A stretch of DNA of 64,000 nucleotides, from the NCBI GenBank assembly GCA_028289645.1, contig JANQOK010000020.1:106562-170561 (forward strand), in the 5' to 3' direction. The notes under the pieces are model-generated. The model was not told the DNA's origin. It was given only the letters and a program-made list of their open reading frames with translations, and did no database searches. Every line of letters begins with the position of its first letter. Position 1 is the stretch's first letter. The position numbers were made by a program, and so were the translations under genes. This DNA comes from Anderseniella sp. (GTDB taxonomy: Bacteria > Pseudomonadota > Alphaproteobacteria > Rhizobiales > Aestuariivirgaceae). Of this stretch, positions 1 to 64,000 are shown piece after piece.

Positions 1-1
1 G

Positions 2-355
2 CAGGCGAAACTTGAAGCGGTTTTGGCGTCGGGTCCGGGCGATGTCACGGTGTTCTCGCGCGGCGTTGAACGTTTGCCGAATACCGTGTGTTTCGCGCTC
101 GACGGGCTTGAAGCCGATACCGCACTGATGTCCTTTGACCTGGATGGGATCGCGGTGTCGTCAGGGTCTGCATGCTCATCCGGCAAGGTGCAGGCAAGCC
201 ATGTCCTCAAGGCCATGGGCGCAAGTGAAGCAGCAACAAAGTCGGCGATCCGGGTGAGCCTTGGATGGTCGTCCAGCGTAGAAGATGTGAACAGGTTTTC
301 AGACAGTTGGCAGAAAATTGCCGCCCGCCATTTGGCGCAGGCGGCGGCTGCCTGA
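2..355 (+). CDS. Cysteine desulfurase (class V aminotransferase), C-terminal part
   Basis: The reading frame is open from the left edge of the window, so only the last ~117 residues are present. It carries the desulfurase active-site loop SSGSACSSGK, whose cysteine accepts the persulfide sulfur from L-cysteine, followed by the conserved AIRVSLGW strand of the NifS/IscS group. The PLP-binding lysine lies outside the window. It precedes sufB by 27 bases in the same direction, so it is the first visible gene of the SUF operon. A second desulfurase (SufS type) lies downstream at 4608, so the operon has two. The assignment to the IscS/NifS-like rather than the SufS branch rests on this loop and on position. 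Confidence 0.9.
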   Translation, partial: QAKLEAVLASGPGDVTVFSRGVERLPNTVCFALDGLEADTALMSFDLDGIAVSSGSACSSGKVQASHVLKAMGASEAATKSAIRVSLGWSSSVEDVNRFSDSWQKIAARHLAQAAAA

Positions 356-382
356 TCGGTTAGAAGCTAAGGAGAGGCGAGA

Positions 383-1900
<1,518 letters not shown>

Positions 1901-1909
1901 CCGGAGACC

Positions 1910-2146
1910 ATGTTTGACCGCCTGTTTCAGCCCCGGTTCGGCAGTCTGGAAGAGTTCACCGCAAAGGCGCGCAAGATATTCCTTCTCGCGCTGCCATTCG
2001 GGTTCCTGTTCTGGATATTCGATATCGGTATTGGTGGAACCACCGAGGGCGGCCGGGCCTGGCTGAATGTGCCGATGGTTATCGGTGCGGTTGGATTTGT
2101 CGCCTGGGCCGCGGGCGGATTGATGATGATGATTAGAAAAGTTTGA
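1910..2146 (+). CDS. Small membrane protein between sufB and sufC
   Basis: A 78-residue protein of unknown function. Two hydrophobic segments (about residues 24-42, FLLALPFGFLFWIFDIGIG, and 54-75, VPMVIGAVGFVAWAAGGLMM) predict two membrane helices with a short amphipathic N-terminus. It starts 9 bases after sufB. Its stop codon sits just before the sufC ribosome binding site, so it is translated within the operon. I do not recognise a family. Its position suggests a link to the SUF machinery, but no residue in it (no cysteine, no histidine) suggests metal or sulfur handling. Confidence 0.75.
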   Translation: MFDRLFQPRFGSLEEFTAKARKIFLLALPFGFLFWIFDIGIGGTTEGGRAWLNVPMVIGAVGFVAWAAGGLMMMIRKV

Positions 2147-2166
2147 CAGAACGGGAAAGTAACAAA

Positions 2167-2913
2167 ATGCTTGAAATCAAAAACCTGCACGTGAGCCTCG
2201 AAGAAGAGGACAAGCAGATTATCAAGGGTCTGAACCTGACCATCAATGCCGGCGAGGTGAACGCCATCATGGGCCCAAACGGGTCGGGTAAGTCCACATT
2301 GTCCTACATCCTGGCAGGCCGCCCCGGCTATGAAGTCACCGAAGGGTCGATCACCTACAAGGGTCAGGACCTGCTCGAAATGGAAACCGACGAACGCGCC
2401 GCCGCAGGTGTGTTCCTGGCGTTCCAGTACCCGATCGAAATCCCCGGCGTCGCCACCATGCAGTTTCTGAAAGTGGCCCTGAATGCCCAGCGCAAGGCGC
2501 GCGGAGATGAAGAGATGACCACGCCGGAGTTCATGCGGCTGGTGCGCGAGCGGGCGGAAAAGCTGAATGTTACCACCGACATGCTCAAGCGTCCGGTCAA
2601 TGTCGGATTTTCCGGCGGCGAGAAAAAGCGCGCTGAAATTTTGCAGATGGCGGTGCTGGAGCCGAGCCTGTGCGTGCTCGACGAAACCGACTCCGGTCTC
2701 GACATCGATGCATTGCGCGTGGTCGCAGAGGGTGTGAATTCGCTGCGCTCACCGGAACGCGGCATGTTGCTGATCACCCACTATCAGCGCCTGCTCGACT
2801 ACATCGTGCCCGACCGGGTGCATGTCATGTCCGACGGCAAGATCGTCAAGTCCGGTGGCAAGGAACTGGCGCTTGAACTGGAAAAGGACGGTTACGCGGC
2901 GTTTGCAGCGTAA
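2167..2913 (+). CDS. sufC: Fe-S cluster assembly ATPase SufC
   Basis: This is the ABC-type ATPase of the SufBCD complex; it powers conformational change for cluster assembly and is not a transporter. From the ATG at 2167 it is 248 residues. The Walker A motif GPNGSGKST is at 36-44, the signature SGGEKKRAE at about 149-156, the Walker B LCVLDETDSGLD at 168-179 and the switch histidine in LLITHYQ near 205. The frame extends upstream to a TTG at 2143, but the GGGAAAG ribosome binding site and the family N-terminus (MLEIKNLHV) favour 2167. Confidence 0.97.
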   Translation: MLEIKNLHVSLEEEDKQIIKGLNLTINAGEVNAIMGPNGSGKSTLSYILAGRPGYEVTEGSITYKGQDLLEMETDERAAAGVFLAFQYPIEIPGVATMQFLKVALNAQRKARGDEEMTTPEFMRLVRERAEKLNVTTDMLKRPVNVGFSGGEKKRAEILQMAVLEPSLCVLDETDSGLDIDALRVVAEGVNSLRSPERGMLLITHYQRLLDYIVPDRVHVMSDGKIVKSGGKELALELEKDGYAAFAA

Positions 2914-2928
2914 GGCGGGATCAAAATC

Positions 2929-4224
2929 ATGACAGTCAGCTTAGTGAAGACACCGGCGGAAGCCGCCTACACCGAAGCCTTCGACCCGCAAGGGGCGTTG
3001 GCCGATGTCCGCAAGTTCGCCTTTGCCCAGTTTGCCGCCACAGGCCTGCCGCACCGGCGCATGGAAGATTGGAAGTGGACCGATCTGCGCCAGTTGATGT
3101 CCAGCCCGCTGCCGCCTGTTGCCGGCACGACGGCATCTGCAGGCGCGATTGATGCGCTCATCGCTGCAACGCCGTTCAGCGATGTGGCGCGTGCGCGGCT
3201 GGTGTTCGTTGACGGCGCCTATGACGCAGACCGTTCGTCTCTGCCTGCGACCGGCGACATCGAGTTTGCCAGCCTCGGAGCGGACGAGTTGCCCGGCTGG
3301 GTGGCAGACAAGCTTGTTGCAGGGTCAACCGATCCGATAGCCGCCCTCAACCTTGCCTATATGAGCGACGGCGCCGGTCTCAGGATCAAGCAAGGCTCCG
3401 ACATGGACGCACCGATCGAGTTGCTGTTCGTGACCACAGCCGAGCAGGCCGCCACCTACACAACCCGCAATGTGATCGTTGTGGAGGAGGGTGCGTCAGC
3501 AACTCTGATCGAGACCCATATCGGCGGAACTGGTGAATATGTGCACAATGCCGTGACCCAGTTGCATATAGCAGACAAGGCCCGGCTCGACCGCGTGAAG
3601 GTGCAGGAAGAAGGCCTTGAAGCGATTCACCTTTCCAATACCGAGGTTCATCTGGCTGAGAGTGCTCACCTTAAGGACTTCACCCTGACAATCGGTGGGT
3701 CTGCAACCCGCCAGCAGGGTTTCATCACCTTCGCCGGTGAGCACTCTGAAAGCCATGTGTCAGGTGCTTTCCTGCTGACCGGCAAGCAGCACAACGACAC
3801 CAGGCTGGTGATCGACCATGCCGTGCCGAACTGCCTGTCGCGCGAACTGTTCAAGTGCGTGATGGACGAGGCGGCCCGCGGTGTGTTCCAGGGCAAGGCA
3901 ATTGTACGCCGTGATGCCCAGAAGACCGACGGCAACCAGTCATCACATGCCCTGCTGTTGTCTGACCAGGCCGAGTTCGATGCCAAGCCGGAACTGGAAA
4001 TCTACGCCGATGATGTCGTCTGCGGCCACGGTGCCACGTCCGGCGACCTGGATGAGAACCAGCTGTTCTATCTGCGCTCACGGGGGATCACCGAAACCGA
4101 GGCGAAATCCATGCTGATCGGCGCCTTTGCTGCGGAAGCCTTCGACGACGTCGAAAGCGATGCCATTCGCGAGGTGCTGGGCGAACTAGCTCGGGGCTGG
4201 CTGGCACGGCGGAAGGCTGGTTGA
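2929..4224 (+). CDS. sufD: Fe-S cluster assembly protein SufD
   Basis: A SufB paralogue that completes the SufBC2D scaffold and is needed for iron acquisition. The 431-residue product has the SufD N-terminal helical region (GLPHRRMEDWKWTDLRQL at about residues 39-56) and the C-terminal beta-helix core ending in VVCGHGATSGDLDENQLFYLRSRGI near residues 360-388. The histidine in CGHGA is the conserved functional residue of the family. The gene is 15 bases from sufC. The next gene (VOC fold) starts 10 bases after its stop. Confidence 0.95.
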   Translation: MTVSLVKTPAEAAYTEAFDPQGALADVRKFAFAQFAATGLPHRRMEDWKWTDLRQLMSSPLPPVAGTTASAGAIDALIAATPFSDVARARLVFVDGAYDADRSSLPATGDIEFASLGADELPGWVADKLVAGSTDPIAALNLAYMSDGAGLRIKQGSDMDAPIELLFVTTAEQAATYTTRNVIVVEEGASATLIETHIGGTGEYVHNAVTQLHIADKARLDRVKVQEEGLEAIHLSNTEVHLAESAHLKDFTLTIGGSATRQQGFITFAGEHSESHVSGAFLLTGKQHNDTRLVIDHAVPNCLSRELFKCVMDEAARGVFQGKAIVRRDAQKTDGNQSSHALLLSDQAEFDAKPELEIYADDVVCGHGATSGDLDENQLFYLRSRGITETEAKSMLIGAFAAEAFDDVESDAIREVLGELARGWLARRKAG

Positions 4225-4234
4225 GGCGAGTGTC

Positions 4235-4615
4235 ATGACCGGCATCACATTGGACCATTGCGTTATCCACGTCTCCAATTGGGACAAGGCAAGGACGTTT
4301 TATGTCGATGTGATGGGGGCCGAAGCTATCGAGTTCGGCAACGGGTTCCAGTTCCGCTGGGGCGAGCAGCAGTTGAACATTCACGGACCGGACCAGCATG
4401 GCACGCCGGTTGCCAAACTGCCGGTGATGCCGGGAAACAGTGATCTGTGTTTCCGCTGGCACGGTCCGATTGCCGGGGCCATAGAGCATCTGCAGGCGCA
4501 CGGCGTAGATATTGAGGAAGGCCCCTGTGAGCGCCACGGCGCGATGGGAAAAGGCACAAGTGTTTATTTCCGCGATCCCGATGGATCGCTGATGGAGTTC
4601 ATGTCCTATGAATGA
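4235..4615 (+). CDS. VOC/glyoxalase-fold protein inside the suf operon
   Basis: A 126-residue protein of the vicinal oxygen chelate fold. The paired beta-alpha-beta-beta-beta motifs are visible: LDHCVIHVSNWDKARTFYVD at the start and VYFRDPDGSLMEFMSYE at the end. Candidate metal ligands are His8, a histidine in the LNIHGP strand and the glutamate in SLMEF. Family members bind a divalent metal and act as dioxygenases, glyoxalases or resistance proteins; the substrate here is unknown. Its last 8 bases overlap sufS, so translation of the two is probably coupled. It is not a standard suf component. Confidence 0.85.
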   Translation: MTGITLDHCVIHVSNWDKARTFYVDVMGAEAIEFGNGFQFRWGEQQLNIHGPDQHGTPVAKLPVMPGNSDLCFRWHGPIAGAIEHLQAHGVDIEEGPCERHGAMGKGTSVYFRDPDGSLMEFMSYE

Positions 4616-5864
4616 AATTGCCGCAAAGATCGTTCCAGCTACCGGCTATGATGTTGAAAGGGTCAGGGCGGACTTTCCGATCCTGGCCAAACCGATTTAC
4701 GGTGACAAGCCGCTGACATATCTGGACAACGGTGCCTCGGCGCAGAAACCGCAAGCTGTGCTGGACCGCATCCAGAAGGCATATTCGGAAGAGTATGCCA
4801 ATGTGCATCGTGGCCTGCATTACCTGTCGAACACCTCGACGCAGGCCTTCGAGGACGCGCGGGAAAGCGCGCGCCGCTTTCTCAATGCGCCATCAAGCGA
4901 CCAGGTCATCTTCACCCGCAATGCAACCGATGCCATCAACCTGGTCGCCCAGAGTTTTGGCGGCCTGGTCATTGGCGAAGGCGATGACATTGTAATTTCG
5001 ATTCTCGAGCATCATTCCAACATTGTGCCGTGGCATTTCCACCGCGAACACAGAGGCGCCAACATCCGCTGGATACCGGTCGATGATGAAGGCACGCTGC
5101 ATGTGGAGGATTTCGTCAAGACGCTCACACCGCGGACGAAGATGGTGGCCATCACCCACATGTCGAATGCGTTCGGCACAGTGGTCCCGATCAAGGAGAT
5201 CATCAAGATCGCCCACGAACGCGGCATCCCGGTGCTGGTCGACGGATCGCAAAGTGCCGTGCATATGCCGGTGGATGTGCAGGATCTGGATGCGGAGTTC
5301 TACGTGTTCACCGGTCACAAGACCTACGGCCCGTCCGGCATCGGCGTGCTGTACGGCAAAAAGGAATTGCTCGCCAAGATGCCGCCCTACCAGGGCGGCG
5401 GCGAGATGATCATCGAGGTGACCGAGGACGGTGTCACCTACAATGATCCGCCGCACAGGTTTGAGGCAGGCACTCCCGCCATAGTTCAAGCCATCGGACT
5501 GGGCGCTGCGCTCGACTATATGGATTCTATCGGGCGCGAGGCCATCGCAGCGCATGAGGCGTCGTTGCTCGAATACGCCAACGAGCGCCTGTCCCATATC
5601 AATTCGCTGAAAATATTCGGAACCTCGCCGACCAAGGGTGCGATTATCTCGTTCGCCATGGAGGGCGCTCATGCCCATGACATATCAACCGTCATTGACC
5701 GGCATGGCGTGGCGGTTCGCGCCGGCACTCATTGTGCCATGCCGCTACTGCAGCGGTTCGGCGTAACTGCAACCTGCCGGGCTTCGTTTGGCATGTACAA
5801 CAACACCGCAGATATTGATCGGCTGGCCGCAGCGCTTACATCTGCACAGAAGATGTTTATGTGA
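4608..5864 (+). CDS. sufS: Cysteine desulfurase SufS
   Basis: A PLP-dependent enzyme that takes sulfur from L-cysteine and releases alanine, feeding the SufBCD scaffold. It is 418 residues long. The PLP lysine is in FTGHKTYGPSG (Lys238). The active-site cysteine is in RAGTHCAMPLL (Cys376), in the short SufS/group II loop that differs from the SSGSACSSGK loop of the first desulfurase at the window start. The start overlaps the VOC gene by 8 bases. No SufE is visible in the window, so the sulfur acceptor partner is elsewhere or replaced. Confidence 0.96.
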   Translation: MNEIAAKIVPATGYDVERVRADFPILAKPIYGDKPLTYLDNGASAQKPQAVLDRIQKAYSEEYANVHRGLHYLSNTSTQAFEDARESARRFLNAPSSDQVIFTRNATDAINLVAQSFGGLVIGEGDDIVISILEHHSNIVPWHFHREHRGANIRWIPVDDEGTLHVEDFVKTLTPRTKMVAITHMSNAFGTVVPIKEIIKIAHERGIPVLVDGSQSAVHMPVDVQDLDAEFYVFTGHKTYGPSGIGVLYGKKELLAKMPPYQGGGEMIIEVTEDGVTYNDPPHRFEAGTPAIVQAIGLGAALDYMDSIGREAIAAHEASLLEYANERLSHINSLKIFGTSPTKGAIISFAMEGAHAHDISTVIDRHGVAVRAGTHCAMPLLQRFGVTATCRASFGMYNNTADIDRLAAALTSAQKMFM

Positions 5865-5877
5865 TAGGGATTAGACC

Positions 5878-6285
5878 ATGACAGACTCAAATACATCGTG
5901 CGCTCCCGCACCGGTACCCGATGCGGTCGAATCCGACCATCAGAATCCGGACGTCTCATCATCCATACCAAAGGAAGAGCTGAGCCGGATGACCGACGAC
6001 ATGATTGCGGCGATCAAGACCGTGTACGATCCGGAAATCCCGGTCGACATTTTTGAACTGGGTCTGATCTACAAGATCGATGTGGAGGATGACCGTTCGG
6101 TAAAAGTCGACATGACGCTGACGGCGCCTGGGTGTCCTGTCGCCGGCGATATGCCGGGTTGGGTTGCGGACGCGGTGCGCACTGTTGAAGGTGTGATGGA
6201 TGTTGATGTGCAACTGGTGTTTGAGCCGCCATGGGATCCCTCGCGCATGTCGGATGAGGCGCGTGTGGCGCTGAACATGTGGTGA
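5878..6285 (+). CDS. sufT: Fe-S assembly factor SufT (MIP18/DUF59 family)
   Basis: A 135-residue Fe-S cluster maturation factor. The DUF59 domain spans about residues 38-115, with the signature VYDPEIPVDIFELGLIY near 46-62 and the conserved cysteine in APGCPVAGDMP (Cys86). The first ~35 residues are a low-complexity, acidic and proline-rich tail not needed for the fold. Proteins of this type help load clusters onto target enzymes. The gene lies 13 bases after sufS and 6 bases before sufA. Confidence 0.92.
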   Translation: MTDSNTSCAPAPVPDAVESDHQNPDVSSSIPKEELSRMTDDMIAAIKTVYDPEIPVDIFELGLIYKIDVEDDRSVKVDMTLTAPGCPVAGDMPGWVADAVRTVEGVMDVDVQLVFEPPWDPSRMSDEARVALNMW

Positions 6286-6291
6286 GGTGAG

Positions 6292-6696
6292 ATGAGCGCT
6301 ATCGAAGTAAATGCTGCAACCCCCCGTGCCATGCCGGCCGTGCTGACATTGACCGATGCCGCAGTGGACCGGATCAAGCAACTCATGGCCAGGTCCGAAA
6401 AGGACACCGGCGGCCTTCGCATCGGCGTTAAGAACGGCGGCTGTGCCGGCATGGAATACACCATGGATTTCGTCGACGAACCCGACAAGTTCGACGAGGT
6501 TATCGAAGACAGGGGCGCCCGGGTCCTGATCGAGGCGAAGGCCATTCTGTTCCTGTTCGGCACCACAATGGACTATGAAGTCACCAAGCTGCGGTCCGGT
6601 TTTGTGTTCAACAATCCGAACCAGACCAGCGCCTGCGGTTGTGGCGAGTCGATTGAACTCACCCCGGTGTCCGCCGACGTACTGCAGCGTGGATGA
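6292..6696 (+). CDS. sufA: A-type Fe-S carrier SufA/IscA
   Basis: A 134-residue A-type carrier that accepts a cluster from SufBCD and passes it to client proteins. It has the three ligand cysteines in the family spacing: Cys51 in NGGCAGMEY and Cys115/Cys117 in SACGCGES. The first ~17 residues are an extension before the HesB-type fold. It is the last gene of the visible operon. No clear intrinsic terminator follows it. Confidence 0.94.
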   Translation: MSAIEVNAATPRAMPAVLTLTDAAVDRIKQLMARSEKDTGGLRIGVKNGGCAGMEYTMDFVDEPDKFDEVIEDRGARVLIEAKAILFLFGTTMDYEVTKLRSGFVFNNPNQTSACGCGESIELTPVSADVLQRG

Positions 6697-6863
6697 AGCA
6701 TCAGATGTGATTGTCCGGAGTTCCTGACAAAAGACACGCGTTCTTGACGTATTCGCGCCTTTGACACCAGATCGAAACCGGTGCTTTGCCATTGCGTAAC
6801 TCTGATCGAAGCGCTCCCCCGTTTGCGATAATTGCCCGGCTTGCGGAAAATCCGACTGCTGAC

Positions 6864-6877
6864 TTGATCGAGGTCAA
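6864..6877 (+). promoter_or_regulatory. FNR/FixK-type box upstream of the outer-membrane protein gene
   Basis: TTGATCGAGGTCAA has the TTGAT-N4-(A/G)TCAA form bound by FNR/FixK/Dnr regulators of the CRP superfamily. Its centre is about 99 bases before the ATG at 6970. That leaves room for a class II activated promoter with transcription starting near 6912. The remaining 273-base gap between sufA and this gene shows nothing else that I can name. Confidence 0.5.
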
Positions 6878-6969
6878 GGAAGAATTCGGCTGCAACCTAC
6901 TACTGGGTTCATGCCTTCTTTTGATCGTCGCAGACGGAGTTGGAAGGCCAACACAGGGGTATTATCAAT

Positions 6970-7851
6970 ATGTTGAAAAAACTGCTTTTTGCCGCCGCAA
7001 TTGTCGCCGGGGCTGCAGGCAGCGGTCCGGCCTTTTCGGCTGACCTCGCCTTGCCTCCAGAACCGGGAATGCGGTACGTGCCGCCGGTCACCAACCCGAC
7101 CTTCAACGAGACTCCGTTCATTACGACCGAGTTGCGTCCGATTTACATCTACCACGACATTCCGTCCGGTTTCCTGACCAATGGCGGCGACGTGAATGTG
7201 GTGGCGGCGCAGATTCGGTATGCGCTGACTGACCGGCTGGCTCTCATCGCCACCAAAGATGGCTACAGCGATCTTGACTTCAATGCGGGCCTGCCGGACA
7301 CCGACGGCTTTCTCAACATCGCAGCGGGCCTGAAGTACGCATTCATCGTCGATCCGGTAAACCAGTTCATGCTGTCCGGTGGTGTGCGCTATGAAATTCC
7401 GGCCGGCAACATCGAGTCGGGTGGTGTTCAGATCCAGGAAGGCGGCGACGGTTTCATCAACCTTTTCGTCACCGCGGCGAAGGAAGTCGGGGCACTGCAG
7501 GTCCAGGGCAGCGCCAACGTCAATCTGGCGATCGATTCCGATCATGACAGCTCGATTTTTGTCCTGTCACTGCACGCAAACTATGAATTGACGGAGAACT
7601 TCTTCCCGCTGGTCGAATTCAACATGTTCTCTGTCATTGATCATGGCAACCGCACGGTTGGAGACTTCGAGGGATATGACGTGTTCAACTTCGGGTCGAC
7701 GGACGCAGGAACCGTTGCCTCTGTCGCCGGCGGTTTCCGTTATAGGTTGCTGGACAACATGATGCTGGGCGCAGCGGCTGAGGTGCCCATCACCGACCGC
7801 AACGATCTGACCGAATGGCGTGTCACAGCTGATGCCGTACTGACATTCTGA
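6970..7851 (+). CDS. Predicted exported outer-membrane beta-barrel protein
   Basis: A 293-residue protein with a Sec signal peptide (MLKKLLFAAAIVAGAAGSGPAFSA, cleavage predicted after the AFSA). The mature part alternates short hydrophobic and polar strands with aromatic residues and many Gly/Asn/Asp turns, ending in VTADAVLTF, a C-terminal phenylalanine strand typical of barrels inserted by BamA. I do not recognise the family. The frame runs further upstream, but the signal peptide fixes the start at 6970 (AGGGGT lies 10 bases before it). An FNR-like box upstream suggests oxygen control. Confidence 0.75.
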   Translation: MLKKLLFAAAIVAGAAGSGPAFSADLALPPEPGMRYVPPVTNPTFNETPFITTELRPIYIYHDIPSGFLTNGGDVNVVAAQIRYALTDRLALIATKDGYSDLDFNAGLPDTDGFLNIAAGLKYAFIVDPVNQFMLSGGVRYEIPAGNIESGGVQIQEGGDGFINLFVTAAKEVGALQVQGSANVNLAIDSDHDSSIFVLSLHANYELTENFFPLVEFNMFSVIDHGNRTVGDFEGYDVFNFGSTDAGTVASVAGGFRYRLLDNMMLGAAAEVPITDRNDLTEWRVTADAVLTF

Positions 7852-7875
7852 CCAGACTGGATCATCTCAACTGTT

Positions 7876-7908
7876 GCCGCCGGTTACGTAGTGACCGGCG
7901 GCATTTTC
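7876..7908 (+). terminator. Intrinsic terminator after the outer-membrane protein gene
   Basis: A perfect 9-base-pair stem (GCCGCCGGT / ACCGGCGGC) with a 9-base loop is followed by ATTTTC. It lies between two convergent genes and probably serves both strands, although the T-run is better on the plus strand. Confidence 0.75.
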
Positions 7909-7984
7909 GTGCCGACATGGCGAGAGCCGGTTGTTTGGATGGGGTGGTCGGCAGGTCTTGCGTCGAAGGCGCTTGTGTTGCGCG

Positions 7985-9436
7985 TCAGATCACCGGGCGT
8001 GCCAGAAATGCCGGCATGTTTTCCTCGGTAAATCTGGAAGGTGTGTCGTCGTGGTCATTGTCCCGGCCCTTGCCGCCCCGGCCACGTCCTCTGCTGCCGC
8101 GTTCACGTTGCGGTTTTTCATCTGACTGCCGTTTGGTCGGCTTGGCATCAGCGCTGGTTGTTTCAAGCTTTTCGGCGACTTCAGCCTTTTCTTCAGCTTT
8201 CTTCGGTTTGGCTTTCTTGACCGCAGCCCTGGACTTCGGTCCGGCTGTCCTGCTGCCGCGCCGGCGTTTCCCCTTGGCGGCGATGGACTCTGCGATCTCA
8301 TCGTCGGTAGGCGCTTCACCGTCCCAGCCGATGGACTTCTTGATCAGGTCCTCAATGTCCTTGAACACCCGGAACTCTTCCCACTTGACCAGCGTGTAGG
8401 CGTTGCCCAACCGGCCAGCCCGGCCGGTACGCCCGATACGGTGAACATAATCTTCAGAATGGGTTGGAACGTCATAGTTATAGACATGACTTACGTCCGG
8501 AATGTCGAGGCCGCGCGCGGCCACGTCGGAGGCGATCAGATAGGTGATGTCGTTGTTGCGGAAGGCGTCCAGCGTTTTCAGGCGGGCACGCTGATCCATG
8601 TCGCCATGCAGAGCGCCGCAGGAAAAACCGTGCTTCTGCAGGGATTTTTCAAGCACTGCGACTGTCGTCTTGCGGTTGGCAAAGATGATGGCGTTCTTGA
8701 CGTCGTCCGCATGTCCGCGCATCAGCTCGCGCAGCGCGTCGCGCTTGGAGGTTTCGTCAGATGGCGCGTAGACCGCGCGCTGGGTGATGGTCTCGGCGGT
8801 GGACGACAGCGCCTGTGCCTTGATTTCAACCGGGTTGTGCAGGAACTGGTTGGTCAGGCGCTGGATTTCCGGTGGCATGGTGGCGGAGAAGAACAGTGTC
8901 TGCCGGGTGATCGGCAACAGTTTGGCGACCCGCTCGATATCCGGAATAAAGCCCATGTCGAGCATGCGGTCGGCTTCGTCGACAACAAAAATCTCGATAT
9001 GGGTGAGCATCAGCTTGCCGCGTTCCACATGATCGAGCAGCCGGCCCGGGGTTGCGATCACGACATCGGCGCCACGGTCGATCTTGCGGTTCTGCTCCTC
9101 GAACGAAACCCCGCCCATGAGCAGTGCGATGTTGAGCTTGTGGTTCTTGCCCAGCAGCTCAAACGCCTCGTGCACCTGCGCGGCCAGCTCCCGGGTCGGT
9201 TCCAGGATAAGCGTGCGCGGCATGCGCGCCCGGGCGCGGCCCTTCTCGAGAATGTTGAGCATCGGCAGGGTAAAGGCGGCTGTCTTGCCGGAGCCGGTCT
9301 GGGCGAGGCCCAGGACATCCTTGCGTTCAAGCGCGGGAGGAATGGCTTCCGCCTGGATTTTCGTTGCTTCGGAAAAGCCGGCGTCGGTGACGGCGGCGAG
9401 GACCTTTTCGCTAAGGCCAAGTGTATCGAATGACAT
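7985..9436 (-). CDS. rhlE: DEAD-box ATP-dependent RNA helicase, RhlE type
   Basis: A 483-residue RNA helicase. Domain 1 has the Q motif (TKIQAEAIPP), Walker A AQTGSGKT (45-52), PTRELA, GG, TPGRLLDH, DEAD (153-156) and SAT (184-186). Domain 2 carries FANRKTTVAVLEKSL, DVAARGLDIPDV and the arginine finger in HRIGRTGRAG. Residues after ~385 form a basic, Lys/Arg/Glu-rich tail ending in RGRGRGGKGRDN, which probably binds RNA. It likely remodels ribosomal or cold-stress RNA structure. The gene is monocistronic. Confidence 0.93.
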   Translation of the reverse strand: MSFDTLGLSEKVLAAVTDAGFSEATKIQAEAIPPALERKDVLGLAQTGSGKTAAFTLPMLNILEKGRARARMPRTLILEPTRELAAQVHEAFELLGKNHKLNIALLMGGVSFEEQNRKIDRGADVVIATPGRLLDHVERGKLMLTHIEIFVVDEADRMLDMGFIPDIERVAKLLPITRQTLFFSATMPPEIQRLTNQFLHNPVEIKAQALSSTAETITQRAVYAPSDETSKRDALRELMRGHADDVKNAIIFANRKTTVAVLEKSLQKHGFSCGALHGDMDQRARLKTLDAFRNNDITYLIASDVAARGLDIPDVSHVYNYDVPTHSEDYVHRIGRTGRAGRLGNAYTLVKWEEFRVFKDIEDLIKKSIGWDGEAPTDDEIAESIAAKGKRRRGSRTAGPKSRAAVKKAKPKKAEEKAEVAEKLETTSADAKPTKRQSDEKPQRERGSRGRGRGGKGRDNDHDDTPSRFTEENMPAFLARPVI

Positions 9437-9600
9437 TAAGGTGTATGGACCGTTCTATGTGCGCTGCACCGATGCAGGGAGATTTCTCGCCACATCTCAT
9501 GGAGCTGGTTGATGTGCCGGGAGCAGACCGGATGTCTGCATCCTCTTTGACGGCACCTCAAGCCTGGCGCCGAAACGTATGGGCTTTGTATGGGGATTCG

Positions 9601-9624
9601 CGGCCAAAATGTCAATTTTGGCCG
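9601..9624. repeat. Perfect 10-bp inverted repeat downstream of the proC-like gene
   Basis: CGGCCAAAAT and its exact complement are separated by GTCA. It lies 21 bases past the stop of the minus-strand reductase gene and 165 bases upstream of the rhlE start. It lacks a long T-run, so it is either a weak terminator for the reductase transcript or an operator for rhlE. The rest of 9437-9644 shows no gene. Confidence 0.5.
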
Positions 9625-9644
9625 TTGCGGCAATTTGAACGGGG

Positions 9645-10403
9645 TTAATTGGTTCTCAACAGGGCATCGGCTGCCCGTTTCCACGGCGTGAAGGCATCTG
9701 CCTCGTGCAACACCTCCAGACCTTTGAGGGTGAACGAGCGCGGGGTCGCCAGTTCAGATACCAGTTGCGAAGTTGGCGTGGAGGGCCGCTCGCGCACCGT
9801 GGTGGCCGCAGCCCGGGTCATCTGGGCGGTGAGCAGACGGGCGATTTCAGGATCCACACCCTGTGCCGCAACCCAATCCGACATCTGCGATATCAGCTCC
9901 TGCACCCAGCCGTAGTAGCATGCGATTGTCGCGGCCGGGGCAAAGCTGTCTTCAGACTTCAAGGCCAGCACCGGGCCGCAGGACTCCAGCAGCTTCCGGC
10001 ACGCCCGGTGTTCAGGATACATCAGCGTTGGACTTTCGCTGAACTGGGCGGCAACCACCGGCATGGCCATGACCAGGCTGGCCGGCGCGATGGCCGGTGC
10101 CAGGTCCGACGACGGCAGGCCGGCACACAGGCTCAGGACCGTCTGGCCATCGGAAAAGCTGAGCCCCTCGCAAACCTCAACGGCATCGAACGGGCGCACC
10201 GCGACAATGACGATCTCCGATTGATCGATGATCGATTGGTTGTCTGCCAGTACTTCGACACCGTAGCGTTCCGCCAGGTGCGCCGAAGTTTCGCGGCCAC
10301 GCTCCGAAACCAGAAAGCGGGAACCGGTTTTGCTCATTGCGGGCATCATGTGCTTGATGAGATGGCCGGCACCGATAATACCAATGGTCATGGTCATGGT
10401 CAT
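9645..10403 (-). CDS. ProC-like NAD(P)-dependent reductase (P5C reductase fold)
   Basis: A 252-residue protein with an N-terminal Rossmann fold (IGIIGAGHLIKHM near residues 7-19) and the layout of pyrroline-5-carboxylate reductases: IVIVAVRPFDAVEV, then SLCAGLPSSDL and a helical C-terminal dimerisation region ending TPWKRAADAL. The usual proline-synthesis signature (TPxSxGxTxxAL) is degenerate here (PSTPTSQLVSELATP). It may therefore reduce another cyclic or secondary imine. Its ATG overlaps the stop of the upstream B12-domain gene (ATGA), so the two are translationally coupled and probably act in one pathway. Confidence 0.72.
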   Translation of the reverse strand: MTMTMTIGIIGAGHLIKHMMPAMSKTGSRFLVSERGRETSAHLAERYGVEVLADNQSIIDQSEIVIVAVRPFDAVEVCEGLSFSDGQTVLSLCAGLPSSDLAPAIAPASLVMAMPVVAAQFSESPTLMYPEHRACRKLLESCGPVLALKSEDSFAPAATIACYYGWVQELISQMSDWVAAQGVDPEIARLLTAQMTRAAATTVRERPSTPTSQLVSELATPRSFTLKGLEVLHEADAFTPWKRAADALLRTN

Positions 10404-12118
10404 TTTGTTTCCTTTAAAGCTTTCAGTAGGGCGGGGACCGCATCTTCGATTTCACGGCAGACAAGTGCGCCGGATGCGGTCAGTTGGTCACCGACATCCA
10501 CCGGCAATGATGTATTGGAGCTGTCCGGCACCTGATTGAGGCGGCCGCCGATCAGGATCGGGATCTGTTTGCCAACATGCTCACGCAACGCGTTGTAATA
10601 GCTCATGGCTACGCCGTTGTATGTCGACAGTGCGATGGCATCCGCATTTTCGTCCATGGCGGTCGCCGCCAGTGCCCGGGGCTCGGTGGATGTGCCGCCG
10701 TCGATCAGCGTCGCGCCGGCGCCGGACAAGACCTCGTCCAGCACCAACTTGCCGTGTTCATGCACGTCCGTTGTTGCGGTGACAATGCGCACATTGAGGT
10801 TGGCCAGAGCCTGGCGGTCAGCCACCGGCACCCGCGATAGATGAACTTCGGCCATTTCGGCAACTTCCTCGGCAATGTCAGACGGGATCTTGTCGCTGCC
10901 GGTTGCGCACATCGCCTCCAGGCGCCGGTCGCCGAGGCGGCGGATGGCCAGCAACATCTCGAATGGATTGTCCGTATCGATGCCTGCTGAGGCAAGACGC
11001 CGGATGGCATTGTCGAAGAACAGTCTGCCGCCGGCGACGATGCGGTTGGCCAGTGCGCGGGCAGGGGTCTCGTCCAGCAACGTCATGTGCCGGTGCTGAT
11101 GTTCAGCCAGGCGCGCCGCAAACAGTTGCGCCTCGATCACCTCTTCAACGTCCGGGATGCGCTGGTTTTCGGTGACCGGCACCGGATTGATGGCGTGTCC
11201 GGTCGGCTTCAGCAATTGTCCGGCTATGTCGATGGAAAGGTAGGATGACAGGCTGGCGAAATTCTCCTGCGGCGTTCCGCGGTAGCTCGTCGTGTTGCCA
11301 TAGACCATCGTGCCGGGTGTGTCCGACACGTCAGACAAGGCGAGATGGAAGGCGAGGCGCCGGACAGGATCGGAGAAGTGATGCCCCCAGCAATGGCTGA
11401 TCTCGACACCGGCAAGTTTGCCGATATGCCGTTCCAGCAGCACCGCACCCATTGCGCTCGACAGGTCGCCGAACAGTGCGGCAAATCCGTCATCGAGGTT
11501 CGAGTGCACCAGTATGGGCACCGGCTGGGCTGAAATCAGCGCCAGCGCTGCAAGCGTCGCCGTCGTGCAGGTCACGTCATCAGAATGGTTCTGCAGGCGG
11601 AAGGTGAAGTACTGTCCGAGATTGCCGATGCTGGTGGCGCCGGCAGCCAGTGCCGCACAGGTGTTTTCCACCGACGCCGGAAACCCGAGCACAAAATCTC
11701 CGAAATGCGGCGCAACCGGAGCGGCCTCGGTTAATCTGGCAAAATCCTCCGGCGCATTCAGGATCAGGCCGGTGCCGCGCATGGCGCGCTTGCGATCATC
11801 GCGCGGAATGCCCATCGACCAGTCGAGACAGATGCCGTACCGGTCTATGCTGACACATCGGGCAGCGCACCGGTCATGGATCTCCGCCCAGGCATCACCG
11901 GACTTTGCCGGATCGCGCCAGCCGATCTGGGCATGTTGCATCAGCTTGCCGTCGGCGGCCATGGCGCGCTTGTGCGCGGCCTCACATGCAACGCCATGAT
12001 GTTTCAGAAACGCACCGGGCTGAACCTGCCAGTCTTGTGCCAGGGCATGGCCCCGCGCAATCAGTTCCCGGGCATCCGGAAGCTCAGGCTCTGGCAGTAT
12101 GTCCGTGCGGCTCAGCAT
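10400..12118 (-). CDS. Cobalamin-binding-domain protein, putative B12-dependent mutase
   Basis: A 572-residue protein. The C-terminal ~130 residues look like a B12-binding Rossmann domain: NVRIVTATTDVHEHGKLVL contains DxHxxG (451-456), the lower-ligand histidine motif of base-off cobalamin enzymes, followed by ALSTYNG (496-502) and PILIGGRLN (520-528). Residues ~100-400 alternate strands and helices (GFPASVENTCAALAAG, FTFRLQNHSDDVTCTT, PVPILVHSNLDD), consistent with a mutase TIM barrel. The order barrel-then-B12 resembles a fused glutamate-mutase-type enzyme, but I cannot assign a known substrate. It is coupled to the ProC-like reductase and divergent from oxyR. Confidence 0.6.
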   Translation of the reverse strand: MLSRTDILPEPELPDARELIARGHALAQDWQVQPGAFLKHHGVACEAAHKRAMAADGKLMQHAQIGWRDPAKSGDAWAEIHDRCAARCVSIDRYGICLDWSMGIPRDDRKRAMRGTGLILNAPEDFARLTEAAPVAPHFGDFVLGFPASVENTCAALAAGATSIGNLGQYFTFRLQNHSDDVTCTTATLAALALISAQPVPILVHSNLDDGFAALFGDLSSAMGAVLLERHIGKLAGVEISHCWGHHFSDPVRRLAFHLALSDVSDTPGTMVYGNTTSYRGTPQENFASLSSYLSIDIAGQLLKPTGHAINPVPVTENQRIPDVEEVIEAQLFAARLAEHQHRHMTLLDETPARALANRIVAGGRLFFDNAIRRLASAGIDTDNPFEMLLAIRRLGDRRLEAMCATGSDKIPSDIAEEVAEMAEVHLSRVPVADRQALANLNVRIVTATTDVHEHGKLVLDEVLSGAGATLIDGGTSTEPRALAATAMDENADAIALSTYNGVAMSYYNALREHVGKQIPILIGGRLNQVPDSSNTSLPVDVGDQLTASGALVCREIEDAVPALLKALKETK

Positions 12119-12600
12119 AGCTAACGGTTAGTGCCTGGCAGATCAAGAAGCAAGCGTCTGTGCCGGCTCGGTCTGCCACTGAACAAGACTCTGCAGTCCA
12201 CAGTAAAAGGGCGCCCGGCCTAGCAATCGAAGGTGCTGGTACCGACAGCGCTGTTGCCTGCCGGTGATCAGAGAGGTATGGCCCATTCACTCGGGACCGG
12301 CACGTGGCTGAGGTGTTGCGGCCACATGGCGGGTGCGGATGCCAAGGTCTACGAACTCAAACAAGTGCGATCCAACACTATGCCGGTGAACCCCGGACAC
12401 TGGTGACCAGGGATGGCATCGAGGCCATGATCAAGGTGCAGGGTCTTGACTGGCACGGTATTCTGCCCGGCGCCCATGGGAGAGACGTCTGGCGTTGTTG
12501 CAAGTGGTTGTGTCGGCGCATTAGTCAGAACATGTGTCTGACAATTATAACTCAAAATTTAGTTGTGAAGCGATGTTCATAAGTTATTATTATCTGAGTT
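12119..12600. promoter_or_regulatory. Divergent intergenic region between the B12-domain gene and oxyR
   Basis: 482 bases with no convincing gene. Next to the minus-strand start is an 11-base palindrome, CTAACGGTTAG (12121-12131). At the other end, ATAACTCA (12547-12554) and TGAGTTAT (12595-12602) form a perfect inverted repeat with centres 48 bases apart, the second half overlapping the oxyR ATG. A long-spaced A/T-rich pair of half-sites is what an OxyR/LysR tetramer needs, so autoregulation is plausible. The last 60 bases are clearly AT-richer than the rest. No B12 riboswitch could be recognised. Confidence 0.5.
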
Positions 12601-13491
12601 ATGACCACCCTTCGTCAGCTCAGATACCTGGAAGCCATTGCCCGGCATAGCCACTTCGGCAAGGCCGCGCAGGAGTGCTCGGTGTCGCAACCGGCGCTGT
12701 CACAGCAGATCAAGGAACTGGAACAGCGTTGGGGTCTGGCGCTGCTTGAAAGGTCGCCGAAACATGTCACTCTTACCGCGGAAGGTGTTGAGGCTGTAGA
12801 GCGGGCCAGGGCCATTCTGACCGCTGTTTCCGATCTGGAAGATTTTGCCCGCGAGCGTACCGGCACGCTCAGCGGCGTGTTGCGTCTCGGTGCCATTCCT
12901 TCCATCGCGCCTTATCTGCTGCCGGCCATGCTGACCCGGCTGGCGGATCACTATGCCGATGTCGACCTGCGCCTGCGTGAAACTGTCACCGAGACATTGG
13001 TCGATGAACTGAAGGCGGGTAAGCTGGATGTCATTGTGGCTGCGTTGCCGCTGGGGTCGCCGGAGATTGAGGTGCGCGAGCTGTTCGTCGACAAGTTTCT
13101 TCTCGCCGTACAGGACAACGACCGGCTGCAGCCCGATGTTGCGGCAACACCGTCCATGATCGGAGAGGACCGCCTGTTGCTGATGGGCGAGGGGCATTGC
13201 CTGCGCGAGCAGGTGTTGAACTATTGCAATATCGGTACGTCGAAACTGTCCCGGGCCATGGGGGCGTCTTCGTTGAGCACCATCGTGCAGATGGTGGCCA
13301 ACGGTCATGGCGTGACCTTGTTGCCGGAAATGTGCATTCGCGAACAGGCGCCCGACAGCCGCATCCGGTTGCTGCGCTTTGCCGACCCGGAGCCGGCGCG
13401 GACGGTTGCCATGGCATGGCGCAAGTCAACGCCGTTGCGTGACGATTACATGGCGCTGTCGCAACTGATGCTGGATGGCTGGAATGCGTGA
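12601..13491 (+). CDS. oxyR: Hydrogen-peroxide sensor OxyR (LysR family)
   Basis: A 296-residue LysR-type regulator. The N-terminal winged HTH reads LRYLEAIARHSHFGKAAQEC and VSQPALSQQIKELE. The effector domain contains GHCLREQVLNYC with Cys200 and Cys209, the same 9-residue spacing as Cys199/Cys208 that form the peroxide-sensing disulfide in E. coli OxyR. The flanking LLLMGEGHC and GVTLLPEM also match OxyR. No catalase or peroxidase gene is adjacent in this window. The neighbours are a B12-domain/reductase pair (divergent) and an overlapping hydrolase. Confidence 0.9.
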   Translation: MTTLRQLRYLEAIARHSHFGKAAQECSVSQPALSQQIKELEQRWGLALLERSPKHVTLTAEGVEAVERARAILTAVSDLEDFARERTGTLSGVLRLGAIPSIAPYLLPAMLTRLADHYADVDLRLRETVTETLVDELKAGKLDVIVAALPLGSPEIEVRELFVDKFLLAVQDNDRLQPDVAATPSMIGEDRLLLMGEGHCLREQVLNYCNIGTSKLSRAMGASSLSTIVQMVANGHGVTLLPEMCIREQAPDSRIRLLRFADPEPARTVAMAWRKSTPLRDDYMALSQLMLDGWNA

Positions 13492-14179
13492 GCCGCTGCT
13501 GCTGATACCCGGGCTTATGTGCACATCTGACCTTTTCAAACCGCAGATAGCGGCGTTCTCCGGCGACCGCCAGGTTGTTGTTGCCGATCACACCGGTGCA
13601 GACGACATGCGTTCGATTGCGGAACAGATACTGTCGAATGCGCCTGAGCGGTTTGCGCTGGCGGGCCTGTCGATGGGGGTGTATCTGGCACTGGAAATCA
13701 TGTCCGTCGCTCCGCAGCGGGTAGCACGTCTGGCGCTGCTGGACGGCAAGGCCAGGCTCGATACCACTGAGGAACTGGCGGCACGCCGTGCATTGCTGAA
13801 AATGGCAGACGACGGACACTATCTGAACATCACCCTTGACGTCCTGCTGACCAGGCTGGTAGCCGGAAGCAGAGCGCTGGAACCAGACTTGCGCGACACG
13901 ATAGTCAAGATGGCAACTTACACCGGTGTGGCGGTGTTCAGGCGCCAGATGGCGGCCATCATCAACCGTCCGGACTACCTGCCGAGGTTGCAGGACATAT
14001 CATGCCAGACACTCGTCCTGACAGGCTGTGAAGACGTCATCACGCCGCCTGAATATGCCCGTGAACTGGCGGACCGAATTTCTGACGCCAGGCTCGAACT
14101 GATTGCCGGAAGTGGCCATCTGGCCACTCTTGAGGCCCCAGATGCCGTTAATGCCGCCCTGCGGCAATGGTTGGGCTGA
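13475..14179 (+). CDS. Alpha/beta hydrolase
   Basis: A 234-residue serine hydrolase of the alpha/beta fold. The nucleophile elbow GLSMG places Ser66; the acid is probably the Asp in TGCEDVITPPEYA and the base the His in AGSGHLATLEAPD. There is no signal peptide or cap-domain insertion of note. The start overlaps the end of oxyR by 17 bases, so it is co-transcribed with it. An in-frame ATG three codons on (13484) is an alternative start. The substrate is unknown. Confidence 0.85.
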   Translation: MAGMREPLLLIPGLMCTSDLFKPQIAAFSGDRQVVVADHTGADDMRSIAEQILSNAPERFALAGLSMGVYLALEIMSVAPQRVARLALLDGKARLDTTEELAARRALLKMADDGHYLNITLDVLLTRLVAGSRALEPDLRDTIVKMATYTGVAVFRRQMAAIINRPDYLPRLQDISCQTLVLTGCEDVITPPEYARELADRISDARLELIAGSGHLATLEAPDAVNAALRQWLG

Positions 14180-14271
14180 AACGTAAGTGATGCTGACGTT
14201 ATTCGTGATTTGACGGACACCTTGTCCGTGTGCACCATATTCTCATCCGCTAAGCAAGGAGGTCTACAAAA

Positions 14272-14301
14272 ATGACTCCGCCAAAGCATCCGTTGCTGTG
14301 A
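14272..14301 (+). CDS. Possible nine-residue leader peptide
   Basis: ATG...TGA encodes MTPPKHPLL. It is preceded by AAGGAGG with 8 bases of spacing, close to the ideal ribosome binding site and stronger than those of most genes in the window. It contains Pro-Pro and ends before a run of RNA hairpins and a terminator-like stem, the arrangement of a translational leader or attenuator. No structural gene follows directly. A chance match cannot be excluded. Confidence 0.3.
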   Translation: MTPPKHPLL

Positions 14302-14450
14302 TCAGTTGACAGGGACGAAGCGCGTGCGCCTGGACCTTGCATACTGGTTTCAGCCAATCCGACATATTAACATCTTAGATTTTCGGGCACTTGTGCCCGT
14401 GTTATGAAAAGCCTGGTCTCGTGACCGGGTAAAGGCAAACAAGCCACGAT

Positions 14451-14488
14451 GCCCCGCGCGGTTAAAGGTTCCCGCGGGGCTGTCCTTT
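14451..14488 (+). terminator. Terminator-like hairpin in the leader/RNA region
   Basis: GCCCCGCG (14451-14458) pairs exactly with CGCGGGGC (14473-14480) across a 14-base loop, followed by TGTCCTTT. It follows two smaller stem-loops (CGGGCA/TGCCCG near 14375 and CCTGGTC/GACCGGG near 14412). Together they look like the 3' end of a short structured transcript that begins after the hydrolase gene. Confidence 0.5.
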
Positions 14489-14538
14489 GCAGTGCGCAGT
14501 ATACTGAGTTGCCGTACCTGGGAATCGGGCGGTTGTTG

Positions 14539-14579
14539 TCACGTAAAACGTGATTTGACCGATGGTTAACAAATTGTTA
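14539..14579 (+). promoter_or_regulatory. Two palindromes flanking a TTGACC element
   Basis: TCACGT-AAA-ACGTGA (14539-14553) and TAACAA-A-TTGTTA (14567-14579) are both perfect. Between them lies TTTGACC, whose TTGACC resembles a -35 element. Two different operators around one promoter suggest regulated transcription into the region that carries the candidate small RNA and the CHAD gene. The binding proteins are unknown. Confidence 0.4.
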
Positions 14580-14692
14580 GTTTTTGAGACTTGATAGCGA
14601 AGATTGCTGGTGTAAAGTGATCACGCTGTAGACGCGGATAGAACGCAGAGATTCATATTGAGCGTTTGTGACGTGTAAAAGAGAATGATCAG

Positions 14693-14840
14693 TATGGAGC
14701 TGGCGGGCCCCAAATCCCCTGCTAATCCCCCAGCCCATTTGGTTTATACCTGGAGCATAAGAAGCTCCCCCTCGCTTCGAGCCCAGGTTTTCTCTGGAGT
14801 CTGCAACCCCGCACATTGCCCCAATGTGCGGGGTTGTTTT
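14693..14840 (+). ncRNA. Candidate small RNA with C-rich single-stranded segments
   Basis: A promoter-like pair (TTGAGC 14658-14663, 17 bases, GAGAAT 14681-14686) would start RNA near 14693. The segment has C-rich stretches (AAATCCCCTGC, AATCCCCCAGCCC, AGCTCCCCCTCG), an ACCTGG/CCAGGT helix enclosing a CTCG-CTT-CGAG hairpin (about 14749-14789), and a strong intrinsic terminator at the end. C-rich loops followed by such a terminator are typical of trans-acting RNAs that pair with ribosome binding sites. An open frame crosses it, but its codons are not protein-like before 14895. No known RNA family could be assigned. Confidence 0.4.
14805..14840 (+). terminator. Strong intrinsic terminator upstream of the CHAD gene
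   Basis: A perfect 14-base-pair stem (AACCCCGCACATTG / CAATGTGCGGGGTT) with a 3-base loop is followed by GTTTTATT. It is the strongest terminator in the window. It lies 55 bases before the CHAD start codon, so it ends an RNA that begins upstream and does not end a protein gene. Confidence 0.85.
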
Positions 14841-14894
14841 ATTGGTTTCAAAAAACTGGCCCATGAACGATCCTGTGATGAAAGTGCACACGGC

Positions 14895-15785
14895 ATGACA
14901 ATCCAGCTTAAGGCAGCAGGCAGTGCTGCGGCTCTTCCGGCTGAACTTCAGGCCCGCAAACCAACACGCATCCGGCTTGACCCGTCAATGACAGGTGCTG
15001 ACCTGGTGTGTGCGATTGCAGGTGTCAACATTACCGATCTGCGGCATAACCTGCAGGTTTTCATGATTACGGGGGGCACTGTTCCGGTGCATAAGTCCCG
15101 GGTGTCGGCGCGCCGGCTTCGGGTGTTTCTCAAAGGCACCAAGCCCTGGTTGCGGCCTGAAATGCGCAAGTGGGCGGAGACAAACCTGAAACTGGCCATG
15201 GCCATACTGCACCCGCTGCGCCAGCACGATGTGGTGGCGGAGTGGCAGGACGCCGCCGGTGCGTTGACGGGCGACAACCGGCAGGATCGCGCGGCCATGG
15301 TTCGAGATGCGCAGGCGCGGGTGTCGGATGCCGGCCTGATCGGCTTCGTGGATGAGTTTGAAAGGTCGATCCGGACAGGCGACTGGCGACAACGAGATAC
15401 CCAGGTGCTGGATCAGCCCTGCTCGTGTATTGCGCCGCGCATCATCGACCAGTCAGTGCAGCACCTGTACCGGGCCGGGAGCCTGAGGCAGGTGTTTGCA
15501 ACCAGCGGCGACTACCACACCTTTCGCAAGGACCTGAAACGTCTCAGATACTGGCTTGAATTCACCAGGTCCCTGTTTGCCAAGAAGGACATTGCGCCGT
15601 GGCGCAAGACCTGCAAATTGCTGCAATCAAGCCTCGGTACCGTCAACGATCTCGACGAAGCCCGGATGACCGGGCATGACAGGCTGATCGGCAACGGCAA
15701 CTGGGGTGGCAAGCGCCACGCAGCGGTGGATCTGGCTGAGAGCCTGTCCGACACCGTCTCTCTGCTGCCGAGATTCTGGCGTTGA
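14895..15785 (+). CDS. CHAD domain-containing protein
   Basis: A 296-residue CHAD (conserved histidine alpha-helical) domain protein. VHKSRVSARRLRVFLKG and FRKDLKRLRYWLEF are the paired basic-helix motifs of the family, which binds polyphosphate or other polyanions through conserved His/Arg/Lys. No CYTH triphosphatase domain is attached. The open frame continues upstream to 14685, but that part crosses the terminator at 14805-14840 and lacks protein-like character, so the ATG at 14895 is preferred. It is alone between the RNA region and parE. Confidence 0.8.
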   Translation: MTIQLKAAGSAAALPAELQARKPTRIRLDPSMTGADLVCAIAGVNITDLRHNLQVFMITGGTVPVHKSRVSARRLRVFLKGTKPWLRPEMRKWAETNLKLAMAILHPLRQHDVVAEWQDAAGALTGDNRQDRAAMVRDAQARVSDAGLIGFVDEFERSIRTGDWRQRDTQVLDQPCSCIAPRIIDQSVQHLYRAGSLRQVFATSGDYHTFRKDLKRLRYWLEFTRSLFAKKDIAPWRKTCKLLQSSLGTVNDLDEARMTGHDRLIGNGNWGGKRHAAVDLAESLSDTVSLLPRFWR

Positions 15786-15948
15786 AGTCTGCAGTTTCTG
15801 CCCGATCGTTGCCGCTTCTTGGCTGGCGGCCCGGCCTGGCGTGCTAATTTGTGGCCTTTTTGTTGGGTAAACTCGCATTTGGTATGGAGCGCATGCCATA
15901 CTGCGCGTACCTGATTCGCCACTACACCTATGAATAACCGGAATACGA

Positions 15949-18003
15949 ATGTCCAAGTCACTTGACCTGTTCGGCAATGCCGACGCCTCAACCGCCGCCA
16001 AAAAGCCGGTGCCAGCGGCATCTTCCGGTTCGACAGCAAAGAAAGCCAGGCATCCGGCAGCTGAGGCCGGCTACACCGCCGCCGATATTGAAGTGCTCGA
16101 AGGCCTGGAACCTGTTCGCCGGCGTCCGGGGATGTACATCGGCGGCACGGATGAAAAGGCTCTGCATCACCTGTTTGCCGAAGTCATTGACAATTCCATG
16201 GATGAAGCGGTTGCCGGCCATGCCACCTTTATAGAGGTCGAGTATGACGCCGATGGCTATCTGTGTGTCTCCGACAATGGCCGCGGCATCCCGATTGATC
16301 CGCACCCCAAGTTCAAGGACAAGTCCGCCCTCGAAGTCATTCTGACAACCCTGCACGCCGGCGGCAAGTTTGACTCCAAGGTCTATGAGACCTCCGGCGG
16401 CCTGCATGGTGTAGGCGTGTCCGTGGTCAATGCACTGGCCGAGGTGCTGGAGGTTGAGGTTGCCCGCAATCAGACCCTGTACCGTCAGGTCTATTCGCGT
16501 GGCCACGCAGAAGGGCCGATATCCGACGAGGGCAAAGTGCACAACCGGCGCGGCACCCGGGTGCGCTTCAAACCTGACGAGCAGATTTTCGGCAAGGGCG
16601 CCAAGTTCAAGCCGGCGCGGCTGTTCAAGATGGCCCGGTCGAAGGCTTACCTGTTTGGCGGCGTTGAAATCCGCTGGTCCGTCGATCCAGTGCACCTGAC
16701 CGACAAGGACGACACGCCGCAGAAAACCGTTCTGCATTTTCCTGGCGGGCTCAAGGACTACCTCGAAGAGGCCATTCACGGCCGCCCGCGGGTGGCCGAC
16801 GAGATCTTTGCAGGCAAGGTGAAGAAGGACGGCGGGCACGGATCCGTTGAATGGGCCGTAGCGTGGTTTGGCGGTGCCGACGGGTTTGTTTCATCTTATT
16901 GCAACACGGTTCCCACCGCTGAAGGCGGAACCCATGAGCAGGGTTTGCGCCTCGCTCTCAGCCGGTCTTTGAAGAATTACGCCGAACTTTCCGGCAACAA
17001 GCGCGGATCGGTGATTACGACGGAAGATGTGATGTCGTCTGCCGGCATTATGCTGTCGGTGTTCATTCGCGAACCGGAATTCCAGGGCCAGACCAAGGAG
17101 AAGCTGGCCACGGTTGAAGCGTCACGCATTGTCGACAAGGCCGTGTCGGACCATTTTGACCACTGGTTGACCGGCCATCCTGCCCAGGCGGACAAGCTGC
17201 TGGACTGGGTGGTGGAGCGTGCCGAGGAACGTCTCCGCCGCCGCGCCGAACGTGACGTGGGCCGCAAGACCGCGGTGCGCAAACTGCGCCTGCCGGGCAA
17301 ACTGGCCGACTGTTCGTCCTCCGGGCGGGAGGGCTCCGAACTGTTCATAGTCGAAGGTGACTCCGCCGGCGGGTCCGCCAAGCAGGCCCGCAACCGGCAG
17401 ACCCAAGCCATATTGCCGCTGCGCGGCAAGATCCTCAACGTGGCCTCTGCAACCCGCGACAAGCTGAATGCCAACCAGCAATTGGGCGACCTGCTGCAGG
17501 CGCTGGGATGTGGAACCGGCGACAAGTACCGTGAAGACGATCTGCGCTACGAGAAGGTCATCATCATGACGGATGCCGACGTCGATGGCGCACACATAGC
17601 CTCATTGCTCATTACATTTTTCTTCCGGCTGACACCGGCGCTGATAGAGCAGGGGCATCTCTACCTGGCGGTGCCGCCGCTGTACCGGCTGGTCCAGGGC
17701 ACCAAGTCGGCCTATGCCCGTGACGATGACCACCGGGACGAACTGATGGCCAGTGAGTTCACCGGACGCGGCAAGGTGGAGATTTCGCGGTTCAAGGGCC
17801 TCGGTGAAATGTTGCCTGCACAGCTCAAGGAAACCACCATGACGCCCGGCAACCGCACACTGCTGCAGGTGCAGATGGCCGAAAGCGAGGCTGAAGTGAC
17901 CGCGCGCGTGGTCAAGGAACTGATGGGCAACAAGCCCGAGGACCGCTTCAATTTCATCACCGAGCGCGCCCAGTTCGTCGACGATGTCGAACTCGACATC
18001 TGA
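15949..18003 (+). CDS. parE: DNA topoisomerase IV subunit B (ParE)
   Basis: The ATPase subunit of topoisomerase IV, which decatenates daughter chromosomes. It is 684 residues long. The GHKL ATPase domain starts with YTAADIEVLEGLEPVRRRPGMYIG and FAEVIDNSMDEAVAG. The Toprim domain has EGDSAGGSAKQARNR (from residue 469) and DADVDGAHI (from 542). The N-terminal Ala/Lys-rich ~35 residues precede the domain, as in other alphaproteobacterial ParE. ParE rather than GyrB is inferred from overall sequence character and length. No parC is in the window. Confidence 0.9.
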   Translation: MSKSLDLFGNADASTAAKKPVPAASSGSTAKKARHPAAEAGYTAADIEVLEGLEPVRRRPGMYIGGTDEKALHHLFAEVIDNSMDEAVAGHATFIEVEYDADGYLCVSDNGRGIPIDPHPKFKDKSALEVILTTLHAGGKFDSKVYETSGGLHGVGVSVVNALAEVLEVEVARNQTLYRQVYSRGHAEGPISDEGKVHNRRGTRVRFKPDEQIFGKGAKFKPARLFKMARSKAYLFGGVEIRWSVDPVHLTDKDDTPQKTVLHFPGGLKDYLEEAIHGRPRVADEIFAGKVKKDGGHGSVEWAVAWFGGADGFVSSYCNTVPTAEGGTHEQGLRLALSRSLKNYAELSGNKRGSVITTEDVMSSAGIMLSVFIREPEFQGQTKEKLATVEASRIVDKAVSDHFDHWLTGHPAQADKLLDWVVERAEERLRRRAERDVGRKTAVRKLRLPGKLADCSSSGREGSELFIVEGDSAGGSAKQARNRQTQAILPLRGKILNVASATRDKLNANQQLGDLLQALGCGTGDKYREDDLRYEKVIIMTDADVDGAHIASLLITFFFRLTPALIEQGHLYLAVPPLYRLVQGTKSAYARDDDHRDELMASEFTGRGKVEISRFKGLGEMLPAQLKETTMTPGNRTLLQVQMAESEAEVTARVVKELMGNKPEDRFNFITERAQFVDDVELDI

Positions 18004-18115
18004 GAGTTTTCTGCTCCTGACATTTTGGTGACAGTTCAGCCGAATTGGGTTACTGTGACAACTGCGCACGAGCAGCCGGGTTCACGGCGGTGCGGAATTT
18101 TGGATTGTCTTTGGG

Positions 18116-19132
18116 ATGTCGGTGCTGGGGACCACCAGGGCAGCCCGCGAATGGCCCACCTGGGTTGCGCTGGCTGTCTGTTATACAATTTGGCTTTCTG
18201 CGATCATCTGGCACGATAAGCTGGGATGGTTCTGGGTGGTTCCCGCCGCCTTGATGGCCACGTTTCACTCTTCACTTCAACATGAAGCATTGCACGGCCA
18301 CCCGACCCGGTCGGGAGCACTGAATGAGGCGTTGGTGTCTCCGGCGATCGGCCTGTTTGTGCCGTATCGGCGGTTTCGCGATACCCATTTGCGTCACCAC
18401 AACAATGTCATGCTGACGGACCCGTATGACGACCCGGAAAGCTGGTATTTGAGCCGCCATGACTGGCATCGCACCAGTCCTGTAATGCAGGCGGTGCTGG
18501 GTGTTAACAGTACGCTTGGCGGCCGTATTCTGATCGGACCGGCTCTGGCGCTATATGCGTTCTGGCGCAATGATCTAAAGCTGGCGCGTGCCGGCGACCG
18601 GGAAGTGGTTCGGGCATATGTCATGCATGTCGCCGGCCTGATACCGGTTGTCGCGCTGCTGGTCTGGCTGGACATTCCGCTATGGGCGTACGGGCTGTTC
18701 GTAGCCTATCCCGGCATGTCGATATTGATGATCAGAACCTTCATCGAGCATCGCGCCGAGGAAATGGTTGCCGAACGCACCGCAGTGATCGAAGCCGGAC
18801 CTTTGATGCGCTTGTTGTTTCTCAACAACAACTATCACGCGGTGCATCATGATCATCCCTATGTTCCATGGGTGGAACTGCCGGCCATCTGGCGGCAGGA
18901 CAGGACGGAAACCTTGCGCAACAACGGCGGATATCACTATCCCGGCGGCTACCTCCAGGTCGCCTGGTACTGGCTCTTCCGGCGCCGCGAACCAGTCGAA
19001 CACCCGTTCATGCGGCGCAATATAGATGATGCTTACGAACGGACCTTTCAGCCGCAGAGTACCGGCTTTGAAAAGCAGGCTCCTCATGCAGGTTCAAAGG
19101 TGGATGTCGTGCGGAGAAACACAGATCGTTGA
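18116..19132 (+). CDS. Membrane fatty acid desaturase family protein
   Basis: A 338-residue membrane-bound di-iron enzyme. The three histidine boxes are HEALHGH (56-62), HLRHH (91-95) and NYHAVHHDHP (about 238-248). Hydrophobic segments near residues 16-50, 70-85 and 155-195 would anchor it in the inner membrane. Members insert double bonds or hydroxyl groups in acyl chains or carotenoids; the substrate is not evident. It is followed by two genes that may be co-transcribed with it. Confidence 0.85.
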   Translation: MSVLGTTRAAREWPTWVALAVCYTIWLSAIIWHDKLGWFWVVPAALMATFHSSLQHEALHGHPTRSGALNEALVSPAIGLFVPYRRFRDTHLRHHNNVMLTDPYDDPESWYLSRHDWHRTSPVMQAVLGVNSTLGGRILIGPALALYAFWRNDLKLARAGDREVVRAYVMHVAGLIPVVALLVWLDIPLWAYGLFVAYPGMSILMIRTFIEHRAEEMVAERTAVIEAGPLMRLLFLNNNYHAVHHDHPYVPWVELPAIWRQDRTETLRNNGGYHYPGGYLQVAWYWLFRRREPVEHPFMRRNIDDAYERTFQPQSTGFEKQAPHAGSKVDVVRRNTDR

Positions 19133-19237
19133 GCTGAAAGCGGTTGTCGTTGCCGCACTGACCGCACCGGTCAAGTCCGTTCAAACAGCGCGGCTGCAAC
19201 TTGATATCCACCGCCGGTGTGCCTCATAAGAACAGGT

Positions 19238-19744
19238 ATGAGGATTGCGCATCGGCTTGAACGCCTTATGGCGATGGATGATACGACCTGGGCGCGGCAT
19301 GCAAATCCGTGGTCAGGCTGGACCCGGCTTCCCATACTGCCGTTGCTGGCGCTGGGGGTCTGGTCGCGGGTGTGGATAGGCTGGTGGTGCCTGGTGCCGG
19401 TCCTGGCATTGGTGGTGTGGACATTCTGGAACCCGCGGGCGTTTGCCGAACCCGGCTCGACCGACAATTGGATGTCGAAGGTGACATTCGGAGAGCGTGT
19501 ATGGCTGAACGCAGGCATTCACCCGATACCGGACCATCATGCCCGCATGGCTTCCTACCTGGGGATGCTGGCCGGGTCCGGGCTTGTGCCGCTGACCTGG
19601 GGGTTGTGGACGCTGGAACTCTGGCCGGTATTGCTGGGCCTGTTGATTACGGTAACCGGTAAGCTGTGGCAGATGGACCGGATGGTCTGGCTATACGAGG
19701 ACATGAAAAAACGGGTTCCGGAGTATGCCCAGTGGCTGCACTGA
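19238..19744 (+). CDS. Conserved membrane protein of unknown function
   Basis: About 168 residues. Trp-rich hydrophobic segments near LPILPLLALGVWSRVWIGWW, CLVPVLALVVWTFW and the paired C-terminal LGMLAGSGLVPLTW and WPVLLGLLITVTGKL predict four membrane helices. The motif RHANPWSGWTR precedes the first helix. I recall a domain of unknown function (possibly DUF6653) with this look, but the assignment is tentative. The ATG at 19238 is chosen over an upstream GTG at 19217. The next gene overlaps its end by 13 bases. Confidence 0.65.
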   Translation: MRIAHRLERLMAMDDTTWARHANPWSGWTRLPILPLLALGVWSRVWIGWWCLVPVLALVVWTFWNPRAFAEPGSTDNWMSKVTFGERVWLNAGIHPIPDHHARMASYLGMLAGSGLVPLTWGLWTLELWPVLLGLLITVTGKLWQMDRMVWLYEDMKKRVPEYAQWLH

Positions 19745-20397
19745 ATTGCCCGGTCTGCAGATGCTGCGAAACCCGCGTCTTCCTGGTTGACCGGACCGGC
19801 CGCACCTATCATCGCTGCAGCGCATGTAAGGCGACGTTTCTGGATCCATCCTGCTTCCTGTCGCCAGCCGAAGAGTATGCACATTATCTGACACATGAAA
19901 ATAATGTGAGTGATCCCGGGTACAGAGCATATCTTTCGAAACTGGCCGATCCGTTACAGGCGCGGCTCGAGCCTGCATCAGCAGGCCTGGACTACGGTTG
20001 CGGACCGGCACCGGCACTGGCGGACATGATGCGCGGCTCAGGTCACGACATGGCGGTCTTTGATCCGCATTTTGCCAATGACGCGTTTGTGCTGGAACGA
20101 GCCTATGACTTTGTCACATGCACCGAGACGGCAGAACATTTTCATTCACCGGGGGATGAATTCAAACGCTTGTCAGCACTGCTGAAACCCGGAGGCATAT
20201 TGGCAGTGATGACCATTTTCCAGACCGATGACGCGCGCTTCGAGAATTGGCGATACCGGCATGATCCGACGCACGTTGTGTTTTACAGGGAGCAGACGTT
20301 TGCGGTTCTGGCTCGGCAGCTCCAATTGCGGTGTGACGTCATTGCCAAGGACGTCGTGTTTCTCAGCAAAGCGCCGCGAACCTATATCGGGCGATGA
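19732..20397 (+). CDS. Class I SAM-dependent methyltransferase with zinc-ribbon-like N-terminus
   Basis: A ~221-residue protein. The N-terminus has CPVCRCC and, 18 residues on, CSAC, a possible zinc knuckle. Then comes the SAM-binding motif I GLDYGCGPAPALADM, acidic motif II AVFDPHF, and CTETAEHFHSPGDEFKRLSALLKPGGIL, the layout of a Methyltransf_23 enzyme. The GTG at 19732 overlaps the preceding gene; an earlier in-frame ATG at 19666 would overlap it by 79 bases and is less likely. The substrate is unknown. Confidence 0.75.
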   Translation: MAALNCPVCRCCETRVFLVDRTGRTYHRCSACKATFLDPSCFLSPAEEYAHYLTHENNVSDPGYRAYLSKLADPLQARLEPASAGLDYGCGPAPALADMMRGSGHDMAVFDPHFANDAFVLERAYDFVTCTETAEHFHSPGDEFKRLSALLKPGGILAVMTIFQTDDARFENWRYRHDPTHVVFYREQTFAVLARQLQLRCDVIAKDVVFLSKAPRTYIGR

Positions 20398-20481
20398 CGC
20401 GCCAGAAACTGCTGGTCATTCGGGCCGGATGAGGGCAAATACTGCAATTTGACGATCGCCAGGTCAGTGCACGGAACACAA

Positions 20482-20495
20482 TTGCATGCATGCAA
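20482..20495. promoter_or_regulatory. 14-bp perfect palindrome upstream of the PpiC gene
   Basis: TTGCATGCATGCAA is an exact palindrome about 99 bases before the ATG at 20594, followed by further TGCA-containing sequence and CATAAT at 20512-20517. It probably marks an operator. Its TGCAT core is shared with the repeats at 22337-22385. Confidence 0.35.
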
Positions 20496-20593
20496 GCAAC
20501 CATGCACATGACATAATCTTTAATTGTAATGCTGGTTTAGTCCGGGCATGGTCCGCGCCGATCCAGGGTTTTTGATAGTAAAAGGAAAGTTTG

Positions 20594-21409
20594 ATGTCTT
20601 TTTCCGTATTTTTGCGTGCAGGCTTCGCCGGCGCCGCAGCGCTGATGGTTGTCAGCGCGTCTTCCGTTCTGGCGCAGGACGCAAAAACGCTGGCGACCGT
20701 CAATGGCCACGAGATTACTTCCAAGGATGTGGACTTTGCCAGAAAGTCGCTTGGCGATGCGTTGAGTCAGGTGGCGCCGGACCAGCAGCAGGCTTTCATT
20801 GTGAATATTCTGGTTGAGTCTCACTTGCTGGCCGATGCCGCCCGCGAGGAAGGCATGGCCGATACAGAAGAGTACAAACGCCAGATGTCCTGGCTGGAAG
20901 TACAGGCGCTGCGCGAAGCATTTGTGCGCAAGCGCTCGGCGGAACTGGTCAGCGATGCCGACATACAGGCACGCTATGACGAAGCCAAGAAACAGGTTGC
21001 CGGCAAGAAGGAAGTTCAGGCCAGCCACATACTGCTGAAGACCAAGGCCGAGGCAGAGGCGGTGATTGCAGAACTCGACAAGGGTGCCGACTTCGCTGAA
21101 CTGGCCAAGGCCAAATCAACTGGCCCGTCAGGCCCGCGCGGCGGTGACCTCGGATTCTTCGGCACCGGCCGCATGGTGCCCGCTTTCGAGGCGGCTGTAT
21201 TTCCGCTGGAGAAGGGAACCTACACCAAGCAGCCGGTGCAGACCCAGTTTGGCTTTCACGTCATCAAGAAGGTCGATGAGCGCGAGCAGGCGTTCCCGGA
21301 ACTGAAAGATGTCGCGGAGCGTATTCGTGTCAGTTTGCAGGCAGACAAGTTACAGGTCATTGTAAAGGCGCTTCGCGAAAAGGCGAAGATTGAACTCACC
21401 AAGCCGTAA
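20594..21409 (+). CDS. Periplasmic peptidyl-prolyl isomerase, PpiC/parvulin type
   Basis: A 271-residue exported foldase. The signal peptide is MSFSVFLRAGFAGAAALMVVSASSVLAQ. A SurA-like N-terminal helical domain covers ~30-135, and a parvulin domain covers ~138-232 (VQASHILLKTKAEAEAVIAEL, SGPRGGDLGFFGTGRMVPAFE, TQFGFHVIKKVD). It catalyses cis-trans isomerisation of proline peptide bonds in proteins crossing the periplasm. The start at 20594 is backed by AAAGGAAAG. Confidence 0.9.
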   Translation: MSFSVFLRAGFAGAAALMVVSASSVLAQDAKTLATVNGHEITSKDVDFARKSLGDALSQVAPDQQQAFIVNILVESHLLADAAREEGMADTEEYKRQMSWLEVQALREAFVRKRSAELVSDADIQARYDEAKKQVAGKKEVQASHILLKTKAEAEAVIAELDKGADFAELAKAKSTGPSGPRGGDLGFFGTGRMVPAFEAAVFPLEKGTYTKQPVQTQFGFHVIKKVDEREQAFPELKDVAERIRVSLQADKLQVIVKALREKAKIELTKP

Positions 21410-21457
21410 CCGGCGGGCAGCCGCCGGACCTGCGGCAATTGCTGGAGGCCCAAGTCG

Positions 21458-22309
21458 GTGAAATATATTTTGCGGTTGTGCAGTGCAGTTGGCGTTGCTG
21501 CGGTGTTGCTTGCGTCATCAGCATGGGCCGCTGCCGGAACGATGCTTGCTCAAACTGACACTGTTGCCCGCGCACCCAGCAATTGCCTTGCCATCGCAAA
21601 AAACCTGCCCAAAGCCCGTTTCGCCAACCTGACACAGGTGCAGGGTACACCTGCATCAGGCACGGTTCGCATCAGTTTTGTCGGCCATTCGACGTTCTGG
21701 ATTGAGAGCCCCGGCGGCGTGACAATTGCCACCGACTATGCCGGCTGGACCGGCCGGCGCGGCATCCCGCGGGTGGTCACGATGAACAAGGCGCACGAGA
21801 CCCACTACACTGACAGTCCTGATCCGGGCATCGAATACGTGCTGCGTGGATGGAATCCTGAGGGCGGGCGCAGCAATCACAATCTCGAAGTGGACGATGT
21901 GCTGATCCGCAATGTCACCACCGACATTCGCGGCTGGCAGGCACCGGAAAAGGATGCCAATTCGATTTTCATTTTCGAGATTTCAGGCCTGTGCATCGGT
22001 CATCTCGGTCACCTGCATCATGAACTGGGGGCAGGGCATCTGGGCTGGATCGGTCGGCTTGATGTCGTGATGGTGCCGGTGGACGGAAGCTGGACGCTGC
22101 CAATAGACAAGATGGCGGGTGTCATAAAGCAGCTCAGGTCACGGGTGATTCTGCCCATGCATGCATTTGGCGATTATTCGCTGTCACAGTTCGTTGCCAA
22201 TCTCAGCAATGACTTTGCAATTCGTCGCGACCAGGAACAGACAATTACCCTGTCTGTCGACAGTTTACCGGCAAAGCCCACTGTAATCGTACTGGAACCG
22301 CAGTTTTAG
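21458..22309 (+). CDS. Exported metallo-beta-lactamase-fold protein with variant metal site
   Basis: A 283-residue protein with a signal peptide (VKYILRLCSAVGVAAVLLASSAWAAA). It belongs to the UlaG/Lactamase_B_3 branch: VRISFVGHSTFWIESPGGV, then GHLGHLHHELG, VPVDGSWTLPIDKM and ILPMHAFGDY. Where the canonical HxHxDH should be, it reads AHETHYTD, so the metal ligands are rearranged. The start is a GTG at 21458 after GGAGG. It follows the PpiC gene by 48 bases. A Tat-exported relative with the normal motif is at 61131. Confidence 0.8.
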   Translation: MKYILRLCSAVGVAAVLLASSAWAAAGTMLAQTDTVARAPSNCLAIAKNLPKARFANLTQVQGTPASGTVRISFVGHSTFWIESPGGVTIATDYAGWTGRRGIPRVVTMNKAHETHYTDSPDPGIEYVLRGWNPEGGRSNHNLEVDDVLIRNVTTDIRGWQAPEKDANSIFIFEISGLCIGHLGHLHHELGAGHLGWIGRLDVVMVPVDGSWTLPIDKMAGVIKQLRSRVILPMHAFGDYSLSQFVANLSNDFAIRRDQEQTITLSVDSLPAKPTVIVLEPQF

Positions 22310-22336
22310 AGCGCGAAACTGCCTTTGCGAGAGTCA

Positions 22337-22385
22337 TGCATTGCTGGCATTGCTGCATTGCAGCATATTACGTTGCATTGCAGCA
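22337..22385 (+). repeat. Helically phased TGCATTGCAGCA repeats upstream of a small gene
   Basis: TGCATTGCAGCA occurs twice exactly 20 bases apart (22354-22365 and 22374-22385), preceded by related TGCATTGCTG and GCATTGCTG copies about 10 bases apart. Same-face spacing suggests cooperative binding by a regulator. CTATAA at 22406-22411 could be the -10 element. TGC/GCA-rich sites of this kind are used by PhaR-type regulators in alphaproteobacteria, but the link here is only a guess. Confidence 0.45.
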
Positions 22386-22465
22386 AATCTGTCACGATCT
22401 TCCCCTATAAGAATTGCAACAAGACACCCGATCGTGGATGTCATTGCAAAAAGACGGAGAAGATA

Positions 22466-22684
22466 ATGGCTGCTACAGCTCATATTGATCAATTTCATTC
22501 ACCGGATCGCGCCGGCAAGCGCGGAAGCGGATTTTTTGCCCGGCTGATGACACGCATCTGCCTGAACAGCGAAGCCCGCGCAATCCATCGCCTGGAAACC
22601 GAGGTAGGTCATCTGCTCGGGCCAGACCATCTGCGTCATATCAAGGCAGATTTTGCTGCGCGTAAGGCGAGAGCTTTGAAGTAA
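22466..22684 (+). CDS. Small basic protein of unknown function
   Basis: 72 residues from the ATG at 22466 (GACGGAGA 7 bases upstream). It starts MAATAHIDQFHSP and has two probable helices (GFFARLMTRICL and ARAIHRLETEVGHLL) and a basic tail RKARALK. The frame extends to 22325, but the upstream part overlaps the repeat operators and is not protein-like. A separate promoter, operator and terminator make it a real single-gene unit. The family is not recognised. Confidence 0.65.
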   Translation: MAATAHIDQFHSPDRAGKRGSGFFARLMTRICLNSEARAIHRLETEVGHLLGPDHLRHIKADFAARKARALK

Positions 22685-22754
22685 ACGCGTTCGCGGAACG
22701 GCAGCGCACAGCTGAGTCGCTGTTAACCTCCCTCGCCGAAACCGCATGAAACAA

Positions 22755-22784
22755 GGCTGGACAACGAAAGTCCGGCCTTTTTTC
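22755..22784 (+). terminator. Intrinsic terminator after the small basic protein gene
   Basis: An 8-base-pair stem (GGCTGGAC / GTCCGGCC, one G-T pair) with a 7-base loop is followed by TTTTTTC. It ends the transcript 70 bases after the 72-residue gene. Confidence 0.85.
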
Positions 22785-22928
22785 TTGCTCTGCGAGTGTG
22801 TAGCATTGCAAATGTGATCGCTGCCCAAGTTTCTCCGCAAATAAGCCGCATGAGAACGAGATGGGCAGTGTATTGTCGTGCTCCGGTACCAGGTTGCCGT
22901 TGATGTCCATGATGGCGTAGAGGATAGC

Positions 22929-23612
22929 GTGTTGGTGAGAAATGTGTCGTTGAAAACCGGTCTTTTTGCTGGGCTGATCGTGTCAATGCTGATGTCTGCA
23001 TCGCCGGCCACGGCGGCAAGCAACATCGACGTCTGTTTGGGGCCAACGCCTGCGCTTGAGCGAATTGGAGCATGTACCCGCGCCATCGAGGCGGGCCTAA
23101 GCGGAAAGCAACTGGTCGATGCGCATACGGCACGTGGCGTGACTTATGGCCTGTTGGGCCAACTCGACAATGCCATTGTCGATTTGACCACCGCACTGGA
23201 TCTCGAAAAGTCTGACCCTTCCATATATATCGCCCGGGCTCGGGCGCTCTTCAACAAACGCGATTTTGACCAAGCAATGCTGGATCTTGCGGAAGCCATA
23301 AAACTGGATCCGACAAATTCAATTCCGGTAAACCTGATGGGCAAGAACCATTTCATGCTTGCCAATTACGACATTGCATTGAAGTTTTTTGGTGATGCAA
23401 TCAAGCTCGACCCAAACCACTATAATGCTTTCGTGAACCGGGCGACGACATATTACCGGACCAACAAGCTCCCCGAAGCCATGAAAGACGTAAACGCGGC
23501 CTACCTGATGTTGCCGCCCGGTGACAGTCGCGGCAGAGGACTGCTGCAATTGAAAGTCGCTATTGAACGTGCCTTTGCGTCCCAGCAAAACGTCGCACCG
23601 GCATCTAACTGA
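22929..23612 (+). CDS. Exported TPR-repeat protein
   Basis: About 227 residues. An N-terminal hydrophobic signal (TGLFAGLIVSMLMSASPATAAS) is followed by ~35 residues with two cysteines (DVCLGPTP, IGACTRAIEAG) and then four TPR-like helix pairs, for example ARGVTYGLLGQLDNAIVDL and FMLANYDIALKFFGDAIKLDPNHY. It probably acts as a periplasmic protein-interaction scaffold. The GTG at 22929 follows AGAGGA; nearby TTG and GTG codons are alternatives. Confidence 0.75.
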   Translation: MLVRNVSLKTGLFAGLIVSMLMSASPATAASNIDVCLGPTPALERIGACTRAIEAGLSGKQLVDAHTARGVTYGLLGQLDNAIVDLTTALDLEKSDPSIYIARARALFNKRDFDQAMLDLAEAIKLDPTNSIPVNLMGKNHFMLANYDIALKFFGDAIKLDPNHYNAFVNRATTYYRTNKLPEAMKDVNAAYLMLPPGDSRGRGLLQLKVAIERAFASQQNVAPASN

Positions 23613-23688
23613 TCGTAGCGCTGCCGGCGCATCTTGATTGGCGGACGCAAATTCCGATTGCCGCGCTCTGCCAGACTGCAGTAATGCT

Positions 23689-25719
23689 TCAGCCGCCTAT
23701 CCGGCCATCGTTTTTCTTTCGCGCCGAGACAACGGACGGCCGCGGCGGCATGCTGTCGTCAAAGTCCGGCCACCGGGTGGCGGGATCTTCAAATGTTGAA
23801 GCTCTTTCAAAACCCGGGAATTTCTCGGTGCCGTCCGTGCCGGGGTGTTGTACGGGCAGAAATACCGTTTTGTAGTCTTCGGTGAAACAGGGGCCGCACA
23901 TTTCGGCTCCGACCGGCACTCTGAAGAAGAGTTTCGACGTGCCTCGGGCTTCGCCGGTCGTGTCGACTGCATAAAGGCCATCCGCCCTGCCGGTCTTGTT
24001 CCAGTGTTTTCCCTGATCGGTCGCAACCCAGAGCCGGCCATCTCCATCGATCGCGCAATTGTCCGGCGATGCAAACCAGCCATCGGCTGAGGTGGCCGGG
24101 TTCCATAAGGCGCCGACTTCAGCGACCGAAGGATCGCCGCACTTGATAAGTATCTGCCAATTGAACCGGTCCGCGGCGTGATCGCGGTCAGGTGCAGTCA
24201 TCTCTATGATGTGGCCGAAATGGTTCTCGGCACGCGGGTTAGCCTCGTCACGCTGATCGTCTTTGCGCTTGTGATTGTTGGTCAGCATGACGTAGATCTT
24301 GCCGGTCTGTTCATCAGGTTGAACATCCTCCGGACGGTCCATCGGCGTTGCTCCAAGCGCCTTCGCTGCCAGCCTGGCGTCGATGACGACCTGTGCCTGG
24401 CTCTCCCAGCCGTTTTCAGGAACAAGCGGGCCCACGCCATAGGTCAGGGGGAGCCAATCGACAGTTCCGTTCGGATTGAAACGGGCAACCGAAAGTGTTC
24501 CTGCCGACAGCAGGCGCTTGTTGGATTCGCGGTCATCGGAAATCGTGTTGGCGGACACGAACCGGTAGACATATTCAAACCGGGCATCGTCGCCGGAGTA
24601 GATGATGACGCGCCCATCGGCATTCAGTATGCACTCACAGCCTTCATGCCTGAACCTGCCCAGGGCGGTGTGCTTCACCGGCGTTGAGGACGCGTCGAAC
24701 GGATCAATCTCAACCACCCAGCCGAACCGGTTTGGTTCATTGGGTTCCTTGTCCACGTTGAAGCGGGGCTGGTACGCCCCCCAATTATACCAGTTGCCCG
24801 GAACTCCGTATCTGGCATAGCTGTCCGCCTGGGTGCCTCCGAGGCCTTTTTTGCGGCGTACCTGCTTGCCTTTCTTCTCTTCCATCTCGTCGGTCCAGAA
24901 ATAACCGTGAAAGTTTTCCTCCGCGGCGAGATAGGTGCCCCAGGGAGTGATACCGCCGGCGCAATTGTTCAGGGTCCCGACAATGCGCCTGCCTGACGGA
25001 TCGTTGCTGGTCTGCAACCGCGGGTGCCCCGCGGCCGGGCCGTCAACCGACATTTCCGTATTGGACGCAGATATGCGGCGGTTGTAGGCGGATGTGATCA
25101 GAGGAAGCCATTTGCCGTCCTGCTGCTCGAGTTCGATCACACTGACACCGTGCGCAGCCATTTCGACATCGACCATCTGCGCAGTTATCTCCGCCAGGTC
25201 ATTGTCTTTCGGTGACGCTGTCAGCCCGGCAAACATGACCTCCGGACTGGTGTACTCGTGGTTGACGCACATCAGCAGGTTGTCCGGGCGCTCTGGAATC
25301 TTGAACAGGCCGACATAGTCATTGTTGTAGCCAAACTGCCGGTGCTGGCGGGCCGCGGTTTGTGCGTTTGGATCAAATGGCTCCGAGTCGGCGAACAGGG
25401 CGTCTCCCCAGCGCAGCACGATGTCGGCTTCATAACCGTCCGCGATGTGGTGGTTGGTATCAATGCCAGCCTGCAATTCGCTGAAGTCAAACGCCGACGG
25501 TGTGCCGCCGGTTGTGGCGGAAACAGGCGATGCAGCGCCCCCCATCAGATACGATACCGTTGTCACGGCCAGCGCACCCTTCAGCACATCGCGCCGTCCG
25601 AACCGTTGCTGGATGACGTCGCCGATGGTGGCTGTGTCTATGGCATGGGTCGGTATGTCATCGGATGCCTCAAAGGCCTCCGCCTTGTTGCTGAACCGTG
25701 CATCGTTGCTGTTTGACAT
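23689..25719 (-). CDS. phoX: PhoX-type alkaline phosphatase (DUF839)
   Basis: A 676-residue PhoX-family phosphatase, a Ca2+/Fe3+ enzyme that frees phosphate from organic esters in the periplasm. The Tat signal is at 42-66 (RRDVLKGALAVTTVSYLMGG), after a ~40-residue cytosolic leader typical of PhoX. Family motifs include LLMCVNHEYTSPEVMF, NNCAGGITPWGTYLAAEENFHGYF and DARFEYVYRFVS. The C-terminus reads GPCFTEDYKTVFLPVQHPG. No clear Pho box was found upstream. The gene is convergent with the TPR gene. Confidence 0.93.
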   Translation of the reverse strand: MSNSNDARFSNKAEAFEASDDIPTHAIDTATIGDVIQQRFGRRDVLKGALAVTTVSYLMGGAASPVSATTGGTPSAFDFSELQAGIDTNHHIADGYEADIVLRWGDALFADSEPFDPNAQTAARQHRQFGYNNDYVGLFKIPERPDNLLMCVNHEYTSPEVMFAGLTASPKDNDLAEITAQMVDVEMAAHGVSVIELEQQDGKWLPLITSAYNRRISASNTEMSVDGPAAGHPRLQTSNDPSGRRIVGTLNNCAGGITPWGTYLAAEENFHGYFWTDEMEEKKGKQVRRKKGLGGTQADSYARYGVPGNWYNWGAYQPRFNVDKEPNEPNRFGWVVEIDPFDASSTPVKHTALGRFRHEGCECILNADGRVIIYSGDDARFEYVYRFVSANTISDDRESNKRLLSAGTLSVARFNPNGTVDWLPLTYGVGPLVPENGWESQAQVVIDARLAAKALGATPMDRPEDVQPDEQTGKIYVMLTNNHKRKDDQRDEANPRAENHFGHIIEMTAPDRDHAADRFNWQILIKCGDPSVAEVGALWNPATSADGWFASPDNCAIDGDGRLWVATDQGKHWNKTGRADGLYAVDTTGEARGTSKLFFRVPVGAEMCGPCFTEDYKTVFLPVQHPGTDGTEKFPGFERASTFEDPATRWPDFDDSMPPRPSVVSARKKNDGRIGG

Positions 25720-25896
25720 TGCTGCGTCACCTTTGTGCTTGGCCCGTGCTTGCCGGTGTCTTCTGCCGTCGCTGGCTACCTGATCAGTACGACATTCGAA
25801 TGAAGGTTAAAGTTGCCTCGACCAACCCGGCAGAAGCGGTTAGGCTCAGTGTTTCAGGGCCCGCTGGGGCGTAATATGCCATGTGAGGAAGATACT

Positions 25897-26463
25897 GTGT
25901 CAACCGAACTGTTGCTGCCGCAAGTAACGATGCCCGGCCTGAGCTTTCGCGAGTGGCAGGCCGGTGATGCTCCGGCACTGGCGCGCTTCATGACCCGGCC
26001 GGAATACAACCGCTGGCTTGCCGTAAAACTGCAGTCCGTGGCAGAGATCAACGTTGTCCTCAAACGCCATCTGGCCCGGCAGAAATCACGCAACCGTCGC
26101 CATTTCAGACTGTGTGCCGTTGATGCGGGAACCGGAGAACTGATTGCCGACGGCTTCATCTGGCTGCTCGGCGGCGGCGCGGCGGAAGTCGGCTGGGGCG
26201 TTGATCCGACGGTCTGGGGCACCGGCGCCGGCTCCATGATGGGCGAGGTGCTGTGTGCGATGGCCATTGAGCGCCTCGATGCAACTGAAGTGTGGTGCAA
26301 AGTCATGGCGCCCAACCTTGCTTCCGCCCGTATTGCCGGCAAACTTGGATTCTCGATGCAACGCACCGTGATGCCGGGATCGACAGGCCTGAATCGCGCC
26401 CATGATGTCGAGATTTACCGGCTCCTTGCCTCGGAGTATTTTGAGCGCGGTTATGCCATCTGA
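25897..26463 (+). CDS. GNAT family N-acetyltransferase
   Basis: About 188 residues. The RimJ/RimL-like GNAT fold is visible as LSFREWQAGDAPALARFM at the start, VGWGVDPTVWGTGAGSMMGEVL (acetyl-CoA pyrophosphate loop) in the centre, and NLASARIAGKLGFSMQRTV near the end. The GTG at 25897 follows AGGAAG; the ATG at 25876 is an alternative. It overlaps the next gene by 11 bases. The acceptor is unknown. Confidence 0.8.
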   Translation: MSTELLLPQVTMPGLSFREWQAGDAPALARFMTRPEYNRWLAVKLQSVAEINVVLKRHLARQKSRNRRHFRLCAVDAGTGELIADGFIWLLGGGAAEVGWGVDPTVWGTGAGSMMGEVLCAMAIERLDATEVWCKVMAPNLASARIAGKLGFSMQRTVMPGSTGLNRAHDVEIYRLLASEYFERGYAI

Positions 26464-27700
26464 TACCGGTCGCGCCGCGACAGCTGCGGTTGTTGGCGCT
26501 GGTCCTGCGGGCCTGATGGCGGCCGACGCCATGGCGAGGGCGGGCGTTCGTGTCACGATTTTCGAGCGCATGCCGTCCGCCGGCCGCAAGTTCCTGATGG
26601 CGGGCAGGGGTGGTCTGAACCTAACCCATTCTGAGCCGATAGACGGTTTTCTGTCGCGCTATGCCGACGCAGCAGTCTGGCTTGGCCCGGCGATCACGCA
26701 GTTTTCGCCAAGCGATGTGCGGCTATGGGCAGACCGCCATGGCGAAGAGACCTTTGTCGGAACTTCGGGCCGGGTGTTTCCGCGAAGTTTCAAGGCGTCG
26801 CCGCTGTTGCGGGCCTGGCTGCGCGAACTCAGCGAGCTGGGTGTCGTGCTTGAAACCCGCAGGCATTGGACCGGCTGGGGCGATGACGGCGTGCTGAGTT
26901 TCTCAGACGGATCCCAAGCTGCTGCCGACGCCTGTGTCCTTGCTCTGGGTGGGGCCAGCTGGCCGCGGCTCGGGGCGGATGGTGGCTGGGTGTCTGTCCT
27001 GGCGGCCAGGGGCATCGAAGTTTCACCGCTTGTTGCATCCAACGCCGGCATCGACTGCGCCTGGTCGGATGTCACTGTTGCGCGTCATGCCGGGCAGCCG
27101 CTAAAACGCATTGCCGTGACAGTGGCCGGGCGCACAGCCCGCGGCGAGGCCATGATCAGCCGCTCAGGACTCGAGGGTGGCGCCATTTATGCCTTGTCGC
27201 GGGAACTGCGGGCCGCCTTGGCCACGTCAAGCGACTGTGAACTGCGGCTTGATTTGCGTCCTGACCTCGATGCCGGCCGGTTGGCTGCGAGGTTTGGCAA
27301 TGTCCCGCGCAAACAATCATTGTCCAACCGGCTGCGCAGGGCCGCCGGGCTGTCACCGCAGGCCATCTCCGTATGGCGCGACTGCGTTGATGCACAAGCT
27401 CTCGACACCGACGAAGACCTTGCCCGCAGTGTCAAGGCTGTCGTGGTCAAGGTCACCGGCATCCAACCCATCGACAGGGCGATATCGTCTGCCGGCGGCA
27501 TTGCCGCGGGCGAAGTGGATGAAAACTTCATGCTGAACAAGCAGCCGGGCGTTTTTGTGTGCGGCGAAATGCTGGACTGGGATGCGCCGACCGGCGGTTA
27601 CCTGTTGCAGGCCTGCTTTGCGACCGGACGGGCAGCCGGTCAAGCTGCCGCACAATATGCCCAACAGGCGGTCAGGCATCCGGTTTCCGAAAGTCAGTGA
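26453..27700 (+). CDS. FAD-dependent oxidoreductase, HI0933/BaiN family
   Basis: A 415-residue flavoprotein. The FAD dinucleotide motif is AAVVGAGPAGLMAADAMA near residue 11, followed by the family signature RKFLMAGRGGLNLTHSEP and, at the C-terminus, GVFVCGEMLDWDAPTGGYLL and ATGRAAGQAA. The central region is the inserted domain of the HI0933 group, whose in vivo substrate is poorly known. The ATG at 26453 overlaps the GNAT gene end, so the two are co-translated. Confidence 0.88.
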   Translation: MPSDTGRAATAAVVGAGPAGLMAADAMARAGVRVTIFERMPSAGRKFLMAGRGGLNLTHSEPIDGFLSRYADAAVWLGPAITQFSPSDVRLWADRHGEETFVGTSGRVFPRSFKASPLLRAWLRELSELGVVLETRRHWTGWGDDGVLSFSDGSQAAADACVLALGGASWPRLGADGGWVSVLAARGIEVSPLVASNAGIDCAWSDVTVARHAGQPLKRIAVTVAGRTARGEAMISRSGLEGGAIYALSRELRAALATSSDCELRLDLRPDLDAGRLAARFGNVPRKQSLSNRLRRAAGLSPQAISVWRDCVDAQALDTDEDLARSVKAVVVKVTGIQPIDRAISSAGGIAAGEVDENFMLNKQPGVFVCGEMLDWDAPTGGYLLQACFATGRAAGQAAAQYAQQAVRHPVSESQ

Positions 27701-27801
27701 AGTCTGCATTCGGCAGTCGAACATTTTCATTGCGGGCAGGCGGGTTTTCCAACATCCTGCGGCGCATGACCCCGTCATGACATCGCGAAGGAGACAAGTC
27801 G

Positions 27802-28566
27802 ATGACCGTTGCCGCCACGCCGTTGCGTCCCAACCGCCTTGACCATTCCGAGACCCGGGCCGACCTGGCCGCCGCTTTCCGGTGGACAGCCCGGCTGAAC
27901 ATGCATGAAGGCGTTGCCAACCATTTCTCCGTCGCCGTCAACGACGACGGAACGCAGTTTCTGATGAACCCCAACCAGATGCATTTTGCCCGCATCAAGG
28001 CGTCGGACCTGTTGCTGCTGGACGCCAACGACCCTGATACCATGGCACGGCCCGACGCGCCTGACCCGACCGCTTGGGGGTTGCATGGCGCCATTCACCG
28101 CCTGTGCCCGCATGCCCGTGTCGCCATGCATGTGCACTCCATTCATGCCACCGTTCTGGCCACTCTGGACGATCCGGGCCTGCCGCCGATCGACCAGAAT
28201 TGCGCGATATTTTTCAACCGGTACGCGATCGACGACGAGTATGGCGGGCTGGCATTTGAAGAAGAGGCCGAGCGCGCCTGCCGGCAACTGTCGGATCCGT
28301 CGAAACAGGTGCTGATCATGGGTAACCACGGCATCATGGTCATCGGCGACACGGTCGCCGATGCGTTCAACCGCATGTACTATTTTGAGCGCGCTGCGGA
28401 AACCTACATCAAGGCCTTGTGGACCGGGCGCAAGCTGAAAGTGCTGTCTGATGAGGTGGCTGAGAAGACCGCGCGCGAGATCGAGCAATATCCCGGACAG
28501 GCGGATTGTCATTTCAATGAGTTGAAGGCCATTCTCAACGAGGAAGGCTCCGATTATGCCCACTGA
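27802..28566 (+). CDS. Class II aldolase/adducin family protein
   Basis: A 254-residue protein of the class II aldolase fold. The zinc histidines are likely in VAMHVHSIHATV and the later MGNHGIMVIG; the substrate-site NHFSVAVNDDGTQFLMNP strand is near the N-terminus. Members cleave or epimerise phosphorylated or carboxylated sugars, but some have other roles. Its last 11 bases overlap the sterol desaturase-like gene, so the two probably act together. Confidence 0.85.
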   Translation: MTVAATPLRPNRLDHSETRADLAAAFRWTARLNMHEGVANHFSVAVNDDGTQFLMNPNQMHFARIKASDLLLLDANDPDTMARPDAPDPTAWGLHGAIHRLCPHARVAMHVHSIHATVLATLDDPGLPPIDQNCAIFFNRYAIDDEYGGLAFEEEAERACRQLSDPSKQVLIMGNHGIMVIGDTVADAFNRMYYFERAAETYIKALWTGRKLKVLSDEVAEKTAREIEQYPGQADCHFNELKAILNEEGSDYAH

Positions 28567-29560
28567 GCGGGCAGGCAAGTCCGGCTCGTCCGGCAAGTGG
28601 AACTACTATCCTGAACTGCCGCTGGCCGATAGCTCGATTTTCGCATGGCCGCCGGATTTGAGATTCCTGGCGCGTTGGTTCCGGCGCAACTGGCTGTCGT
28701 TGAGCGAGCGCATGCTGTTGCTCGCAATCGCGGTGGCAGCCTGGCATTTTCTGTATCCCGGTCTCGAGCAGGCCAAAACACTTGCCGCTGGCTGGATAGT
28801 GCAGACCTGGGCCGTCAACATGGGACTGATGCTGGCTGTTGCCGGATCGCTGCACTACTACTTCTACATCCGGCGCGGGCAGGGCAAGACACTGAAGTTC
28901 GACCATCGCGACATGGCCACAGGCAGCCGGTCATTTGCATTCAGGAACCAGGTGCACGACAACATGTTCTGGTCGCTGGCAAGCGGTGTGTCGTTCTGGA
29001 CCGCGTTTCAGGTGCTGACGCTTTGGGCGATGGCCAATGGCTATCTGCCGACAACAAGCTTTGCCGACAACCCGTTGTGGTTTCTTGCTTTTTTCGTACT
29101 GATGCCGATCTGGTCGGCATTTCATTTCTACTGGATACACCGGTTTCTGCATGTGCCGTTTTTGTACCGGCATGTTCATTCCCTGCATCACCGCAATGTC
29201 AATGTCGGTCCCTGGTCGGGTCTGTCCATGCACCCGGTTGAACACCTTCTGTATTTCACATCCGTGATGATCCATATGGTCGTGGCATCGCATCCGGTGC
29301 ACGTGATCTACAATCTGCATTACCAGGCGCTGGGCGCGGCCATGACCCACACCGGCTATGAGCACCTGCTGGTCAGGGACAAGCGTCGCCTCGCGCTCGG
29401 CACCTTTTATCACCAGTTGCATCACCGGTTCTTCGAATGCAATTACGGCAACCAGGAGATGCCCTGGGACCGCTGGTTCGGCACCTTCCATGATGGTTCC
29501 GACGATGCCACGCGCCGGATCCGTGAGAGAAAACAGCACATGCATGCAAGTGTCAGCTAG
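28556..29560 (+). CDS. Sterol desaturase / fatty acid hydroxylase family protein
   Basis: A 334-residue membrane di-iron oxygenase. The histidine boxes are FHFYWIHRFLH, HVHSLHHRNVN and YHQLHHRFFECNYG. There are hydrophobic segments near residues 50-75, 83-105, 150-180 and 235-255. Members hydroxylate or desaturate lipids such as sterols, hopanoids, carotenoids or fatty acids; the substrate is unknown. It overlaps the class II aldolase gene by 11 bases. Confidence 0.87.
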   Translation: MPTERAGKSGSSGKWNYYPELPLADSSIFAWPPDLRFLARWFRRNWLSLSERMLLLAIAVAAWHFLYPGLEQAKTLAAGWIVQTWAVNMGLMLAVAGSLHYYFYIRRGQGKTLKFDHRDMATGSRSFAFRNQVHDNMFWSLASGVSFWTAFQVLTLWAMANGYLPTTSFADNPLWFLAFFVLMPIWSAFHFYWIHRFLHVPFLYRHVHSLHHRNVNVGPWSGLSMHPVEHLLYFTSVMIHMVVASHPVHVIYNLHYQALGAAMTHTGYEHLLVRDKRRLALGTFYHQLHHRFFECNYGNQEMPWDRWFGTFHDGSDDATRRIRERKQHMHASVS

Positions 29561-29670
29561 GTGGCATTTGTGCCGGACGTGCCGTGATCTGCTATCGTGA
29601 TGTCGTACATTGAATTGCACCAGTATTGATTTCAGCTACAGCTAGCGTTTTCGTTGGAGCCCGGATAGCC

Positions 29671-31083
29671 ATGTTTCTGTCGGTATTTGACATCTTCAAG
29701 ATAGGCGTGGGGCCATCATCGTCACATACGATGGGGCCGATGACGGCTGCTGCGCGGTTTCTGGACGACCTGCGTACCGGGCGGACCCCGATTCCCGGTT
29801 CCGGTGCGCCGGCCCACGTCCAGTGCACGCTGCACGGCTCGCTGGCATTTACCGGCAAGGGGCACTCCACCGACCGTGCCGTCATTCTGGGGCTGTGCGG
29901 TTTTGAACCTGCCACCATCGATCCGGATGACGCTGAGAAGGCCCTGGCAGAGGTTGCCACAACCCGTACTGTGCAGCCTGAAGGATTGCATCCACTGAAG
30001 TTCAATCCAGACGAAGACCTGATCTTTGATTACGGGCCGCCGCTTGACGGCCACGCAAACGGCATGGTGTTGCGCGCGTTCGATGCCGCAGGTGCATTGC
30101 GGCTGGAGGAAACCTATTTCTCCATCGGCGGCGGTTTCATTTTGACGGCGGATGAACTGGCGGAGCTGGACCGCACGCCGGCCGGCCTGAAAACCGCCAA
30201 GAAGGAAGCCGGTTACCGGTATCCGTTTTCAACTGCCAAAGAGATGCTGGCGCTGGGCGTCAAGCATGGCAAGACCATTGCCCAGATGAAGCGCGCCAAC
30301 GAACAGGCCCACATAGATCCGGCCCAGCTGGATGAGCGTCTGAACGAGGTCTGGAACACCATGTCGGCCTGTATTGACCGGGGCCTGCGCGAAGAAGGCA
30401 TCCTGCCCGGCGGCCTGAATGTGCGCCGCCGCGCCAAGAAGATCTACGAACGCCTTGTTGAGCAGCGCGGCTCCAACATGGCGCAGCCTCATGTGGCCAA
30501 TGACTGGATGTCGGTCTATGCAATGGCCGTCAACGAGGAGAACGCAGCCGGCGGCAAGGTGGTGACGTCGCCCACCAATGGCGCGGCTGGTGTTGTGCCG
30601 GCGGTGATGCGCTATTACCGCGATCACTGCATCGGCTCCAATGACGAAGGTCTGCGCACGTTTCTGCTCACGGCCGCCGCCATCGGCGGACTGATCAAGC
30701 ACAATGCCTCCATCTCCGGTGCCGAGGTGGGGTGTCAGGGCGAGGTCGGCTCTGCTGCAGCCATGGCCGCGGCAGGCCTGTGTGCAGCGCTCGGCGGCAG
30801 CAATGAGCAGATCGAGAATGCTGCCGAGATAGCCCTGGAACACCATCTCGGCATGAGTTGTGATCCGGTTGCCGGGCTGGTCCAGGTGCCGTGCATCGAA
30901 CGCAACGGGCTCGGCGCCATCAAGGCGGTGTCAGCCGCATCCCTGGCGCTGCACGGCGATGGTGAACATTTCATGCCGCTGGACAACTGCATCGAAGCCA
31001 TGCGCCAGACCGGCCAGGACATGTCGGAAAAATACAAGGAAACCAGCCTCGGCGGCCTGGCGGTCAATCTGCCGGAGTGCTGA
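29671..31083 (+). CDS. sdaA: L-serine ammonia-lyase (iron-sulfur, single chain)
   Basis: A 470-residue L-serine dehydratase that converts L-serine to pyruvate and ammonia with a [4Fe-4S] cluster. The N-terminal beta domain opens [23 protein letters not shown]. The alpha domain has the cluster cysteines in [21 protein letters not shown] and VQVPCIERN. The chain ends in LPEC, whose terminal cysteine can occupy the free iron site as an autoinhibitory tail. The frame runs upstream to 29626, but the family N-terminus fixes 29671. It needs clusters of the kind the SUF system makes. Confidence 0.94.
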
Positions 31084-31094
31084 TAGCCGCCGCT

Positions 31095-31131
31095 CATTGT
31101 CATCCTCGGGACAAGCCCGGGGATGACAATG
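31095..31131. repeat. Palindromic element, CATTGTCATCC type
   Basis: CATTGTCATCC and its exact complement enclose a second stem (CGGG/CCCG) around ACAAG, giving a long near-perfect hairpin 11 bases after sdaA. This is the dispersed palindrome commonly seen between genes in alphaproteobacteria. A partial copy (AATTGTCATTCGGGAG) follows at about 31150. It may also end the sdaA transcript. Apart from a possible small gene at 31330, the 380-base gap holds nothing else that I recognise. Confidence 0.7.
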
Positions 31132-31329
31132 TCAGCATGAGTTCGAGTTCAATTGTCATTCGGGAGCGGAGAACGGCCCGCTGAAGGCGGATAAGCTGTT
31201 CGACCACCAATAAAGCCTGCTTGCGGGCGCGAGAAAAAGAATCCGATCAATGTTCCCTATCTGGCCTGTGCCTTGCTCAAGTCTTAACAGGACGTAGCGA
31301 CGCTGTATCAAAAAGACACAAGGCTCGGC

Positions 31330-31482
31330 ATGCTCTACAAGATGTTCAAGGTGGGAAAATGGGTGATTATCGCGGATTTATCCGCCGGCGTGGTGATAAA
31401 CGCGGCCTGGGCTATGGGGCTGATCAACCCGCTTAGCTGGGGGGCAAGCCTGGCCCATGCGCTTCAGACGACCTTGCACTGA
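31330..31482 (+). CDS. Possible 50-residue membrane peptide
   Basis: An open frame of 50 codons starting MLYKMFKVGKWVIIAD, with one likely membrane helix (about residues 11-33) and the short C-terminal part NPLSWGASLAHALQTTLH. Its last 19 bases overlap the 3' end of the convergent FAH gene. Only a weak ribosome binding site (AAGGCT) is seen. The amphipathic, Trp-containing sequence looks protein-like, but a chance frame is possible. Confidence 0.35.
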   Translation: MLYKMFKVGKWVIIADLSAGVVINAAWAMGLINPLSWGASLAHALQTTLH

Positions 31483-32162
31483 AACCCGCCGATCCCATCC
31501 ACGAAGCCTTCCATGAGATCGCCGCGCACAACGGGCGCGACCCCTGACGGGGTCCCCGACATGATCAGGTCGCCGGCCGCGAGTTCAAACAAGCCGGAGA
31601 GGTAGGAAATCATCTCCGGCACCTTCCAGATCATCTGGTTCAAGTCGCCCTGCTGGCGCATCTCGCCATTCACCTTCAGCCAGATCGCACCTTCATCCGG
31701 GTGCCCGATGTCCGATGCAGGCACCAACCCGGTCATCGGCGCGGAATGATCAAACGCCTTGCCGATCTCCCACGGCCGGCCCGCTTTCTTCATTTCGCCC
31801 TGCAGGTCGCGGCGGGTCATGTCGAGACCGGCGCCGTAGCCATAGACATGGTCCAACGCATCATCCAGCGCGATGTCCCGGCCACCGGATCTCAGCGCCA
31901 CCACCATTTCAATCTCGTGGTGAACATCGTTTGAGGCGGGCGGGTAGGGGAAGGTGATCTCGCCGTCCGCGTCTGCCGTGGCGATGTTCTCCGGGCACTT
32001 GAGAAAGAAGAACGGATCCTCCCGGTCCGGATCGTGCCCCATCTCGATGGCGTGCGCGGCATAGTTGCGCCCGACACAATAGACCCGGCGCACCGGGAGC
32101 GTGTCTGACGTGCCGGACACGGGCAGGGTGATGCGGGCAGGGCAAGCGATGACGTGGGACAT
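31464..32162 (-). CDS. Fumarylacetoacetate hydrolase (FAH) family protein
   Basis: A 232-residue FAH-fold hydrolase or isomerase. The signature is VYCVGRNYAAHAIEMGHDP, followed by PFFFLKCPENI, the metal-site HHEIEMVVAL and GYGAGLDMTRRDLQ. DLIMSGTPSGVAPV near the end is the conserved C-terminal loop. The compact size resembles fumarylpyruvate hydrolases of aromatic-acid degradation, but no other such gene is nearby. It lies downstream of the giant RTX gene, separated by a terminator and a palindrome. Confidence 0.88.
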   Translation of the reverse strand: MSHVIACPARITLPVSGTSDTLPVRRVYCVGRNYAAHAIEMGHDPDREDPFFFLKCPENIATADADGEITFPYPPASNDVHHEIEMVVALRSGGRDIALDDALDHVYGYGAGLDMTRRDLQGEMKKAGRPWEIGKAFDHSAPMTGLVPASDIGHPDEGAIWLKVNGEMRQQGDLNQMIWKVPEMISYLSGLFELAAGDLIMSGTPSGVAPVVRGDLMEGFVDGIGGFQCKVV

Positions 32163-32194
32163 GGCGGATGTGCTTTCGGTCGGTAAATCAGGAA

Positions 32195-32211
32195 GCTAAA
32201 CCCGGTTTAGC
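32195..32211. promoter_or_regulatory. 17-bp palindrome in the FAH gene leader
   Basis: GCTAAACC-C-GGTTTAGC is perfect and lies 33 bases before the minus-strand ATG at 32162. Its place between promoter and start suggests an operator for a dedicated repressor of the FAH gene, such as a GntR- or IclR-type regulator. Confidence 0.45.
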
Positions 32212-32249
32212 CTCTTGCTTACTGGAGAGAAAGTGCAATTCCATCATGC

Positions 32250-32284
32250 GACGGCGCCGACCCGTTTCCGGACCCGGCGCCGTC
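32250..32284 (-). terminator. Hairpin after the RTX gene
   Basis: A perfect 10-base-pair stem (GACGGCGCCG / CGGCGCCGTC) begins 7 bases after the RTX stop codon on the minus strand. No T-run follows, but the stem is very stable. It would isolate the FAH gene from RTX transcription. Confidence 0.55.
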
Positions 32285-32290
32285 ATCTGC

Positions 32291-35200
32291 CTAGGTAAAG
32301 ATGAACACATCATCCGGATTGGGCAGGGTGGTGAGATCCACGCCAGCCACGGTGACCTGGTCAGTACCGTTGAAGTCGACAACGGTATCGGTGCCGTTGA
32401 AGTTGAAGCCGGTAAAGCCAGTGTTTGATGCAAAGCCATAAGCCGAGACATCGATACGGTCAGCGTCGGCAACGCTGAAGTCTGTGATGGTGTCTGTTCC
32501 GTCACCGGCGGCAAACACGAAGGTGTCGGCGCCTGCGAGACCGGTGAGCGTGTCATTGCCGCCGAGCCCAATGATCAGGTCATCACCGGTAGTGCCGGAG
32601 GCGGTGTCGGCAAGGGCCGTGGTCCCAATTGTGGCTACCGCACCGATTGTCTCATAGTCCCAGCTGGAGCCGTCGGCGAACTCGATGGTCTCGATACCCC
32701 AATGGGCGGTCGAGTAGAAATGCCACTTGTCGGTGATGACCTGCCCGGTTGTCACGTCAGTAATGAAAAGGTCATTGACCGACTTGGACAACTGCACGTC
32801 TGCGGCATTGAGATCGGTGAAGCGCAAAACGTCGCCAACAGCGTAAACACCCTCATCAATGGTGTCATCGCCATCGCCGGACGAGTAGATGTAGACGTCA
32901 TCGCCGGCCTTGCCCTTCAACGTGTCATTGCCGGCCTGGCCATCCAGGGTGTCAGCTGATGTGCTTCCGGTGAGCGTTTCATTGGCCGCGGTTCCCCGTA
33001 TCCAGGCATGTTCACTGATCTGGGCGTAGTCCCAGCTGGAGCCGTCTGCGAACTCGATGGTTTCAACGCCCCAGTATGGCGTTGAGTAGAAATGCCATAG
33101 GTCGGTGATGGTTTGGCCTGTCGTCAAATCCTTGATGAGCAGATCATTGCCGGACTTTGACAGCTGCACGTCTGCGGCATTGAGATCGGTGAAGCGCAGG
33201 ACATCGCCAAGCGCGTAGATGTCATCGTCGATGGTGTCGTTGCCGTCTCCCGATGCATAAAGATAAACGTCGGCGCCTGCCTTGCCGTTCAGAGTGTCGT
33301 CGCCTGCCAGGCCGTTGATGACATCGTCGCCGGTTGATCCGGAAATGATGTCCACTCCCGTCGTACCAAGATGGGTGACGGCAGAGCTGCTGGCCACGGC
33401 GTCAATCAGGTCCTGCTTGGTCCATACGGTTGTGGTGCCGCCACTGACAAATTCGTAATAGTCGATGGTCTGGAACACACCGCTGGCCATTGCATTCAGC
33501 AGGGTAATCTTGTCGCTGGTGCCGGCGAAAGTCAGCTCGACGTCGTTGCCGCCGATGCCGGTGGCGATGACATCTTCGACCAGATAGCCGTTGATGATGA
33601 GGCGATCGTCGTTGCTCAGGCCGTCTCCATTGTCGGCGATGGTGTCGTGCCCATCACCCAGGTTGAAGATGAATGTGTCATCGCCCTTGCCGCCGTCGAT
33701 GGTGTCATTGCCCAGTCCACCGGTGATGATGTCATCGATATCAGAACCGGTGATAGTGTCATCGCCAGAGGTGGACTGTGCCGCCATAACCGCGGCGCCG
33801 AGGTCTGTGGTGTCCCATGTGACGCCTTCGTCGACAAACTCGATCAGGTTTATGCCCCTGAAGGACGGACTGGTGACAAGCGCGTCAATTAGCGAAATCC
33901 TGTCACCTGTTCCCGTGAACACCAGGTCAATCTGGCTCATGCCGCTCACGATCTCAATTGTCGTCTGGGCACGCGTATAACCGCTGATCTTCAGGATATC
34001 GCTCGTGTCCAGGCCGTTGCCGTTATCATCGATGGTGTCATGCCCGTCGCCTGCGCTGTACAGGTAGGTGTCATTGCCCGTGCCGCCGTCGATGGTGTCA
34101 TTGCCAAGCCCGCCGGAAATGATGTCATTGACGTCCGATCCGGTGATCATGTCGTCGCCCGGGGTGGACTGCGCCGCCATGACCGCAGCGCTGAGGTCTG
34201 CGCTGTTCCATGTCACACCTTCATCGACAAACTCGATCAGGTTGATGCCTCTCAAGGAGGCAAAGGAGTCGAGCGGGTTGATCAGTGATATCCGGTCGCC
34301 GTCGAGCGTGAACACCAGGTCGATCTGGTTCATGCCGTCGACAATCTCGATGGTGGTTTGTGCGCTCGTGTATCCGCTGATCTTCAGGATATCGCTGGTA
34401 TCCAGGCCGTCACCCTGGTCATGGATGGTATCGTGTCCGTCACCGATCGTGTAAAAGAAGACATCGTCACCTTTACCTCCATTCAGGAAGTCATCGCCGA
34501 TGTCACCGGATATGGTGTCATCGCCCCCATGGCCATGGATGCTGTCATTGCCGACCCCGCCCGAGATCACGTCGGCGGTGTCGAAACCCTGCAGGTCATC
34601 GTCACCGGCGGTCACTTCCTGCAGCAGGATCTGGGCCGCCAGATCGGTCGGGGTCCACAGCGTGCCGTCTGCTGTAAACTCATAGGTTTCGATCTGGTTC
34701 AGGTATGAGCCCGTCAGCGCCTTTACCAGCGTGATGCTGTCAGTCGAACCGGCAAATGTCAGCAGGATGTTCTCCGTACCTGCCACCCTTTGCACAATGG
34801 TCTGGCTGCTCAGGTAATCGGAGATGATCAGCCTGTCCGCCCAGTCGAGGCCGTTGCCGGTATCGGTGATGGTGTCCTGGCCATCACCTTGTCCGAAACG
34901 ATAGGTGTCGTTGTGGGTGCCGCCTTCCAGCCGGTCATTGCCGGCGCCGCCACTGATGTCATCCTCGCCGCTTCCGGCGTCAATGTCATCGTCGCCTGCA
35001 CCGCCATCAATGACGTCACCGACGCCCGATCCGGTTATCTGGTCATCGCCTGACGTTGCCTGGGCAGTGACCACCAGAGCGCTGAGATCCGCAGTGGTCC
35101 AGATCACCCCTTCATCGACAAACTCGATCAGGTTGATGCCTCGGAAAGAAGCCGTTGAGTCGAGTGGATTGATCAGCGAAATCCGGTCGCCTGAACCGGT

Positions 35201-38200
35201 GAACACAAGGTCAATCTGATTCAGCCCGTCTATGACCTCTATGGTCGTCTGAGCTCTTGTATACCCGGTGATCTGCAACAGGTCGTCGGTATCCAGGCCA
35301 TTGCCGATGTCCTGAATGGTGTCATGACCGTCACCGGCGCTGTACAGGTAAGTGTCGGTGCCGGCCCCGCCATCCAGGAAGTCGTCGCCCAGGCCGCCTG
35401 ACAGGGTGTCGGCAGCGCCTTCACCCCAGATCAGATCGTTTCCGCCGAGGCCGTTGACCACGCCGGTTCCGATGATAACGTCAGCGCCTTCTGTGACCTG
35501 ACCATCGACCAGGCTTTGCGCGATGCTTACCGGCGTCCAGGTCGCATCGAGGAACTCATAGGTTTCGATCGCGCTCTCAGCTTGTCCGCTGAGCGCATTG
35601 ATGACGGTGATCTGGTCCGTCGATCCGGCAAACGTCAAAACAATGTTGTTGGTTCCGGCCGGCCGGGCAACGCTGACATCGGCCACATTGTAGCCGATAA
35701 TCAGCTTGTCGGCGCTGTCAAGGCCGGAGCCGGTGTCCTGAATCGTGTCGATGCCGTCGCCGGGGTTGAAGATGTAGGTGTCGTTGCCCCAGCCGCCGTC
35801 GGACGTGTCGTCACCGGTGCCGCCGGTAATCGTGTCATGGCCGCCACGGCCAAAGATGGTGTCATTGCCGGCACCTGCATCAATAATGTCGCTCCAGGCG
35901 CCGAAGTCGCTGTCGATACCGTTGATGGTGTCATCGCCGGCAGTCTGCTGCTGTGTGACCAGGGCCGTCATTATCGCGTCCCAGCCGATCGTCTCGACGA
36001 CCTGTCCCTGGGCGTCGGTAAACTCAAGCGTTTCGATGCGGTCGGTCCAGTTGATGCCGAAGATATGGCTGTCGTAACCGGCCAGCTGGTTGACCAGTGT
36101 GATGGTCGAGCCGTCCGTCAGGCTGAGCAGCACATCATTGTCGCTCGGTCCGTAACTGAAGCTGACATCGCTCGACGTGATGCCGGCGCCGAATTGCAGA
36201 ATGTCCTCTGACGGTGTGAAGATATCATGCTGATTGTCTTCGATAATGTCGTTGCCGTCGCCGAGATTGTAGACATAGGTGTCGCTGTCATCGCCACCGG
36301 ACAGGTGGTCGTTGCCTTCATTGCCGACAATCGTGTCGGCGCGGTGATCGCCGATCAGGCTGTTGTCACCCGCATCACCGACGGTGACGATATCGAGGAT
36401 GTCTTCCCAGGTCAGTACTGTGCCGTCGCCAAAGACGAACTGCTCGACCCGGTCAAACCAGGCGATGTCGAACAGGCTGAACAGGTCGATCCGCTGGCCG
36501 TCAAACTGATTGACAATTCGCATGGTGTCGGATGCCCCGGCAACAGCCGGGTCATCGTCTATCGAGATCAGCAGGTCCCGGGTGCCGTCGACGACGCTGA
36601 ATGTGACGTCAGCCACAGTAATGCCATCCCCGAAAAGCAGATAATCGTCGCCGGCCAGCCCTTCGGTACCCGGCAGGATATTGAAGTTGATCTCCTGGAA
36701 AATCTGGTTGTCTTCGATCGTGTCATGGCCGGATCCGAACCCGAACTCGTAGACATCTCCGCTGTCGCCGCCTGACAGCCAGTCGTCACCGGCGCTGGCG
36801 CCGAACAAGTCCGACGTACCGAAGCCGTAGGTGATGTCGTTGCCGTCCGTTGTATAGGTTTCGATCACCCGTTGCTGCACGTCGACCCAGTTGATTGGCG
36901 CATCCTGGTTTGAGGCAAACGCCTCAATGCGCTGGTCGACGGCATATTCATTGTCGTATCCCAGGTGGGAATAGGTAAACTGGCCGAGCAGTGTCAGTGA
37001 ATCGTTTTCCGCACCCGATGTTGAGAACGTGATGGACAGGTCGTTGCTGTCTGCGACGCGAGTGAACATCATATCGTCAAGCGACAGTCCGTCGGTGACC
37101 ACCAGCAGGTCTTGGCGGTCGTTGAACGGATCAAGCATCTTATCTTCGATGATGTCATGGCCGCTGCCGAGGCCGAACACATACATGTCGCCGCCGTCGC
37201 CGCCGCGCAGGGTATCGTTGCCGGTGCCGCCATTGAGTTGGTCGTCGAACCCCGTGCCGTCGAGTATGTCATCTTGGCCATCCAGGCCGCGGCCGACGGC
37301 CTCGCCGATTTCCACGGCCTCGAAGATGCTGCCGTCGGCAAACTGGATATCTTCAATGCCCCAGTTTGCCGAAGCCTGCCGGCCGGACTGGGCAAACACT
37401 GGCGTGTCGTACTGGTTCTGCACCGTAATGGTTTCACCAGTGGCATTGACCGTCACCACTAGGTCGACGCCGTTGCGCGCAATGGTCACGTCTTCTGGAT
37501 TGAGATCGACCAGCCGCAGCCGGTCCCCCCAAGGTGTGGAGCCGGGCTCGGCATCAATGATGGTGTCGTGGCCGATGCTGCCCTGTTCGAAGATATAGGC
37601 ATCCTGGCCGTTGCCGCCAGTGAAAGTCTCATCCGCCGACGTGCCCACGTAAACATGCGTGCCGCCATCTTCGGTACGGCTGAAGGCGCCATCCAGGTAG
37701 ATGTTGTCATAGCCAAGCCCGCTGACCAGTTCTGCCAGGGTCAGGGTATCAGCGCTGTCATGGGCGCGCGCCAACTGGCCAATGATGAAGTCGGTGCGCA
37801 TGTCGATGCCGTCATTGCGTTCCATGATGGAGATGGCGGCAGCCAAGGCAGGGGCGTAGTTGTCCTGCCAATCTGTCAGCGCCAGCGTGGCATCGACGGG
37901 CAGGGCTGTGAAAAAGCTGGAAAAGGTGTCAGCGAGCGCATTGCTGTTGTCGGCCTCGAAGATGTCCTGGTCCAGGTTATAGGTGATGCCGGTCAGGTGG
38001 CTGGCGTATTGGGCCTGGAATAGTAGCCGCGCGGTTTGAGTGGCGACAGCTTCGTCCCACACTGCCTGCAATTCCGCAACATTGGTGTCCAGCACGTCGC
38101 CACTGATCTCGTCGCGCGGCGCCAAGTCCATGTCGGCAGCCGTCTCCAAGTACGCCAGCTTGCGAAGGTCAAACCCTTCGGTGCCCAGAGCGGTGGCAGG

Positions 38201-41200
38201 TTCAGCCGAGACACCGGCCCATTCATACAGGATCGCTTGCACGTCCGCCTGATAGGTCTGCCAGTCAAGCGTGCCGGCAAGCTGGGTGAAATCGCTCACC
38301 TGCGTCAACAGGGTAGCGTTCAGCGACATTTCGCTGCGCAGATCTTTTATGTTGCCGAACCCGCGAATGGAGGGCAGCGCGGCAGCGGTAGCGGAGATGG
38401 TGACATCACCGAGATACTTGCTGTCCACCTGGCTGGCGTCGAACCAGACGTCACCGGCTATGGATGTGCTGCCATCAGAAAAGCTGACATCTGCCACTTC
38501 GCGGATTTCATTGCCACCGGACAGGGCCACGTCGGGCGCACGGCCGGTCAGCGAGATTTCAATTATACCGTGCGTTGCCAGGTCGTTCAGTTCACCGGCA
38601 TCCGTTACACCGTTCTGGTTGAGATCCTGCCAGATCAACAAGTCGCTGAACTGTGCATCGAGTGCATTAATGACCCCGTCACTATTGCTGTCATAAGCCG
38701 CTAGGGCCGTCAGGCCGGATGTTTCTGCATCACCAAACAGTTCGCCAATATCATTGATCTGGTCATCACTGTTGAGATCGATGGCCAGCAGTCCGTCGTC
38801 TTCACGCACCCAGCCGGTGCGCTCGCCGAACCCGTCGGCGTCCAGATCGAAATACACCTCGCGCTGGTTCTGCCGGGTCAGGTCGAGCCCGTCCTTGTCT
38901 AGGTCGATGACGAGCGGGTCAAAGTTGTCAAGCGTTATACCGAATCCCTGCTGCAGGGCCAACGTGACAAACTTCTTGAATTCTGACAATGCGACTGAAA
39001 CGGCTTCGACATAGTCGACGACAACAATTGTGATGCCCGCGGTACCGAGGCCGTTGTCCATGTTCATCTGGTAATCTTTGACGCCGACAAACCCACCCAA
39101 GCCTTGGCCCAACTGGGCGACCAGATATCCGTCTTCGCTCAAGCCATAGCGCATCCAGCTCATGAATTTCACATCAAGAGCAAACAGCGACCACGTGTCG
39201 ATGAAATTGCCGGCAATCGTGGGAGTACCCATCAGTATTGCTGAGAATGGTTGCCAGTACGCATATCCAGTTTCCTGCCAAGGAAACTGAACGCCACCGG
39301 TCAGCGATAGCGAGCCAAAGTCGGCGGTTTCCTGGTCAGTTGCATCTTCCACCCGGGCATTTGAGCCAAGTTCGAAATGGTCGATACCGGCACCGCCGTA
39401 TACTTCGTTGACCCCGCCAGATGTGTAGATAGTGTCGTTGTCATCACCGCCGTTAACGATCGCCCGGACTTTGCCGACATGAAGGTTGTCGTTCCCACCG
39501 CCACCGTCAATTTCGATCGTGGCCCCTGCATCGTCTGTTGTTTCAATAGCTATCCAGTCAGCGAACTCGGAACCTCGTACATTCTCAAAGTCAACGAACT
39601 CTGCCTCAGCATCCTGGAAACCCTTGCCTTCTTTGATGACTGAAGTGGTCGTAATTCCGATGCGGGTGTATGCTTCAATGATGGACGGATCGAAAGAGCC
39701 GAACTTCTGGTACTTGTTTGCGCTACCGCCTGGCCCGAAGTAGATGCTTTTCTGGGAATCCGCGAAATCTATGAAATCTGCACCGGCGTCAGTTCCGAGG
39801 AAACTCTCTACCGAGGAGACGAGGTCGACGCCGACATTGACGTCTCCCTCCACGCGATAGTTCGTTGTACCAAGTTCTATTGTGTCGGGATCGTTGTCTG
39901 CAAGAATGGTGACAGTTACCGGTGAAGAAGACTCGGAGTAATCCGCCGTGTCGAAACCACTATTACCCCTGATCTTATCATCTCCAGTTCCTCCGTTCAG
40001 GTAGTCATTGTCTCCACCGCCGAAGAGGTTGTCTGCTCCGCCGCCACCCCAGATATGATCATCACCGTCACCGCCGGCTAGGCTGCTATCACCATCTGAT
40101 GCTCCGCCCTGGTGCAGGTTGTCGGCATCACCATCTCCGTAGATGTGATCGTCTCCATCTCCGCCTTTGACATCATCCGATCCTAAACCGGCATATAGAT
40201 GATCTGCGCCGCCACCACCTTGTATGTAGTCATTGCCTTCCCAGCCTAGAATGTGATCATCACCTGAACCTTGAGACTCACTTTGAAAATCACCAAAAAG
40301 AAAATCATCTCCATTGGAGCCGCTTAATTCATCGCTACCATCGGCACCTACCGCGTAGTATTGTTCAGGTCCATTTCCCAATCCGCGGCCATTGTAGTTT
40401 AAAAAGCCAAGCGACGTATCGTCCCCGATACCAACCTGTAATCCACCCGTCGATGCTGCTGACTGGCCAGGAACTCCAAGCTTGTCGGCTCGCACCATCA
40501 AATCAGTTGTGCCGTTGCTGACTGGCATTTTGATCGCAAGCTGGGAATTCGCTGCAATGGCGATTAGACCATTGACGTTGAGGCCAGACGAAAAGGCGTC
40601 CACAACTATGGCGTTATTTGTTGTCGTATTGCCGTGAGCATCAATCGCCCAATCCCAACTGGCGGATACTCCCGTGGTTGTCTGAGTTGGTCTGGCAATG
40701 ATCTCCAGAACGTTCTCTTGCAACAATGCGTATGTTGTTGTTGCGCCATTATCCGGGGTTACTTCTACAGTCATCCCGACCTGAGGTGTGTCAATCCCGT
40801 TTGGTTCAGCCGCCTTGGTCAATAGGTCAGCAATTGCTGCGTTAATCTCGGCATCACTCAAGGTGGCCTCATACAGTGCGCCACCTTTAATCTCGGTTCC
40901 GCTTATCAGCTGAAATTCAAAAGAACTTGGCAAAAATGGATCAATAACAGTGGACTCGAAAATCTCTGAATAGGCCTCAGTCAACTGCCCGCCGACAATA
41001 GCTACTCCGGCCCAGAGAACCACACTGCCTGCAGTTATCGGCAACGCCAATGGTCCGAAGGTCGCTGCTAGCGCTCCGGCAATTGCAGCACTAATTGCTA
41101 CGCTGCTCATTGTGGTGGTGAAAATCTGAACACCGTTTAGGAAGTACGCTCCACTATTTTCAGTGAATTCAAAGATCTCTTCAAATACGCCAACAGTTGT

Positions 41201-41359
41201 TGATGGACCAAATATCCCTAGGAGTTTCCATGCACCTTTGAGTTCTTTACCATCCAGATAATTTTGCGTTAGCTCGTCGGCTACCGTCTCGTGTATGTCA
41301 TCCACAAGGCCGCGAATATTACTTTCATTTGCTGGATTTCCGACATAGTATTGCGGCAT
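32291..41359 (-). CDS. Giant RTX-type Ca2+-binding protein (3022 residues)
   Basis: One uninterrupted 9.07-kb frame with GGGGAGGAG before its ATG. Residues ~84-126 are a hydrophobic Ala/Gly-rich segment. Residues ~340-470 are tandem GGxGxDxLxG nonapeptide repeats that fold as a Ca2+ beta-roll. Residues ~813-923 hold EF-hand/dockerin-like loops (VIDLDKDGLDL, YFDLDADGFGER, AIDLNSDDQIND, AYDSNSDGVINA, WQDLNQNGVTDA). From ~1350 to the end are about a dozen modules of ~95-140 residues, each made of RTX nonapeptides plus DTIxDxGxGLDxxDxLxIxGY and IxxxEFxDG elements. It ends NPDDVFIFT, a type I secretion-type C-terminus. It is likely a secreted adhesin or surface-layer-like protein, but no ABC/HlyD/TolC secretion genes or acyltransferase are next to it. 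The first ~2 kb of the gene is AT-richer than the rest. Confidence 0.88.
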   Translation of the reverse strand: MPQYYVGNPANESNIRGLVDDIHETVADELTQNYLDGKELKGAWKLLGIFGPSTTVGVFEEIFEFTENSGAYFLNGVQIFTTTMSSVAISAAIAGALAATFGPLALPITAGSVVLWAGVAIVGGQLTEAYSEIFESTVIDPFLPSSFEFQLISGTEIKGGALYEATLSDAEINAAIADLLTKAAEPNGIDTPQVGMTVEVTPDNGATTTYALLQENVLEIIARPTQTTTGVSASWDWAIDAHGNTTTNNAIVVDAFSSGLNVNGLIAIAANSQLAIKMPVSNGTTDLMVRADKLGVPGQSAASTGGLQVGIGDDTSLGFLNYNGRGLGNGPEQYYAVGADGSDELSGSNGDDFLFGDFQSESQGSGDDHILGWEGNDYIQGGGGADHLYAGLGSDDVKGGDGDDHIYGDGDADNLHQGGASDGDSSLAGGDGDDHIWGGGGADNLFGGGDNDYLNGGTGDDKIRGNSGFDTADYSESSSPVTVTILADNDPDTIELGTTNYRVEGDVNVGVDLVSSVESFLGTDAGADFIDFADSQKSIYFGPGGSANKYQKFGSFDPSIIEAYTRIGITTTSVIKEGKGFQDAEAEFVDFENVRGSEFADWIAIETTDDAGATIEIDGGGGNDNLHVGKVRAIVNGGDDNDTIYTSGGVNEVYGGAGIDHFELGSNARVEDATDQETADFGSLSLTGGVQFPWQETGYAYWQPFSAILMGTPTIAGNFIDTWSLFALDVKFMSWMRYGLSEDGYLVAQLGQGLGGFVGVKDYQMNMDNGLGTAGITIVVVDYVEAVSVALSEFKKFVTLALQQGFGITLDNFDPLVIDLDKDGLDLTRQNQREVYFDLDADGFGERTGWVREDDGLLAIDLNSDDQINDIGELFGDAETSGLTALAAYDSNSDGVINALDAQFSDLLIWQDLNQNGVTDAGELNDLATHGIIEISLTGRAPDVALSGGNEIREVADVSFSDGSTSIAGDVWFDASQVDSKYLGDVTISATAAALPSIRGFGNIKDLRSEMSLNATLLTQVSDFTQLAGTLDWQTYQADVQAILYEWAGVSAEPATALGTEGFDLRKLAYLETAADMDLAPRDEISGDVLDTNVAELQAVWDEAVATQTARLLFQAQYASHLTGITYNLDQDIFEADNSNALADTFSSFFTALPVDATLALTDWQDNYAPALAAAISIMERNDGIDMRTDFIIGQLARAHDSADTLTLAELVSGLGYDNIYLDGAFSRTEDGGTHVYVGTSADETFTGGNGQDAYIFEQGSIGHDTIIDAEPGSTPWGDRLRLVDLNPEDVTIARNGVDLVVTVNATGETITVQNQYDTPVFAQSGRQASANWGIEDIQFADGSIFEAVEIGEAVGRGLDGQDDILDGTGFDDQLNGGTGNDTLRGGDGGDMYVFGLGSGHDIIEDKMLDPFNDRQDLLVVTDGLSLDDMMFTRVADSNDLSITFSTSGAENDSLTLLGQFTYSHLGYDNEYAVDQRIEAFASNQDAPINWVDVQQRVIETYTTDGNDITYGFGTSDLFGASAGDDWLSGGDSGDVYEFGFGSGHDTIEDNQIFQEINFNILPGTEGLAGDDYLLFGDGITVADVTFSVVDGTRDLLISIDDDPAVAGASDTMRIVNQFDGQRIDLFSLFDIAWFDRVEQFVFGDGTVLTWEDILDIVTVGDAGDNSLIGDHRADTIVGNEGNDHLSGGDDSDTYVYNLGDGNDIIEDNQHDIFTPSEDILQFGAGITSSDVSFSYGPSDNDVLLSLTDGSTITLVNQLAGYDSHIFGINWTDRIETLEFTDAQGQVVETIGWDAIMTALVTQQQTAGDDTINGIDSDFGAWSDIIDAGAGNDTIFGRGGHDTITGGTGDDTSDGGWGNDTYIFNPGDGIDTIQDTGSGLDSADKLIIGYNVADVSVARPAGTNNIVLTFAGSTDQITVINALSGQAESAIETYEFLDATWTPVSIAQSLVDGQVTEGADVIIGTGVVNGLGGNDLIWGEGAADTLSGGLGDDFLDGGAGTDTYLYSAGDGHDTIQDIGNGLDTDDLLQITGYTRAQTTIEVIDGLNQIDLVFTGSGDRISLINPLDSTASFRGINLIEFVDEGVIWTTADLSALVVTAQATSGDDQITGSGVGDVIDGGAGDDDIDAGSGEDDISGGAGNDRLEGGTHNDTYRFGQGDGQDTITDTGNGLDWADRLIISDYLSSQTIVQRVAGTENILLTFAGSTDSITLVKALTGSYLNQIETYEFTADGTLWTPTDLAAQILLQEVTAGDDDLQGFDTADVISGGVGNDSIHGHGGDDTISGDIGDDFLNGGKGDDVFFYTIGDGHDTIHDQGDGLDTSDILKISGYTSAQTTIEIVDGMNQIDLVFTLDGDRISLINPLDSFASLRGINLIEFVDEGVTWNSADLSAAVMAAQSTPGDDMITGSDVNDIISGGLGNDTIDGGTGNDTYLYSAGDGHDTIDDNGNGLDTSDILKISGYTRAQTTIEIVSGMSQIDLVFTGTGDRISLIDALVTSPSFRGINLIEFVDEGVTWDTTDLGAAVMAAQSTSGDDTITGSDIDDIITGGLGNDTIDGGKGDDTFIFNLGDGHDTIADNGDGLSNDDRLIINGYLVEDVIATGIGGNDVELTFAGTSDKITLLNAMASGVFQTIDYYEFVSGGTTTVWTKQDLIDAVASSSAVTHLGTTGVDIISGSTGDDVINGLAGDDTLNGKAGADVYLYASGDGNDTIDDDIYALGDVLRFTDLNAADVQLSKSGNDLLIKDLTTGQTITDLWHFYSTPYWGVETIEFADGSSWDYAQISEHAWIRGTAANETLTGSTSADTLDGQAGNDTLKGKAGDDVYIYSSGDGDDTIDEGVYAVGDVLRFTDLNAADVQLSKSVNDLFITDVTTGQVITDKWHFYSTAHWGIETIEFADGSSWDYETIGAVATIGTTALADTASGTTGDDLIIGLGGNDTLTGLAGADTFVFAAGDGTDTITDFSVADADRIDVSAYGFASNTGFTGFNFNGTDTVVDFNGTDQVTVAGVDLTTLPNPDDVFIFT
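32656..33200 (-). repeat. Recent 372-bp module duplication inside the RTX gene
   Basis: The two last full modules are offset by exactly 372 bases (124 codons). A 35-base identical stretch occurs at 32792-32826 and 33164-33198, and another near-identical stretch at about 32656 and 33028. The shared protein segment is GDVLRFTDLNAADVQLSKS followed by an aromatic WHFYST block. High DNA identity points to a recent duplication or gene conversion. Confidence 0.8.
33837..35300 (-). repeat. Second family of near-identical RTX modules
   Basis: A module containing DxLxIxGYTxAQTTIE, QIDLVFTGxGDRISLI and RGINLIEFVDEGVxW occurs near 33830, 34220 and 35120. The first two are about 393 bases (131 codons) apart and share CCGCTGATCTTCAGGATATC at 33981 and 34374. 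The modules alternate with a related type (QxVxGTxNIxLTFAGSxDxI), giving an A-B mosaic. Confidence 0.75.
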
Positions 41360-41437
41360 CCTACTCCTCCCCAGTAAGAATTGGTAAAAATAGCTAAAGC
41401 ATTTAAGAGACGATAATGATAAGAGTACGTCTATATA

Positions 41438-41468
41438 TTATGGTTAACCATAAGAAATTGTCTGTCAA
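41438..41468 (-). promoter_or_regulatory. RTX promoter region with a 16-bp palindrome
   Basis: TTATGGTTAACCATAA (41438-41453) is a perfect palindrome. On the minus strand, a consensus TTGACA (41463-41468) lies just upstream, and CATAAT and TATATA follow within and after the palindrome, about 80 bases before the RTX start. The TTGACA-CATAAT spacing of 20 bases is long, so the exact promoter is uncertain. A repressor or activator site overlapping the promoter is likely. Confidence 0.5.
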
Positions 41469-41571
41469 CTGAAATTTTAGGAATGCGCGTGGCTTTGGAG
41501 CTGTTTTCTGGGGCTTTCCTAGGGCTTCAGAAACCTTTAGTGATTGCCGCTAGTGTGCCTGAGGTCGTAAT

Positions 41572-41721
41572 TCACTTAGTAGGGCTTTCGCCAGTCTCTA
41601 TCCCCGCAACCGGCCGTGTCGGCCCGCTGACCTTCTGCAACACGGCCGCGCCGCCTATGATGAGCAGCACCAGCCAGAAGGCGGGGCCGGGATGGTTGTT
41701 GCCGCCTTTGCGTGGTTTCAT
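41572..41721 (-). CDS. Possible 49-residue membrane peptide
   Basis: A 49-codon minus-strand frame starting MKPRKGGNNHPGP, with one membrane helix (AFWLVLLIIGGAAVLQ) and a short polar tail GPTRPVAGIETGESPTK. The basic N-terminus before the helix gives an N-in orientation. The frame continues upstream (LETLGVLLKD) to a stop, so the start could be a GTG 15 bases earlier; an AGGGAGG lies about 30-36 bases before that ATG. It could also be the remnant of a longer gene. Confidence 0.35.
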   Translation of the reverse strand: MKPRKGGNNHPGPAFWLVLLIIGGAAVLQKVSGPTRPVAGIETGESPTK

Positions 41722-41809
41722 GTCTTTCAGAAGCACACCCAGCGTCTCAAGCCTCCCTGTGTCGGCGGGTCAATCTCCTGATTGCCATTCTGTTCACCAA
41801 CTGCGTAAA

Positions 41810-41969
41810 TTGTTCTGAACAAACTCCCTAAAGTTTGAACAGTTCGCCCTGCCAGCCCCGCCGGCTTTTCCCTCACATCTGCGTGACGCCACCGCATTGC
41901 ATAAAAGAACGGCTTGTTCTTTTTAACGAACAGTTCTATATGTCATCCCTGTTGATCGTTTTAACGAAC
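41810..41969 (+). promoter_or_regulatory. GTTC/GAAC palindrome cluster and direct repeats upstream of cysG
   Basis: TTGTTC-T-GAACAA (41810-41822) is a perfect palindrome. GAACAGTTC occurs at 41837-41845 and again at 41928-41936. TTTTAACGAAC is repeated at 41921-41931 and 41959-41969. The last copies flank a TATATG that could be a -10 element, 20-70 bases before the cysG ATG. Several copies of one half-site suggest a sulfur- or cysteine-responsive regulator, which cannot be named from the sequence. Confidence 0.5.
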
Positions 41970-41988
41970 GAAACTGGAGTGACCCGAC

Positions 41989-43401
41989 ATGCGCTATTAT
42001 CCGGTGTTTCTGGACCTTGAAGCAAAGACCGTCGTTATCGTGGGCGGCGGTTCCGAAGCTGCGCAGAAGCTGCGGCTGATGGCCAAGACGCCGGCGCGGA
42101 TCGTCGTTGTCACGCCATTCGCCGAGCGCGAACTGAGCACCGAAATCGATGCCGCCGGCGCCTGCCTGATCTCGCGCGAGTTCGACGCCGATGACCTGTA
42201 CGGCGCCGCGCTGGTGTTTGCCTGCGGGCTCGATGAGGCCGACGAGGCGGCAGTGCGTGCAGCGGCGACCGAGCGCAACATCCCCGTAAACGTCGTCGAC
42301 AAGCAGGACAAGTGCTCGTTCCTGACGCCGTCCATCGTGGACCGTGGTGCTTTGACCATCGCCATCGGTACCGAAGGCGCCGCGCCGGTTCTGGGCCAGG
42401 GCATCAAGGCGCATCTGGAAGCCATGTTGCCGCCGTCCGTCGGCGCGCTGGTGGACAAGGCATCGGACCTGCGGCCACGCGTCGCCCGGGCGCTGGACAA
42501 GGGCAGCCCGCGCCGCGATTTCTGGCGCTCGTTCTTCTTCGGCGAGATCCGCGACGCATACGAGCGTGATCCTGAGGCCGGGTTTGAAACGTCGGTTGCT
42601 GACGCGCTGTCCGGTGACCACAGCGAAACGGTCGGTTCGGTTGCGCTCGTCGGCGCCGGCCCGGGCGACCCGGACCTGTTGACCCTGAAGGCCCAGCGCC
42701 GCCTGCAGGACGCCGACGTGATTGTCTATGACCGGCTCGTCGGACCCGGCATTCTGGAATATGCCCGCCGTGACGCCGAACGCATCGACGTGGGCAAGGC
42801 GCCGGGCCGGCTGTCGGTCAGCCAGACCCGCATCAACGACATCCTCATAGAACACGCCAGCGCCGGCAAACGGGTAGTGCGCCTGAAGGGCGGCGACCCC
42901 TATGTGTTCGGTCGAGGCGGCGAAGAGCAGGCGGCCCTCGTTGCAGCCGGCATTCCTGTCGACGTAGTGCCCGGCATCACTGCAGCCGTGGCGTGCGCCT
43001 CCGCCATCCGCCTGCCGCTGACCTGGCGCGGTGAAAACCGCAGTTTCACGGTGTTGACCGGCACCGCCGGCGATGGTGCCGCAGACCATGACTGGGCCGC
43101 GCTGGCAAAGCCAGGCGCCGCGTTCTCCATCTATATGGGCGTGCGCCAGGCAGGCCACATCCAGCGCCAACTGCTCAAAGCGGGCATCGCCGAAGACACG
43201 CCGGTCGTGGTGGTCGAAAACGGCACCCGGGCTGACCAGAAAACCGCGGTCGGCACCATCGCCACCCTGACCAGGACACTTGCCCTGGGTGCCATCAAGG
43301 GCCCCGCCATCATCTATGTCGGCCTCGATCCGGCGCGCTCCGACATCTTGGCCGCACAGGCCCACGCGCAGGCCGCAGCAGAAGAAAGGATTGCCTCATG
43401 A
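41989..43401 (+). CDS. cysG: Siroheme synthase CysG
   Basis: A 470-residue multifunctional enzyme. The N-terminal ~150 residues are precorrin-2 dehydrogenase/sirohydrochlorin ferrochelatase (Rossmann motif VVIVGGGSEAAQKLRL; KCSFLTPSIVDRGALTIAIGTEG). A linker leads to the uroporphyrinogen-III C-methyltransferase from ~218 (LVGAGPGDPDLLTLKAQRRL; VRLKGGDPYVFGRGGEE; PGITAAVACAS). It makes the siroheme used by CysI encoded downstream. Its stop overlaps the DUF2849 start by 4 bases. Confidence 0.96.
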   Translation: MRYYPVFLDLEAKTVVIVGGGSEAAQKLRLMAKTPARIVVVTPFAERELSTEIDAAGACLISREFDADDLYGAALVFACGLDEADEAAVRAAATERNIPVNVVDKQDKCSFLTPSIVDRGALTIAIGTEGAAPVLGQGIKAHLEAMLPPSVGALVDKASDLRPRVARALDKGSPRRDFWRSFFFGEIRDAYERDPEAGFETSVADALSGDHSETVGSVALVGAGPGDPDLLTLKAQRRLQDADVIVYDRLVGPGILEYARRDAERIDVGKAPGRLSVSQTRINDILIEHASAGKRVVRLKGGDPYVFGRGGEEQAALVAAGIPVDVVPGITAAVACASAIRLPLTWRGENRSFTVLTGTAGDGAADHDWAALAKPGAAFSIYMGVRQAGHIQRQLLKAGIAEDTPVVVVENGTRADQKTAVGTIATLTRTLALGAIKGPAIIYVGLDPARSDILAAQAHAQAAAEERIAS

Positions 43402-43742
43402 ACGACGTGACCGAAGACTGCAGTGAATACGTGGTTACCGCGAACGAGGTGCTGTCCGGCGACACGGTGTTTCGCACGCCCGACGAGAAATGGGTGCGCG
43501 GCATTGATGCCGCCGCCGTGCTGAAGTGCGAAGACTCAGGCTTCGTGGCGCTTGGCGAAGCGCAGAAGGATGAGCGCGCCAACATCGTCATGGGCGCCTA
43601 CCTGGTTGAAGTGTCGCGCGAAAGCGGCGCCATTCGTCCGGTACACATCCGCGAGCGCATCCGTGCCCTGGGCCCGACCGTGCGCGCCGATCTTGCCCAG
43701 GCCGCACAAGGGTTTTCGACAAGCGAGGTGGTGGACCAATGA
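43398..43742 (+). CDS. DUF2849 protein of the sulfite reductase operon
   Basis: A 114-residue protein of the DUF2849 family, which in alphaproteobacteria sits between cysG and the sulfite reductase gene. TANEVLSGDTVFRTPDEKWV is typical of it. It has one cysteine (KCED), no signal peptide and no membrane helix. It overlaps both neighbours by 4 bases (ATGA), so it is made in step with them. A role in sulfite reductase assembly or siroheme handling is inferred from context only. Confidence 0.85.
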   Translation: MNDVTEDCSEYVVTANEVLSGDTVFRTPDEKWVRGIDAAAVLKCEDSGFVALGEAQKDERANIVMGAYLVEVSRESGAIRPVHIRERIRALGPTVRADLAQAAQGFSTSEVVDQ

Positions 43743-45424
43743 ACATGCACGTGACGCCTGAACCCAACATGTACCGCTATGACGAGTTTGACCGAAACTT
43801 CGTCGATGCCCGTGTCGCCCAGTTCCGCGACCAGGTGGCGCGCCGCCTCGACGGCTCCATAACCGAGGATGAATTCAAGCCCATGCGGCTGATGAACGGG
43901 CTGTATCACCAGCTGCATGCCTACATGCTGCGCGTGGCGGTGCCCTACGGCACCATGTCGTCGCGCCAGCTCAACGTGCTGGCCGATATCGCCGACAGGT
44001 ATGACCGCGGTTACGGCCACTGGACGACGCGGCAGAACATCCAGTTCAACTGGATCAAGCTGGAAGAAACCGCTGACATCCTGGACCGCCTGGCCGATGT
44101 CGAAATGCACGCCATCCAGACGTCCGGCAACTGTATCCGCAACACCACGACAGACGCTTATGCCGGGGCGGCTGCCGACGAGTTGGCCGATCCGCGCCCG
44201 GTGTGCGAACTGATCCGGCAGTGGTCGAGCCTGCATCCCGAGTTCTCCTACCTGCCGCGCAAGTTCAAGATCGCGGTCACCGGGTCACCCAATGACCGTG
44301 CCGCCGTGCGCGTGCACGACATTGGCCTGCGCATGCACCTGAACGACAACGGCGAACGTGGCTGGGAAGTTCTGGTCGGCGGCGGGCAGGGGCGTACCCC
44401 TATGGTTGCCGTGACCGTGCGCGACTGGTTGCCGGAAGCAGACCTGCTGCCGTACCTGACCGCCATCATGCGGGTCTACAACCTGATCGGCAGGCGCGAC
44501 AACAAGTACAAGGCCCGCATCAAGATCCTGGTCCATGAAATGGGCGCGGAAGCGTTTGCCGCTGCCGTGGAAAAGGAATTCGCCGACGCCCCGAAGGAAA
44601 CCATCGAGGTTGACGCACGCGAACTGGCCCGCATCTCGTCCTATTTCGCCCCGCCGGCCTGGGAAAAACTGCCAGCCTTCGTGCCCGAGATCGAGGAGAA
44701 GAAGCTGGCTGACCGCGGTTTCCGGCAGTGGCTTGCCGCCAACACGGCAGCCCACAAGGTACCCGGCTACACCATCGTCAATGCCTCGTTCAAACCGACC
44801 GGCGGCATTCCCGGCGACGCCACGTCGGCGCAGATGCGCGCCGTTGCCAGGCTTGCCGATGACTACTCGTTCGGCGAAGTCCGTGTTACCCATGCCCAGA
44901 ACCTGACCCTGGCCCATGTGCGCACCAGGGATCTGATCCAGGTCTGGGAGCAACTGAAGGAGCAGGGCCTGGCGGAAGCCAATGTCGGTCTTATCGGTGA
45001 TATCATCTCGTGTCCCGGCCTCGACTATTGTGCGCTGGCGACAGCCCGCTCGATTCCCGTGGCGCAGGAGATTTCGACTCGCTTCGCCGATATCAAGAAG
45101 CAGCATGATGTCGGGCCGCTGAAGCTCAACATCTCAGGCTGCATCAACGCCTGCGGCCATCACCATGTCGGTCACATCGGCATTCTCGGTGTCGACAAGA
45201 AGGGCAAGGAATTCTACCAGATCACGCTCGGCGGTTCGTCTGCCGAAAACGCCTCGATCGGCAAGATCCTGGGCCCCGGCTTCGGCGCCGACGACATCGC
45301 CGGTGCGGTTGAAACAGTTGTCGATACCTACCTGAACGTGCGTGAGCAGGGCGAAGAGTTCCTGCACACCTATCGCCGCCTGGGCGCGGCTCCTTTCAAG
45401 GAGGCTCTCTATGCCAGTAATTGA
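43739..45424 (+). CDS. cysI: Sulfite reductase hemoprotein (ferredoxin-type NirA/CysI family)
   Basis: A 561-residue siroheme/[4Fe-4S] enzyme reducing sulfite to sulfide. It has two nitrite/sulfite reductase ferredoxin-like halves and siroheme-binding regions (WTTRQNIQFNW, near residue 97). The cluster ligands are in CPGLDYCALA and SGCINACGHHH (C-x5-C ... C-x3-C). No CysJ flavoprotein is encoded nearby, so electrons probably come from a ferredoxin, possibly the one encoded at 46675. Sulfite rather than nitrite is inferred from the operon. Confidence 0.92.
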   Translation: MNMHVTPEPNMYRYDEFDRNFVDARVAQFRDQVARRLDGSITEDEFKPMRLMNGLYHQLHAYMLRVAVPYGTMSSRQLNVLADIADRYDRGYGHWTTRQNIQFNWIKLEETADILDRLADVEMHAIQTSGNCIRNTTTDAYAGAAADELADPRPVCELIRQWSSLHPEFSYLPRKFKIAVTGSPNDRAAVRVHDIGLRMHLNDNGERGWEVLVGGGQGRTPMVAVTVRDWLPEADLLPYLTAIMRVYNLIGRRDNKYKARIKILVHEMGAEAFAAAVEKEFADAPKETIEVDARELARISSYFAPPAWEKLPAFVPEIEEKKLADRGFRQWLAANTAAHKVPGYTIVNASFKPTGGIPGDATSAQMRAVARLADDYSFGEVRVTHAQNLTLAHVRTRDLIQVWEQLKEQGLAEANVGLIGDIISCPGLDYCALATARSIPVAQEISTRFADIKKQHDVGPLKLNISGCINACGHHHVGHIGILGVDKKGKEFYQITLGGSSAENASIGKILGPGFGADDIAGAVETVVDTYLNVREQGEEFLHTYRRLGAAPFKEALYASN

Positions 45425-45932
45425 AAACAATGCCTTCGTTGAAGATGTCTGGACCTATCTGGAAGACGGTGACAGTGCCAGTGACCGCAGCATGATCATC
45501 GTGCCTCTGGAGCGCCTGGAAGAGGTGCTGGCAGACTGGCCGGCCAGTCATCGCGGCCTCGGCGTGGACGTGCCCAATGACGCCGATGTCGAGCAGCTCA
45601 CGCCGCATCTGCCCCGCCTCGACATCGTCACGTTGAATTTCCCGGGCTTTGCCGACGGCAGAGCGTTTTCGCAGGCCCGCAGCATTCGCCACACCGAGCA
45701 TTTTGGAGGCACTATCCGGGCCCGCGGCGGTTTCCTGCCGGACCAGTATGGCTTCCTGCTGCAGTCGGGTGTCGACAGTTTTGAGGTGTCTGACCGTTTC
45801 CCGTTGCAAGAATGGGTGCGTCACGCCGATGCGGTGCCGGCGACATACCAGCGAGACTATGCAACCGGAGGCCTGGCCACCCGCCCTTTCGCTGAAGCGG
45901 GCACCCGGCCGGAGCAGTCCCACTACGGATAA
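45411..45932 (+). CDS. DUF934 protein of the sulfite reductase operon
   Basis: A 173-residue DUF934-family protein conserved with cysI and cysH. It starts MPVIENNAFVEDVW, overlapping the cysI end by 14 bases, with AAGGAGG as ribosome binding site. The conserved core FPGFADGRAFSQARSIR and GGFLPDQYGFLLQSGVDSF is present. It has no catalytic motif I can name. It is thought to support sulfite reductase; here that is inferred from gene order. Confidence 0.88.
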   Translation: MPVIENNAFVEDVWTYLEDGDSASDRSMIIVPLERLEEVLADWPASHRGLGVDVPNDADVEQLTPHLPRLDIVTLNFPGFADGRAFSQARSIRHTEHFGGTIRARGGFLPDQYGFLLQSGVDSFEVSDRFPLQEWVRHADAVPATYQRDYATGGLATRPFAEAGTRPEQSHYG

Positions 45933-45955
45933 CCCATAGAAACGGTTTCAAGCTG

Positions 45956-46669
45956 ATGATCAGGGATCATGGTCTTGCCCGTCATGACGGGCTGGAAGGC
46001 GAGGCTCTTGTCGCGTCGCTGCACCGCGAGTTCGGCAACCGGCTGGCGCTTGTGTCATCGTTCGGCGCTGAATCCGTGGTGCTGCTGCATATGGCGGCCT
46101 GTGTCGATCAGGCCATGCCGGTGATCTTCCTCGATACCGGCAAGCATTTCTGGCAGACCGGCTACTACCGCTCCAAGATCATTGATCTGCTGGGCCTCAA
46201 AGACGTCCGCATCATCAAGCCTAGCACTGCAGATATCGCATTGCGGGATCCGCGCGGCAACCTGTCGGCGAGCGATCCGGACGCCTGCTGTGACATTCGC
46301 AAGGTCAGGCCGCTGCAGCGTGCGCTTGCCGGTTTCGACGCGGTGCTGTCAGGGCGCAAGCGCTATCACGGCGGCGGCCGCGACAGTCTCGGCACTGTCA
46401 GCCTTGATCGTCAGGGCAGGGTTAAGGGCGAGCCGCTGGCCGGCTATGACGCGGCGGCCATAGCCGCGTACATGAGGGATCATGATCTGCCGCCGCATCC
46501 GCTGGTCAGGCAGGGGTACTTTTCAATCGGTTGTGCGGACTGCACGCAACCCGGCGGGTCGGCGGACGATCCCAGGGCCGGCCGCTGGGCCGGGCACGGC
46601 AAGACCGAATGTGGCATTCATCTCAGCGCCGGCGGACGGTTGCGGCGCAATCAACAAAACGGAGTGTGA
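45956..46669 (+). CDS. cysH: Adenylyl-sulfate (APS/PAPS) reductase, [4Fe-4S] type
   Basis: A 237-residue reductase making sulfite from activated sulfate. The PP-loop-like start is LVSSFGAESVVLLHM; IFLDTGKHFWQTGYY follows. The cluster cysteines are in ACCDIRKVRPL and GCADCTQPG, and the catalytic cysteine is in KTECGIH. The CC...CxxC pattern marks the Fe-S-containing, APS-preferring type, as opposed to the cluster-free E. coli enzyme. No cysD/cysN is in the window, so sulfate activation is encoded elsewhere. Confidence 0.93.
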   Translation: MIRDHGLARHDGLEGEALVASLHREFGNRLALVSSFGAESVVLLHMAACVDQAMPVIFLDTGKHFWQTGYYRSKIIDLLGLKDVRIIKPSTADIALRDPRGNLSASDPDACCDIRKVRPLQRALAGFDAVLSGRKRYHGGGRDSLGTVSLDRQGRVKGEPLAGYDAAAIAAYMRDHDLPPHPLVRQGYFSIGCADCTQPGGSADDPRAGRWAGHGKTECGIHLSAGGRLRRNQQNGV

Positions 46670-46674
46670 CGACA

Positions 46675-47007
46675 ATGGGCGTGATCAATGTGATCGACCA
46701 CGAAGGCAAGGCGCATCAGCTTGAGGCAGTCGAGGGCTGGCGGGTCATGGAGATCATCCGCGAGCATGGATTGCCCATGGAAGGTCTGTGCGGCGGCGCG
46801 TGTGCATGCGCGACCTGTCATGTCTATGTCGATGACAAATGGCAGGCGAAATTGCATGACCCGCGCGATGACGAAGATGCCATGCTCGATGAAGTCCCGA
46901 CCGTGGCTGTGAACTCCAGGCTGTCCTGCCAACTGATCTATACGCCGGAACTTGACGGCCTGTCCGTCAAGCTGGACGGAGAACTGGTGAGGGCAAAGGC
47001 GGCCTGA
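46675..47007 (+). CDS. [2Fe-2S] ferredoxin, adrenodoxin type
   Basis: 110 residues starting MGVINVIDHEGKAHQLEA, 5 bases after cysH. The cluster ligands follow the C-x5-C-x2-C...C pattern in LCGGACACATCHVY and RLSCQLIY. Proteins of this kind shuttle electrons from a ferredoxin reductase. Because it ends an operon whose CysI lacks CysJ, it is the best visible candidate for the electron donor to CysI and/or CysH. Confidence 0.9.
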   Translation: MGVINVIDHEGKAHQLEAVEGWRVMEIIREHGLPMEGLCGGACACATCHVYVDDKWQAKLHDPRDDEDAMLDEVPTVAVNSRLSCQLIYTPELDGLSVKLDGELVRAKAA

Positions 47008-47035
47008 ACTGCCGCGCCAGCCAGCGGAGCAAGGC

Positions 47036-47605
47036 TTATGGTTGCGGCTCGTGCGCGGCCACCAGCGCCAGGGCTGCTTGCCTGGCGTCCCGGGCCGGGC
47101 TTTCAGTGTGCTTCATGTGCGCCGTGACGATCGCGCCTTCAGCCAGCAGCAGCAATTGCCGGGCCAGTTGGTCCGGCTGGCTCAGCCCGGCGGCTTCTGC
47201 AAGCTTTGAGATATGGGTTTGCAGCATGCGCTTGTGGTCGGCAGACTGCTTGTGGATCGGGTGGTCCCGGTCCTGGTACTCCGATGAAGCCTTGATGAAC
47301 ATGCAGCCGCGGAAATCCGGATCTTCGAACCATTCCTGCAGTTCGTCAAACATGGCAATCAGCTGGTCGCGCGGACTGTCGGCGAGTTCCTCAATCCGGC
47401 GATAAAACCGGTTCCGGAAAATTTCGTCTCGCAGGCGCAGAACCGCAAGGATGAGGTCCTCCTTGCTGCGGAAGTGCTTGTACATCGACGTTTTGGAGAT
47501 TCCGGTTTCGGCCACCAGCATGTCCATGCCGGTTGCATGAAAGCCGTTGCGATAGAACGCCTGCATGGCGCTGCGAACCAGTTCCTCGCGCTTCGTTGGT
47601 CTCAT
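47036..47605 (-). CDS. TetR family regulator
   Basis: A 189-residue repressor. The N-terminal HTH is EELVRSAMQAFYRNGFHATGMDMLVAETGISKTSMYKHF. The C-terminal domain resembles the TetR_C_16/YcdC-like group with GCMFIKASSEYQDRDHP. The ATG at 47605 follows GTGGAGG by 4 bases. It is divergent from the GST/PPOX pair, whose upstream region holds a palindrome of TetR-operator type (47782-47793), so it probably controls them. Confidence 0.9.
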   Translation of the reverse strand: MRPTKREELVRSAMQAFYRNGFHATGMDMLVAETGISKTSMYKHFRSKEDLILAVLRLRDEIFRNRFYRRIEELADSPRDQLIAMFDELQEWFEDPDFRGCMFIKASSEYQDRDHPIHKQSADHKRMLQTHISKLAEAAGLSQPDQLARQLLLLAEGAIVTAHMKHTESPARDARQAALALVAAHEPQP

Positions 47606-47781
47606 GTTGCCTCCACAGGTGACTGATCTGTACACTAAAAATCTGAAATTTGTCCAATTATTACGCTGTAAGGGCGCTGAACGGTTTAGTTATGGTTGCT
47701 TGAATGCGGCAGCTTTACACGATTTTGTGTACAAATTGCCTATTGTGCTGACAAAGTGAAGCGGTATGTTGGACGTGAGTG

Positions 47782-47793
47782 TACCGATCGGTA
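47782..47793. promoter_or_regulatory. TetR-type operator TACCGATCGGTA
   Basis: A 12-base perfect palindrome with the ACCGnnCGGT core common to TetR/AcrR-family sites. It is 150-160 bases before the GST start and ~180 bases from the divergent tetR start, in the position of an operator that represses the GST/PPOX promoter. Confidence 0.65.
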
Positions 47794-47863
47794 AACTTAA
47801 TTATTCATCGTCCTATGCGCTTGCAGGTCTTTGCAGGGGCAACCAACAAACAAGGAGGCGCTG

Positions 47864-47923
47864 TTGAGCCGCCCGCCGCTGCCGCCATTCACTGAAGCAC
47901 CTGCAGTGCACAGCAACTGCTGA
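47864..47923 (+). CDS. Possible 19-residue Pro-rich leader peptide
   Basis: TTG...TGA encodes 19 residues beginning SRPPLPPFTE after the start. AAGGAGG precedes it by 7 bases. It ends 21 bases before the GST start. The Pro-Pro runs would slow ribosomes, so it could act as a translational leader. The rare start codon and small size keep this low. Confidence 0.2.
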   Translation: MSRPPLPPFTEAPAVHSNC

Positions 47924-47944
47924 CATCAAAGAGAGGAGATCATC

Positions 47945-48589
47945 GTGAACAAGCATTTTCCAGCCGGCAACAAGCCGGTTAAACTGTACGGCCTGCCGGT
48001 TTCGGGTCACGCACACCGCGCGGAACTCATGCTGGCGCTGCTGGACATTCCCTATGAAAAGATAGACGTGGATCTGATGAACGGCGCCCACAAGGCGCCT
48101 GACTTCCTCAATCTGAACCTGTTTGGCCAGATACCGGTGATCGATGACAATGGTGACATTGTTTCCGATTCGACCGCTGTCCTGGTCTACCTGGCCAAGA
48201 AGTATGGTGATGGTGACTGGTTGCCTGACGAACCGCTTGGCGCAGCTCAGGTGCAGCGCTGGTTGTCGGTTGCATCGAACGAGGTATTCGCCGGCCCCAA
48301 TTCAGCCCGGCTGGTCAAGCTGTTCGGCATGCCGCTTGATTACGAAGCGGCAAAGACCAAGACCGAAAACCTGTTCGCCACCATGGAGGGGCATCTGCAG
48401 GCCAACGACTTTCTGGCAGGCAAGTCGATAAGCATAGCCGATGTGGCATGTTACACCTACATTTCGCATGTACCCGAAGCTGGTGTGAGCCTCGAACCGT
48501 ATCCGGCAATCAGCGCATGGCTGGCACGCGTTGAGGCCCAGCCGCGGTTTGTCGGCATGGTGCGCTCTCCGGAACCTGAAGCCGCCTAG
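47945..48589 (+). CDS. Glutathione S-transferase
   Basis: 214 residues. The thioredoxin-like N-domain (VKLYGLPVSGHAHRAELMLALLDIPYE) has Ser in the catalytic position, with FGQIPVIDDNG (cis-Pro) and DSTAVLVYLAKKY for glutathione binding. The all-helical C-domain has SIADVACYTYI. It starts at a GTG at 47945 after AGAGAGGAG. It is likely controlled by the divergent TetR protein and is 13 bases before the PPOX gene. Confidence 0.9.
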   Translation: MNKHFPAGNKPVKLYGLPVSGHAHRAELMLALLDIPYEKIDVDLMNGAHKAPDFLNLNLFGQIPVIDDNGDIVSDSTAVLVYLAKKYGDGDWLPDEPLGAAQVQRWLSVASNEVFAGPNSARLVKLFGMPLDYEAAKTKTENLFATMEGHLQANDFLAGKSISIADVACYTYISHVPEAGVSLEPYPAISAWLARVEAQPRFVGMVRSPEPEAA

Positions 48590-48602
48590 GAGCTTGTTTC
48601 CC

Positions 48603-49550
48603 ATGACCGAAGACAAGATTTATCACGGTGGTGAAGTCGCTGTGCAGGAACAGGCCGGCGTTCGTGAGGTGGCTGAAAGGCTGTCCCGGATGATCCGGCC
48701 TTTCATGCCGGACCAGCATCGTGAGTTTTTCGAGCAACTGCCGTTCGTGGTGGTGGGACTCGTTGATGAACGAGGCCGGCCCTGGAGCACACTGTGTGTC
48801 GGCGATCCGGGCTTCATCAGTTCACCGGATGAGACGACCCTGCAGATCGCCTCTTCGCCTTTGCTGACACAGGACCTGGGCCTGCAGCGAAACGTCGGTG
48901 ACAAGATCGGGCTGCTGGGTATTGAACTTCCCACCCGGCGGCGCAATCGCATGAACGGTGTGATAGCCGAAGCCGACGATGGCGGATTTGCCGTACACGT
49001 TGAGCAGAGCTTCGGCAATTGCCCGCAATACATTCAGACCCGTTCAATCGAGTCGCGCGAGGTTGCGGTTTCACAAACCGCAGCCGGAGTCGAGCGAACT
49101 GAAACCCTTACCGATGAAATTGCCGCATTCATCGAGCACGCCGATACATTTTTCATCTCATCGCGAACCAGCCAGTTCTCTGCGCAGGCCAGCTCCGGCA
49201 TCGATGCATCGCACCGCGGTGGCCGGCCGGGATTTGTCCGGGCAGGCGGCGACGGCATGCTCTCATTCCCGGACTTCTCCGGCAACAGGCTGTTCAACAC
49301 GCTTGGCAATATTGCCGATGATGGCCGCGTCGGCATGCTGTTTGCGGACTTTGACACAGGCGATCTGCTGCTGCTGACCGGTCGTGCTTCAATCGTATGG
49401 GACGGAAACCGTCTGGACGGATTTGCTGGCGCTCAAAGACTGGTTGACGTGAAGCCCGCCGAGTTCGTTCTTGCGCGCGCGGCGCTGCCCCTGGCAGGCA
49501 GCCTGATCGAACAATCACCCAAACTGGCAGCAACCGGGTCCTGGCAGTAG
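48603..49550 (+). CDS. Pyridoxamine 5'-phosphate oxidase-fold flavoprotein
   Basis: A 315-residue FMN-binding split-barrel protein. FVVVGLVDERGRPWSTLCVGDPGF is in the first barrel strand set, and GGRPGFVRAGGDGMLSFPDFSGNRLFNTLGNI with GRVGMLFADFDTGDLLLLTGRASIVW in the second. The ATG at 48603 follows TAGGAGC. It is co-transcribed with GST and likely detoxifies or reduces the same class of compound. Confidence 0.83.
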   Translation: MTEDKIYHGGEVAVQEQAGVREVAERLSRMIRPFMPDQHREFFEQLPFVVVGLVDERGRPWSTLCVGDPGFISSPDETTLQIASSPLLTQDLGLQRNVGDKIGLLGIELPTRRRNRMNGVIAEADDGGFAVHVEQSFGNCPQYIQTRSIESREVAVSQTAAGVERTETLTDEIAAFIEHADTFFISSRTSQFSAQASSGIDASHRGGRPGFVRAGGDGMLSFPDFSGNRLFNTLGNIADDGRVGMLFADFDTGDLLLLTGRASIVWDGNRLDGFAGAQRLVDVKPAEFVLARAALPLAGSLIEQSPKLAATGSWQ

Positions 49551-49734
49551 CCAGATTGGCGGCAGGGTCGTAGGAAACCGTTGGCAATCTGCCTGCTGAA
49601 AAGTGTCAACTATGCCGGTTTTGTGTCGCCAATTACCTTGGGTTATGCTAATTGTCTCCACAGGTAGGGCTGATTTGTGACACGATGGTGCGGCTTAGGC
49701 ACCTGAAAGTACTGTCTGTAGAGGGTGTGTTTTC

Positions 49735-50580
49735 ATGAATAATGAGTCTGCAAAAAGTCGGCAAGGCGGCTCGGGCAGCCGGCAGGGCGGAGGCAAGAGC
49801 TTCCGTAAGACGCTGAGCAAAAGCTTCATCTACTACGGTGAGATAGTCAGTCGCCGCCTGGGCGATTTTCTGGCAGTCCAGTCCAAAATCCCGACCACCC
49901 CCTATATCGACTGGCACCACATTCCCGAATTCAAATACCTTATCGACAACGCGGACAAGATTCGCGAAGAGGTCAAGGGTATCCTTGAACACCGCCAGCA
50001 CCTGCCGCAATGGCATGAGCTGTCGAGCGACCAGCGCACCTTCAAGAATACCCGAGACTGGAAAATGTTCATGCTCTACGGTTTCCGCAACCGGCTGAAC
50101 AAGAATTGCGCCAAGGCCCCTGTCACCGCGGAAATGCTGGAAAAAATCCCCGGCATGCAGACCGCATGGTTCTCCATTCTGGGCCCGCAGTCGCACATCA
50201 AGGCGCATAAGGGCGTAACCAAGGGCATCCTTACCTGCCATCTGCCGCTCATTGTACCCGAAGACCGCGACAACATCGCCATCCGCGTCGACAATGAGGT
50301 GTTGCACTGGAAAGAAGGCGAGATGGTTATCTTGGACGATACCTATCTGCACGACTCATGGAACAAGTCGGATGAAGAGCGGGTCAATCTCATTGTCCAT
50401 GTGGACCGGCCAATGCGGTTGCCGGGCCGCATGTTGCACAATTTCTTCTGCTGGGTTCTGAAGAAGAGTTCCTATTTCAAGGAGCCACGCAAGAACATGT
50501 CGGACTTTGAGGATCATTTTGAAGCGGTTACCATGCGGGCGAATCAAACGCTGGAGAACTTGAGCACGCCGGGGAACTGA
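49735..50580 (+). CDS. Aspartyl/asparaginyl beta-hydroxylase family protein
   Basis: A 281-residue Fe2+/2-oxoglutarate dioxygenase. The iron ligands are expected in HIKAHKGVTKGILTCHLPL and LDDTYLHDSWN; the 2-oxoglutarate-binding Arg is in DEERVNLIVHVDRPMR. The domain is the LpxO/AspH type: LpxO hydroxylates lipid A acyl chains. The ~20-residue Gly/Ser/Arg-rich N-terminus lacks a membrane anchor. Both lipid and protein substrates remain possible. Confidence 0.82.
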   Translation: MNNESAKSRQGGSGSRQGGGKSFRKTLSKSFIYYGEIVSRRLGDFLAVQSKIPTTPYIDWHHIPEFKYLIDNADKIREEVKGILEHRQHLPQWHELSSDQRTFKNTRDWKMFMLYGFRNRLNKNCAKAPVTAEMLEKIPGMQTAWFSILGPQSHIKAHKGVTKGILTCHLPLIVPEDRDNIAIRVDNEVLHWKEGEMVILDDTYLHDSWNKSDEERVNLIVHVDRPMRLPGRMLHNFFCWVLKKSSYFKEPRKNMSDFEDHFEAVTMRANQTLENLSTPGN

Positions 50581-50658
50581 TTGCGTTTCGGCCATCTGGC
50601 CGGACGAACCACAAAACCAACGACGGCAGGTTAACTGCTGCGAGGGAAGCAGGAACAG

Positions 50659-51540
50659 ATGATGAAAAACAGTTTGCAGCTGTGTGCGACAGCATGTGTG
50701 GTGTTGGCAGTGTCTTTTGCCGGGGCGGCAGACGCCGAGCCGGTTTCCGTGTCGGTTACAACCTCATCGCAATACCAGTACACCACGATCGAGCGTGGTC
50801 AGGCACCAGTGCCTGGCGCCGACGACCTGTCCATGCACAGCGCGATTTCCGAGACCGCGGTCCAGATCGCGCCATACGGCAGCCTGTTTGATTTCCAGGC
50901 AGATGTATCGATTGCCAACAACTGGTTTTCCGGCGATTGGTCCGGCCAGCAGACAACCGACTGGCACTTCGGCATGGCGCTTTACGCGCGTGATGCCAAT
51001 TGGGGTATCCTCGGGGTGGAGGCGGCAATCGGCGACCTCGAGGGCGTATCGGGGCCGTCGGCGAAATCATCTTCCGACCTGCGCCGCATCGGTGTGCGGG
51101 CCGACATTTTCTGGAATGACCATGTTACCTCCATCAACCGGGTCGGGTATGCCGATCTGGAGGGCCCGGTCTATGACATGCACGGCCTGTATGGCAATGC
51201 CGGCGTCAACTGGTACCTGAGCGACAATTTCGCCGCCAAGTTTGACTTTGACTATGCCCTGTTGAGCGTTACCAACCGGCATGAGCTGGAACTCTGGGCG
51301 ACCACTGTAGAGGCGGAGTATCTGGCCGGCCAGGTGTTCGGTACCGACGCGGCCTTGTTTGCCGGAGCGCGCATGTCAGAGTTTGAAACCGGCGGTCCAT
51401 GGTACAACGAGATCCAGGGCTTCGGCGGATTGCGCATGTATTTCGGCAGCGCCGGCAACTTGCGCGAACATCACCGCACCGGACCGCAGGAAAACAACTC
51501 GGCCGTGCTAGAGCGTCTGCCGTTTGCCATGCCGTATTGA
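50659..51540 (+). CDS. Predicted exported beta-barrel protein
   Basis: 293 residues. The Sec signal is MMKNSLQLCATACVVLAVSFAGAADA. The mature part has alternating beta-strands rich in Tyr/Trp/Asp/Gly (RIGVRADIFWNDHVTSINRVGY, MHGLYGNAGVNWYLSDNF), like a porin-type protein without a known family. The start has CGAGGG about 15 bases upstream. It lies alone between the beta-hydroxylase and arfB. Confidence 0.65.
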   Translation: MMKNSLQLCATACVVLAVSFAGAADAEPVSVSVTTSSQYQYTTIERGQAPVPGADDLSMHSAISETAVQIAPYGSLFDFQADVSIANNWFSGDWSGQQTTDWHFGMALYARDANWGILGVEAAIGDLEGVSGPSAKSSSDLRRIGVRADIFWNDHVTSINRVGYADLEGPVYDMHGLYGNAGVNWYLSDNFAAKFDFDYALLSVTNRHELELWATTVEAEYLAGQVFGTDAALFAGARMSEFETGGPWYNEIQGFGGLRMYFGSAGNLREHHRTGPQENNSAVLERLPFAMPY

Positions 51541-51563
51541 CGCGGCCCGCTGCAGCTTACTGC

Positions 51564-51992
51564 TCAGTCCAGCTCAATCCTGCCGCTGCGGTTTTTCTTG
51601 AGGTTGCCACGCTTTGTCTTGGCGTCCAGCCTGCGCTTCTTTGAACCCAGTGTCGGTTTCGTGGCAATGCGCCTGCGCCGGACATGTGCGGCCTGCCTGA
51701 TAATCTCCTTCAGGCGCTCCAGCGCCTCGCGGCGGTTGGCTTCCTGGGTACGATGCCGCCCGGCCACAAGCACGATTTCACCGTCATTCGTCAGCCGGCT
51801 GTCACCGCTGTTGAGAAGCTTGTTGCGCACCCGGTCGGGCAGGGACCGTGACCGGCGAACATCGAACCTCAGTTGTACGGAGGTTGCCACCTTGTTGACG
51901 TTTTGTCCGCCCGGGCCACTGGAGCGGATGAATTTCTCGTCCAGCTCGTCGTCGAAAAGCCAGATACGGTCATTGATCTGAATGCGCGCCAT
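51564..51992 (-). CDS. arfB: Ribosome-rescue peptidyl-tRNA hydrolase ArfB
   Basis: A 142-residue release-factor-like protein. The catalytic GGQ is in RSSGPGGQNVNKVATSVQLRF, followed by the basic C-terminal tail (KKRRLDAKTKRGNLKKNRSGR) that enters the mRNA channel of stalled ribosomes. It frees ribosomes stalled on non-stop mRNA. It is convergent with the barrel protein gene. Confidence 0.93.
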   Translation of the reverse strand: MARIQINDRIWLFDDELDEKFIRSSGPGGQNVNKVATSVQLRFDVRRSRSLPDRVRNKLLNSGDSRLTNDGEIVLVAGRHRTQEANRREALERLKEIIRQAAHVRRRRIATKPTLGSKKRRLDAKTKRGNLKKNRSGRIELD

Positions 51993-52158
51993 GTGATCTC
52001 GCGTTTCTCGTTGCTGAAGTTACGCCAGTGATTGCACGGCTGTCGTGCCCGTGGTGCGCAATCTGACCGGCCTGAGCGTCGTCAGTCAATTGCCATTTCC
52101 TGCTGATAATGTCACTGTTCATGAGAGAGGATTCTCTTGCAAGCCGGGTGGAGATTAA

Positions 52159-53271
52159 ATGAAGCGGTCATTGATTGCGTTGTGCTGCATGGTGCTTCTG
52201 GTCGCATGTGGCGAAGATACAGTGTCTGACAACACTGAGCCGCCGGTACGCGGCCTGAAGACACAATTGATACAGGAAATTGAGGAAACCGTGGTGCGTC
52301 GGTTCCCGAGCGTCCTGCAACCATCCTCAACTTCCGTGCTGTCGTTTGAGATTTCGGGCCGCCTGCAGGAGGTCAGCCTTGATGTCGGCCAGCGGGTCGC
52401 GAAGGGTGATGTCCTTGCTGAGGTCGATCCCAAGTCTCTCGACCTGCAGGTGGAAACAGCAAAGGCAGCCCTGGCGGAAGCAGAGTCCCGAGCCCGCAAC
52501 GCGGCGACCAACCTGCAACGCAAAGAGGAGCTGTTGAAACAGAAGGTCATTGCGCAGGCAGCCCTTGATGAAGCGAAAACCGAGGCCGACACTACCGCGT
52601 CGCAGGTGCTGCAGGCCAAGCGCAGCCTGGATACCGCGCAGGAGAACCTGACCAAGGCGGCATTGATCGCGCCGTTTGACGGTATTCTGAATTCGGTTGA
52701 GGTGCAGTCGTTCACCAATGTGTCGCCGGGGGCACCGGTTGCCACCCTGTATGCGGCAGATGATTTCGAGGCCAGCTTTTCGGTCAGTTTCGAGATCGTA
52801 AACCGGTTGGCGGTTGGCAAGAAGGTCGTTGTGCGCCTGGCTGACAATCCGTCGGTGGTGCTGGCCGGTCATGTCAGCGAACTGGGCGCGCGCGCAGATA
52901 CTGTTTCGTCGTTTCCGGTGGTTGTGAGGCTTGATCAGACAGACCCGTCGATCAAGGCCGGCATGGCTGTCGAAGTGGCCATGGAGTTTACTGTTCCCAG
53001 CGGACAGGGCTTCAGCCTGCCGCTGTCGGTGCTGCCGTTTGACGGCAAGCTGGTCAACGGCAAGACGCCGGAAGACCCCGGCAAGACAACTGTTTTCGTG
53101 TTCGATCCGGACAACAGCACCGTGCACCGCCGCGAAGTCAGCGTGGGCGGTGTCAGGGAAAACTCGATCATCATTGTGGAAGGATTGAAGCTCGGTGAGC
53201 GGGTGGCGGTTGCCGGGGTGTCCTTCCTACGGGAGGGGCAGAAGGTGAAGCTGCTTCCTGATGCCAGGTAG
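52159..53271 (+). CDS. RND efflux periplasmic adaptor (MFP) lipoprotein
   Basis: 370 residues. A lipoprotein signal is seen (MKRSLIALCCMVLLVACGED, lipobox with Cys17). A barrel-sandwich/lipoyl half-motif (LSFEISGRLQEVSLDVGQRV), a long alpha-hairpin of ~90 residues, the matching half-lipoyl motif IAPFDGILNSVEVQ and a beta-barrel follow. It links the RND pump at 53284 to an outer membrane channel. The gene ends 12 bases before the pump. Confidence 0.9.
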   Translation: MKRSLIALCCMVLLVACGEDTVSDNTEPPVRGLKTQLIQEIEETVVRRFPSVLQPSSTSVLSFEISGRLQEVSLDVGQRVAKGDVLAEVDPKSLDLQVETAKAALAEAESRARNAATNLQRKEELLKQKVIAQAALDEAKTEADTTASQVLQAKRSLDTAQENLTKAALIAPFDGILNSVEVQSFTNVSPGAPVATLYAADDFEASFSVSFEIVNRLAVGKKVVVRLADNPSVVLAGHVSELGARADTVSSFPVVVRLDQTDPSIKAGMAVEVAMEFTVPSGQGFSLPLSVLPFDGKLVNGKTPEDPGKTTVFVFDPDNSTVHRREVSVGGVRENSIIIVEGLKLGERVAVAGVSFLREGQKVKLLPDAR

Positions 53272-53283
53272 CAGGAGCCAGGC

Positions 53284-56200
53284 ATGAATTCCCTTACAGC
53301 TCTCGGCATCAACAAGTCTCGCCTCACCATGCTGGTCATGATCGGCCTGCTGGTGCAGGGACTGCTCGTCTATATCAGCATTCCGAAACGCGAGAACCCG
53401 GCAATCACGATCCGCAACGCCCAGGTCACGGCTCAGTTTCCGGGCATGTCTCCCGATCGCATGGAGGATCTGATCGTCGTCCCCATCGAACGCAAGGCAC
53501 GGGAAATCGGGGAGATTGAAGATATCAACACGCTGGTCACAACCGGCAGCACTGTGATCAAGCTGACTACCTATGACAACGTGACGCCGCAGGAGCTGGA
53601 TGCGGTGTTCCAGGACATTCGCAACCGCATGGAGGACGTCAAACCCGATCTTCCCGACGGCACCATAGGGCCGTTTGTGAACACCAATTATGGCGACGTG
53701 GCTATCGCCACGGTTGCGGTAACCGGTGAAGGGTTTTCCTATGCCGACATCAAGTCTTCGTCGGATGACCTGCGCACCCACCTGTATTCGGTGGAAGGGG
53801 TGTCGAAGGTTTCGCTGTATGGTGTTCAGGAAGAACGGGTGTGGCTGGAGATCGATTCCCGCAAGCTGGCGGCTGTGGGCGTTCAGCTGCCGCAGGTGCT
53901 GCAGGATCTGCAGAAGCAGAACGTCATTCTGCCGGCAGGCCAGCTTGATGCAAACGGAACCACCCTGATCCTGGAAGCAAACGGGGACCTTGGCTCGGTT
54001 GACGAGGTCGGAGATATCCTGACCAAGGTCGAGGGCTTGAGCGGCTTTGTCCGCCTCAAGGACCTCATGACCGTGCGGCGCGGCTATGTCGACCCGGCGA
54101 CCAAGCCGGTCTATTTCAATGGCCAGCCTGCCATCATGGTCAGCATTGAGATGTCCGACAGCGAGGACATCCAGCAGATAGGCAAGAGATTGCAGGATGC
54201 CGTCTCTGCCTATGAGCAGAGCCAGCCAATCGGTATCGCATACACGTTCTCCACCTATCAGGAGACCAATGTAACCGCATCGATCAACAGCGCCCTGTCG
54301 AACGTGGTGCAAACATTTGTTGTCGTTGTCCTGGTGTTGTTGATCTTCCTCGGACTGCGGGCCTCCATGATAATTGCCTGCATCGTTCCGTTCACCGTGA
54401 CGTTTGCCCTGGCCGGCATGCGTATTATGGAAATCGACTTGCAGCAGATCTCCATAGCCGCAGTCATCATTTCGCTGGGTCTGCTGGTCGACAACGGTCT
54501 CGTTGTGGTTGAAGACATACAACGCAGGATAGGCGAGGGAGATGAGCCCAAGCAGGCCGCGCTCACTGCTGGAAAGCAGTTTTTCACGCCGTTGGGGGTG
54601 GCATCCATAACGACGGTTTCTGCCTTTGTCCCGATGCTTATCCTGGAAGGCACGGAAGGCGAGTTTGCGTTCTCGCTCGGTGCCGTGGTGGGTGTCATGT
54701 TGCTGGGCTCCTGGCTGACGGCCATGTACATATTGCCGGCCATGAGCGTCTGGTTTGCCAGGAGGAAGGTCGACAAGGCGAAGGGCAAGCAGGGTTTTCT
54801 TGTCCGCCTGTACGGGACCGTAGTTGCCAGGAGCCTGATGTTTGCGCCACTGGTAATACTGCTGACCTATGGGGCTGTTGTGGGCTCCGCGACACTTTTC
54901 TCTGGCGTCAAGCGAGAAATGTTTCCGCTGGCCGAGCGGGCTGAGTACCTTATCTATCTGGATATGCCGAAGGGCACATCGATCAGCCGCACGCGCCAGG
55001 AGGCTCTGGCGGTGGAGAAGTGGCTGCTTGACAGGCAGGCCAACCCCGAAGTTCGCGATACCACGGTGTTCGTTGGCGACGGTGGTCCAAGGTTCTACCT
55101 CGCCCTGAACCCGGCGGATACCAATCCGGCCAGCGCGTTCATCCTGGTCAACACCAACGGGTTTGAAGGCGCGGTCACCGGAGCGAAACGCGCGCAGGAC
55201 TATCTGCTGCAAAACCATCCGGCTGCCCGATTCAAGGTAAAGCGGTTGTCAATGGGCGGCGGTGAGTCAGGCATTGTCGAAGTGGAAATCAGCGGTCCTG
55301 ATGCGGAAAAGCTACTCGACATGGCGCGGCAGGTCGAACTGGGTTTTGCCGACATACCGGGCATTGTCCAGAACGAGAACGACTGGGGCAACAAGAGCCT
55401 CAAGATGATCATCAACATTGCCCAGGACAAGGCCCGCGAGCTGGGTGTCACGTCGGAGGATATCTCCAACATCATGAACACCTTCTTTTCCGGCACGACC
55501 TATTCGACATATCGGGAAGGGACCGAGTCGATCCCGATTGTCGTACGCGCCGGTGAAGGTTTCCGCGACAGTCTTGAGGATCTGGCCAATCTGTCGATTT
55601 CCGCCGGTGGCCGCCTGATTTCACTCGATCAGATCGCGACATTCCAGCCGAGACTTGAGTACTCGCAACTGCGCCGGGAGAACCAGGTGCGCACCATCAA
55701 GATCTTCGGAAAGAGTGACACGCTGGCGGCCAACCAGGTCGTGGAGCGGATGCAGCCGACCCTCGACAGCCTCCCGCTTGGCTCGGAGTACAAACTGAAC
55801 ATTGGCGGTGAAACCGAAAACTCGTCCAAGGTGAACAAGCTCCTGTTGGGCGGCATGCCGGCAGCACTGGGCATCATGCTGGTCGCGCTGATGTTCCAGT
55901 TCAACTCAATCAGGCGGGTGTTGCTGACCTTCATGACCATTCCGCTGATCATCATTGGTGCGCCGATTGCTCTGCTGCTGACTGGTGAGCCGCTGTCGTT
56001 CTTCGCCATCCTGGGCATGATCTCGCTTGCCGGCATCATCATCAACAACGCCATTGTGCTGATAGACCAGATAGACATAGAGCGCGAGACACTCGGTCTG
56101 AAGGAAGCCGTTGTTCAGGCTTCGATGAAACGTGTGACCCCCATCCTGCTCACCTCGCTGACCACCATCCTCGGGCTGATGCCGATGGCGATCAACGGCG

Positions 56201-56343
56201 GTGCTCTGTTTGAACCGATGGCGACCCTGATGATCGGCGGCCTGGCGTTTTCATCCCTGCTGACACTGTTCTTCGTGCCGGGCGGCTACTACCTGTTCTT
56301 CGGAGGACTGTGGCAATCCAAAGACCGCCCTCAGGCAGCCTAA
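53284..56343 (+). CDS. RND efflux transporter permease (AcrB/HAE1 type)
   Basis: 1019 residues with the two-fold RND layout. TM1 is at the N-terminus (LTMLVMIGLLVQGLLVYISIP), followed by a large periplasmic loop and TM2-6 with SLGLLVDNGLVVVEDIQRR in the TM4 region (proton-relay Asp). The second half repeats this with SLAGIIINNAIVLIDQIDIERE. It exports drugs, dyes or lipids by proton antiport. No outer membrane channel gene is nearby. Confidence 0.92.
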   Translation: MNSLTALGINKSRLTMLVMIGLLVQGLLVYISIPKRENPAITIRNAQVTAQFPGMSPDRMEDLIVVPIERKAREIGEIEDINTLVTTGSTVIKLTTYDNVTPQELDAVFQDIRNRMEDVKPDLPDGTIGPFVNTNYGDVAIATVAVTGEGFSYADIKSSSDDLRTHLYSVEGVSKVSLYGVQEERVWLEIDSRKLAAVGVQLPQVLQDLQKQNVILPAGQLDANGTTLILEANGDLGSVDEVGDILTKVEGLSGFVRLKDLMTVRRGYVDPATKPVYFNGQPAIMVSIEMSDSEDIQQIGKRLQDAVSAYEQSQPIGIAYTFSTYQETNVTASINSALSNVVQTFVVVVLVLLIFLGLRASMIIACIVPFTVTFALAGMRIMEIDLQQISIAAVIISLGLLVDNGLVVVEDIQRRIGEGDEPKQAALTAGKQFFTPLGVASITTVSAFVPMLILEGTEGEFAFSLGAVVGVMLLGSWLTAMYILPAMSVWFARRKVDKAKGKQGFLVRLYGTVVARSLMFAPLVILLTYGAVVGSATLFSGVKREMFPLAERAEYLIYLDMPKGTSISRTRQEALAVEKWLLDRQANPEVRDTTVFVGDGGPRFYLALNPADTNPASAFILVNTNGFEGAVTGAKRAQDYLLQNHPAARFKVKRLSMGGGESGIVEVEISGPDAEKLLDMARQVELGFADIPGIVQNENDWGNKSLKMIINIAQDKARELGVTSEDISNIMNTFFSGTTYSTYREGTESIPIVVRAGEGFRDSLEDLANLSISAGGRLISLDQIATFQPRLEYSQLRRENQVRTIKIFGKSDTLAANQVVERMQPTLDSLPLGSEYKLNIGGETENSSKVNKLLLGGMPAALGIMLVALMFQFNSIRRVLLTFMTIPLIIIGAPIALLLTGEPLSFFAILGMISLAGIIINNAIVLIDQIDIERETLGLKEAVVQASMKRVTPILLTSLTTILGLMPMAINGGALFEPMATLMIGGLAFSSLLTLFFVPGGYYLFFGGLWQSKDRPQAA

Positions 56344-56377
56344 TTGATGACTTCTGTTCCGTCCGGCCACTGGTGCA

Positions 56378-57607
56378 TCAAAGACCGGCGAAGTATTGAA
56401 TGATCACGGCATTTGCCAGATCAACAAAGAAGGCGGAGACCAGCGGCAACAGGATGAAGGCCAGCGGCGCCGGACCGTAGCGCTTTGTAACCGACGACAT
56501 GTTGGCAATGGCAGTCGGTGTGGCGCCGAGGGTGAAGCCTGCAAACCCGGCGCTGAGAACCGCAGCTGTGTAGTCTGACCCCATGATGCGGAACACCACC
56601 AGCAAGATCAGCGTGGCAGCGGTGACGGCCTGCAGGACCAGCACCGCGATCAGCGGTCCGCCGAGGCCCGCCAGCGTCCACAACTGCATGCTCATCAGCG
56701 ACATGGCCAGAAACACCGACAGGGAATAGTCGGAGATCACCGACATGGCGTTGGTGCGCGCAGGCCAGGGCAGCCGTGGCAGCAGGTAGGGCAATGTGTT
56801 CGACATGATCACGCCGACCAGCAGGCAGGGGACAAACAGGGGAAGTTTGAGACCGGTTGATTCTATTGCCTGATTTGCAAAGTAGCCCAGTATGATTGCG
56901 ATATTGACCGCGAGCAGGGCGCTCATCAGGCTGATGTGGTTGATTGTGTCAGGCGCCGCTTCGGCTTCGGAATCCAGATCGTAAGGCAGGCCAACCACAT
57001 GGTCACCGGATGGTTTCGCTTGCAGTCGGTTGCGGTCGATCAGCAGTTTCGCAATCGGGCCTCCCATCAGCGCCGCCACGATGAGACCCAGCGTTGCAGC
57101 GGCGATCCCGACTTCTGCGGCGGCTGCAAATCCGGAGCTTTGCGAGATGGTCGGGCCCCAGGCAATCGCCGTGCCGTGCCCGCCGATCAAGGAGGCCGAT
57201 CCGAGCAGCACGCCAACTGGCCTGGGCAGATCAAACAGGATGGTTCCGGCTAGGCCAACTACATTCTGGATGATGATGAACCCGACGGTCAGGCCAACCA
57301 GTATTGCGATTGTACGGCCGCCCGAGATCAGGTCGGCGACACGGGCGTTCAAGCCGATGGTTGCGAAAAATGTCACCAGCAGCACATCGCGGGTCGCCAG
57401 ATCAAAGGTGATCTTCAGGCCTGTGACAGCGAGTATGGCCCAGGTGACGATAGCGATTGCCAGACCACCGGACACCGGTTCGGGAATGTTGTAATTGCGC
57501 AGAAAGCCGATTTTCCGGGTCAGAAACGCGCCCAGGAAAAATACGATCATGCCCAGCGTAACCGACAGGAAATCCGGCACCAGAAAGGCTGTAGCTTCGC
57601 CGTCCAT
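56378..57607 (-). CDS. gltS: Sodium/glutamate symporter GltS family
   Basis: 409 residues, nearly all membrane helices, with two inverted halves. Family elements are FFLGAFLTRKIGFLRNYNIPEPVSGGL, VLLGSASLIGGHGTAIAWGP (reentrant loop of repeat 1) and GAFTLGATPTAIANM-like AGFTLGATPTAIANMSSVTKR (repeat 2). It imports glutamate with Na+. The Na+/glutamate specificity is inferred from the family. It is alone between the RND pump and yghU. Confidence 0.9.
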   Translation of the reverse strand: MDGEATAFLVPDFLSVTLGMIVFFLGAFLTRKIGFLRNYNIPEPVSGGLAIAIVTWAILAVTGLKITFDLATRDVLLVTFFATIGLNARVADLISGGRTIAILVGLTVGFIIIQNVVGLAGTILFDLPRPVGVLLGSASLIGGHGTAIAWGPTISQSSGFAAAAEVGIAAATLGLIVAALMGGPIAKLLIDRNRLQAKPSGDHVVGLPYDLDSEAEAAPDTINHISLMSALLAVNIAIILGYFANQAIESTGLKLPLFVPCLLVGVIMSNTLPYLLPRLPWPARTNAMSVISDYSLSVFLAMSLMSMQLWTLAGLGGPLIAVLVLQAVTAATLILLVVFRIMGSDYTAAVLSAGFAGFTLGATPTAIANMSSVTKRYGPAPLAFILLPLVSAFFVDLANAVIIQYFAGL

Positions 57608-57706
57608 TCCGACTTACCCATCCGCTAGACAAACACACCAATTCCGGCAACCAGTATGGCCAGTTTTGCAACACCCACAATGGATAGCCAGCAGGTGATC
57701 GGCAGC

Positions 57707-58579
57707 TTACCCGGCCGCTTCCAGCTTGTCCTGCGTTCTGGTCTCGAAGTCGCTGGCGTCGTGGCGTTCGTGCAACTGCTGGTCGGGCCGGCCTGAAACA
57801 CGGTTCACTATTCGGCCGCGCTTTACCGCCGGGCGTACAGCGATCTCGTTGTTCCAGCGCAGGACATTGGCGTATTCATGGGTGCTCAGAAACTCGGCTG
57901 CCGAATACACCCGGTTGGAAACCAGCGCACCGTACCAAGGCCAGATGGCCATATCGGCGATCGTGTAGTCATCGCCGCACATGAACTGGTTGTCGGCCAG
58001 GTGCCGGTCGAGCACGTCAAGCTGGCGCTTGACTTCCATGGCATAGCGGTCGATCGGATATTCGAACTTTGTCGGCGAGTAAGAGTAGAAATGGCCGAAC
58101 CCGCCACCGAGATAGGGCGCGCTGCCCATCTGCCAGAACAGCCATGACAGGCATTCGGTTCTTTCCGGAATCTCGGTTGGCAGGAAAGCGCCGAATTTCT
58201 CAGCCAGGTACATCAGGATGGCGCCGGACTCAAACACCCGTGTCGGTGTCGGTGTGCTGTGATCCATCAGGGCAGGGATCTTGGAGTTCGGGTTGATTTC
58301 GACAAACCCGCTGCCGAACTGATCGCCCTTGCGGATCCTGATCAGATGCGCGTCGTATTCGGCACCTGCGTGACCGAGAGCCAGTAGCTCTTCCAGCATT
58401 ACCGTGACTTTCACGCCATTGGGAGTGGCCAGTGAATACAGTTGCAGCGGGTGCTTGCCGACAGGCAGGTCCTTGTCATGGGTGGCACCGGCGGTAGGCC
58501 GGTTCAACTGCCCCCACTGGCCTCCCATGTCTCCCTTCCATTTCCAGACTTTCGGCGGCGTGTAAACAGGATCGGTCAT
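57707..58579 (-). CDS. yghU: Glutathione-dependent disulfide-bond oxidoreductase YghU
   Basis: A 290-residue Nu-class glutathione transferase. The N-terminal extension KVWKWKGDMGGQWGQLNRPTAG is the YghU/YfcG-group signature, followed by the thioredoxin-like HPLQLYSLATPNGVKVTVMLEEL and the GSH-site FVEINPNSKIPALMDHS and FESGAILMYLAEKFG. It reduces small disulfides with glutathione. It ends 100 bases from the gltS start. Confidence 0.94.
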   Translation of the reverse strand: MTDPVYTPPKVWKWKGDMGGQWGQLNRPTAGATHDKDLPVGKHPLQLYSLATPNGVKVTVMLEELLALGHAGAEYDAHLIRIRKGDQFGSGFVEINPNSKIPALMDHSTPTPTRVFESGAILMYLAEKFGAFLPTEIPERTECLSWLFWQMGSAPYLGGGFGHFYSYSPTKFEYPIDRYAMEVKRQLDVLDRHLADNQFMCGDDYTIADMAIWPWYGALVSNRVYSAAEFLSTHEYANVLRWNNEIAVRPAVKRGRIVNRVSGRPDQQLHERHDASDFETRTQDKLEAAG

Positions 58580-58838
58580 GGTCAGCTTTCACATTGTTTG
58601 GGACTGTATGTTGGTGATGGTTTGGTAACACGATGAGACTTGACTGAATACCGTGGCAGGGAGGTCAATCAGGTCCTTGCGGTAAATATCGACCGTGCCG
58701 GCCGTAACATCTGCGTGAGTGTCACGGAGACAGGCTGGCGCTTGGCCCTGTGGCGGAGTGCGGCCTCGACACGCGCTCCAAGCAGACGGCACTGTCACAT
58801 CCGCAGCCGGCACGCTGCTGGAGTGAGACGCAACACAA

Positions 58839-59918
58839 TCACTCCGCCGCCATCTGATAACCGGGCGTTGAATGAGACAAGGCCACTTCCTCATCGGTCA
58901 TGTAGTCCGGCACGGCTTCAAACAGCGGCGACGACAGATAGCGTTCGCCGGTGTCCGGCAGCATGCACAGGATCACTGTTCCTTCCGGCGCCTTTTCCGC
59001 GATCTGCACCGCGATGGCGAAGGTGGAGCCGCCCGACACACCGGTGAAGATGCCTTCCTGCTGAGCCAGCTTGCGCGACCATTCCATGCCGACCGGCCCG
59101 GCGACCGGGATCAGGTCATCGTAGTACTCGCCGTCAATGGCTTCCTGCAGCACGAGCGGGATGAAATCCGGCGTCCAGCCCTGGATCGGGTGCGGTTCAA
59201 ACGCCGGGTGGCTGTGCGCCGGCTGGCCGGTTTCGTTGCGGCCCTGCGCCGTACCGGAGCCGATAAGCTGGGCGTTGGCCGGCTCGGACAGGATGATCTT
59301 GGTGTCAGGTCGTTCATTGCGCAGGACCCGTCCGATGCCGGAAACGGTGCCGCCGGTGCCGTAGCCGGTCACGAGATAGTCGAGACGCTCGCCGTCGAAG
59401 TCGGCCATGATCTCGCACGCTGTGGTGTTTTCATGGATTTTTGCGTTGGCATCGGTTTCAAACTGGCTGGCCAGAAACCAGCCGTTCGCGTTGGCCAGCT
59501 CCACTGCTTTGTTGAACATGCCGAAGCCTTTCTCGGCCTTCGGTGTCAGGACGACCTTGGCGCCGAGAAACCGCATCAGCTTGCGCCGCTCGATTGAGAA
59601 ACTCTCCGCCATTGTGACCACCAGCGGATAGCCTTTCGCGGCACACACCATGGCCAGGCCAATGCCGGTATTGCCGCTGGTCGCCTCGACAACCGTCTGG
59701 CCCGGCTTCAATGCGCCGGAGCGTTCTGCTTCTTCTATAATCGAGACCGCCAGCCGGTCCTTAACCGACGCTGCCGGGTTGAAGGCCTCAGCCTTTACAT
59801 AAAGCCTGACACCTTCCGGGGCGAGCCGGTTGATACGCACGCAGGGCGTATCGCCGATAGTGTCCAGTATGTTGTCATACAATTGGCCGCGGCCCTTGGT
59901 CGTGCGCGATGATGTCAT
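58839..59918 (-). CDS. cysK: Cysteine synthase A (O-acetylserine sulfhydrylase)
   Basis: A 359-residue PLP enzyme forming cysteine from O-acetylserine and sulfide. The PLP lysine is in FNPAASVKDRLA, the substrate loop is VEATSGNTGIGLAM and the phosphate cradle GYGTGGTVSGIGRV. The C-terminus runs ~35 residues longer than typical CysK. The frame extends upstream to 60038, but MTSSRTTKGRGQLYDNIL at 59918 (GAGAG 12 bases upstream) fits the family. It could also be a cystathionine beta-synthase-like paralogue. It uses the sulfide made by the cysI/cysH operon. Confidence 0.9.
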   Translation of the reverse strand: MTSSRTTKGRGQLYDNILDTIGDTPCVRINRLAPEGVRLYVKAEAFNPAASVKDRLAVSIIEEAERSGALKPGQTVVEATSGNTGIGLAMVCAAKGYPLVVTMAESFSIERRKLMRFLGAKVVLTPKAEKGFGMFNKAVELANANGWFLASQFETDANAKIHENTTACEIMADFDGERLDYLVTGYGTGGTVSGIGRVLRNERPDTKIILSEPANAQLIGSGTAQGRNETGQPAHSHPAFEPHPIQGWTPDFIPLVLQEAIDGEYYDDLIPVAGPVGMEWSRKLAQQEGIFTGVSGGSTFAIAVQIAEKAPEGTVILCMLPDTGERYLSSPLFEAVPDYMTDEEVALSHSTPGYQMAAE

Positions 59919-60102
59919 GGATTGCAACTCTCGAAACGGGGTTGGGGTATTGTCTGATGATGATCCTACCAGCCCTGCTGTGCAACGCAATGTGGAAACA
60001 TCGAGTGCATCGCAGAGTTGCACCCGATGCGTTTGCATGTTTTTGACGTTTCGCTTACTGCTCTAGTGTTCTCCCGACCAAGATTAGCCGGACGGCTCGT
60101 GC

Positions 60103-61071
60103 ATGCTGCAAATACTGGGTCTGATACTGCCGCTGTTCGGCTTGATCGTGATCGGTTTCGTAACGGCACGCATCACCCGGCAACCCCTTGAAGCCGCCGG
60201 CTGGCTCAATACCTTCATTATCTACATCGCGCTGCCGGCCCTGTTCTTCAAATTGCTGTCCAAGACGCCGGTGGAGCAGCTCGCCAGCTGGGAGTTCATC
60301 GCCTCCAACATCCTGGTGACCTACGGGATTTTCATTTTCACCTTTGTGCTTGGCCTTGTCGCCAGCCGTGGCAATATTGCCGAAGGCACCATACAGGGTC
60401 TTGCCGGGGCCTATGGCAATATCGGTTACATGGGGCCGGCCATTGCCATACTGGCGTTGGGTGAAAAGGCCGCGATACCGGTCGCGATCATATTCTGTTT
60501 TGAAAACATCCTGCACTTCGCCCTGGCGCCGGCCCTGATGGCAGTGTCGGGAAAGCAGAAACAGTCTGCCGGCCGGCTGTTTGTGGACGTTGTTCGGAAA
60601 ATTGTGTTTCACCCGTTTATCATTGCAACCGCCGTCGGTGTCTCCTTTGCCATACTGGAGTTGCCGGCACCGGAGCCAATGCAGCGCCTGATCGATTATC
60701 TGGCCCAGGCGGCTGCCCCGTGCGCCCTGTTTGCCATGGGGGTGACACTGGCCCTGCGTCCACTCAAGCGGATGCCGCTGGCGCTGGGCTATATCGTGCC
60801 TATCAAGCTGATTGTGCACCCAGCCGCCATGTATGTCGTGCTGAGCTATGTTGATGATTTCGATCCGGTCTGGGTGTTTGCTGCGGTGCTGCTGGCATCG
60901 CTGCCGACAGCGACCAACGTGTTTGTCATGGCGCAGCAATACGGCGTCTGGGTTGAGCGGGCGACCGCGTGCGTGCTGGTCACGACGGCTGCATCAGTGC
61001 TAACGGTTTCCGCGCTCCTCTATGCAGTGACAACCGGACAATTGCCAGCCGACTGGTGGCCTGCCCGGTAG
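60103..61071 (+). CDS. AEC family transporter
   Basis: 322 residues with ten predicted membrane helices in two halves, of the auxin efflux carrier family. Features include the N-terminal MLQILGLILPLFGLIVIGF, the GAYGNIGYMGPAIAI turn with the conserved Asn-Xaa-Gly, and the matching SLPTATNVFVMAQQYG in the second half. Bacterial members export malate or other organic acids. The substrate is unknown. Confidence 0.85.
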   Translation: MLQILGLILPLFGLIVIGFVTARITRQPLEAAGWLNTFIIYIALPALFFKLLSKTPVEQLASWEFIASNILVTYGIFIFTFVLGLVASRGNIAEGTIQGLAGAYGNIGYMGPAIAILALGEKAAIPVAIIFCFENILHFALAPALMAVSGKQKQSAGRLFVDVVRKIVFHPFIIATAVGVSFAILELPAPEPMQRLIDYLAQAAAPCALFAMGVTLALRPLKRMPLALGYIVPIKLIVHPAAMYVVLSYVDDFDPVWVFAAVLLASLPTATNVFVMAQQYGVWVERATACVLVTTAASVLTVSALLYAVTTGQLPADWWPAR

Positions 61072-61130
61072 GACAGTTGCAAGGGCGAACCGGATTCCCG
61101 GCCCGCCCATGTCCGGTTCGCATCGGCCAG

Positions 61131-62114
61131 TCAGGTCGTCTGCACGTTGGATCCGAAGTACATGAACTCCCGGTCCATTCCTGAAACATCGCTGGCCGCC
61201 AGCTTCATGGAAGGTCCGTCCAGCATCTTGAAACTCTTCTGGCTTTTGACCCACTCGTCGGCTGGTTGCAGCGTCGATAACGTGTAGGTTGTTGCTTCAG
61301 CCAGGTAATGCGTCGGGATCACAATCTTCGGTTTCAGGCGCTCTACGATGGTATTGCCCTGATCATAGGACAGGATGTGCTGCGAGCCATCGATGGGCAG
61401 GGTCAGGACATCGATCTTGCCTATTGCAGCCCAGAATTCCTCCGGCGGGTTGTGCCGGTTGTCACCCCATATCAGCGTGCGGATGCCGCCGGTTTCGATC
61501 ACATAGGTCACCATGTCCATATGACCGGGATTGTTGGGTGGACAGGCTTCGGCACCGAACTCTTTCAGGGCGTCGGTCCAAGGATACCAGCCGGGTGCGA
61601 CACAGGCATGCTTGTCGGCAAACCCGGTAATCTTGAGGTCGGCAAACTCGAAGTTGCCGGCCATGCGGTCGAGCACCATGGTCGATTGCGGTCTGTCGAT
61701 GGCGTCATGGTCAAAATGGGTATGGGTCGACATGGTGATGTCGACCAGAGTCTCGGGAAACTTGTTCTTGAACCACAAGCCCCATGCGCCGGAAGGATCG
61801 TCCCGCCATGGATCGAACAGCACGGATGCGCCTCCCGGCGAGGTGATTTTCAGGGCACAGTGTCCGTAAAAGTCGATCGCCACTTCACCTGCCGGGAAGT
61901 CCTTCTGCGCCTGCAGTTCCAGAACGTGATTGTTGTTGCCTGGCTGAGTCCAGTCGGTGGATTGAGCGGCAGCCCGGTTTGAGCCGCCGATTGAAGCGGC
62001 AATCCCGACACCTGCCGCACCAGCCGCCATGAAGAAAGACCGGCGTGACAGGCCGGGTGCCAGATGATCCTTGCGGCCATTCAATAAAGCTGGTTTGAGA
62101 TCCTTTTTGTCCAT
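61131..62114 (-). CDS. Tat-exported metallo-beta-lactamase-fold hydrolase
   Basis: 327 residues from the ATG at 62114 (AGGAGGAACAA upstream). The Tat signal SRRSFFMAAGAAGVGIAASIGG leads to a Lactamase_B_3/UlaG-type domain: VAIDFYGHCALKITSPGG, the canonical metal motif THTHFDHDAID, then IETGGIRTLIWGDNRH, LPIDGSQHILSYDQG and VIPTHYLAEATTY. It is probably a periplasmic phosphodiesterase- or lactonase-like hydrolase. It lies downstream of the GAF-LuxR regulator and may be its target. Confidence 0.88.
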   Translation of the reverse strand: MDKKDLKPALLNGRKDHLAPGLSRRSFFMAAGAAGVGIAASIGGSNRAAAQSTDWTQPGNNNHVLELQAQKDFPAGEVAIDFYGHCALKITSPGGASVLFDPWRDDPSGAWGLWFKNKFPETLVDITMSTHTHFDHDAIDRPQSTMVLDRMAGNFEFADLKITGFADKHACVAPGWYPWTDALKEFGAEACPPNNPGHMDMVTYVIETGGIRTLIWGDNRHNPPEEFWAAIGKIDVLTLPIDGSQHILSYDQGNTIVERLKPKIVIPTHYLAEATTYTLSTLQPADEWVKSQKSFKMLDGPSMKLAASDVSGMDREFMYFGSNVQTT

Positions 62115-62249
62115 AGTTGTTCCTCCTGTTGGGCTGTCTTCCGCCTGCCGGATCGCAGGGCGAACCAAAAGCCTAACAGCGATCGAACGCACTGAGCCTA
62201 TGGGTAAAGTAGGGGGCTAATATGGGGGCAATCCCCATACCTTTGTGTA

Positions 62250-63212
62250 CTATTGCAAGCGTGCGGACAGGTAGCTGCGCAGGTTCACCGGTTGCCGTCC
62301 AAGGCCGAGTTTCTTGCGGATGTTGTTGCGGTGAAAGTCTATGGTGCTGGTGCCGCGTGACATGATCCGCGCGATGTCCTTGGTGGTTCTGCCCTGCACG
62401 ATCATCTGGGCAATTTCCGACTCGGTTGGGGTCAGCGGTTCAAGTGCCGAGACCATCTGGTGGGCATGTGGTGACGTGATCGTCTTCAGGTTGGTTTCCA
62501 GTATTGCCAGATATGCTCCGGCAGCCGGATCATCCGCGGTCTGGGATTTCAGCCGTGAGATCTGCGGCAGTATCAGATTGTCTATCTGGCGCATCAACTC
62601 GGCATCCTGTTCCGCCCGGGCAGTCTCCACCCGATCCAGCAACACCCGCAATGCGGTATTGGCTTCGCTGAGTTGTTTGGTGCGTCTTTCAACCCGCGTT
62701 TCCAGTTGTTCCAGTGTGATCTTGAGTTCCTGTTCCACGGTCTTGCGGCGCTCGATTTCCACCAGCAGGGCCAGGTCGGTTTCTACAACCCCTCTGAATT
62801 CGCTGATCAGATCCCGGCACTCCACCGCGTGATTGTTTTCGTGCCGGTCAAGAACACAGATGGTGCCGAAGACGTTTCCGTCCGGCCAGTACAGGGGATA
62901 ACCGACATAAAACGTCATGCCGAATTCCAGATCGTCGTTGTTGCACCACCTGACCTGTTTCCGGGCATCTCTAACCACCAGTTCATCCCCGGTTTCCAGA
63001 ACCCCCTGACAATACAGATTGTCGTTCAATATGAACGACTGTCCGACCTTGTAGGGGTGGTCACCGGTCTGGTTTGCCACCAGCACCGAATGCTCCGGCG
63101 CGCTGGTCTTCATAATCAGACTGGCAGGCACCTTTGTCACACTGGACATGAGGTCGACCACCCGTTGCCATTTCCCCAGCATGGTTTTTGGAATTGCGGG
63201 ATTGTTCTGCAT
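62250..63212 (-). CDS. GAF-domain LuxR-type response regulator
   Basis: 320 residues. A GAF domain (about residues 15-155; FYVGYPLYWPDGNVFGTICVLD) is followed by a long coiled coil (LLVEIERRKTVEQELKITLEQLETRVERRT to ~225) and a LuxR HTH (PTESEIAQMIVQGRTTKDIARIM, STIDFHRNNIRKKLGL). The start at 63212 follows CGGAGG by 9 bases. GAF domains bind cyclic nucleotides, bilins or other small ligands. It is divergent from nothing nearby and upstream of the MBL gene. Confidence 0.85.
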   Translation of the reverse strand: MQNNPAIPKTMLGKWQRVVDLMSSVTKVPASLIMKTSAPEHSVLVANQTGDHPYKVGQSFILNDNLYCQGVLETGDELVVRDARKQVRWCNNDDLEFGMTFYVGYPLYWPDGNVFGTICVLDRHENNHAVECRDLISEFRGVVETDLALLVEIERRKTVEQELKITLEQLETRVERRTKQLSEANTALRVLLDRVETARAEQDAELMRQIDNLILPQISRLKSQTADDPAAGAYLAILETNLKTITSPHAHQMVSALEPLTPTESEIAQMIVQGRTTKDIARIMSRGTSTIDFHRNNIRKKLGLGRQPVNLRSYLSARLQ

Positions 63213-63346
63213 GACTGGCGGCCTCCGTAAGCAACTCACAGTACCTTAAAGCAATATCAGCCTGCATGAACCGACAAAGTGTTCTGCATGCCATGCCTGC
63301 TACCAGGTCCATGCAGTCTGGTTACGAGCTCCGGGGCAGGTCCTGA

Positions 63347-64000
63347 TCAGCACTCGAAACGTCTGATCTGGAACGGGACTTGTGCGCAAAACGCCGTTTC
63401 CGCTCCGCCGCTGGGATGACGAATCGTAAGTGTGTGCGCATGCAGCAGAAGCCGGGGGGCGGCAGCAGCATCGCCGTACAGCGGATCGCCGAGGATCGGA
63501 TGACCGACCTCCTTCATGTGAACACGCAATTGATGCGATCTGCCGGTATGCGGGAAAAGCTCCAGCCGGGTGGAGGCAGCACCACGGGACAGAACACGCC
63601 ATTTGGTCAGGGCCGGCTTGCCGGTGTCATGGCACACCTTCTGCAGCGGCCTGTTCGGCCAGTCGGCGATCAAGGGCAGGTCAATCTGTCCTTCGTCTGC
63701 CTGCATCCGGCCCGCCACAACAGCCTGGTAGGTCTTGGACAGGTGCCGGCGTTCAAACTGCAGGCCCAGATGGCGCTGGGCACAGGCGTTCATGGCCATG
63801 ATGAACACCCCGGACGTGTCTCGGTCCAGCCTGTGCACGATCAGGGCACCGGGGTGAACCTTGTGGACGCGGGCTTCAAGGCAATCGGCGAGATCAGGCC
63901 CTTTCCCGGGAACTGACAAAAGCCCGGATGGCTTGTTTACGACAAGCAGGTCGTCATCCAGGTGGATGATATCCAGGCCCGTGTCGGCCGGCGGCTCGTA
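63347..64000 (-). CDS. RluA family pseudouridine synthase, N-terminus outside the window
   Basis: At least 217 residues, continuing to the right edge. The motif YEPPADTGLDIIHLDDDLLVVNKPSGLL opens the visible part, and IVHRLDRDTSGV carries the catalytic aspartate of the RluA/RluD family. HTGRSHQLRVHMKEVGHPILGDPLYG follows. It converts uridine to pseudouridine in rRNA or tRNA. No S4 domain is visible in the part within the window. Confidence 0.92.
   Translation of the reverse strand, partial: YEPPADTGLDIIHLDDDLLVVNKPSGLLSVPGKGPDLADCLEARVHKVHPGALIVHRLDRDTSGVFIMAMNACAQRHLGLQFERRHLSKTYQAVVAGRMQADEGQIDLPLIADWPNRPLQKVCHDTGKPALTKWRVLSRGAASTRLELFPHTGRSHQLRVHMKEVGHPILGDPLYGDAAAAPRLLLHAHTLTIRHPSGGAETAFCAQVPFQIRRFEC

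Follow-up and report, generated by a model that had tools for sequence, protein, structure and literature searches.

An apparently undescribed family of putative single-chain, PLP-free AdoCbl mutases coupled to a P5C reductase-like partner

A window of 64,000 nucleotides from the genome of an Anderseniella species contains two overlapping genes that appear to represent an undescribed family of single-chain, PLP-free AdoCbl mutases, coupled to a reductase resembling P5C reductase (P5CR). The pairing of the mutase-like and reductase-like genes is real, and the identification of the larger protein as a B12 mutase is likely. No description of the pair or of the family was found in the open-licence literature of PubMed Central, and the annotated records consulted name the mutase family 'cobalamin-dependent protein', hypothetical, or nothing at all.

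The gene pair and its distribution

Both genes lie on the reverse strand. The first (10400..12118; 572 residues) encodes a protein with a C-terminal B12-binding domain and a predicted barrel, while the second (9645..10403; 252 residues) encodes a protein with a Rossmann domain and a P5CR dimerisation domain. The TGA of the mutase-like gene occupies positions 10400-10402 and the ATG of the reductase-like gene positions 10401-10403, such that the sequence ATGA (10400..10403, reverse strand) is common to both; the original prediction of a 572-residue reading frame joined in this manner to a P5CR-like one is therefore borne out.

Conserved pairing of the two genes, which that prediction had regarded as a sign of a new enzyme, was found across genomes. 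A scan with six peptide patterns located at least 66 mutase loci (locus counts were made by HMM scan of six frames), of which 11 were not evaluable for adjacency, six having fewer than 900 bases downstream and five lacking a full mutase. The reductase lies immediately downstream of the mutase in 43 of the 55 evaluable loci and is missing from its expected place in the other 12; the four-nucleotide overlap is found in 33 of 45 adjacent pairs. A reductase cluster of 46 loci includes both the window and locus L048, where the candidate partner is a ProC that the tree places, on long branches, with true ProC, and which was left uncounted. Among 100 related genomes, the reductase type was present in 17 of the 18 that carry the mutase versus 5 of the 82 that do not (Fisher's p 6.7e-14, uncorrected for kinship); in one of these genomes, G005, what matches the mutase is a piece 43 residues long at the edge of a contig. 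Of 30 reductase loci fetched from a class sample, 18 have no mutase within 1.5 kb, and the reductase model, having been built from mutase-coupled reductases, favours these among its top matches. The mutase-coupled members do not form one clade in the reductase tree, which requires 10 label changes.

The B12-binding domain and the predicted barrel

Residues 443-527 of the mutase-like protein (10538..10792, reverse strand) match the B12-binding family PF02310 marginally above its Pfam cut-off (32.4 versus 32.1 bits; E 8.9e-8), and the same family was matched in all 60 aligned relatives at E<=1. The DxHxxG cobalamin motif claimed for the C-terminal part of the chain is intact (D451-x-H453-x-x-G-K457; 10748..10768, reverse strand): D451 and H453 are found in all 85 copies with letters at those positions, and G456 in 81 of the 85. 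The family thus combines the DxHxxG motif with PF02310, the two marks by which base-off (His-on) B12 binding was judged. The best NCBIfam match of the domain is methylaspartate mutase S, at 26 bits far below the cut-off of 110. At E<=1, eighteen further Pfam families were matched, each by 1 to 4 of the 60 members and at best with E 0.0026; these weak matches, among them OKR_DC_1_N in four members, were treated as chance or as look-alikes of the B12 domain.

The preceding part of the chain, residues 1 to about 430 (10829..12118, reverse strand), matched no Pfam family, and comparison of the barrel with Pfam, NCBIfam and PDB profiles recognised no known family from its sequence. The AlphaFold model of the 572-residue protein is confident (pLDDT 92.9) and predicts a TIM-type barrel joined to the B12 domain, which would place the protein in the fold class of the glutamate mutase-like AdoCbl mutases. 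Among solved structures, Foldseek ranks AdoCbl mutases at the head of the matches to this model, with E 1.4e-13 and TMq up to 0.53 for methylmalonyl-CoA mutase, E 1.1e-8 for ornithine aminomutase, and E 2.1e-8 with TM 0.49/0.56 for the E-chain of glutamate mutase (1cb7_B); lysine aminomutase stands further down (E 3.5e-6). The original proposal of a B12-mutase type of enzyme is thereby supported, with a barrel that the profiles do not recognise but whose predicted fold resembles AdoCbl mutases. Neither of the findings that it named as refuting was obtained: the searches turned up no characterised B12 enzyme matching along the whole sequence, and the cobalamin motif is intact.

Comparison of the family with these enzymes indicates both kinship and distance. 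Like methylmalonyl-CoA mutase, which gives the best Foldseek E-values, the chain appears to run from a barrel to a C-terminal B12 domain; however, its barrel spans about 430 residues versus the 512 positions of PF01642, that family matches none of the 60 members, and profile comparison of the barrel with methylmalonyl-CoA mutase returned nothing (P 0.49). Three PF01642 matches are located elsewhere in the same genome. Glutamate mutase (GlmE/MutE with GlmS/MutS) shares the predicted barrel fold and, as in the present family, lacks a PLP lysine, but its family PF06368 is unmatched in all 60 members at E<=1 (among 19 Pfam families that were matched); furthermore, the barrel here comes first and the B12 domain last in a single chain, and a P5CR-like reductase adjoins.

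A further apparent likeness to glutamate mutase resides in the motif E317-N-Q-R-I-P322 (11153..11170, reverse strand), which hhalign aligned, as a weak match (P=0.01), with the glutamate mutase motif E330-A-I-G-I-P. A control comparison of glutamate mutase with methylmalonyl-CoA mutase gave a P of 0.009, on par with that value, and an alignment of the full-length family (alignment A1) with glutamate mutase brought only the B12 domains into register. Alignment A1 omits seven of the 66 loci: L039 and L066 contain ambiguous bases, L083 has internal stops, and L079, L084, L085 and L086 are partial. E317, R320 and P322 are each present in 85 of 85 copies, and many polar residues of the putative barrel, E317 included, are conserved in 97% or more of the copies compared (85-87). 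Passages of PMC3958899 describe Glu330 of glutamate mutase as contacting the ribose of AdoCbl; the passages of PMC9545868 that were consulted do not name Glu330, Lys326, Arg66 or Arg100.

The reductase-like partner

The reductase-like protein exceeds the Pfam cut-offs for P5CR_dimer and F420_oxidored, and its predicted fold resembles that of solved P5C reductases (TM about 0.86; 22% identity to the best of them), so that both its Rossmann and dimerisation domains and its predicted P5CR fold assign it to the P5C reductase superfamily. It resembles ProC in these respects, but differs in scoring below the proC cut-offs: against the NCBIfam equivalog TIGR00112 it reaches 94.3 bits where 196.75 are needed, and its best NCBIfam model, PRK06476, gives 117.4 bits versus 254. 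The same genome carries a separate proC above the NCBIfam cut-off (241 bits, C5:422833). A plain P5C reductase was rejected as the identity of the partner on both of these grounds. The degenerate proline signature initially claimed for the gene is also apparent, in that the SGSGPAY region and what we take to be the proline signature of P5C reductases are both altered relative to the genome's own ProC.

Neighbouring genes and regulation

The gene that diverges from the pair (12601..13491, forward strand) encodes an OxyR-like LysR regulator, with 235 bits versus a cut-off of 329 and two cysteines nine residues apart. The original description of an oxyR beside the pair holds for the adjacency of an OxyR-like gene, but not for a link to a peroxide regulator: in two loci of the same genus (L021 and L022), where a LysR gene is listed near the pair, a TPP-enzyme gene and further genes intervene. 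A functional connection to OxyR was rejected on the basis of this unconserved linkage, and the neighbour is incidental. Control by a B12 riboswitch was likewise rejected, none being found in positions 8000-14500 of the window (E<=0.5) or in eight other loci (at the gathering score); the sole weak Rfam match, IRES_Bip (19 bits versus a gathering score of 40), was taken as chance.

Neighbouring genes differ greatly among lineages. By family they include 5-oxoprolinase PxpA, ArgE-type deacetylase and hydroxyproline-dehydratase-like proteins, and further gamma-glutamylcyclotransferase-like proteins and an aspartate-dehydrogenase-like protein; those lacking a Pfam or NCBIfam call were named by phmmer similarity to tested proteins or by reading of their sequence. 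These neighbours suggest a substrate class of glutamate-, ornithine- or proline-type amino acids.

The nature of the reaction

The ornithine 4,5- and lysine 5,6-aminomutases resemble the family in combining a barrel with a base-off B12 domain, and figure among its fold matches, but differ from it in their PLP lysine. According to passages of PMC3958899, this residue lies 11 positions beyond the B12 histidine in both enzymes (His133/Lys144 and His618/Lys629). At the equivalent position here, 464, lysine occurs in none of 85 copies (leucine in 61, phenylalanine in 14, methionine in 8, glycine and valine in 1 each), and an aminomutase of that type was rejected on this ground. Because this lysine is missing, the amino-group shift that the original prediction had entertained is disfavoured in its known, PLP-dependent form.

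An AdoCbl-dependent 1,2-aminomutase that dispenses with the classical PLP lysine, the same amino shift being performed elsewhere by a HemL-like PLP enzyme, is an improbable alternative. A HemL-family enzyme occupies the mutase's usual place in three loci (L147, L148 and L155), with a four-base overlap with the reductase in two, and their reductases form one clade (100/99) among the mutase-coupled ones, deeper forks being open. This replacement leaves some room for amino-group chemistry. However, both known B12 aminomutases require PLP, and the three loci come from ten regions chosen for carrying the reductase with no adjacent mutase, rather than from a random sample. HemL-like proteins also include other transaminases (GntE, and beta-amino-acid transaminases), such that replacement need not mean the same reaction.

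Somewhat less probable still is a corrinoid methyltransferase, in which the barrel would bind a methyl donor or acceptor (a pterin, or a methylated amine or betaine), the fused B12 domain would shuttle the methyl group, and the P5CR-like enzyme would handle the imino acid left by demethylation (of proline betaine, for instance). The B12 domain by itself does match methionine synthase, first in the search of PDB profiles, and fragments of that enzyme recur among the matches to the predicted fold (9cbr, E 5e-7, TMq 0.27; 9cbq, TMq 0.30), where they out-rank lysine aminomutase by E-value. Moreover, some relatives of the reductase located away from the mutase adjoin proteins of the proline racemase family, D-amino-acid-oxidase-like proteins and presumably old-yellow-enzyme-like ones (the last named from the sequence), which would fit the breakdown of amino acids that are N-methylated or of the proline type. 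Nevertheless, the full-length predicted fold favours the mutases (TMq up to 0.53, and 0.49) over the methionine synthase fragments (at most 0.30), the Pfam matches of the 60 members, spread over 19 families, include neither a pterin-binding nor an MTTB family, and no reason is known for a methyltransferase to keep a ribose-binding Glu motif. B12 domains occur in sensors too, and the mutase-like protein has no known substrate, but a degenerate or regulatory (light- or cobalamin-sensing), non-catalytic protein that controls the reductase is very improbable given the conservation of the polar barrel residues, the lack of any Pfam DNA-binding domain in the window protein, and the retention of nearly all of those conserved residues in five diverged tandem copies in one lineage.

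The preferred account, to which roughly even chances are assigned, is that of an AdoCbl radical mutase of a new family with an imine-reducing, P5CR-like partner. A glutamate-mutase-like barrel and a base-off B12 domain would be fused in one chain, with H453 carrying the cobalamin where the barrel faces the Rossmann domain. A 5'-deoxyadenosyl radical, held partly by E317, would abstract a hydrogen from the substrate, presumably an amino or imino acid that is small, anionic and of the glutamate, ornithine or proline type, and a group would then shift from one carbon to the adjacent one with no involvement of PLP. An imine would be present in the product or arise by its cyclisation, and the P5CR-like enzyme would reduce it with NAD(P)H; alternatively, this enzyme may act as an amine dehydrogenase in a catabolic operon. 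We infer AdoCbl rather than methylcobalamin chemistry, and likewise the substrate class, the direction of the reaction and the imine step.

Significance

Few AdoCbl mutase reactions are known, and new ones are rare. Taken jointly, the observations may, at slightly below even odds, reflect a new reaction in which an AdoCbl mutase acts on an amino or imino acid and is served by a dedicated imine reductase, in an unrecognised pathway patchily widespread in Alpha- and Gammaproteobacteria, for which a HemL-like PLP enzyme would substitute in some genomes and in which the five tandem paralogues of one lineage would share one reductase. The family is borne by many environmental proteobacteria, among them the culturable Pacificispira spongiicola KN72 (L047) and Sinorhizobium sp. 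RAC02 (L100), and its partner, co-translated at most loci, offers a direct handle on the product, so that a focused screen could address the substrate. The reaction would, if confirmed, constitute an additional B12-dependent step in amino-acid metabolism and a new cause of B12 demand in these bacteria.

A recurrent pairing of a B12-domain protein with a reductase

The two genes of the pair lie on the reverse strand, where that for the 572-residue B12 mutase-like protein (the mutase; 10400-12118) and that for its 252-residue P5C-reductase (P5CR)-like partner (the reductase; 9645-10403) have four bases, ATGA, in common. The host genome measures 4.8 Mb, and the closest named relative found, an uncultured Anderseniella bin, has a copy with 84% identity (locus L021). 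Also on the reverse strand, a 3022-residue ORF with many GGxGxD-type repeats (32291-41359) appears to encode a large, secreted repeat protein that binds calcium.

Scanning 84,980 species, each represented by one genome, returned 66 mutase loci, a lower bound. Fifty-five of these hold a complete mutase gene followed by 900 bases or more of sequence, and in 43 of the 55 the reductase is the next gene on the same strand; the four-base stop/start overlap is seen in 33 of 45 adjacent pairs. The remaining 12 loci lack a reductase in that position, although among them L030 carries one some 300 bases further on and L052 carries one upstream. Among 100 related genomes, the mutase was found in 18, the reductase type in 22 (E<=1e-35) and both in 17; the sole mutase genome lacking the reductase type (G014) is represented by an assembly that is 82% complete. 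Mutase genomes that were searched separately contained the reductase type in 12 of 12 cases, at a site away from the mutase in G012, G063 and G077. The reductase type is also found alone, which counts against a strict bond with the mutase: it occurs in 24 of 385 genomes of a class sample, and when 30 reductase loci from that sample were fetched, 12 (all best-scoring) had a mutase within 1.5 kb and 18 did not. Four small alphaproteobacterial genomes (1.2-1.3 Mb; L174, L176, L177 and L178) each carry a P5CR-like paralogue of the reductase type, and in none of them does a mutase lie within 1.5 kb. The reductase of L037, whose record is titled Mesoflavibacter, has nearly the same sequence as that of G830, which belongs to the same class as the window; the Mesoflavibacter title may be misassigned.

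The spread of the mutase is patchy, extending to 4 of 398 genomes in a phylum sample (the window's own among them) and to 9 of 72,556 plasmid records. In two metagenome bins the gene forms tandem arrays of diverged paralogues: five copies in a row followed by one reductase in L056 (653-9601), the fourth copy being split between frames in the assembly, and at least four in L057 (1391-8400), where the contig ends early. The order of copies is conserved between the bins, and because counterparts of copies 1 to 4 share 87-93% identity, against 50-71% within an array, the array seems, from these sequences, to predate the divergence of the two genomes.

Predicted fold and conserved residues of the mutase

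An AlphaFold model of the mutase, built from a 60-row alignment of its relatives (mean pLDDT 92.9, pTM 0.92), was compared with the PDB using Foldseek. Methylmalonyl-CoA mutase ranked first (E 1.4e-13), followed by ornithine 4,5-aminomutase (E 1.1e-8), glutamate mutase chain E (E 2.1e-8, TM 0.49/0.56, rmsd 5.6), methionine synthase fragments (E 5e-7 and 8.6e-7, TMq 0.27 and 0.30) and lysine 5,6-aminomutase (E 3.5e-6, TMq 0.42). The multi-domain matches have high rmsd values (about 13 to 29 A), as differing domain settings would give, and the glutamate mutase barrel is therefore the cleanest comparison. A profile of the mutase barrel matched a ten-sequence glutamate mutase profile weakly and in one place (probability 4%, P 0.01), with TENQRIP opposite the EA-x-x-IP motif. 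Counting from printed coordinates, that motif's glutamate is residue 330 of the Clostridium enzyme, and Glu330 is reported as an adenosyl ribose contact whose ornithine aminomutase counterpart is Glu338 (PMC3958899). With the same set-up, glutamate mutase against methylmalonyl-CoA mutase gave P 0.009, and the present barrel against methylmalonyl-CoA mutase gave P 0.49; a placement with the AdoCbl mutases is thus plausible, resting mainly on the predicted fold. A rival reading is that the protein is a corrinoid methyltransferase.

A second rival is an aminomutase that works free of PLP. Both known B12 aminomutases place their PLP lysine 11 residues past the cobalamin histidine (His133/Lys144 and His618/Lys629; PMC3958899), whereas lysine occupies that position in 0 of 85 mutase copies (L in 61, F in 14, M in 8, G in 1 and V in 1). 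Across the family, only two columns exceed 70% lysine, K50 (86 of 86) and K457 (83 of 85). These counts were drawn from 87 full or partial copies in the collected loci and follow the numbering of the 572-residue protein, the alignment and model beginning at residue 2.

At E<=1, Pfam recognizes a single domain in the window's mutase, the B12-binding one (residues 443-527), which barely exceeds its cut-off and was found in 60 of 60 aligned relatives. Weak matches to 18 further families, none better than E 0.0026, were seen in one to four relatives per family; the profiles of glutamate mutase E (PF06368) and methylmalonyl-CoA mutase (PF01642) drew no match from any of the 60 at E<=1. Two plasmid records with PGAP-style names label the gene product 'cobalamin-dependent protein', and another labels it hypothetical. 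A third rival is a non-catalytic B12 protein. The cobalamin motif residues D451 and H453 are present in all 85 copies with letters there, and in the barrel R93 (86 of 86), R109 and H62 (85 of 86 each) and E317, R320 and P322 (85 of 85 each) are kept. The tandem copies retain nearly all of the invariant residues.

The reductase and a possible alternative upstream enzyme

The reductase is predicted to adopt a P5CR fold (pLDDT 95.8), its best solved match being 2ahr_D (E 3.1e-17, TM 0.87/0.85, 22% identity). Its scores against the NCBIfam proC-type models that it matches all stay under the respective cut-offs. The genome has a ProC of its own, encoded elsewhere, away from the pair, and the SGSGPAY stretch of that protein is replaced in the reductase.

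Ten regions were fetched for having a reductase without an adjacent mutase, and in three of them a HemL-family PLP enzyme directly precedes the reductase (L147:8315-10392, L148:1-1823 and L155:8432-10558), with a four-base overlap in L147 and L148. These enzymes score 298-388 bits against the hemL model, under its cut-off of 527. The mutase was not seen in the genomes of L147 and L148 (G038 and G050); in that of L155 (G095) a mutase accompanied by its own reductase lies at another site. A 90-reductase tree, on which the mutase label changes 10 times, joins the three reductases in one clade (100/99) that sits among mutase-coupled reductases, at forks of moderate support. A different starred clade, with 23 members, contains all 10 reductases labelled as lying next to hydroxyproline-type genes, along with five mutase-associated reductases (L096, L052, L030, L031 and L036). 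The arrangement is consistent with two different enzymes, the mutase and the HemL-like protein, feeding the same reductase step.

Neighbouring genes and a proposed reaction

In many loci, the window among them, no obvious further operon partner was seen. A PhyH-type dioxygenase gene occurs within the fetched flanks of 13 loci and in 10 of these adjoins the mutase gene, either upstream of it or divergent from it; in G077 (L153) it is joined to the reductase alone. Other neighbours include an ArgE-like deacetylase above its cut-off (L046), the 5-oxoprolinase subunit PxpA after the reductase (L050, and L055 alike by sequence), gamma-glutamylcyclotransferase-like proteins (L065, L069), an amidase (L044) and trans-3-hydroxyproline-dehydratase-like proteins under cut-off (L052, L096). 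Several Rhizobiales, and G012 from the family to which the window belongs, have the mutase in larger clusters (L097:8184-24743, with Liv transporters; L139:213-11177, together with L152; L143:411-14827; L098-L100; L075). In varying combinations, these encode an FAD_binding_2 oxidoreductase, a cupin, an aspartate-dehydrogenase-like protein, an alpha/beta hydrolase, pyruvate-dehydrogenase-like E1 subunits, a 3-hydroxyacyl-CoA-dehydrogenase-like protein, a GntR regulator and a branched-chain amino acid ABC transporter. For a protein of about 286 residues encoded in these clusters (L098:13848-14708 and L097:18207-19064), one member matched nothing and the other gave only a cyclophilin-like hit under threshold.

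The component parts of the system are of known kinds; as far as titles and the starts of abstracts show, neither the barrel family nor its partner is described in the papers that searches of open-licence PubMed Central listed. In the reaction that we propose: (i) AdoCbl would undergo homolysis in the mutase barrel; (ii) an anionic substrate, an amino or imino acid, would lose a hydrogen; (iii) a 1,2-migration would follow; and (iv) the product would be, or become, an imine that the reductase may reduce, or may form when acting in reverse. Judged by the neighbours of the mutase loci, the substrate may be a small amino or imino acid resembling glutamate, ornithine or proline.
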